A stretch of 30,064 nt of DNA from a virus. This document shows positions 1 to 30,064 of the stretch, piece after piece (positions within the stretch are counted from its first letter, which is position 1; each line of letters starts with the position of its first letter). The notes under the pieces were generated by a model. That model was not told the origin of the DNA. It made no database searches and saw nothing but the letters and a program-made list of their open reading frames with translations. The DNA is taken from positions 1 to 30,064 of the IMG/VR virus record IMGVR_UViG_3300031951_000858. One strand, given 5' to 3'. The position numbers and the translations under genes were made by a program.

Positions 1-526
1 TGTTGGTTAAAGAAGAGATTGCGTCTAATACGTGTATTGGGCTCACGAAAAAACTTGAGTGCTCGCCGACCTTAACTCCATCAAATATTATCTTAAATAG
101 AGAGTTTATCTCAATCTTAGTAAACTTCTTTTTCTCTCCAGGTGCGCCTAGAATTTCCCGGATTTCATCAGAGTCCGATACATATTTGTCAATATCGTAC
201 TGCGTAATGGTGTCGTCAATGTGATCAGAGTACTGATCTCTATCGTACAGATGATAGTGAGGTGAACTAATATCAACTTTTATGTTAAGAGACGGCCTTG
301 CATCATCGTCTGACGCATTTTGGCCCAAGTTGTAGGAGTTGTTGAAGATTTTATCAGTTTTACGAAGAGAGGCGTATCGATCCTTTCGTCTCGCTAGCTC
401 AATTGGATCGTCTTCATCGCTTAGATCGATCGGCGAATACGAATCAAAATCTTCATCTTCTGAGTAGCTGTCTTGGTCCTCAAAACCTAAATCCTCAAAA
501 TCTATTGGGTCTTTTCCGTTTTTCAT
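1..526 (-). CDS. Acidic protein of unknown function (C-terminus outside window)
   Basis: Reading on the minus strand from an ATG at 524-526, the frame stays open to the window edge (about 175 codons), so the C-terminus is missing. The first 45 residues are very acidic (many D/E, with S and Y). After that come mixed hydrophilic stretches and a more ordered part near residues 135-175 (KKKFTKIEIN, then SLFKIIF and FFVSPIHVLDA). I do not recognise a family. It lies 18 nt downstream of the gp41 helicase gene and is probably in the same transcription unit, the place where T4 carries other replisome genes such as primase gp61. I see no primase motif in the visible part. No Shine-Dalgarno sequence precedes the start. 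That the reading frame is a real gene is fairly secure; its role is unknown. Confidence 0.75.
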   Translation of the reverse strand, partial: MKNGKDPIDFEDLGFEDQDSYSEDEDFDSYSPIDLSDEDDPIELARRKDRYASLRKTDKIFNNSYNLGQNASDDDARPSLNIKVDISSPHYHLYDRDQYSDHIDDTITQYDIDKYVSDSDEIREILGAPGEKKKFTKIEINSLFKIIFDGVKVGEHSSFFVSPIHVLDAISSLTN

Positions 527-544
527 AGTGTATTCAGCGTATTT

Positions 545-2065
545 TTATTGGATCATGCTCAAAATATCATCGTAGTTCGTTGATTTTGGCTTATGCTCAA
601 ATTCACCGCCGCTTGGAACGTATGGAACGAAATTAGGCGGTAGTGTAGTTTGAGCAGTTTGATATTGACTTCGCATTTGATTCTCGAGGTTTTGAGTATC
701 GTCATCGTCTGAATAGAATTCTGACGCTGGATCGGTTTCCTCAATTAGTTTTGCAAATTCATAACTCATTCTATACATTTTGAAACTTTCATTGTAGCCG
801 CCGTCTCGATTTGCAATAAGCTTTATCTTCATTCGTTTTTCCATCGGTCCTCGAATAAGACCGAAAAGAGAATCTACTGTATGAACAAGACCAAAGGATT
901 CAGCAATATCTGACATGCTTAGATCCTGATCATCGACAGCGTCCCTTTTGATTTGAGTAGCAGTTATGATGCACCATTCGTTTCGGATTGCAACCGCTCT
1001 AAGTTCCTCAGAAATCACCTTGATCTTTTCGTAAACATTACCCTGCTCGCGAAGAGGTCTCATAAGATTGATATAGTCTACTACTATCACTGAAAACTTT
1101 TTACCGGTAGTCTGCTGAACTTTTAGAAAATAGTTTTCAACATCAATTGCTGATGCTGTACCAGTTGGAAACTCCTTAACCACCAATTCACCAAGGGTCG
1201 AAACTGTATCTTTGAGATTTTTCATTCTTGATTCAACCTCTTTCACTTGGCTTGGGTCTAGCATTGAATCGTAATCCTTGAACGGAATATCCAGAACCAT
1301 TGAGCCCAGTCGCTTCATGTATTTTCGATCGGATAGTTCAAGCGTTGCTATCCCAACGTTACAGCCGGAAACGAATGCTCGACCTGCGATATTAGAAAGA
1401 ACCATTGATTTTCCAACCTTAGGCCGGCCTTGAAAAACAACCAATGTCTTTGGATTCCAGCCGCCGCCTAAAGTCTTGTCAAAGAACTTGAAGCCGGTTG
1501 GGTTGCCTGCTTTTGAAAGCTGGATGTGATCAATTGAGTTGAAAAAATTAAGGCCCGAGTCCGCGCTCGTAAAAGAAACATTTAGCTTATCATTGAACTT
1601 TGCCCTAACCTCATCCGTGATTATTTCAACGTTATCCGGATTAATATCAGTCGTCTTAAGATACGTTAGAACGTCTATTACTGACTCATTGAGATTTTTG
1701 TAAAAGATAAACGACTTTGTGTACTTAAACAAAAAGTCGTAATTGTAGCTCGTTAGATCTACTTCAAAAACCTTATCGAATTTAGCTGCAGGTAGGTCAA
1801 GATTGGCAAGATTAGCAAGTTCCCTAAGTTCGTTTCGAGTTGGGACCTTTTTGTATTCAAGAAAAAACTTTTTAGCTTCACGATAAAGCCTTTGTAAAGT
1901 ATCATCGTTGAAGTAGTGTGCCTTGATCATTGGAATAACCTCTCTTTTGTCGAGAGAGTCATAGTTCTTAGGCTTGATTACAACATCGCCGTCGTCTTCG
2001 GTTAGAACGAAGTTAAAGATTATTTTCTCAAGCAGCTCAATATTTTCCTTAAAGTCAATCATCAT
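545..2065 (-). CDS. 41: Replicative DNA helicase, gp41/DnaB type
   Basis: This hexameric 5'-3' helicase unwinds DNA ahead of the lagging-strand machinery. Its 506 residues are close to T4 gp41 (475). The N-terminal about 180 residues are helical, as in DnaB-family N-domains. The RecA-like motor follows: Walker A GRPKVGKS at 213-220, Walker B as VIVVDY at 326-331, and the ITATQIKRDA segment near 367-376 matching the DnaB motif that ends in Q. The C-terminus has an acidic run (DDDD at 453-456) and a Gln/Pro-rich tail. The gene is last but one in a minus-strand block with UvsX upstream, the same neighbourhood as uvsX-41 in T4. The start is a double ATG; I use the outer one. No Shine-Dalgarno sequence is visible. 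The family assignment is secure; loading partner and primase are not identified here. Confidence 0.93.
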   Translation of the reverse strand: MMIDFKENIELLEKIIFNFVLTEDDGDVVIKPKNYDSLDKREVIPMIKAHYFNDDTLQRLYREAKKFFLEYKKVPTRNELRELANLANLDLPAAKFDKVFEVDLTSYNYDFLFKYTKSFIFYKNLNESVIDVLTYLKTTDINPDNVEIITDEVRAKFNDKLNVSFTSADSGLNFFNSIDHIQLSKAGNPTGFKFFDKTLGGGWNPKTLVVFQGRPKVGKSMVLSNIAGRAFVSGCNVGIATLELSDRKYMKRLGSMVLDIPFKDYDSMLDPSQVKEVESRMKNLKDTVSTLGELVVKEFPTGTASAIDVENYFLKVQQTTGKKFSVIVVDYINLMRPLREQGNVYEKIKVISEELRAVAIRNEWCIITATQIKRDAVDDQDLSMSDIAESFGLVHTVDSLFGLIRGPMEKRMKIKLIANRDGGYNESFKMYRMSYEFAKLIEETDPASEFYSDDDDTQNLENQMRSQYQTAQTTLPPNFVPYVPSGGEFEHKPKSTNYDDILSMIQ

Positions 2066-2085
2066 GATGGTTTATGCAAAAAGCA

Positions 2086-2424
2086 TTATGCTAGTAAATA
2101 GTACTTTGAAAATTCTGAATTGGGTATAAAAATAAATTCTCCGCGTTTTTCCAGAATACCTTTGGCAAGAAGATCTGACAGAATTGATTTTATTTTTGAA
2201 ACAAAAACTTCTTCATGCATGTGTTCTCCGAAAACATACTTAAGCGTCTTTGTGGAAAATTTAATGTCCTCTGGATCCCAGTCTTTACTCTTAACTTCGG
2301 TTACTCTAACGATGTGAGCCGAAACGTCAAAAAGAAAATCTTGGTGAGTTGGATAGCCGGGTACCGCCTGATGAAGACTTAGGGCATACTTTATTGGCAA
2401 GCCCCGATTAATCTTAAATTTCAT
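2086..2424 (-). CDS. Small protein of unknown function between uvsX and gene 41
   Basis: This protein has 112 residues. Its start ATG overlaps the end of uvsX by 11 nt (ATGAAATTTAA carries both the start and the uvsX stop), so translation is probably coupled. The C-terminal half, from about residue 60, has the pattern of a winged-helix fold: helix (FSTKTLKYVFG), helix (EEVFVSKIKSILSDLLAKGIL), then a beta-hairpin (EKRGEFIFIPN). That is an inference from amino acid pattern only. In T4, gene 40 lies at this position, but I see no clear similarity. Its place between recombinase and helicase suggests a role in replication or recombination, for example as a loader or mediator. This is context, not evidence. 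Confidence 0.8.
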   Translation of the reverse strand: MKFKINRGLPIKYALSLHQAVPGYPTHQDFLFDVSAHIVRVTEVKSKDWDPEDIKFSTKTLKYVFGEHMHEEVFVSKIKSILSDLLAKGILEKRGEFIFIPNSEFSKYYLLA

Positions 2425-3601
2425 AGGTTTCCTCAGTTAGATCCTCTAATTCATCGTTTTCTAAATTATCGATTCCATCCTGAGTCTCCGGAAACTTAAA
2501 TGTAGGTTTAATCACCCTTTCATCAAGTTCCTTAAGAACGTCAGCCGTAAAAAGCCTGGATGAAAAGAATTCTTTGACTGGTACCTCATCGCCATTATGC
2601 CTAATCAAATAGGTTTTGCCCAGCTTCTTGGGTAAAAAATAAAAAGGTTCGCCATTTAGCTCAAATTTTGAACAAAGCTCCTGCTCGTCAGGTTTAAGCT
2701 TGGCGAATTCTTTTTCGGTTAATTTATTGCCTCTACCAACTCCACAGTTTTCCCAAGTAACATACTGTTCAAGCCCAACATACGGATTCATACCCTTATG
2801 AAAGGATATGTGAAATTCTATGTCAATTGGCTTGGCGAGTCGATTTTTCTTGGTTTTCGACCTAACGATTATACCGGTCGTTGTTTTATTTTCATCGCGC
2901 AGAGTTCCTTTGCTCAACATTAGAATGATTGATGCTGAAAATTCCGGGCCACCGCCGCCGGCAATACCCTTTGGGGTGTATTGGTCCATTGATGCATAGG
3001 TGTGATTTGTGAAAATGAAAGGTACTCGATAATTCGATAGATCTAGCGTAAAACTCTTAAAGAGCGCCCGCATTTCCTTAGCTCGAAGACCCATATCGCC
3101 GGCATTCTTGCCCTTCTCCATGTCAGTTTTGCTCTTGTCAGTATCGAGCATACCAACCGAATCGACAAACAGCGCGATTTTTAAGCCTGGGTTCTCCTTA
3201 ATTGTTTCGATGAGGTCGTTCACGAAAAATTTGACCTCGCTGATAAGACCCATACGGAAATACTTCAATTTGGTTAGGTCAACCCCGAATTTAACGTAGT
3301 CAGACGAATCAATTGCACCCTCCGTATCAATATAAAATACAACGTATCCTTTTGCTTGTAATTCCCTGACTGCATTTAGGCACAAAAAGGTCTTGCCTGC
3401 GCCCGAATCGCCAGCTATGCCAATACTCCGAGTGTTTGGGTAGCCGCCAAAAAGAGACCCAGACATTTGTGCATTAAGAAGGTAATTACCAGTTGGTATG
3501 TACTCGTCGATGTCCGAAAATCCTCGAATTTCTATCTTGGATTTTATCTTTTTTTCAAGAAGATCGTTGAATTTCGCGAATGCGTCTAAACTTTTAGCCA
3601 T
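2414..3601 (-). CDS. uvsX: UvsX, RecA-like strand-exchange recombinase
   Basis: UvsX forms filaments on single-stranded DNA and drives strand invasion for repair and recombination-dependent replication. The protein has 395 residues (T4 UvsX has 391). Visible features are Walker A GDSGAGKT at 64-71, the DTEGAID segment near 92-98, Walker B ALFVDS at 143-148, and a glycine-rich DNA-binding loop 2 (GGGGPEFSAS) at 215-224. A conserved TNHTYASMDQY stretch lies just before loop 2. The C-terminal 25 residues are strongly acidic, as in RecA and UvsX, where the tail modulates DNA binding. It lies downstream of the Nudix-like gene after a 53-nt gap, and upstream of the small unknown gene and gp41. Walker A is closer to bacterial RecA (GxxGxGKT) than the divergent T4 version. 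Confidence 0.94.
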   Translation of the reverse strand: MAKSLDAFAKFNDLLEKKIKSKIEIRGFSDIDEYIPTGNYLLNAQMSGSLFGGYPNTRSIGIAGDSGAGKTFLCLNAVRELQAKGYVVFYIDTEGAIDSSDYVKFGVDLTKLKYFRMGLISEVKFFVNDLIETIKENPGLKIALFVDSVGMLDTDKSKTDMEKGKNAGDMGLRAKEMRALFKSFTLDLSNYRVPFIFTNHTYASMDQYTPKGIAGGGGPEFSASIILMLSKGTLRDENKTTTGIIVRSKTKKNRLAKPIDIEFHISFHKGMNPYVGLEQYVTWENCGVGRGNKLTEKEFAKLKPDEQELCSKFELNGEPFYFLPKKLGKTYLIRHNGDEVPVKEFFSSRLFTADVLKELDERVIKPTFKFPETQDGIDNLENDELEDLTEETYEI

Positions 3602-3654
3602 TATTAATTATAGTTTGATTTCAGCAATATTTTACACTGAAATTCAACCTAGTT

Positions 3655-4239
3655 TCAGCTAAAATATGAAATGAGGAGAAATGCTCCAGATAAAATCATT
3701 GAATCGGAAAAATCGCCGTTCACGACTTGATTAAAGCCTATCCGAGCTATCTCGGAAGAATCTTTTTCAAAGTTGGATTTTGATAGATTTCTAGTGAATT
3801 CCAACTTGGATTTTGGGCCGGCCAGCTTCGTTAGATCTACCGCAAAGCACTTGAATTTTGAACTAACTGGCACTGAACTAGTTATGTAGCCGAGGTAAAA
3901 AACATCATCTTCAATTACGCCGGCTTCTTCAAGATTGACGCCTGCTTCTTCCAGGAAGAGTCTAAAAACTGCGTCGTACGCTGTTTTGTCCTTACCTGAA
4001 TCAAATGAATCAGTTAAAAGAGTGACGTCCCTTTGACCAGTTGCATGATTATCGAATTTGAGCCCGTAAATCGACTTTATTTTGCCGTCCTGTGAACAAT
4101 CGAATGGTATCACGGCAATGTGGTTTGCTTTACTAACGAGCCTCTCAGCCTTATGTTGTTCTCGACTGAGAGAAACTACGTCAAATTGTCCATTTAGTAT
4201 TGGAGTAACAGTTCTGGTTATCTTAACTGGTGAAAGCAT
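3655..4239 (-). CDS. Nudix-like protein with degenerate catalytic box
   Basis: The protein has 194 residues. Residues 93-101 (RLFLEEAGV) align with the second half of the Nudix box (REUxEExGU), and the surrounding pattern fits: a strand pair before it (HIAVIPFD, then KIKSIYGLKF) and another after it (VFYLGYITS, FKCFAVDL). In active Nudix hydrolases the residue after the Arg is Glu; here it is Leu94, and the upstream Glu of the box is Lys85. Metal binding would rest on Glu97 and Glu98 only. It could be a weak or altered nucleotide-diphosphate hydrolase, or a Nudix fold reused for binding. The start codon overlaps the stop of the upstream gene by one base (TAATG), implying coupled translation. 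The gene itself is secure; the family is moderately supported and activity is doubtful. Confidence 0.72.
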   Translation of the reverse strand: MLSPVKITRTVTPILNGQFDVVSLSREQHKAERLVSKANHIAVIPFDCSQDGKIKSIYGLKFDNHATGQRDVTLLTDSFDSGKDKTAYDAVFRLFLEEAGVNLEEAGVIEDDVFYLGYITSSVPVSSKFKCFAVDLTKLAGPKSKLEFTRNLSKSNFEKDSSEIARIGFNQVVNGDFSDSMILSGAFLLISYFS

Positions 4240-4868
4240 TAAACCTTTTTCTTTTTATCCGGGTCAAGGCTCTTTTTCATTGATGATTTAATGGACTCGA
4301 CCGTTACATTATTATTTATATAGGCTGAGAGCTTATTCAAAAATTCATCCTTGTCTTGAGAGTTTGAGTACATCATCTTTAGCAAGGTTTTCGCAGGTAA
4401 TTTGATTGAAACGGTTAAATTCAAGTCTGTTTCTTCTAAAGAAAACATTCCAAAAAGATCTCCAGGATCGGATGATCTAGTATCAGCTTGAGAAGGCTGA
4501 GGTGTCTCAATCTTTTTCTGAACAACTCTTTGTTCCAGTATTTCCTTAGCAACGTCAGTTGGAATATCGGATGAAACGCTAAGCGGCTCATCTATACTAG
4601 GCACTTCGTTAATTGAAAGTATTTCGGATATTGACATAGCCGGCTGATCATCCATAATCATCATAAGGCTATTTGTTAGCTGGTCGGTCGGTAGACGCGT
4701 TCCGTCCGATAACTGCGCAATAAAACTGCCTCTATTTCCAGGTAAAACGTCTGTTACTTGAACTATTTTTCCAAGTTTTGCGCGGTCGGATGTCTTAACC
4801 CATTGAAAATTGTTTCCCCTAAAAGTATCTTTAATTGACATTAGGGAATCGATGTCGTAACCTGTCAT
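4239..4868 (-). CDS. Unknown protein directly downstream of the polymerase fragment
   Basis: I start it at the ATG at 4866-4868, giving 209 residues and a 7-nt gap after the polymerase stop. A TTG farther upstream at 4919 would add 17 residues that overlap the polymerase coding end and are only K/R/L-rich. Residues about 20-70 look like a small beta-barrel (GKIVQVTDV, then FIAQLSDGTRLPTDQL), similar in pattern to KOW/SH3-type folds. The middle (about 85-140) is rich in S, E, P, Q and T and probably disordered. The C-terminal part contains helices and ends in a lysine run (DPDKKKKV). It shows none of the PolB motifs B or C, so it is not the missing half of the polymerase, but being adjacent it could act with it. 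Function unknown. Confidence 0.75.
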   Translation of the reverse strand: MTGYDIDSLMSIKDTFRGNNFQWVKTSDRAKLGKIVQVTDVLPGNRGSFIAQLSDGTRLPTDQLTNSLMMIMDDQPAMSISEILSINEVPSIDEPLSVSSDIPTDVAKEILEQRVVQKKIETPQPSQADTRSSDPGDLFGMFSLEETDLNLTVSIKLPAKTLLKMMYSNSQDKDEFLNKLSAYINNNVTVESIKSSMKKSLDPDKKKKV

Positions 4869-4875
4869 AAACTTC

Positions 4876-6267
4876 TTAAGTATTTTTAGTAGTTTTTTCA
4901 CCTTGCGCCTGGTCTTCAAGAACCTTCATTTCTTTTTTAGTTTCAACTCGGCCGTTATACAGTCGAGTCAAGATTGCTCTTGCCGCTGAATCGAACTTTT
5001 TGGTGAAAATCGTATTATTTTTGGTTATTACAGTATCGTCAGTTTGAGCAGTAGAGGGCGAGGTTTTGCCTAAGTATGCATCTGGCGAAATGTTAAACTG
5101 TATTTGTATGTTTGGATACATTGAGGCAAAGTCAAAACAGGAAACATACTTATAGTAGCCTGGTTTGGGCTCAGCGACGTACGCGCCGTCATAGGTTGCT
5201 TCTTTTTCAACTTCACGACGATCGCTGGCCATGTACTTGCCTCTTTCTAAGAACTCTCGACACATGAGAGTTTCGGTAATATAAACAGCGCTAAACACTT
5301 TTGAAACATCAACTTTTGCAAACTTAGAGATTGCGAAAGCAACGTCAAGTAGACCAAGCTTATCTTCAATAAGCTTTACTAGAATTGTATCAATGATGTT
5401 ATACTTTACGAAATTTTCAACGTCCTGCTGAGCTTCCATCATGCTACTGTACTCATGATGAAGCTTTCGCGTACCTAGAACTAAATTTGCAATATAGTCG
5501 AGACGATAGTTTTCAACAACTTTATATGGCTTGGTGTTCATAAAAACTTCCATGTAATCCAATAGACCTAAGTGAATTGGTAGCTTTGCTTGACCGATTG
5601 TTTTTTTACATGGCATTGTCTGCATGGGCTCAATATTCAACCGCTTGCACCGGTTCAGAAGATAAATCCAGTCAAAGTTAATAACATTCCACCCTGTTAA
5701 AAAAGGAATTTTCGGCAAAACCTTATGAAAGAACGTTTGCATGAGCGAAACCTCATTCTCAAAAAAGAGATACTTTATTGTAAACTTTTGACCATGCGCA
5801 ATAAAGTATTCGTTAACTTCTGATTCCATTTGAGAAACGACATTTTGCTCAAGAGACTTCATTGTCGACATTACAAAGCAAACATTGTCCTCATTAACAA
5901 AGGTTATGAGATTGACTGGCATAAGAGCCTTGGCTGGATCTGGGAAATCGTTTGAGGTAAGCTGAATCTCAATATCCAAGTAGTATTTCTTTGGACTTAG
6001 ATCAGAGTATATCATATCGAGTTCAGATTGACTTAGCCTAGTTTGAGTTAACTCTTCTAATCTGAACCGGCTTAGCCATTTATTGGGGGATTTCTTAAGA
6101 AAACGGTTATCCCAATTTCTGAATTCAGTTGGATTTGGAGTTAAGACCCAGTTAAATAGATCGTGCTGCTGAATGGGTTTCTTAATGAAAGCAATGTTAC
6201 CAGTTTCATCGTAATATGATATTACGAGGGTTGAGTCATTGCCGTTAAATTCTGTGCTAACTATCAT
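4876..6267 (-). CDS. 43A: N-terminal part of family-B DNA polymerase (split gp43)
   Basis: It corresponds to the first half of T4 gp43: N-terminal domain, 3'-5' exonuclease and the beginning of the palm. Exonuclease motifs are intact: Exo I DIE at 98-100, Exo II GWNVINFD with Asp199, and Exo III YNIID at 289-293. The GAYVAEP segment (361-367) and palm motif A (DFASMYPNI from Asp379) follow. The frame then enters the region equivalent to the start of the fingers (ILTRLYNGRVETKKEMK) and stops at residue 463; T4 gp43 has 898. Motif B (KxxxNSxYG) and motif C (DTDS) are absent here and from everything downstream in the window. A single frameshift cannot explain this, because no polymerase sequence follows in another frame. 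A split gene is most likely, as known for some Aeromonas T4-like phages. Confidence 0.9.
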   Translation of the reverse strand: MIVSTEFNGNDSTLVISYYDETGNIAFIKKPIQQHDLFNWVLTPNPTEFRNWDNRFLKKSPNKWLSRFRLEELTQTRLSQSELDMIYSDLSPKKYYLDIEIQLTSNDFPDPAKALMPVNLITFVNEDNVCFVMSTMKSLEQNVVSQMESEVNEYFIAHGQKFTIKYLFFENEVSLMQTFFHKVLPKIPFLTGWNVINFDWIYLLNRCKRLNIEPMQTMPCKKTIGQAKLPIHLGLLDYMEVFMNTKPYKVVENYRLDYIANLVLGTRKLHHEYSSMMEAQQDVENFVKYNIIDTILVKLIEDKLGLLDVAFAISKFAKVDVSKVFSAVYITETLMCREFLERGKYMASDRREVEKEATYDGAYVAEPKPGYYKYVSCFDFASMYPNIQIQFNISPDAYLGKTSPSTAQTDDTVITKNNTIFTKKFDSAARAILTRLYNGRVETKKEMKVLEDQAQGEKTTKNT

Positions 6268-6296
6268 TTTTTATGTCAATATGTAACTATTGTACC

Positions 6297-6776
6297 CTAA
6301 TATCCACGACGTTGGCGGTCACGGTTCTCTGCGTTTTTTGCAGCATAATAGTTTGTGATGGTTTCCGGCGTAAGGCCAATCGCAATCGCTTCATTAAGCA
6401 TGAAATGCAGCTTATCGATCCACTCGTATTGTAATTCCTTAAGCTCATCTTGAGTCAAGGCAGATAGAGGCCTATCCATTGCCTCATGGTGCTTACTTTT
6501 CCAAGGTTTCCAACAACCTGGATAGGTATGGATCCCGGTTAAGGCTGCTTGAAACTCGCGATCCTCATCACGAATAGCCTCTTCGTTCCAATCAATAAAT
6601 TTCTTTAGATTTCGAATGCTTGACCTAATTTCTGTGAAGTTGTGGCCGTAGACTTCTTCTTGAATGCCTTTTTGCAAGTTAAACAGAAAGGCCAGGGAAT
6701 CTTCGCCTTTTTCTCTAATTTCTGAATATTCGTCATGCACTTCAAGCTGTGCGCACTGCTGAAAGTTATTTTCCAT
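6297..6776 (-). CDS. 56: dCTPase/dUTPase, gp56 type
   Basis: This all-alpha nucleotide pyrophosphatase hydrolyses dCTP and dUTP (and the diphosphates in T4) to dCMP and dUMP. The protein has 159 residues; T4 gp56 has 171. The match is strongest at the C-terminus, where WIDKLHFMLNEAIAIGL and then YYAAKNAENRDRQRRGY follow the T4 pattern (IDQFHFFMN..IALGM; YYLKNAENFARQDRGY). The central WKPWK (residues 91-95) is also shared. The metal-binding acidic residues probably lie in the EEAIRDEDREF helix (about 65-75) and in the WIDKLHF helix. It is the first gene of the minus-strand replication block, 29 nt before the polymerase gene. A TATAAT box 27 nt upstream may be its promoter. In T4 this enzyme keeps cytosine out of DNA that carries hydroxymethylcytosine. 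Confidence 0.9.
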   Translation of the reverse strand: MENNFQQCAQLEVHDEYSEIREKGEDSLAFLFNLQKGIQEEVYGHNFTEIRSSIRNLKKFIDWNEEAIRDEDREFQAALTGIHTYPGCWKPWKSKHHEAMDRPLSALTQDELKELQYEWIDKLHFMLNEAIAIGLTPETITNYYAAKNAENRDRQRRGY

Positions 6777-6803
6777 TTTTTATGATTATTACCATTTGCT
6801 ATT

Positions 6804-6809
6804 ATTATA
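6804..6809 (-). promoter_or_regulatory. Possible sigma-70-like -10 box for the gp56 block
   Basis: On the minus strand the hexamer TATAAT lies 27 nt before the gp56 start, in the divergent region between the replication block and the sheath gene. A TTGAAA is present further upstream, but with a 21-nt spacer, longer than the usual 16-18. The call rests on the -10 match and position only. Similar TATAAT boxes lie before GroEL, the S1-like gene and gp32. Confidence 0.3.
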
Positions 6810-6881
6810 CACGATAAGCTGATTAGGATTTTTCAAAACTACTGGTTTTTGGAAAAGTCAATATTTCGCACATGCTCTCAA

Positions 6882-6889
6882 AATAAATA
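6882..6889 (+). promoter_or_regulatory. Upstream copy of the late promoter element before the sheath gene
   Basis: The octamer AATAAATA is followed by GTTTCAAG, resembling the proximal copy at 6954 (AATAAATA followed by ACTTCAAA; 13 of 16 positions agree). The two copies are 72 bp apart and point the same way. It fits the NATAAATA consensus of T4-type late promoters. It may be a second start site for the sheath transcript or a decayed duplicate. Confidence 0.4.
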
Positions 6890-6953
6890 GTTTCAAGTAA
6901 ACAAATAGATTTGAGCAACTTTAAAAAAATTCATTTTTTAGAACTTGCTAATA

Positions 6954-6963
6954 AATAAATAAC
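6954..6963 (+). promoter_or_regulatory. Late promoter of the tail sheath gene
   Basis: AATAAATAAC ends 23 nt before the sheath start. T4-type late promoters consist of one -10 element (TATAAATA in T4, NATAAATA in marine relatives) read by gp55 with the sliding clamp. The same element at nearly the same distance precedes two other genes in this window, and a gp55 gene is present. Confidence 0.7.
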
Positions 6964-6986
6964 TTCAAAAAAAATAAGCACACAAA

Positions 6987-9900
6987 ATGGCAGAAAGATT
7001 AAATTTGAACAAATTCAAGTCCAGCGGTGTTTACACCATTGAGATCGATGAAAGTGGCAATCTAGCGCTTCCGATTTCGACCGGCCGACTTGTAATTGGT
7101 TGCAGCAAAAAGGGGCCAATTAATTCAGTTGTTCTCTTAAATAGCACACGTGAACTTGCCGCAGTATACGGTGAAACTGACCTTAAATTAGAAAAGTATG
7201 GAAGTTACTTCCACAGAACACTGGACGTTGCTCTGCGCCAAGGGCCAGTTTACGCTCTTAATGTTCTGCCGGTAACCTCAAGCGATACTGCAGCATTTGC
7301 AACATTCAACGTTGAACCGGGATCGGTAAATTCCGAATGGAGTTCAACCTCTAACGTTGATGAAATTTCTCACTTCTTCAACACGCAGCGCCTCTGGTTC
7401 GCTGATATTGATGCAGTTAATAAGTACAAAAACATTAAGCTCGGCGATGATTATATCCTTGCTCCCGCAACATACGGAGAAGCGGATAAGGACGCAAATA
7501 AGCTACTGACGGTTGTTAACCTTTCCCGTAAGGACGTTACGGTTTGGACAAGAATCGCTGATACCACTGGATACAATCTTCCTGTTAAAGAATATTATCG
7601 TCTTCTTGGAGATAAGGTGCAGGTTCCAGATTTTCTTAACCCAGACGAAATCGTTGCAAATCTTTTCATTGAAATTATTGCGGTTGAAGGAGACTGGACC
7701 AATTACAAAGCTCTTTCCAACGACCCGATTTACAGCCAATACTTTACCGAGCAAGGCCTAATCGATTCGCAAGTTGACGCATTTACATCGGTTAAAGAAG
7801 TTACCCTGGTTAATCGCACTAAAGGTTGCATTGTTCCAGATTTTAGAGATTTGACCGGTTCAAATGCTACAGTAGATTCAGCATTTAACCGTAAATTCGC
7901 AACAACCGGCCTGTTCTGTGCAATAGATTACAAAAAGATCGATATGATCAATTTGGCGAATGCAACGTTTACGCCCGGTGGAAATGAAGACGTTGATACT
8001 CAGCGCATTGACCTAGTTGGACACGGCTGGGAAGATCAGGGCACAACGTATTCGTTTGATGACGGCTGGGTAGCAGATCCTTCCAATAGCGGAAACGCAA
8101 TTAAGAGGATTAGTGTTCTCTCCTATGAAAAGCCGGTTGAATCAGACTTCTTTTTTGACCTAGACGGTGCTGCACCAGGTTCGCAAGCCAACTGGCTATC
8201 GAATAAAATCTACACACGTGAGGTTAGTTCAAATACTGAACTGATCGTGACTGAAGGCGATAAGCTTTACAATGCATGTGTTGGAGGATTCATTAAGAGT
8301 GGTGACTTAAACTATGCAGAAGCTGGCGGCTTCGGCGGAACTCTTGCTTATCTAAAGGTTGAAAGTCCGCAGGTCGCAACGACGAGCAACGTAAAATATG
8401 TTGTTATCAGAGCGTACACCACGATCGGTTTAGTAACACAGACTGACGTTCAACTCCTAGATACCGATGATAAGGTCAGAATAGTACAAGCAACGCAAGA
8501 ATCATTCTCTAAGGTTCTGGATATGGGTTCAACTAGTCCGTATTTTAGTTCTTACTCTGCGCCGCTGCCTACTAAACTTATTCTAACCCTAAAGTCAACT
8601 CTTTACGGTAATGCAAGTAAGGGAGAAATTGCAAACGCTTCACCAAATGCATATAATGCAACCCTACGTGCTGAAGTAGATGAATTCATTAAGCCTGGAT
8701 ACTACATTAAGGCCGCAATTGCAAAAGACACAAACGGCAATAATAAGCAGCGTAGCCGCTATCTGCGCATTCGGACCGTGTCCGCTACTGTAACTGATAC
8801 TAGTGGAGTAAAGAACCTGGTCTACACAGTAACGGTTGATCCGCCGTATGATGTTAATAACCTTGGAATTGAAATCGTATCCGATGATATCCAAATCATT
8901 AAGGGTATCAAGAATTTCGTTAAGAACATTAAGGGTCTACGTCTACCTGCTACAACAATCGACGAGGGCGCTCTTTATCCAGACGGTACGTACACTCGGC
9001 AGGACACCATCATGGACTTCGTAATGGAAGGAAGTAATTTGGGTCAAACTCTTGCTGATAATGAGACCGTTGATTTTAGGTATCTTATCGATTCATTTGA
9101 GGGTCAAATCTCTTCAAACTCGAAGAGTCAGCTTGTGCAACTTGCAGCAAATCACGGAAAAGCGCTAGCTATCTGTAATGCTCCATCAATTGCTCAGTAT
9201 GAAAGAAACCCTAATCCTAGCTTTATCGATCTTACGACTCGTCTAGTTTCTTCCGAATTTATTTCAACCGGCGGAGATCTTGATGCAAATCCACAATTCC
9301 TATTCGGCTTTGCAGCTGGAGATAAGAACGGAATCCCTATTTCTTCTTACTCTGCGTACTTTATGCCTAACGTTGTAATATTTGAAGCAGGTAAAAACAA
9401 ATCTGTTCCGCCTGCAATGTATGTTGCAAATGCTTTCATGCGTAAGTATACTTCAGGAAATACGTTCTCAATCGTAGCCGGTCGCCGTGGAATTCTAACT
9501 GAGGGAGAAATCACTGGTCTGGAATTTGATCTCACAAACGAGGATCGTGATTATTTGGAGCCGGCTGGATTCAATCTACTAGTTCGTCGCCGTGGATTTG
9601 GAATTATGATCTTCTCCAATAACACAGGTTACCAGAAGGTTAGGTCTGCGCTCAACAACATTCACGTTCGTGAGGCTCTTGGAATTATCGAAAGAGATAT
9701 TGAGCGTATCTTGTTGAACTTCCTGTTCGACTTCAATGATACTACTACTAGAATGCGAGTTAAGACTCTGGTTACCAACTACTTGGCAGCGGTTCAAAAC
9801 GCAAGAGGTATTGCCAGCGCTGAAGTAATCTTCGACGACAGCAACAACCCAGTTGAAGTTCTAGAAGCAAATGCAGGTGTTATTGATGTAATTGTTGACT

Positions 9901-9998
9901 TCCCACGCGGAATTCATAAGTTCATCAACCGTATCACCATCACGCGCGCAGGAGGTCAGCTTTCTTCAAATTCAAGCGGATTTACTCCATCGTTCTAA
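6987..9998 (+). CDS. 18: Contractile tail sheath protein, gp18 type
   Basis: It polymerises around the tail tube and contracts during infection. The N-terminus (KSSGVYTIEIDESGNLALP, then GRLVIGCSKKGPIN) is the typical start of myophage sheath proteins. The C-terminal 170 residues hold the conserved assembly domain: GRRGILTEGEITGLEFDLT, an R-R-R-G-F-G-I stretch near 870, and a final PRGIHKFINRITITRAGG. At 1003 residues it is much longer than T4 gp18 (659). The extra length is in the middle (about residues 150-700), beta-rich and probably forming surface domains that differ between phages. It is transcribed alone, divergent from the replication block, with a late promoter 23 nt upstream and a strong terminator 22 nt downstream. 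No Shine-Dalgarno sequence is seen; the leader is A-rich. Confidence 0.9.
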   Translation: MAERLNLNKFKSSGVYTIEIDESGNLALPISTGRLVIGCSKKGPINSVVLLNSTRELAAVYGETDLKLEKYGSYFHRTLDVALRQGPVYALNVLPVTSSDTAAFATFNVEPGSVNSEWSSTSNVDEISHFFNTQRLWFADIDAVNKYKNIKLGDDYILAPATYGEADKDANKLLTVVNLSRKDVTVWTRIADTTGYNLPVKEYYRLLGDKVQVPDFLNPDEIVANLFIEIIAVEGDWTNYKALSNDPIYSQYFTEQGLIDSQVDAFTSVKEVTLVNRTKGCIVPDFRDLTGSNATVDSAFNRKFATTGLFCAIDYKKIDMINLANATFTPGGNEDVDTQRIDLVGHGWEDQGTTYSFDDGWVADPSNSGNAIKRISVLSYEKPVESDFFFDLDGAAPGSQANWLSNKIYTREVSSNTELIVTEGDKLYNACVGGFIKSGDLNYAEAGGFGGTLAYLKVESPQVATTSNVKYVVIRAYTTIGLVTQTDVQLLDTDDKVRIVQATQESFSKVLDMGSTSPYFSSYSAPLPTKLILTLKSTLYGNASKGEIANASPNAYNATLRAEVDEFIKPGYYIKAAIAKDTNGNNKQRSRYLRIRTVSATVTDTSGVKNLVYTVTVDPPYDVNNLGIEIVSDDIQIIKGIKNFVKNIKGLRLPATTIDEGALYPDGTYTRQDTIMDFVMEGSNLGQTLADNETVDFRYLIDSFEGQISSNSKSQLVQLAANHGKALAICNAPSIAQYERNPNPSFIDLTTRLVSSEFISTGGDLDANPQFLFGFAAGDKNGIPISSYSAYFMPNVVIFEAGKNKSVPPAMYVANAFMRKYTSGNTFSIVAGRRGILTEGEITGLEFDLTNEDRDYLEPAGFNLLVRRRGFGIMIFSNNTGYQKVRSALNNIHVREALGIIERDIERILLNFLFDFNDTTTRMRVKTLVTNYLAAVQNARGIASAEVIFDDSNNPVEVLEANAGVIDVIVDFPRGIHKFINRITITRAGGQLSSNSSGFTPSF

Positions 9999-10020
9999 GC
10001 TTTAGCCGCTTATCAAAAAC

Positions 10021-10049
10021 AAAAAAGGACTCGAAAGAGTCCTTTTTTT
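10021..10049. terminator. Bidirectional rho-independent terminator between sheath and HAD genes
   Basis: The arms AAAAAAGGACTC (10021-10032) and GAGTCCTTTTTT (10037-10048) pair perfectly around a GAAA tetraloop. There is a T-run on the plus side and, because the stem begins with A, also on the minus side. It can therefore stop both the sheath transcript and the converging transcript that ends with the HAD gene. Confidence 0.93.
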
Positions 10050-10055
10050 ATTAGG

Positions 10056-10098
10056 GCCGATTGGTCATCGGCACTCCACCACTCGGTTTAGGTCCGAG
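10056..10098. other. Two small hairpins in the 3' untranslated region of the HAD gene
   Basis: Two perfect stems follow each other: GCCGAT/ATCGGC (10056-10061 with 10067-10072, loop of 5) and CTCGG/CCGAG (82-86 with 94-98 of the 10000s, loop of 7). They lie between the HAD stop codon and the terminator. They could protect the minus-strand transcript from 3' degradation. The second stem with its 7-nt loop resembles a tRNA arm, but no complete tRNA can be folded around it. Confidence 0.4.
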
Positions 10099-10102
10099 AA
10101 CC

Positions 10103-10693
10103 TTACTTTTTGCTCAACGTGGAAATAATATCCTCGAGCACTCTAATTGTATCAGTTGAGTCAGTATGTAATACCCCGGTTCCGCCAGCTTCGACCCACT
10201 TATCAATCTTTTCCCGAGTATCATCAATTAAAATATCGGTTGCACCTTTTGCGAATTTATACTTGTAGCGGCTAAGGATTATTCGGCTGTCTTCTTCCCA
10301 TTTCTTAGAGGATTTAGTTGGCTCAGCTTGATTAATACCAAGGTTTCGCTTAATCCACTTCATTTTGCCGTCGATCGAGTTTTTACTACGGCTTGGTGAG
10401 CTTAATATTATTGGATCGTAGCGCCTAATATAATCCCAAAGCGCGCGGCCGTCTCTTTTCCAACGTAAATTTGCCCAAAAAGACTCTCCTTCATCATCAA
10501 TAATACTCCACATCTTTTCAAGGCCGTGCTTCTTTTCATACTCGCTAGGGCTTAGCTTATCATCATTTGCATCCAATTTCTTAAAACCACGATTAAAATC
10601 GACAAGAACCCCATCCAGATCGCAGTAGACTTTAACGTCTACTTGAGCCTCATCAGTTTCTTCAGTTAAAAATTGGGTAAATGATTTAAGCAT
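10103..10693 (-). CDS. HAD-family phosphatase with capsid-targeting-like N-terminus
   Basis: HAD motif I is YCDLDGVLVDF with Asp25 (nucleophile) and Asp27. Motif II is ILSSPS (Ser98/99). A Lys before EEDSR is a motif III candidate, and motif IV is ILIDDTREKI with Asp157 and Asp158. This fits small phosphatases such as 5'(3')-deoxyribonucleotidases, with nucleoside monophosphates the likely but unproven substrates. I start it at ATG 10691-10693 (196 residues); a GTG two codons upstream is possible. The ATG overlaps the GroES stop (ATGCTTAA). The first 11 residues (MLKSFTQFLTE) closely resemble T4 internal-protein leaders (MKTYQEFIAE) that target proteins to the prohead and are cut by gp21 after L/I-x-E. 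A late-type promoter element lies 31 nt upstream, inside groES. Catalytic family secure; packaging is an inference. Confidence 0.85.
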   Translation of the reverse strand: MLKSFTQFLTEETDEAQVDVKVYCDLDGVLVDFNRGFKKLDANDDKLSPSEYEKKHGLEKMWSIIDDEGESFWANLRWKRDGRALWDYIRRYDPIILSSPSRSKNSIDGKMKWIKRNLGINQAEPTKSSKKWEEDSRIILSRYKYKFAKGATDILIDDTREKIDKWVEAGGTGVLHTDSTDTIRVLEDIISTLSKK

Positions 10694-11009
10694 AGTCACT
10701 TATTTCAATAGACGTTCCTGCATCTTTATTTATTATTGCGACCAGGTCATTTGCCATTACTAGATGATGCAAGTCCCCGTTAACTTTGACGTCCATTCCG
10801 GAATATCTTAGATAAAGAACTTGGTCTCCAGCTTTAATTGGACATTCGCTGTTTTTTGAAACCATGTGGCCTATCGCTACAACTGTCCCTGAGTTTGGGC
10901 GCTTACGTGATTCGACTGGTAGTATTATACCTGTCTCAGTTTGAGTCTCAACCATGTTGGGCTTAACTAGGACTCTTTCAAATAGTGGAATAAATTCTGA
11001 ACTTTCCAT
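10686..11009 (-). CDS. groES: GroES-like co-chaperonin
   Basis: It caps the chaperonin ring to form the folding chamber. The 107-residue protein follows the GroES pattern from end to end: FIPLFERVLVKPNMVETQTE at the N-terminus, then the mobile loop region TGIILPVESRKRPNSG (about 26-41), GTVVAIG, GDQVLYLRYSGMDVKVNG and a final LVMANDLVAII. T4 supplies only a distant GroES analogue, gp31, which works with host GroEL. This protein looks closer to bacterial GroES, and a phage GroEL gene is also present about 13.5 kb away. The start codon overlaps the RNase H stop by one base (TAATG) and its stop overlaps the HAD start, so all three are probably translated in a coupled way. The C-terminal extension (NKDAGTSIEISDYA) is not in E. 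coli GroES. Confidence 0.9.
   Translation of the reverse strand: MESSEFIPLFERVLVKPNMVETQTETGIILPVESRKRPNSGTVVAIGHMVSKNSECPIKAGDQVLYLRYSGMDVKVNGDLHHLVMANDLVAIINKDAGTSIEISDYA
10725..10734 (-). promoter_or_regulatory. Internal late promoter candidate for the HAD gene
   Basis: On the minus strand AATAAATAAA lies inside the 3' end of groES, 31 nt before the HAD start. It matches the window's late element in nine of ten positions. It is also coding sequence (codons for I-N-K), so chance is harder to exclude than for the intergenic copies. Confidence 0.4.
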
Positions 11010-12124
11010 TAATAATTCTTATAGTTTTTTTTGAATTTAAAGTAATTAAAGCGTCTACGGTTTTCCAATTTAATTGAGTTAGATATTGTTTCTGTAACTT
11101 CTGCTGGAAAACAGGCAGTGCTCAATCTAATTATTGTTCGATTGCGTGAGATATTATTTCTGATAGTAAGAGATTCACCTGGGTCCTTTATCTTAAGAGT
11201 CTCACAGATAACCTCATTTAATAGGTTGGCAAACTCTGGATCATTTCTATCAATCCTAGACTTAATGTCGGCCCACATAACTGATTCTTTGATTTGATCA
11301 ATTACCTTGACAACCTTGCTTGCTGTAAGCTTTGGATGGGCACGTGGAATATTATCAGAAGAGTCGCCGGCTATCACCTTGGTTAGGATATCCAGCGTCG
11401 GATCGATTCTTAGGTGCTGGTAATCTTTTCTGACCAAGTCATCTATTACATTAGAAACGGTTGAATTATCGATGGCCTCAGCTTCAAAGTTAAAGAGGTC
11501 TACTTCTTGGGATTGACAAACTTCGGAAAAATCGTTAGTTGTATAGATTTTCTTATACTTTGTCATCATTTTAGGCATGATCAGTATAACTTTGCGTGAT
11601 GAGCTCTCAAGAAGTTGAGTTAAGTCTTTATCTACTGACCAAATGCAGATGTCCTCCTTTAGATTTTCACAGATGTAAGCAATAAGATCGTCGCCTTCTG
11701 CTCCTTGAACCCGATTAACAAGTATTCCATACTCGTCTGAAAGAGTTGGAAGAATCTCTGTTTGAAAATAGTCAAAAAAGAGATAGATTTTATCGTCGTA
11801 CTTACGTTGACCTTTGTAATTAAAGTCGCCTTCACCGTGCTCTTGAAAATGGTCCTTTATGAATTTTTTTCTCCAGCTTTTAGAGTCAAAAACAAAGAAT
11901 ACGGATGAAATGTTTTCCTTAAACGGGGCAAAGATGCTACCTAGATAATTCAAAGAAAATGACCTAAATGCATCTTTGCTCGCCTGTTTTAGGATAAAGG
12001 TATCTTCTGAAAGAAGATCCGATACGTAGTACTTATCGCCGACTCGCTTATCATTAGCCAGAATGTTTTTAACAATACTGGTAACAACATTTAGAAAAGC
12101 ATTTCCGTCAACGATAATATTCAT
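11009..12124 (-). CDS. rnh: RNase H / 5'-3' exonuclease, FEN family
   Basis: It removes RNA primers and flaps from lagging-strand fragments. The 371 residues (T4 Rnh has 305) contain the metal-binding acidic residues of the FEN family in order: Asp6 in IIVDGNAF, Asp80 in FVFDSKSWRK, Glu143/Asp145/Asp146 in QGAEGDDLIAY, Asp165/Asp167 in SVDKDLTQLL, and Asp254/Asp257 in GDSSDNIPR. The helical arch region has the basic YKGQRKYD (103-110). The C-terminal part (IIRLSTACFP, then RRRFNYFKFKKNYKNY) is basic. Start and stop both overlap the neighbouring genes by one base (TAATG), placing it firmly in the gp32 > unknown > rnh > groES > HAD unit. Its nearness to gp32 agrees with T4, where Rnh and gp32 act together and their genes are close. 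Confidence 0.93.
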   Translation of the reverse strand: MNIIVDGNAFLNVVTSIVKNILANDKRVGDKYYVSDLLSEDTFILKQASKDAFRSFSLNYLGSIFAPFKENISSVFFVFDSKSWRKKFIKDHFQEHGEGDFNYKGQRKYDDKIYLFFDYFQTEILPTLSDEYGILVNRVQGAEGDDLIAYICENLKEDICIWSVDKDLTQLLESSSRKVILIMPKMMTKYKKIYTTNDFSEVCQSQEVDLFNFEAEAIDNSTVSNVIDDLVRKDYQHLRIDPTLDILTKVIAGDSSDNIPRAHPKLTASKVVKVIDQIKESVMWADIKSRIDRNDPEFANLLNEVICETLKIKDPGESLTIRNNISRNRTIIRLSTACFPAEVTETISNSIKLENRRRFNYFKFKKNYKNY

Positions 12125-12414
12125 TAGTTTACTGCTTCAGCTTGTTCTTCTTGCACAGATTCTTGAGGCTTTGAGGTTAAGCGCTTAATCGCGTTTGCAA
12201 TAAGTTCTGCCTCATCTAGAGTAAATATACCCTTTGACTGAGCGAAGTTAGCTGCTGAGATCAAAACTATTGCAGCGTGCTCAAGAGTTAAATTCTGCAA
12301 AAAGTTATCGTAATCTTCTCTAGATTCATAAGAAATTGTACCTAAGAGGGTAGTGATAACTGGCGACTGTTCACTTTCCAGGTTGTCAAGTTGGCCGGTC
12401 TGTTGTATTTCCAT
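12124..12414 (-). CDS. Small acidic protein of unknown function between gp32 and rnh
   Basis: This 96-residue protein is predicted to be mostly helical: a short disordered N-terminus (Q/S/E-rich), then SREDYDNFLQNLTLEHAAIVLISAANFAQSKG split into two helices, another helix (LDEAELIANAIKRL), and a disordered acidic tail. No catalytic motif is visible. Its stop overlaps the rnh start (TAATG), and it begins 17 nt after the gp32 stop. T4 carries the co-activator gp33 and the helicase loader gp59 in the gp32 neighbourhood. I find neither the gp33 C-terminal clamp-binding motif nor gp59-like length, so I do not assign either. The gene is supported by tight packing; function unknown. Confidence 0.8.
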   Translation of the reverse strand: MEIQQTGQLDNLESEQSPVITTLLGTISYESREDYDNFLQNLTLEHAAIVLISAANFAQSKGIFTLDEAELIANAIKRLTSKPQESVQEEQAEAVN

Positions 12415-12431
12415 TGTACGTAAATTAATTT

Positions 12432-13460
12432 TTATAGGTCTGCAAAAAGATCGTCAAGGTCGTCCTGTTTCTTTACGGCTTGTTTAGAAGGCGCCGCTCC
12501 CAGCAAATCATCATCTTCTAGACTTAAAGAAGAGCTCTTTGACTGTGGTGCTGGAGAAAATTCAAGAGCCTCACCGGCTGGAGCAGAAGTCCTGGAAATA
12601 GGTTTTGAATTCGTGAAATGTTTTTTCATACGTTCATCACGGGTAGTGCTAATTAGGTTATCGATAATTTGCTTATACGGAACGATTGCCTTGACGTACT
12701 CTGCAACTTTTTCATACTCATAATCAGTCCAGTCCTTATAGAAGTATTGGCTTAAGTCTGGAGAATTTTTCTTAAAAAACTCGGTCACGAATTGCATTAC
12801 CTTTGGATCGGTTGAAACAGGGATTTCCTTTTCGCCGTGAGTAACAATAAGTGGGCTTACCTCGCTCATAAATTTACTTGAGCTAAAATCCCGCCACGCT
12901 TTAGTCTTGCGCTTAATCACGAGTACAAAATCTTTACCCTGAGTTAGAGAAAACGGATTGATTTTTTGAGTAGTAACCAATTCGGATTCCGGATTAAGCT
13001 CTTGCTGGATTAGATTGTCAATCGTGTAGCCGTATGAGTAAACCTTTATTTGTCCCTCAAGGGTTGGAAACTGCGGGTCCTTTTTAACATATACGCATGA
13101 ATAATAATTATAGTACCGGTTAAAGTACTTTTGAATTTCTTCAACAATCGACGGCTCTTCATTCTTAAGTTTTTTAAGTTCAAGATCGAGAGACCAAAGA
13201 ATTGATGATGCACCGGTTGTTGATGGGCAATCTACAATAAGGCGTTCATTAGTTAGCGGGTTCACAAGTTTCGCCGCGTACTTTTTATATTTACTTTTCG
13301 TAGGATCACCGATCCAAGGGATGAATCGAATTACTGATTTGTAAATACCGTTCTGTCCTTGGTCTGGGCCAGGGTTGTAAAGGTTGTCGTCAACTCGACG
13401 AGCACCGCTGCTGGATTTTCCAGTAAAATCGTCTGTGTTTAAGTTAAAGAGATCTTCCAT
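12432..13460 (-). CDS. 32: Single-stranded DNA-binding protein, gp32 type
   Basis: It coats single-stranded DNA during replication, recombination and repair. The 342 residues (T4 gp32 has 301) show the family pattern: a core beginning NGIYKSVIRFIPWIGD (37-52), a Tyr/Phe-rich DNA-contact segment (KYFNRYYNYYSCVYVKKDPQFP), EGQIKVYSYGYTIDNLI matching T4 EGKVFKYRFGKKIWDKI, then a Ser/Pro-rich linker. The acidic C-terminal tail DDLDDLFADL is nearly the same as T4 TDLDDLLNDL; that tail recruits partner proteins. The T4 zinc-binding His/Cys set (including CPVC) is missing: only two Cys remain, at separate sites. The leader contains a strong hairpin (13517-13545) that could be an autoregulatory operator as in T4. 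Confidence 0.9.
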   Translation of the reverse strand: MEDLFNLNTDDFTGKSSSGARRVDDNLYNPGPDQGQNGIYKSVIRFIPWIGDPTKSKYKKYAAKLVNPLTNERLIVDCPSTTGASSILWSLDLELKKLKNEEPSIVEEIQKYFNRYYNYYSCVYVKKDPQFPTLEGQIKVYSYGYTIDNLIQQELNPESELVTTQKINPFSLTQGKDFVLVIKRKTKAWRDFSSSKFMSEVSPLIVTHGEKEIPVSTDPKVMQFVTEFFKKNSPDLSQYFYKDWTDYEYEKVAEYVKAIVPYKQIIDNLISTTRDERMKKHFTNSKPISRTSAPAGEALEFSPAPQSKSSSLSLEDDDLLGAAPSKQAVKKQDDLDDLFADL

Positions 13461-13478
13461 GTCTTGTAAGAGAGTTTT

Positions 13479-13484
13479 ATTATA
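13479..13484 (-). promoter_or_regulatory. Possible -10 box of the gp32 gene
   Basis: TATAAT on the minus strand, 18 nt before the gp32 start. If it is a promoter, the mRNA leader would be very short and would exclude the hairpin upstream; longer transcripts from the late promoter at 14771 would include it. No convincing -35 element is visible. Confidence 0.25.
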
Positions 13485-13516
13485 TGTAAAGATTGTACTA
13501 AAAAAATAGGAATTGG

Positions 13517-13545
13517 TTTAGTCTTAATCCTAAAAAGACTAAACT
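13517..13545 (-). promoter_or_regulatory. Hairpin/possible pseudoknot in the gp32 leader
   Basis: The arms GTTTAGTCTT (13517-13526) and AAGACTAAAC (13536-13545) form a perfect 10-bp stem with a 9-nt loop. On the minus-strand RNA the loop contains UAGGA, which can pair with UCCUA located four bases after the stem, giving an H-type pseudoknot. It ends 56 nt before the gp32 start, with an unstructured A/U-rich leader between. T4 gene 32 has a pseudoknot about 40-67 nt upstream that nucleates gp32 binding and represses translation. A four-base linker is short for a 10-bp stem, so some fraying would be needed. Another reading is a weak terminator for the gene upstream (a T-run follows after about nine bases). 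Confidence 0.5.
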
Positions 13546-13566
13546 AGCAAAAAATAAAATTAAAAA

Positions 13567-14181
13567 CTACGCGTGAGAAAGCCAGGTTAACTTTACTCGA
13601 GACGCTTCACTATCAGTCATGAAGCGCGAGTCTATGAATGGCTGCAGATAATTATCAATTTCTGTTGATAAATCAGTTCCTCTATTTTTAGCGAGCAAGC
13701 GTAGGCCAGCAAGAGCAGCTGGGATTTCATCGCTTAATAAGAAATACTTGTAAGACGATTGATGCGTTTTTTTAATCGATTGATCTTGGCCATCTGCTGT
13801 TTGAATATGTTCTATTTCATGCCTAATCGTATCTAATAAAAGATGTTCGAGATTAGATATGGATTCAATCTCCGACAGTGGATTGATCGTTAGTTTCATA
13901 TCAATTCCTGGAGAACCCTGAGACGGCACGTACGATGTTGCATCTAAGCTAAAACCATACTTATCAAAATTAAGTCTTTCCCATTTCGGGGCGCTCATTG
14001 GCGGAGAACCTCTCTTTATTTGCAAATGAAGCATTATGTTTCCAAACCTTGAATAGTTAAGGTTCATTTGTATCGATCTTCTACCGGTTAGACGGTTTAC
14101 GATTTGCAAAATATCATTGACAATGAATTTAGAAATAATATCGGCTTTCTCTGAACCTATTTGATGTACTGGGGTCATCAT
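13567..14181 (-). CDS. Putative zinc metallopeptidase (HExxH)
   Basis: The 204-residue protein has the metallopeptidase signature HEIEH at 121-125 in a helix (LLLDTIRHEIEHIQ). An acidic pair follows in another helix (LLSDEIPAALAGLRLL; Asp151/Glu152), which could supply the third zinc ligand as in gluzincins. The N-terminal 110 residues look beta-rich with several short strands. I cannot place it in a named family, and the substrate is unknown. It could be a protein-processing enzyme of the virion, an anti-host protease, or a catalytically idle relative. Its ATG overlaps the stop of the Pro/Ala-rich gene by four bases (ATGA), so the two form a pair, apparently driven by a late-type promoter at 14771. 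Gene certain, motif clear, role open. Confidence 0.75.
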   Translation of the reverse strand: MMTPVHQIGSEKADIISKFIVNDILQIVNRLTGRRSIQMNLNYSRFGNIMLHLQIKRGSPPMSAPKWERLNFDKYGFSLDATSYVPSQGSPGIDMKLTINPLSEIESISNLEHLLLDTIRHEIEHIQTADGQDQSIKKTHQSSYKYFLLSDEIPAALAGLRLLAKNRGTDLSTEIDNYLQPFIDSRFMTDSEASRVKLTWLSHA

Positions 14182-14747
14182 AAATCGCTAGGCTTTAGAA
14201 AAACAACGTCTAAATCAGTTGTTGAAGGATTGTCAAAATCTTTTTCTGAATCAAAGTTAATATCGATTGTGCCTTTATCTGTGCCAAGAATGCCCCGTTC
14301 AACCTCGTTTTTAATATCGAAGTAAATCTTCTTGGGCATCTCTCTTTTGCCGGAAAGAGCTGCCATTATTAATTCCTGTTCCTCAGCATAGTCGTGCACA
14401 TCTAGCCACTTGGTTAATTCGTCTTTTGTAACAGCGTATTGAGTAAATCGCTTAGTTCCGCCATCTTTGTCGTGGTGGCCTCTCCATTTTTTATCCTTTG
14501 GCTCATCCATAAAAACGAATCGCATATCTGTTTCAGCACCTGGAGAAGCAGGAGCAGCATTTGGGTCTGGGGGTAATTCGCCGGTTGGCGCAGCGCCAAG
14601 GTCAGGAGCGGGTGACGCAGTGGGGGCAGGAGGTGGAGGCGGCGGAGCGGCCGCTGGCGCATCAGCTGCATCCGGCGTATCGCCCTCTGCTTCTCGTATC
14701 AATTGTAAGCGTCGCTTAAACTCCTTAAATTCTAAAATTTTGACCAT
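14178..14747 (-). CDS. Protein with Pro/Ala-rich linker and late promoter, unknown function
   Basis: The 189-residue protein has three parts. The basic, amphipathic N-terminus (residues 1-21, ILEFKEFKRRLQLIREAE) resembles prohead-targeting leaders, with possible L/I-x-E processing at IRE (17-19). Residues about 22-73 are a Pro/Ala-rich disordered linker including a run of prolines; its DNA is markedly G+C-richer than the surroundings. The C-terminal domain (about 75-189, from MRFVFMDEPKDKKW) is compact, with alternating strands and helices and an acidic end. No family is recognised. It is the first gene after the NrdA terminator, preceded 23 nt upstream by a late promoter element, and translationally coupled to the HExxH protein. 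This suggests a virion or morphogenesis role, which is an inference. Confidence 0.75.
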   Translation of the reverse strand: MVKILEFKEFKRRLQLIREAEGDTPDAADAPAAAPPPPPPAPTASPAPDLGAAPTGELPPDPNAAPASPGAETDMRFVFMDEPKDKKWRGHHDKDGGTKRFTQYAVTKDELTKWLDVHDYAEEQELIMAALSGKREMPKKIYFDIKNEVERGILGTDKGTIDINFDSEKDFDNPSTTDLDVVFLKPSDL

Positions 14748-14770
14748 TTGGTTAATCGTTTTTTGCAGTT

Positions 14771-14780
14771 ATTATTTATT
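14771..14780 (-). promoter_or_regulatory. Late promoter of the Pro/Ala-rich and HExxH gene pair
   Basis: On the minus strand AATAAATAAT ends 23 nt before the start codon at 14747, the same spacing as at the sheath gene. It directly abuts the T-run of the NrdA terminator, so an early unit ends exactly where a late unit begins. Confidence 0.65.
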
Positions 14781-14804
14781 AAAAAAGGGGAGTAAAAACT
14801 CCCC
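14781..14804 (-). terminator. Rho-independent terminator after nrdA
   Basis: On the minus strand a GGGGAGT/ACTCCCC stem (14798-14804 with 14787-14793) has a 4-nt loop and is followed by six T. It lies 27 nt after the nrdA stop. Confidence 0.9.
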
Positions 14805-14830
14805 AAGACAAAAATGCTAAAAATAGCAAG

Positions 14831-17236
14831 TTAAGAACTACATGCAACACAATTCTCCGGATCATCTAGTGAGCAGGCGAGTTCTTCCATTGGTGTTTGA
14901 GTATTGACTGAAACATTTTTGGCTGAACTAAGATCAAGCCCAAGAGTGGCGATTGCAGACGACGCTGCCTCCGTGCGCAGATAATACATACCTGTTTTTA
15001 GGCCGCTTCTCCAAGCGTGAAAATGTGCAGAAGTTAATTTTGCGGTATTTACATCGCGGATGAAAATATTTAGAGATTGAGACTGGCAAATAAATTTTCC
15101 ACGATCTGCTGCCATATCAATTAAATCCCGCTGCTTAATTTCCCAAACGGTTCGATAAATCGATCTGATTTCGGCTGGAATTTCTTGGATGTTTTGAATT
15201 GAGCCTTTTTCTGAAATTATTCGGTTTCTCATAGAGTCTGACCATAGACCGAGTTCAACTAGATCATTCACTAAGTGCTTGTTAACTATTACAAATTCTC
15301 CTGCTAAAGTTCGGCGAGTTCCAATGTTTGAGGTAAATGGCTCAAATGCTTCGTTATTTCCCATTATTTGAGCAGTTGACGCGGTCGGCATTGGTGCAAG
15401 CAAAAGAGAATTTCTTGCGCCAAACCGTAAAAGTCGCTGCCGTAAACCTACCCAATCCCAGCGACCAGACAAAGCAGACTCTTCAATTCCCCAAAGATTA
15501 AATTGAAATTTACCTTCGCTTAATGGGGATCCTTTAAATGACGAGTAAGCGCCTTCCTTTTCGGCTAGATCAACTGAGGCATTCATTGAGGCAAAATAAA
15601 TTGTCTCAAAGATATCCGAGTTTAAGCTCTTTGCGTCCTGGCTTGCAAAATCCATCCCCATTATCGCAAATGTGTCAGCTAGGCCCTGTATGCCAATGCC
15701 AATTGGTCTGTGCTTTAGATTAGAATTTCGCGTCTCAGCGGTTGGATAAAAATTAACATCAATTACTTTATTTAGGTTAAGGGTTGTTTGATATGCGACG
15801 TCATAGAGAGCTCGCAGATCGTAATTACATGCCGGCTTACGTAGTTTACCTGAGCGCTTTCCGATTTCAATAAATTGGTTTACTGGGATTGATGCAAGAT
15901 TGCATACAGCTTGCTCTTCACTCGAAGTGTATTCTATGATCTCCGTACAAAGGTTTGATGACTTAATTGTCCCAAGGTTTTGCTGGTTTGACTTTGAATT
16001 GGCTGCATCTTTAAATAGTATATAGGGCGTGCCTGTTTCAATTTGCGCCTCTAGTATTTTTTGCCAAAGAACCCTTGCCTTCATCGTCTTACGGCCCTTT
16101 CCCTCAGCTTCAAGACGAGTGTAGTTGTTCTCAAATTCATTTCCGTGCATTTCCCAAAGTTCGCAATCTATTTCGGCTGGACAAAATAGAGTCCAGTCCT
16201 CGTCAGCATCAACCCGCTTCATAAATAGATCAGGCGTCCATAATGCCAAAAAGAGGTCTCTTGCACGGCGTTCCTCTTTGCCGTGGTTTTTTCTTAATTC
16301 AAGAAAATCGTCAATGTCAGCATGCCAGGGCTCAAGGTAAACAGCAAAAGACCCCTTTCTTTTTCCACCGCCTTGATCAACGTATCTAGCAGTTTCATTA
16401 AAGACCTTAAGCATCGGAACAATTCCATTAGAAGTTCCATTCGTGCCCCTAATATATGAGCCAGTTGCCCGAATATTTGAAATAGACAAGCCGATTCCTC
16501 CAGCGTTTTGCGAAATTGCTGCAACATCGGACAAAGTCTTGTAAATGCCTGAGATTGAATCTTCCTGCATCGTTAGTAGGAAGCAAGATGATAGCTGAGG
16601 TCTTTTGGTTCCAGCATTAAAAAGAGTTGGAGTTGCATGCGTCATTTTATGAGTTGATAATAGATCGTATGTTTTTAATACATTATCCATATCAGTGCCC
16701 CATATTCCAACTGCTACTCTCATATAGAGATGCTGTGGAGTTTCGGCCGGCATACCATTCATCTTAAGTAGATAGCTTCGCTCTAACGTTTTAAAGCCAA
16801 AGTAATCAAAGTTAAGATCTCGATCGTGAATGATAGATTCGTTTAGAATGTCAGAGTTTTGTTTAACGACAGCGTAGGTTTCGTCTGAGATGAGGCCAGC
16901 GTTCTTGCCCGTTTTAGGGTCAATATAATTGTAAAGCTGTTCGATCGTTTCACTAAAAGACTTATTTGTTGTCTTATGCAGTCGGGTAATCGCTAGCCGA
17001 GCAGCTAAGATTGAATAGTCTGGGTGAACGTATGCTAAAGAAGCAGCTGTTTCGGCTGCAAGATTATCAAGCTGTTCAGTGCTAATGCCGTCATAGATGC
17101 CTGAAACGACCTTTGTTGCTACTTCAAGCGCATCAACGTAATCAGTATCTAGGCCGTAGGTTTGCTTTTTAACCCGATTTGTGATTTTGTCTAAACGAAG
17201 TGTCTCTGAGTGACCGTCGCGTTTTATTACTTTCAT
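14831..17236 (-). CDS. nrdA: Ribonucleoside-diphosphate reductase large subunit, class Ia
   Basis: It reduces ribonucleoside diphosphates to deoxy forms, supplying dNTPs for phage replication. The 801 residues start with an ATP-cone domain (MKVIKRDGHSETLRLDKI through about 90), the site of overall allosteric control. Catalytic residues are present: redox pair Cys218 (SSCFLL) and Cys445 (AVCNLAS), thiyl-radical Cys430 with Asn428 and Glu432 in NLCTE, and the radical-transfer tyrosines Tyr751/Tyr752 (GMYYLRTEA). The PTASTAQIMGNNEAFEPF signature is at 617-634. The C-terminus ends in CVACSS, the Cys796/Cys799 pair that is re-reduced by thioredoxin or glutaredoxin. The numbering is nearly that of eukaryotic R1. 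It lies 20 nt after nrdB and is followed by a terminator. Confidence 0.97.
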   Translation of the reverse strand: MKVIKRDGHSETLRLDKITNRVKKQTYGLDTDYVDALEVATKVVSGIYDGISTEQLDNLAAETAASLAYVHPDYSILAARLAITRLHKTTNKSFSETIEQLYNYIDPKTGKNAGLISDETYAVVKQNSDILNESIIHDRDLNFDYFGFKTLERSYLLKMNGMPAETPQHLYMRVAVGIWGTDMDNVLKTYDLLSTHKMTHATPTLFNAGTKRPQLSSCFLLTMQEDSISGIYKTLSDVAAISQNAGGIGLSISNIRATGSYIRGTNGTSNGIVPMLKVFNETARYVDQGGGKRKGSFAVYLEPWHADIDDFLELRKNHGKEERRARDLFLALWTPDLFMKRVDADEDWTLFCPAEIDCELWEMHGNEFENNYTRLEAEGKGRKTMKARVLWQKILEAQIETGTPYILFKDAANSKSNQQNLGTIKSSNLCTEIIEYTSSEEQAVCNLASIPVNQFIEIGKRSGKLRKPACNYDLRALYDVAYQTTLNLNKVIDVNFYPTAETRNSNLKHRPIGIGIQGLADTFAIMGMDFASQDAKSLNSDIFETIYFASMNASVDLAEKEGAYSSFKGSPLSEGKFQFNLWGIEESALSGRWDWVGLRQRLLRFGARNSLLLAPMPTASTAQIMGNNEAFEPFTSNIGTRRTLAGEFVIVNKHLVNDLVELGLWSDSMRNRIISEKGSIQNIQEIPAEIRSIYRTVWEIKQRDLIDMAADRGKFICQSQSLNIFIRDVNTAKLTSAHFHAWRSGLKTGMYYLRTEAASSAIATLGLDLSSAKNVSVNTQTPMEELACSLDDPENCVACSS

Positions 17237-17256
17237 GTCCCAATAATTTTTTTAAG

Positions 17257-18216
17257 TTAAAAGTCGGCATCTGTTGCAAAATCGGTATCTCCCGACTTAA
17301 CGCCAGCTTTTTGGTATTCGCCAACCCTTCTTTCAAAGAAGTTGGTTTTACCCGGAAGTGCAATATTCACCATAAAATCAAATGGATTTGGCGAATTAAA
17401 TACCTTGGCGCAACCTAAATCGGCAAGTAGACGATCTGTTACGAATTCAAGGTATTGGGACATAAGATCGGAGTTCATGCCAATCAATCTAACAGGTAGA
17501 GCTTCAAGTATGAACTCTTTTTCGATTTCAAGAGCAGAAAGAAGTATTTCTTTAATTCTATCTGGTGAAACCTTGTTTAGTATATGATTGTTATGTAAAT
17601 GGACGGCAAAGTCAGTATGGGAACCTTCATCTCGCGAAATAAGCTCATTTGAAAAGCTTAGGCCTGGCATTAAACCTCTCTTTTTAAGCCAAAAGATTGA
17701 ACAAAATGAGCCAGAAAAAAATATTCCTTCAACTGCAGCAAAAGCAATAAGTCTCTCCTGAAAGGTTGAATTTTTGATCCACCGTAGAGCCCAATCCGCC
17801 TTTTTTGAAACGGCTGGGATCGTATCGATTGCCCTAAACATTTTCATTTTTTCTTCTGGATCAGTAATGTACGTATCAATTAGCAAAGAATACGTTTCTG
17901 AATGGATATTTTCCATCATGATTTGAAAACCGTAAAAAAACTTTGCTTCTGGGTATTGAACCTCTTTCACAAAATTTTCAGCAAGATTTTCATTAACTAT
18001 TCCATCGGACGCTGCAAAAAACGCTAGGACGTGCTTAATAAAATGTTGTTCGTCAGTGGTTAATTTAGTTCGCCAATCAACCAAATCTGCGGCAAGATCA
18101 ATTTCTTCAGCTGTCCAGAAGCTTGCCTCAGATTTCTTGTAAAAGTCCCATAGATCCGGATGCTGAATTGGAAAGACGACAAATCTATTGGGATTCTCTA
18201 TTAAAATAGGTTCCAT
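17257..18216 (-). CDS. nrdB: Ribonucleoside-diphosphate reductase small subunit, class Ia
   Basis: This subunit holds the diiron centre and tyrosyl radical that start catalysis in NrdA. Its 319 residues carry the full ligand set: Asp40 (EEIDL), Glu102/His105 and radical Tyr109 in ENIHSETY, Glu163 (AVEGIFFSG), and Glu197/His200 in RDEGSH. The C-terminal peptide TDFATDADF is the element that docks on NrdA and resembles the FTLDADF end of eukaryotic R2 more than the E. coli end. The gene precedes nrdA by 20 nt in the same direction, the reverse of the usual nrdA-nrdB order. A 5' AAAAAGAG stretch sits directly before the start but is too close to be a normal Shine-Dalgarno sequence. Confidence 0.97.
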
Positions 18217-18224
18217 TCTCTTTT

Positions 18225-18356
18225 TTAGTAAATTTTAAGTTTGTAAAAAGCAATGCTATGAGTTCTGGATTCCAATCGATCGGCGGTTTGTAAACAATCT
18301 AAAATATAGTTGACCGGGCATCGATAGAAATTAGCTGATTCGGTTGACTCATGCAT
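18225..18356 (-). CDS. Possible 43-codon small gene upstream of nrdB
   Basis: In the 172-nt gap between the S1-like gene and nrdB there is a complete ATG-to-TAA frame of 43 codons, ending 8 nt before nrdB. The product (begins [20 protein letters not shown], ends FYKLKIY) has no recognised motif. An AATAAATAAC element ends only 4 nt before the ATG, too near for an ordinary late promoter with leader, so the frame may be chance or the element may serve nrdB. Weak call. Confidence 0.3.
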
Positions 18357-18360
18357 CTAA

Positions 18361-18370
18361 GTTATTTATT
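18361..18370 (-). promoter_or_regulatory. Late-type promoter element upstream of nrdB
   Basis: On the minus strand AATAAATAAC is the same decamer as at 6954 and 28202. The nrdB start is about 144 nt downstream, unlike the 19-31 nt seen at the other copies. It may give late expression of nrdB/nrdA or of the small frame at 18225-18356. Confidence 0.4.
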
Positions 18371-18388
18371 AAAAATCAAACTTAGAGA

Positions 18389-19564
18389 TTAAAGAGACAT
18401 GAATTCTAACTTAAGGTTTTTACGAATTACATCAATTTTAGAAATCTTAACTTGACCGCTTGATGGAATTCTAATTTTACCCTTTAGATGGTTAACGTCT
18501 GACCTGAATGTACCTGCATCATCAGGCAATTGAATTACAACATTAAAAGTATCCTTTTCTAAGACAAAATTAAGTAAATGGCCTTCCGCTGTTGATTTAA
18601 GACTCTGCCATGCAATTCGCTCTTGATCTACTTTATCAAGTGTATCGGTTAGGATTATTCGAGTTTCTCCCTTTTTTAAGGAAATATCTTTGATAAAGAA
18701 TTTGATTTGATCCCCTGCCTTTTTGCCCTTGCAGTATTCAGAATAATTTTCAAATTCGGTTTTATGGAGAAGGCCTGTGTAGTAGTTTTGAAATTCTACA
18801 AAAATACCAAAGTCATAAGGGTTATTCGTAAGAACGCCGGTATACTCTTTTCCAAACTCTAATTCATAAACCTTTTGGGGAAGAGTGTGCTTAATATATT
18901 TTTTGTAGGAAACAATATAAAGGTCATTCGCTGAATCGAAATTCTCTATCATAACCGGAATTTCAGCATTTAGGTAATCGTTAAAGTCTCGAATCACATT
19001 CGCTGCTGCATGAGAGCCTGGGAGAAAACATTTAACTGTGCCTTTATAGAGAGCTAAATAACCGCCTTTAACGAGGCTAACGACTTTAACATAGAACCAC
19101 TTATCGGATTTCATAAAGTCATTCAGGTTTTCACGATAAGTTATGGCTGCGCACTTGCGTTCTGATCCATAATAATCTCCATCGTCTGCTTTCGTAATCA
19201 CGACCTTGAATTCCCTAAGATCCTGGTCATGCATTAGTAGTGAAGGCTCCTCTGTGAATTCTCGGAAAGGCACAAAAACGGTTGACTTAGTTGCAACATC
19301 CTCTGTTATGATGACTTTATTCTCAAAGTCAATTGACTTCGCTACTACATTACATAGTTGGCCAGCTGAAAAATCTTTGGAAATATCTAAAAAAGCGCCA
19401 TTGTGACCGGTATACAGATCATATAGCTCTTGTGCATAGGACTCTTTACATAGGACCCTGGTCTTGGTTTGGCTATCATGAGATGCCATTTTGATCCGAG
19501 TATTGTGCTTGGTTGTAGAATCGTATGATTCCCAGTTAAAATTTGGAAGACTTAGAGATTGCAT
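18389..19564 (-). CDS. S1-domain RNA-binding protein (ribosomal protein S1-like)
   Basis: The 391-residue protein contains OB-fold repeats of the S1 type. The clearest is residues 236-308: EFGKEYTGVLTNNPYDFGIF, VEFQNYYTGLLHKTE, GDQIKFFIKDISLKKGETRIIL. A second lies at about 153-225 (WFYVKVVSLVKGGYLALYKG, CFLPGSHAA, the usual S1 pattern of gly-gly strand then FLPGS). A weaker first one spans about 65-105 (AGQLCNVVAKSIDFENKVII). Ribosomal S1 holds mRNA leaders on the 30S subunit, which matters most for genes lacking Shine-Dalgarno sequences, as nearly all genes here do. It could bring host ribosomes to phage mRNA, or act in RNA decay or transcription antitermination. A TATAAT box lies 23 nt before the start. 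Domain assignment is good; role is inferred. Confidence 0.82.
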   Translation of the reverse strand: MQSLSLPNFNWESYDSTTKHNTRIKMASHDSQTKTRVLCKESYAQELYDLYTGHNGAFLDISKDFSAGQLCNVVAKSIDFENKVIITEDVATKSTVFVPFREFTEEPSLLMHDQDLREFKVVITKADDGDYYGSERKCAAITYRENLNDFMKSDKWFYVKVVSLVKGGYLALYKGTVKCFLPGSHAAANVIRDFNDYLNAEIPVMIENFDSANDLYIVSYKKYIKHTLPQKVYELEFGKEYTGVLTNNPYDFGIFVEFQNYYTGLLHKTEFENYSEYCKGKKAGDQIKFFIKDISLKKGETRIILTDTLDKVDQERIAWQSLKSTAEGHLLNFVLEKDTFNVVIQLPDDAGTFRSDVNHLKGKIRIPSSGQVKISKIDVIRKNLKLEFMSL

Positions 19565-19587
19565 TTATTTAATTGTTAAACTAATAA

Positions 19588-19593
19588 ATTATA
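19588..19593 (-). promoter_or_regulatory. Possible -10 box of the S1-like gene
   Basis: TATAAT on the minus strand 23 nt before the start, in the 55-nt gap after the 1607-codon gene. No good -35 element is seen. Confidence 0.3.
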
Positions 19594-19619
19594 CAAACTC
19601 TGCGTAAAAAGGTTTTTGC

Positions 19620-22600
19620 CTATGGCTGTAAAGTATGAGGCGGAATGTGAACTATTGGAAATAGCGGGCTGTATGGCAAAACAGCTGGAGTTTTTGATTG
19701 AAATATTAGCGAGCCGGTCGAATACATTGAACCTCGCCAGCATATTTCATCAAGGAATATTGCAAATAATGGATTTTTATGAGTTAATCTTTCCCAAGGA
19801 GGCAGGTCGTCTTGATTCATGATTGGATGTAAAAGACGCGCAATAAGAGTGGTTTGATATAGTGTTGCTGGTGAGCCGAATGCGCACGCTGCTAAACTAC
19901 CGATCCATGCAACTTCTTTGATAACTGACTCTGTACTAGATAGAATTCGGGTCATTACTTCTTGAACAATCTTCATTGCTTCAAGATTTGGACCTTTAAG
20001 TTTTATGCCAGGTGGAATTAGTGCATCGATTGCCATTAGGATAAGTTTTACAATATTAACGTATGGCAAGCTTGATTCTATTACAGTATAGCTATAGGTA
20101 TTTATGGATAATGATAGTAGTGAAATAATATCTACAATCTTTGCAATTGGATTAATTAGCTTATCAAAAATTGAGTTAATAATACTTCTAATTAATTCGA
20201 CAATATCTGCTCCTGTTAATAGATCGAAGTTGCCGCCTATATCAAGAGCAACAAATGGCATCTTTGGTAAACTGAACCTTTCTCCATCCGGTAATTCGAC
20301 TGTTAAAACAGCAGTTGACGTTGAAGTCGGCTCAACTGTTTCAGTTAATTTAGAACTAAGGTTCGGATCGGTTGGGCTCAAATTATTGACTGTATTGATC
20401 GCTCTATTTAATTCTATTCTTGATTCAAGGCTTAAGGTCGCAGTTATTCCACTATCGCCGCAAGCCGTTTTAAAGACTCGATTAATAACCTTTACTCCCG
20501 GGTCAGAGTTATTCTTGAGATTGGGATTTGTTAAATTAGCAGAGGCTGAGGTAGAATTTTGGTTCGATCCGCCTGGGCCAGGAGATGAGCCGGTTCCTGT
20601 TGAATTTCCCATAGATTCAGCTTCTGCTTTTGCTTCCATTTCTGCAGCAAGAACGGCTGTGCCTGCTTGGTCAAGTAGGTTAAAGGCGCCCTCGACGACT
20701 GCGCCTAATGCCTTTTTAATTAAAGGCTTTAGAATTGGGTCCAATGGTATGACAATTGGAATGGTCGGTAAGTGTAACGGTACTGGTGCTTTAGGCAGAG
20801 AAATGATACTTAAGATTGGTATAATTAGCGCAAGAATCATAACTTGCAAGCTTGCTGGATTAGGGAGAGTAACCTTAGGTATTGAATTTATTAGATTTTC
20901 TAGCATGGCACCGATTTGTGAAATATCGATAACGTTGCCCTTTAGGTTCATAGTTTTTATGATAGAATTGGGAGTTAAGGCATCAATTAAAGACTCCATT
21001 AAGGCAGTTACAAGCGTAAACGCCAGCTGAACCGGGAGTGGCACTGTTGATAATACGTTTGCAGCCTTCACTTCGCAGCACTTTTTCCCAAAATCAAATA
21101 TGTTAAGACTAATCGGTGTAGCAAGAGCGGCAGCTGTTAACGATATTGCTTTTACTAACTTATCCTGCATTGCTCGTTCAGCCTCAGCTATTTGTTGAGC
21201 CTGCTCTTTGGTTTTAGCAGCAGAGGTATTCGGCTTTATCGGGTCTCCTTTAAGATATCCAGTCGTTTGTTTGGAAAATTTCTTTAAGGCGGACTTAAAT
21301 TCGTTAAAGTCAGCTGGATTCTTTAAATCAAACTTCTTTTTACTCGATAGGCCCTTTGTGCTTATTTTAGAAATTACTCTCTTTAATTGTGTTTTAAGAT
21401 CCACAGCGGACCCGTCAACCTTAAAATCGCCAGTCGCGGCAAGCTCTAAAATGTCGAAAAGAGCAGGTATTGCAACAGGCAGCTCTGGGTTGAACTTAGT
21501 TGGATCCTTTGGATATTTTATCGTGCCGAGCTTTATATTATCAAGATGAGTATTCATCACCTTAACTGTTGCGCTAATCTTATCTTGAACATTCGAGAGT
21601 TTTATATTTCTGGCCTGTTGGCGCTTAAGTCGGCGCTCTGATAAATTTTTCTCAGTAAAAGCTTTTGCCTCTTCAGATTCTCTCTTTTTTTCAAGTTGTT
21701 GTTTTAAAGTTTGAATTGGTGCAATCTGCATATTGCCTAATTTATCAAGCTGGCGATTTATTGTTACCTTAAATCGATCCATTTGCCGGCTAAAATCCTT
21801 TGACGGTGGAGCGCTTGCAATATTAAGCATTGTCTCAGCTTCGCTTGGCATATCCTTAAGCAGCTGACTAAGTTTAATATTGACAGGAAGTTTTTCGCCT
21901 GCAAGATTAGTAATATACGGTTTGCCTGATGCAACCATTGCGGCTAGCGAAGCGAGTCTTTTGGCTTTGGCAGTTAGGGCATTGACAGCAATTGGTGCGG
22001 TCAATGCACCTTTGATTGGTTGACCTTTATATGGATTGCCCGGCGTAAGACCTAATGGATTTGCGGAGTTTGCTGAATTATCTTGAACAAATCCAAACTT
22101 TATGTTAGAAGGCGGAGCGTATAGGATAGGCAAATTCGTAGCCAAAGCAAGGTACTTATTGCCATCAACTGCAAAAAAGAAAAGAAATATTGACGGTAAT
22201 GGTATACCTATCGGTGCAATCGGCATTGTCAAAAAACAAACAAGCGTACCCAATGGTGTAGGTAAAACAAAAAGGCTTCTCCATCTAGGCGGAATAGGTA
22301 ATAGGACCATTCCGAACGGTATCGGCAGAATACAATTTATTGGCCAATATCGAAATCCTAAATTCGTTGGAGGAGGTCCGGATATATCAGGAAACGGCAA
22401 TAAGCAAACCTTATTTAAGGCTTTTGCAAATTCTTTCCAATAACACTGAGAAGTCAAATCCGGCAAAGATGCGTCTGTGCCGGATAGGGTTCTAAAGTAT
22501 AGTGGGTCCTTGCCTTTTTTTGCAGCAGTCTTTTGGGCACATGATTCCTGGCCAGCGGTCACGTTTGCTTCTTCTTGATCATCGTCAGTCGAATTAGCAT

Positions 22601-24443
22601 TATTTGGGCTAGCCGCTGCCGCTTGGGTTGCCGCGCCGGCTTTAGCAAAACATGGAATTGCTAGAATTTTTTCTCTAACTACTTGCTCATCCATTGCGTT
22701 TTCCTTAACCTTAGCGGTTAGCCTTTCAATCTCTTCATCACACTTTAACTGAAGCTCGGTTATTTCTTCATAGCATCGGGTATAATAAAGCAGGATTTGG
22801 GATAGAGATTGGTCTACTGTGCTGTATGTAAAAGTTCCTTGATTAAATATTGTGCTAGTAGATGAGCTTGTTGTATACGAAGTCGGTCTTGCAAGCTTTA
22901 ATGGCGAAGCCGGGTCTCTTCTAAAAAACCCGGCCGCTTCTCGATCGGCTAATTCTTTTAATTGATTAAGGTATGTAGCAATTTGATTTGGAAAAACCGC
23001 AGTTCTTTCAGCATTGACTCGGTTTGGATATTGGTCCTTTAGCGTTTCGTAAAAATTTTCGTAGACTGCTTGATTTTTAATAAAAAAGGTCGTTTGATCC
23101 TCACTTATCGATAACGGAGCATCCTTGACGCTTTTAAGGACTGGGTCAATTAGATCAGGATTTAGAGTTAGCCCTCGCTCTTCAAGCGTAAATAGGTATT
23201 TAATGGGCTTTGCCATCTTACGATATAAGCCAGGATAAGAGTTGTTAGGTATGCCATTGTATAGCAAGCCAGTTAAAATAGAATAATCCGAGTCTTCTCT
23301 AGCATTTGGATTATATTGGTTTTCTCTCCAAAGGCTTACTCCATTAATTGCGAAGCCCTGGCGGTCCGCAAAGACGTTTGTTTGTAAAACAGGATTTCCG
23401 TAAATTTGAAAAGATTGGTCGGCTTGGACAGTATTACCGTTTGCATCTAATACCGGCTCGTCATTTTCATTGAACTGTGTTACTCTAACAACCGTGTTGT
23501 TTTTATCGATTAGATTAAATCTAAATGCTGCAACTTTTGCTGGGGCGGTCGGTGAAGCATTTGTTGTAGAATTATCGTATCGGATAGAAAGTTGCTTGGA
23601 TATTTTTCCCAGCAATTCAGAAAAAGTTTGCCTAACATCATCTTCGTCAGACGATAAAGACGATATTCCTTGTATTCTTTGAGCCTGATATGAAATTGCC
23701 CCGGTTTTTGCTAATTCTCTAGAATTATAGGCTTGAATTTTTGCGCGAACTGAATTTAGTAGTGAGGTTATTTGTGTAGAATTTTGAATTGTGGCTTTTA
23801 CGTTTGCAATGCTCGTTGCAGTTATCGAGTTTGCGCCCAGTCTGGTCGAAAAAGCGTTTAGATTGGAATAATCCGCGGCTAGAGATACTAGATTTGCTCG
23901 AACGGTCGATGATTGAAGTTTAATATCAGTTGAATTGTCTGCAACTAGGTTAATAAAAGATTTCACTGAAACCGAGGTATTTGCATTGAGTGCTGCGGTT
24001 TTATCAGTTGAAATAACTCCTGTTAATCGATTAAATTCATCTGTCCAATATAAGAACTCTGCGGTAAAAGGTTGAGTTCCGCCAATGACGCTTGTAAAAA
24101 ATTCATAGCGCTTTGTGAAATACGTTTTAACGGCTGTTAAGTTATCACGAAGTTCTTCAATTTTGCTCTTTAAAGCAGAGTATTTTATTGCGTTTGGAAG
24201 CTTACTCTGTTCGGCTAAAATTATCTTTTTAGCTTTTTCAGTTGCATCAGCGATACACTCAGCTTGGTCTAATTGCTCCTGGTCAAATGGAACAGCCGGC
24301 TCAGTATCAATCGTTTCAATTGGAACAACTTTTGATGCACAGGCCTTAACTTTTTTAAGGTCATCTGGGGTAAAACCGATATCTGGTATTGCTTCGCATG
24401 ATACCTGTTTTATTAGCTCCTTAAATAGAGAAATTTGGGCCAC
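19620..24443 (-). CDS. Very large (1607-residue) protein of unknown function, probable virion protein
   Basis: An unbroken frame with GTG start (24441-24443; a stop codon immediately precedes it in frame) and TAG stop. Residues 1-90 are helical with several Cys; 90-330 are rich in S, T, N and A. A possible coiled coil lies near 551-588, followed by a Cys-containing linker. Residues about 685-765 are strikingly hydrophobic and Pro-rich (LPIPFGMVLLPIPPRW, LPTPLGTLVCFL, PLPSIFLFFF). Another charged coiled coil lies at about 911-951 (QQLEKKRESEEAKAF). More Ile/Pro-rich segments occur near 1131, 1198-1251 and 1438-1484. No catalytic motif is recognised. Size, low-complexity composition and membrane-like stretches fit a structural or ejected protein, possibly a membrane channel. 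A degenerate late element (GATAGATA) lies 17 nt upstream. The gene is secure; function is unknown. Confidence 0.8.
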   Translation of the reverse strand: MAQISLFKELIKQVSCEAIPDIGFTPDDLKKVKACASKVVPIETIDTEPAVPFDQEQLDQAECIADATEKAKKIILAEQSKLPNAIKYSALKSKIEELRDNLTAVKTYFTKRYEFFTSVIGGTQPFTAEFLYWTDEFNRLTGVISTDKTAALNANTSVSVKSFINLVADNSTDIKLQSSTVRANLVSLAADYSNLNAFSTRLGANSITATSIANVKATIQNSTQITSLLNSVRAKIQAYNSRELAKTGAISYQAQRIQGISSLSSDEDDVRQTFSELLGKISKQLSIRYDNSTTNASPTAPAKVAAFRFNLIDKNNTVVRVTQFNENDEPVLDANGNTVQADQSFQIYGNPVLQTNVFADRQGFAINGVSLWRENQYNPNAREDSDYSILTGLLYNGIPNNSYPGLYRKMAKPIKYLFTLEERGLTLNPDLIDPVLKSVKDAPLSISEDQTTFFIKNQAVYENFYETLKDQYPNRVNAERTAVFPNQIATYLNQLKELADREAAGFFRRDPASPLKLARPTSYTTSSSTSTIFNQGTFTYSTVDQSLSQILLYYTRCYEEITELQLKCDEEIERLTAKVKENAMDEQVVREKILAIPCFAKAGAATQAAAASPNNANSTDDDQEEANVTAGQESCAQKTAAKKGKDPLYFRTLSGTDASLPDLTSQCYWKEFAKALNKVCLLPFPDISGPPPTNLGFRYWPINCILPIPFGMVLLPIPPRWRSLFVLPTPLGTLVCFLTMPIAPIGIPLPSIFLFFFAVDGNKYLALATNLPILYAPPSNIKFGFVQDNSANSANPLGLTPGNPYKGQPIKGALTAPIAVNALTAKAKRLASLAAMVASGKPYITNLAGEKLPVNIKLSQLLKDMPSEAETMLNIASAPPSKDFSRQMDRFKVTINRQLDKLGNMQIAPIQTLKQQLEKKRESEEAKAFTEKNLSERRLKRQQARNIKLSNVQDKISATVKVMNTHLDNIKLGTIKYPKDPTKFNPELPVAIPALFDILELAATGDFKVDGSAVDLKTQLKRVISKISTKGLSSKKKFDLKNPADFNEFKSALKKFSKQTTGYLKGDPIKPNTSAAKTKEQAQQIAEAERAMQDKLVKAISLTAAALATPISLNIFDFGKKCCEVKAANVLSTVPLPVQLAFTLVTALMESLIDALTPNSIIKTMNLKGNVIDISQIGAMLENLINSIPKVTLPNPASLQVMILALIIPILSIISLPKAPVPLHLPTIPIVIPLDPILKPLIKKALGAVVEGAFNLLDQAGTAVLAAEMEAKAEAESMGNSTGTGSSPGPGGSNQNSTSASANLTNPNLKNNSDPGVKVINRVFKTACGDSGITATLSLESRIELNRAINTVNNLSPTDPNLSSKLTETVEPTSTSTAVLTVELPDGERFSLPKMPFVALDIGGNFDLLTGADIVELIRSIINSIFDKLINPIAKIVDIISLLSLSINTYSYTVIESSLPYVNIVKLILMAIDALIPPGIKLKGPNLEAMKIVQEVMTRILSSTESVIKEVAWIGSLAACAFGSPATLYQTTLIARLLHPIMNQDDLPPWERLTHKNPLFAIFLDEICWRGSMYSTGSLIFQSKTPAVLPYSPLFPIVHIPPHTLQP

Positions 24444-24477
24444 TCATTGAAACTTTTTTTTATCTATCGACCTAGCT

Positions 24478-24516
24478 AAAAAAGCAATTGCCTGGTCAAA
24501 TGCTGTCCAGGCAATT
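24478..24516 (-). terminator. Rho-independent terminator after groEL
   Basis: On the minus strand a perfect 10-bp stem, AATTGCCTGG (24507-24516) with CCAGGCAATT (24486-24495), has an 11-nt loop and is followed two bases later by six T (24483-24478). It separates groEL from the 1607-codon gene. Confidence 0.9.
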
Positions 24517-24547
24517 AGCACACAGATGGCTAGTCTATTATTGAACC

Positions 24548-26125
<1,578 letters not shown>

Positions 26126-26135
26126 CTAATATTTT

Positions 26136-26879
26136 TTACTTAAATATTATATTAGACTTTTCCAATCGGTTTAGGTTAGAGAGTTTAATGATTACCTGGA
26201 TTAGCGCAATGACATCTCTTTGACAGTATTCTCTAATTTTGTCAATATTCCCTAGGTAAAAATTAGAGTGAACGTCTGACCCTTTCATGTCTTCCTTTGG
26301 CGAATCAATTCCTAGAACTGTTGATAAAAGGTCAAGGGATGTGAATCCTTCTTGCCATGCACCAAAGCTCCAAAGCTCAGAAGTATCGACTAGAGCGGTT
26401 TCCCAAGGTTTTTTATCCCAAACTTGTAAAATTTGAGGAATTTCATGACCAGTTATGAACGCTCTCTTACACAAGAATGGTACATCAAATCTTTTGATAT
26501 TATGGCCGATTAATTTTATGCCGGACCTACTTAAACCGTTAATTAGTTTAAGAGACTGTGACAAAATCTCTTCCTCTGTTCCAGAATATGACACTATTTG
26601 AGCAATGGGATCGCCTGCTTCATCAAATTTAACTTTTCCAAAAGAAATGCAAACGATTCTTCCAAATTCTGCTTGTAAAGCTGCTTTTTCAATGAAAAGA
26701 TCATTATCTGACTTCCCTAAATTATCTGGGTATTTAGCAGATAGATGATCTCTTAAGAAAGTTGCTCGGTCTGACCATAAATTCGCTAATTTTGGTGAAA
26801 TACTTGATAAGTCTTCAGCTTGACCGGCTGTTTCAATATCAAAGAATAAAAATTTTTCTATTTGTGAAGGAACAAACAT
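26136..26879 (-). CDS. PolB-type 3'-5' exonuclease (stand-alone)
   Basis: The 247-residue protein has the DEDDy exonuclease motifs: Exo I FFDIETAG (Asp14, Glu16), Exo II GHNIKRFDVPFL (Asp132), Exo III YCQRDV (Tyr218, Asp222). The spacing and the long insert after Exo I match the family of predicted exonucleases related to the PolB proofreading domain. It degrades single-stranded 3' ends, probably in repair, or possibly in proofreading. It is the first gene of a minus-strand unit (exonuclease > groEL), divergent from the RuvC-like gene. The split polymerase in this window already has its own intact exonuclease motifs, so this one is not a simple replacement. Good family call; pathway unknown. 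Confidence 0.88.
   Translation of the reverse strand: MFVPSQIEKFLFFDIETAGQAEDLSSISPKLANLWSDRATFLRDHLSAKYPDNLGKSDNDLFIEKAALQAEFGRIVCISFGKVKFDEAGDPIAQIVSYSGTEEEILSQSLKLINGLSRSGIKLIGHNIKRFDVPFLCKRAFITGHEIPQILQVWDKKPWETALVDTSELWSFGAWQEGFTSLDLLSTVLGIDSPKEDMKGSDVHSNFYLGNIDKIREYCQRDVIALIQVIIKLSNLNRLEKSNIIFK
26146..26151 (-). promoter_or_regulatory. Possible -10 box of groEL
   Basis: TATAAT on the minus strand 26 nt before the groEL start, overlapping the last codons of the exonuclease gene. Spacing resembles the boxes before gp56 and the S1-like gene. No clear -35. Confidence 0.25.
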
Positions 26880-27086
26880 AAATTTAATTAAGAAGTTTAA
26901 TCAATTTACCTAAATTAGTCAGACTAGGCTCTAGAATCTCTAATCTTTAATTATTAAAGTATAAGTAGACTAAGTATCTGTTTCTAAACCCGCCCAACAC
27001 CCTTATTCTACAGTCATTTTTATGCAAGTTTTGAAAAAACCTAATTTTATTAAGCAGTACAATAGCCAAAATGGTAATTATGAATT
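26880..27086. other. Divergent intergenic region between exonuclease and RuvC-like genes
   Basis: This 207-nt A/T-rich stretch must hold promoters for both directions. It contains two short palindromes, TAGTCAGACTA near 26916-26926 and CTTTAATTATTAAAG near 26945-26959. I see no NATAAATA element and no RNA gene. The palindromes could be operators, but this is not tested by anything else in the window. Confidence 0.4.
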
Positions 27087-27764
27087 TTGGTAGTCATTGG
27101 TATAGACTTTTCAATACAGTATCCGGCTATTTGCATAGCTCGTGACTTTAAAAATTTCACTTGGATAGCATTTGTTAATGCTACAACGAGTAAAGTTTAC
27201 CAAAAATTCATTGAAGAAACAAATGATTATTACGCCGGCTTAAAAATTTCCATTTTAGAGCCAAGAAAGAGACTCTCTAAGCAAAAAGAGACGTACTCGG
27301 GAACAGAAAGATCTAAACTTTCCAATTATTCCATTCTGGTTGACCAAATTATTCAAAAAATAAAGGAAGAGCTAAAGGGGGAAGAGCCTCAAGTAATTTC
27401 AATTGAAGGAATCGCGTATGGAGCTCAAGGCAATGCTTTAATTGATATTAGCCAAGCAACTGGAATGATACGAAAAGCTCTACTTGATCATCTACTAAAC
27501 GGAAGATCCGATAAACTATTTGTATTTTCTCCTGGAGAACTTAAAAATGCTATAGGCGCAAAAGGCAATGCCGGTAAGTTTGACGTTTTTACAGCTTTTA
27601 CTCAAAATCCAAGCCTAGCAAAAGGCAGTGACCTAATACGTTGTATAAATATGAATACTGAAAAAATTGTTAAGGGTCAACAAATTGCATCACCTTTCAT
27701 GGACATGGTAGATGCGTATTTAGCTGTACTAAAGGTGCATGCTATGTTAAAAGAATCAATATAA
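27087..27764 (+). CDS. RuvC-like Holliday-junction resolvase
   Basis: It probably cuts branched DNA before packaging and during recombination, the job done in T4 by endonuclease VII. The 225 residues contain the RuvC/RNase H-fold acidic set in order: Asp7 in VIGIDFS, Glu107 in VISIEGIAYG, and Asp206/Asp209 in FMDMVDAYL, the D-x-x-D pair typical of RuvC. Basic residues near 59-75 (RKRLSKQK) and 153-163 fit DNA binding. The start is TTG at 27087 (an ATT one codon earlier is less likely); a TGA lies just upstream in frame, so no ATG is available without losing the first strand. It is separated by one base from the gp55 gene and shares its transcript. Confidence 0.82.
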   Translation: MVVIGIDFSIQYPAICIARDFKNFTWIAFVNATTSKVYQKFIEETNDYYAGLKISILEPRKRLSKQKETYSGTERSKLSNYSILVDQIIQKIKEELKGEEPQVISIEGIAYGAQGNALIDISQATGMIRKALLDHLLNGRSDKLFVFSPGELKNAIGAKGNAGKFDVFTAFTQNPSLAKGSDLIRCINMNTEKIVKGQQIASPFMDMVDAYLAVLKVHAMLKESI

Positions 27765-27765
27765 A

Positions 27766-28185
27766 ATGTCAAAAGCAAAGAACAACAAATACTATATTAA
27801 TAACCGGGATTTTACAAATGAAATAATTCGCTGCAAATACGGCATGCTAAATGAAGAAACCGGCTATCAGCACACACCCGGTGAATTATCTCCACGAGCA
27901 ATAGACTATTTTATTTTACTAGCAAATCGTGCAATTCTAAAACTAACATTTAGTAATCCGTTAGATAAAGAGGATTGCATACAGTCCGCATTATTAGACC
28001 TCTTACGATACTGGCGAAACTTTAATGAGGAGAAATCAAACAATGCCTTTGCCTACTTTACGCAAATTGCAAAAAACGGTTATGCTAAAGAATATAAAAA
28101 GATTCATAAGCACATCGGAAAGGGCGAAAAAGTTGAATTCATATCCTTAAGCCTTGGAGGGGATAGCGAGATTTATAGTCTTTAA
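27766..28185 (+). CDS. 55: Late-transcription sigma factor, gp55 type
   Basis: It binds host RNA polymerase core and recognises the single -10-like element of late promoters. The N-terminus KYYINNRDFTNEIIRCK matches T4 gp55 (KYNYVNNKELLQAIIDWK). The central region (LANRAILKLTFSNPLDKEDCIQSALLDLL, then RNFNEEKSNNAFAYFTQIAKNGYAKEYKK) matches the sigma region 2 portion of gp55 ([28 protein letters not shown]). At 139 residues it is shorter than T4 gp55 (185): most of the sequence after the DNA-contact region is missing. The T4 C-terminal clamp-binding end (SLDFLYE) may be represented by the last residues, DSEIYSL. Its promoter target, AATAAATA, is seen before the sheath and tail genes. Confidence 0.87.
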   Translation: MSKAKNNKYYINNRDFTNEIIRCKYGMLNEETGYQHTPGELSPRAIDYFILLANRAILKLTFSNPLDKEDCIQSALLDLLRYWRNFNEEKSNNAFAYFTQIAKNGYAKEYKKIHKHIGKGEKVEFISLSLGGDSEIYSL

Positions 28186-28201
28186 CAGGGTAAGCTAGCT
28201 G

Positions 28202-28211
28202 AATAAATAAC
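28202..28211 (+). promoter_or_regulatory. Late promoter of the tail/baseplate gene
   Basis: AATAAATAAC ends 19 nt before the start codon at 28231 and begins 17 nt after the gp55 stop. Identical decamer to the sheath promoter. Confidence 0.7.
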
Positions 28212-28230
28212 ACAAAGGCTTGACCCCAAT

Positions 28231-30064
28231 ATGAATATTAATAATCTGCTCTTTTTTGATAAAAAAGGAGAATCCTACAATCTTTCTTGGAATAGTGAAG
28301 GCTATTGGGAGGGCGCAGATTATTTTCTGCCAATAAGTACTCAACTTTACGATAACTCAAATATTTTTATTCTTGAAAAATTTGTAGAAGGAGGAACAAC
28401 CTATCACAAATTTCCTAGAATGGAGCCCGGCTCAAAATTTGAAATTATTTGGAAAAGCGCACATGCAAAAAACAACCTATTTCTTTTTACAATTGCTGTA
28501 AATAATGAAGGGCCAGAATCCTATAATTACATTGAAAAGCATAACTCAATAACTGTTAATTATTCTGATTTTGGACAAACTGGCGGACAGAATCTAAACA
28601 TCAGTTATCCATTTCAAATAAATGTCGCATTCACTCCAACTCAAGAAGTCGCATACTCGCGAGTAATGCAACTATATTACACAAATAGCTCTGGCACAAA
28701 TCTAGTTCTAGAAATGACCTTTTATGGAGAGGGCGAAGATGAGGACGAACGTTTCAGAGTTTGGTTAGAGAATTTTGGAATAAGATTCAATCGAGAAGAC
28801 GCTCTACTGCTTAAGGATTATGATCTAAAGGAGAGTTTCTCAGACTGGTCTAAAGTCAATGCTGCTCGTAAACAAATACTAGTTAACCACGATCAAATTT
28901 ACCCGTATGTCGGTACATATAAGGGGCTTCTTAATTTAATTAATTTACTTGGATACAGAGATATTTTAAGAGTCAAGGAATATTGGAGAGATAGCGACCC
29001 AAATTCTAACTACTATAAAAAGTTTGCAATGGTTGATGTAACCGATCTTATGCAGGTCGGGGACATTAGTAGAGTCAATCTCTTAGACGATAAAGGCGGT
29101 CTTAAGTCAAGTAATAAATTTAAGAAAACTGAATTTCTTGCGCTTGCTTATCAATTCACAGTTGCAACAGACACGTTTGATGACGACGGCCTTCCTGAAA
29201 TTGAACCTACTACTGAATTTACGGTTGATGAAATATTCTTTAAGCTATACGGTATTGCTAAAAAGATTGAGGAAGAAATTCTACCAGTTAATGTAATAAT
29301 CCGGGACATAATCGGAGAATTTCTCTACTTCAGTAAATTCAATCTTAGAAATTGGCTTGATGAAATAACTGTTGAAGGATTTCAGATAAACGATGTATAT
29401 CGGGTTAATTTATTAGAGCCTAATACTAAAGCGATTGAACTTAAAATTCGCGATATTAAAACCCTTTATCCAAAATTAAATGGAACTTCTGCCTTTCCGG
29501 CGGTCACATATAACTCTAGTCCAATTGCACCATACGAGAATGATCAAAAGTACGATCCGGCGCAAATGCCAACCTTTATTGAAGGAATTAGCGATTACTA
29601 TAACGCGCTAATTGATTATGAATATTGGGAAGGCGAGTCGAATCCCGCTGATTACGGCGACGATATTTCAACTAAGATTGGATGTCCGATTGTACTTGAA
29701 GCCAGCATACCTGATTTTACTTTACAGGACCTTGACGGTGTTACCTTTAATGATTTTATCACAGCTTCTCCAACGACCTCAACTACCTCAAATAGCATAA
29801 GCACTGGGACTAAAACATTTAGTGTGGTTGGAGTGGATGCTCTTGCAATAAACACAAGAATCAAGATATACGTTGCGAACGATCCAACGCAATACATGGA
29901 AGGCACAATAACTGGAGTTTCGGGTTCTAGCATAACCGTAAATATCACAGATGCTAACGGAACCGCCACGAATAATACAAGTTGGACGATTTATACCATT
30001 GATATTCATCATACCATCGGAAATATAAAATACCGAAACGGCTATGAAATTGAGTGGATCATAA
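28231..30064 (+). CDS. Large tail/baseplate protein (C-terminus outside window)
   Basis: From ATG 28231 the frame is open to the window edge (611 codons). Residues 1-200 are beta-rich. Around 224-250 is a P2 gpI-like segment (YPYVGTYKGLLNLINLLGY, then LRVKEYW), the pattern of a helix followed by strand and E-x-W seen in baseplate wedge proteins such as P2 gpI and its T4 counterparts. Residues about 520-587 form a Ser/Thr/Gly-rich beta repeat (SISTGTKTFSVVG, MEGTITGVSGSSITVNI, SWTIYTI) common in phage fibre and baseplate proteins. These point to a baseplate wedge or fibre-attachment component; I cannot name the exact gene. It has a clear late promoter and is oriented with gp55 and RuvC. Confidence 0.75.
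   Translation, partial: MNINNLLFFDKKGESYNLSWNSEGYWEGADYFLPISTQLYDNSNIFILEKFVEGGTTYHKFPRMEPGSKFEIIWKSAHAKNNLFLFTIAVNNEGPESYNYIEKHNSITVNYSDFGQTGGQNLNISYPFQINVAFTPTQEVAYSRVMQLYYTNSSGTNLVLEMTFYGEGEDEDERFRVWLENFGIRFNREDALLLKDYDLKESFSDWSKVNAARKQILVNHDQIYPYVGTYKGLLNLINLLGYRDILRVKEYWRDSDPNSNYYKKFAMVDVTDLMQVGDISRVNLLDDKGGLKSSNKFKKTEFLALAYQFTVATDTFDDDGLPEIEPTTEFTVDEIFFKLYGIAKKIEEEILPVNVIIRDIIGEFLYFSKFNLRNWLDEITVEGFQINDVYRVNLLEPNTKAIELKIRDIKTLYPKLNGTSAFPAVTYNSSPIAPYENDQKYDPAQMPTFIEGISDYYNALIDYEYWEGESNPADYGDDISTKIGCPIVLEASIPDFTLQDLDGVTFNDFITASPTTSTTSNSISTGTKTFSVVGVDALAINTRIKIYVANDPTQYMEGTITGVSGSSITVNITDANGTATNNTSWTIYTIDIHHTIGNIKYRNGYEIEWII

What the first reader, a model, noticed from the sequence alone, without database searches (positions are those of the whole stretch)
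4876..6267. DNA polymerase gene broken just after palm motif A
All three exonuclease motifs and palm motif A (Asp379) are intact, but the frame ends at residue 463, where the fingers begin in T4 gp43. No motif B or C occurs in the following gene or anywhere else in the window. The following gene is packed 7 nt away with an unrelated product, so this is an evolved gene boundary, not a decayed tail or sequencing slip. Split gp43 is known in some Aeromonas T4-like phages, and a polymerase/exonuclease separation is known in Rhodothermus phage RM378. Here the palm itself is divided, so the active site must be assembled from two proteins. No intein sequence is visible at the end, which argues against protein trans-splicing.
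Basis: partly seen in the sequence, partly recalled or inferred. Interest (0 to 1): 0.75.

Follow-up and report, generated by a model that had tools for sequence, protein, structure and literature searches.

The report
Phage DNA polymerase split at fingertip
This phage makes its replicative DNA polymerase as two separate proteins broken at the tip of the 'fingers', and the same break runs through a whole deep branch of large bacterial viruses (Lak megaphages and a 735-kb phage among them), where it apparently arose once; a similar break was known only in a few Aeromonas phages.

Summary
Confirmed, and larger than reported. Minus strand 6267-4876 is an intact 463-aa N-terminal half of a T4-type family-B polymerase (exonuclease + palm motif A). 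The window is a 30-kb fragment without the other half, but that half exists. Eighteen longer IMG/VR contigs carry both halves, 39-58 kb apart on one strand. The C-half starts 17-21 aa before motif B (KILINSFYG) and has DTDS and thumb. One contig closes as a ~271-kb circle with exactly two DNA_pol_B matches. The halves tile Pfam DNA_pol_B (17-145; 144-450).

About 58 distinct N-halves and 59 C-halves are all split there. So are 80 more distant contigs, Lak phages, 462-735-kb huge phages, Chryseobacterium phage MA9V-2 and phage PAU. They form one tree branch, with whole-polymerase Flavobacterium phage MaF61 at its base; Aeromonas 44RR and a Vibrio phage split separately. dN/dS is 0.02-0.10 and N/C distances correlate at r=0.99, so the enzyme is live. 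No intein or intron lies at the break. Best reading: non-covalent heterodimer, as for Aeromonas 43A/43B. No paper read describes this ancient split.

The parts
4876..6267 (-). N-terminal half of a split T4-type family-B DNA polymerase (463 aa): N-terminal domain, 3'-5' exonuclease (D98/E100, D199, D293), palm motif A (D379), first finger helix; stops at the fingertip
   Evidence: Pfam PF00136 positions 17-145 and PF03104; phrog_2062 and phrog_262 positions 74-495
4876..4965 (-). Break region: first finger helix and charged tail (..LTRLYNGRVETKKEMKVLEDQAQGEKTTKNT*); a helix 428-462 is predicted; no intein motif
   Evidence: all 58 distinct relatives end 70-104 aa after motif A
4239..4868 (-). 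Following gene (209 aa), starts 7 nt after the polymerase stop; unrelated to polymerase, conserved next to the N-half in nearly all relatives checked
6297..6776 (-). Preceding gene (159 aa), nucleoside triphosphate pyrophosphohydrolase / dUTPase-like
   Evidence: phrog_173, phrog_18650

Best explanation
The gene makes the N-terminal chain of a two-chain replicative DNA polymerase. The partner chain is encoded elsewhere in the phage genome (about 40-55 kb downstream on the same strand in close relatives; outside this 30-kb fragment) and carries the second finger helix with motif B, motif C (DTDS), the rest of the palm, the thumb and a C-terminal extension. The break is in the turn at the tip of the fingers, the exposed end of a helical hairpin, so each chain contributes one helix of the finger hairpin and one part of the palm. 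The two chains fold together, without protein or RNA splicing, into an ordinary proofreading PolB: motif A Asp (chain 1) and motif C Asp (chain 2) hold the catalytic metals, motif B Lys (chain 2) binds the dNTP, chain 1 proofreads. Shown: both genes, the tiling, intact catalytic residues, purifying selection, matched evolution of the halves, and no other PolB, PolA or PolIII-alpha in the genomes searched. Inferred: physical assembly and activity. Evolution (inferred from a tree): the gene broke once in an ancestor of a deep branch of large, mainly Bacteroidota-linked phages, and the halves later drifted to unlinked places, in some phages onto opposite strands.
For: Both halves on 18 contigs, same strand, N upstream, 39-58 kb (coordinates); a circular ~271-kb genome (126-bp end overlap, junction continuous at 100% in a second contig) with exactly two PF00136 matches; no PolA or PolIII-alpha in four genomes of 208-270 kb. 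Tiling: N-half = PF00136 17-145, C-half = 144-450; phrog_262 74-495 and 500-838; against Tgo polymerase N-half to residue 473, C-half from 477. 58 distinct N-halves without motif B/C; 59 distinct C-halves, none with motif A, all with DTDS; all 80 further contigs split. dN/dS 0.02-0.10 in both halves; N/C distance matrices r=0.989, 0 of 5000 permutations. N-half alone is predicted with a confident exonuclease (pLDDT to 97) but an unfolded palm part (30-60), and the C-half's finger/palm part is also low, as expected of obligate partners; the folds match RB69/T4 gp43. Aeromonas phage 25 43A and 43B co-purify and have polymerase activity (PMC2988022). No Rfam intron in the window or in four half-bearing loci.
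Against: The window's own C-half is not in the fragment, so its presence here is by homology. No complex was modelled (only single-chain prediction available) and low pLDDT with 21-28 sequences can also mean a shallow alignment. No expression or biochemical data exist for this lineage.
Confidence: 0.88

Rival explanations
1. The two halves are joined covalently: by a split intein at the protein level or by trans-splicing of split group I/II introns at the RNA level.
For: Split inteins do join other parts of this enzyme in related phages (motif C site in LR756500 and Lak), and Aeromonas phages carry a split intein in PolB (PMC11923092).
Against: No intein motif at the end of any of 58 N-halves or the start of 59 C-halves; the ends are short charged tails and an ATG 17-21 aa before motif B. 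No Rfam intron near either half. In LR756504, LR756502, LR756501, Lak-A2 and G020 the halves lie on opposite strands.
Confidence: 0.04
2. The N-half is a decayed remnant or works alone as an exonuclease, while replication uses another polymerase.
For: The N-half alone holds a complete exonuclease domain, and AlphaFold models that domain confidently on its own.
Against: Motif A Asp and the palm/finger helix are conserved and under strong purifying selection; the C-half is found in nearly every large contig searched of the window's clade; no PolA, PolIII-alpha or whole PolB found.
Confidence: 0.05
3. Assembly break, deletion or frameshift error in a normally continuous gene.
For: The window is a metagenomic fragment.
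Against: The same boundary and the same following gene in dozens of independent assemblies from many samples; also in isolates MA9V-2 and PAU and complete Lak genomes.
Confidence: 0.01

Closest known systems
Aeromonas T4-like phages 44RR2.8t / 25: gp43 split into 43A and 43B (Petrov et al.; reviewed in PMC2988022)
   Same: T4-type PolB cut in the fingertip; exonuclease + motif A on one chain, motif B + C + thumb on the other; no splicing of the halves at the break. Phage 25 halves co-purify and are active.
   Different: In 44RR the halves are neighbours (49 nt apart), and in phage 25 a seg homing endonuclease gene or untranslated insert sits at the break; here they are 39-58 kb apart and in other lineages on opposite strands. 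The tree puts 44RR next to T4, so it is an independent split.
PHROG families phrog_2062 (N-only, 502 positions) and phrog_1918 (C-only, 382 positions), both 'DNA polymerase'
   Same: The two halves of this lineage match separate families already in databases.
   Different: Nothing in the library says they are two halves of one enzyme.
Moraphages (aquatic jumbo phages, PMC12619734)
   Same: Freshwater large phages with two separate 'DNA-directed DNA polymerase' orthologous groups (VOG00275, VOG00710) in most genomes, consistent with a split PolB.
   Different: The paper does not mention a split; whether the window is a moraphage was not tested.
Archaeal split PolB (Methanothermobacter, Nanoarchaeum) and Rhodothermus phage RM378 (from memory)
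   Same: Family-B polymerase made from two genes.
   Different: From memory: Nanoarchaeum joins its parts by a split intein, Methanothermobacter breaks after motif B, and RM378 separates exonuclease from a whole polymerase domain. Not tested here.

Membership tests
T4-type family-B DNA polymerase (gp43) | Exonuclease motifs I-III (T4 D112/E114, D219, D324) | tested here: met
   D98/E100, D199, D293 aligned and conserved
T4-type family-B DNA polymerase (gp43) | Motif A Asp (T4 D408) | tested here: met
   D379, invariant in 21 aligned relatives
T4-type family-B DNA polymerase (gp43) | Motif B KxxxNSxYG and motif C DTDS | tested here: inconclusive
   Absent from the window fragment; present in the partner gene of relatives with longer contigs
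T4-type family-B DNA polymerase (gp43) | Fold match to RB69/T4 gp43 | tested here: met
   Foldseek best hits RB69/T4 gp43 for N-half (E 5e-22) and C-half (E 1.6e-7)
Split gp43 (43A/43B type) | Break in the fingertip, both finger helices kept | tested here: met
   N-half ends after the first helix, C-half starts 17-21 aa before motif B; 44RR break in the same place
Split gp43 (43A/43B type) | Halves adjacent, separated by an endonuclease gene or untranslated insert | tested here: not met
   39-58 kb apart in the window clade, opposite strands in LR756504, Lak-A2, LR756501
Split gp43 (43A/43B type) | Halves assemble and polymerise | not testable with these tools
   Needs co-expression; shown only for phage 25 (PMC2988022)
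Split-intein polymerase (trans-spliced) | Intein N- and C-fragments at the break | tested here: not met
   No intein motif at the break in any half; a Pfam intein domain occurs only at the motif C site of some relatives

The most novel reading that the evidence does not exclude
A single ancient fingertip break made the two-chain polymerase the standard replicase of a deep phage branch that includes the largest phages known, and the free, unlinked halves are put to use: unequal supply or reversible dissociation of the chains lets the exonuclease chain act separately or lets the phage control when an active replicase forms.
Probability: 0.12. Interest if true: 0.8.

Novelty: new variant of a known kind. 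Interest (0 to 1): 0.57.

Why it matters
A replicative polymerase is among the most constrained of enzymes; a whole branch of large phages has kept it in two unlinked pieces, stably, since an ancient break. It shows that the fingertip, which moves on every nucleotide added, tolerates a chain break that evolution has fixed at least three times. It gives many natural split polymerases, useful for two-component enzymes, and it explains why these genomes appear to have two 'partial' DNA polymerases in automated annotation. It also warns against marker-gene trees and completeness checks that treat the pieces as separate genes or as broken ones.

Tried and rejected
Looked for the C-half in the window (six frames, tblastn: none) and for a second polymerase in whole relatives (PolA, PolIII-alpha: none). 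Considered a sequencing or assembly slip, gene decay, intein and intron joining; each rejected on the evidence above. A shared promoter-like element (TTTAGTACAAT) before both halves was examined: present before some N- and C-halves and some other genes but not consistent, so not used. Marine virus AG-345-P14 first looked split by its tblastn range but is whole. Ackermannviridae phage KWBSE43-6 is whole. Whole-alignment end mapping onto T4 gave scattered last residues, so break positions rest on local alignments. Literature checked for a prior description: huge-phage, Lak, marine megaphage, jumbo-phage and PolB-diversity papers do not mention it; subscription papers could not be searched.

Full report
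WHAT IS THERE. The ORF at 4876-6267 is real and on the minus strand: 463 aa, ATG to TAA. Pfam sees the PolB exonuclease domain (PF03104) and the first part of DNA_pol_B (PF00136 positions 17-145 of 453). Best solved relatives are RB69/T4 gp43 and archaeal PolBs. All exonuclease carboxylates and motif A Asp379 are present. The next gene starts 7 nt on and has no recognisable family. Motifs B and C are nowhere in the window and the C-half query finds nothing in it. The window is an IMG/VR fragment of 30,064 bases, so absence here means little by itself.

THE MISSING HALF EXISTS. A scan of IMG/VR with the protein found 57 loci, all ending at the same place. In longer contigs PF00136 finds a second ORF with the rest of the enzyme: it starts with ATG 17-21 residues before motif B, reads e.g. 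MSKQLEQQIKSLDLKQNAIKILINSFYGAFGN..., carries YTDTDS and the thumb, and continues into a 100-170 aa extension. Across the scans 58 distinct N-half proteins all end 70-104 residues after motif A with no motif B or C, and 59 distinct C-halves contain no motif A. From the coordinates, eighteen contigs hold both halves, always on one strand, N first, 39-58 kb start to start. One contig (G003, 271,290 bases) overlaps itself by 126 bases at its ends and both ends match a continuous stretch of another contig at 100%: a closed genome of about 271 kb with exactly two DNA_pol_B matches. No PolA or PolIII-alpha was found in four such genomes.

WHERE THE CUT IS. The N-half covers DNA_pol_B positions 17-145 and the C-half 144-450; on whole-polymerase PHROG 262 they cover 74-495 and 500-838; on Tgo polymerase, which has a short fingertip, up to 473 and from 477. 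Nothing conserved is lost: the cut replaces the turn of the finger hairpin. Compared with T4, only the long T4-specific fingertip (roughly T4 503-537, counted by hand from the sequence) is absent.

IT IS A LIVE ENZYME. dN/dS between close pairs is 0.02-0.04 for the N-half and 0.02-0.10 for the C-half; pairwise distances of N-halves and C-halves over 13 contigs correlate at r=0.989 (0 of 5000 permutations as high). The following gene is conserved beside the N-half in 22 of 23 relatives checked, so the boundary is old. The C-half gene overlaps a DNA primase gene and lies near a helicase gene, the N-half lies near RecA-like and DnaB-like genes: both sit among replication genes. AlphaFold folds the exonuclease part of the N-half well but leaves its palm part (331-463) at pLDDT 30-60, and the C-half's finger and palm parts (8-50, 150-203) low while its thumb is good. 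This is what obligate partners would show, although the alignments were shallow.

HOW IT MOST LIKELY WORKS (inference from the above). The two chains bind through the finger helices and the palm and form an ordinary proofreading PolB. Splicing is unlikely: there is no intein at either end, no Rfam intron in the window or in the half-bearing loci, and in some relatives the halves are on opposite strands (LR756504, LR756502, Lak-A2; G020 and LR756501). Precedent: Aeromonas phage 25 43A and 43B co-purify and polymerise (PMC2988022).

HOW WIDE AND HOW OLD. A profile scan seeded with megaphage sequences returned 80 more contigs (up to 436 kb), all split, many with the C-half 4-6 kb downstream. Also split: LR756500, LR756501, LR756502, LR756504 (462-735 kb), Lak phages in code 15, Chryseobacterium phage MA9V-2 (a TnpB gene and two others between), and Sphingomonas phage PAU (gp105 and gp110). 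In a 39-row tree 29 split rows fall on one branch, with Flavobacterium phage MaF61, whose polymerase is whole (994 aa), at its base. Aeromonas 44RR and Vibrio phage 2.058.O are separate splits among whole T4-like and cyanophage enzymes; at least three changes are forced by supported branches. MaF61, PAU and Lak are long branches, so 'once' is the best reading, not proof.

WHAT IS KNOWN. Split gp43 is known in Aeromonas phages (PMC2988022, PMC2993671). PHROGs holds N-only and C-only families, and the moraphage paper lists two DNA polymerase groups without comment. Papers on huge phages, Lak, marine megaphages, jumbo phages and PolB diversity do not mention the split. So this is a new, large, independently arisen variant of a known kind, rather than a new kind.

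LIMITS. The window's own C-half was not seen; no two-chain model or experiment was possible; only open-access papers were searched.

Noticed in passing
L156 4414-5199 and 1784-2737 (LR756500); L157 5025-5843 and 2073-3047 (Lak-B2); L153 4887-5708 and 6049-7038 (Lak-A2): In these huge phages the C-half is broken a second time, inside motif C (DTD/S), by what looks like a split intein (Pfam Intein_splicing on the N-fragment; C-fragment ends ..VHN or ..AHN followed by S), with nuclease-like genes between the fragments. The polymerase would then come from three genes, two of them joined by trans-splicing.
   Followed up: partly
L148 1496-3652 (IMGVR_UViG_3300032242_002192): A member of the window's own clade has an in-frame mini-intein (PF14890) at the same DTD/S site of its C-half: a cis version of the split intein in Lak.
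   Followed up: partly
L094 6072-6342 (Vibrio phage 2.058.O): Its C-half is itself interrupted by a group I intron (RF00028) between the 48-aa ORF NVP2058O_109 and NVP2058O_108.
   Followed up: partly
L321 5962-8946 (Flavobacterium phage MaF61): Whole 994-aa polymerase at the base of the split branch, with a long fingertip; beside chaperonin and tail sheath genes, gene kinds that the window also carries.
   Followed up: partly
L312 4007-5173 (Chryseobacterium phage MA9V-2): A TnpB-family RNA-guided endonuclease gene lies between the two polymerase halves.
   Followed up: no
window 26136-26879 (-): A separate PolB-like 3'-5' exonuclease (PF10108) is encoded 20 kb from the N-half.
   Followed up: no
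L107 7100-7455 and equivalents: C-halves of this clade have a 100-170 aa C-terminal extension beyond the usual PolB end; some end in QISF or VELKF, which may be a clamp-binding tail.
   Followed up: no
window 24548-26119 (-) and 10686-11009 (-): Phage-encoded GroEL-like and GroES-like proteins (judged by eye from the sequence).
   Followed up: no
window upstream of 6267, 13460 and 27087; L039 and L042 upstream of the N-half: A recurring AGTACAAT-like element before several genes, possibly a phage promoter; genes lack clear Shine-Dalgarno sites.
   Followed up: partly
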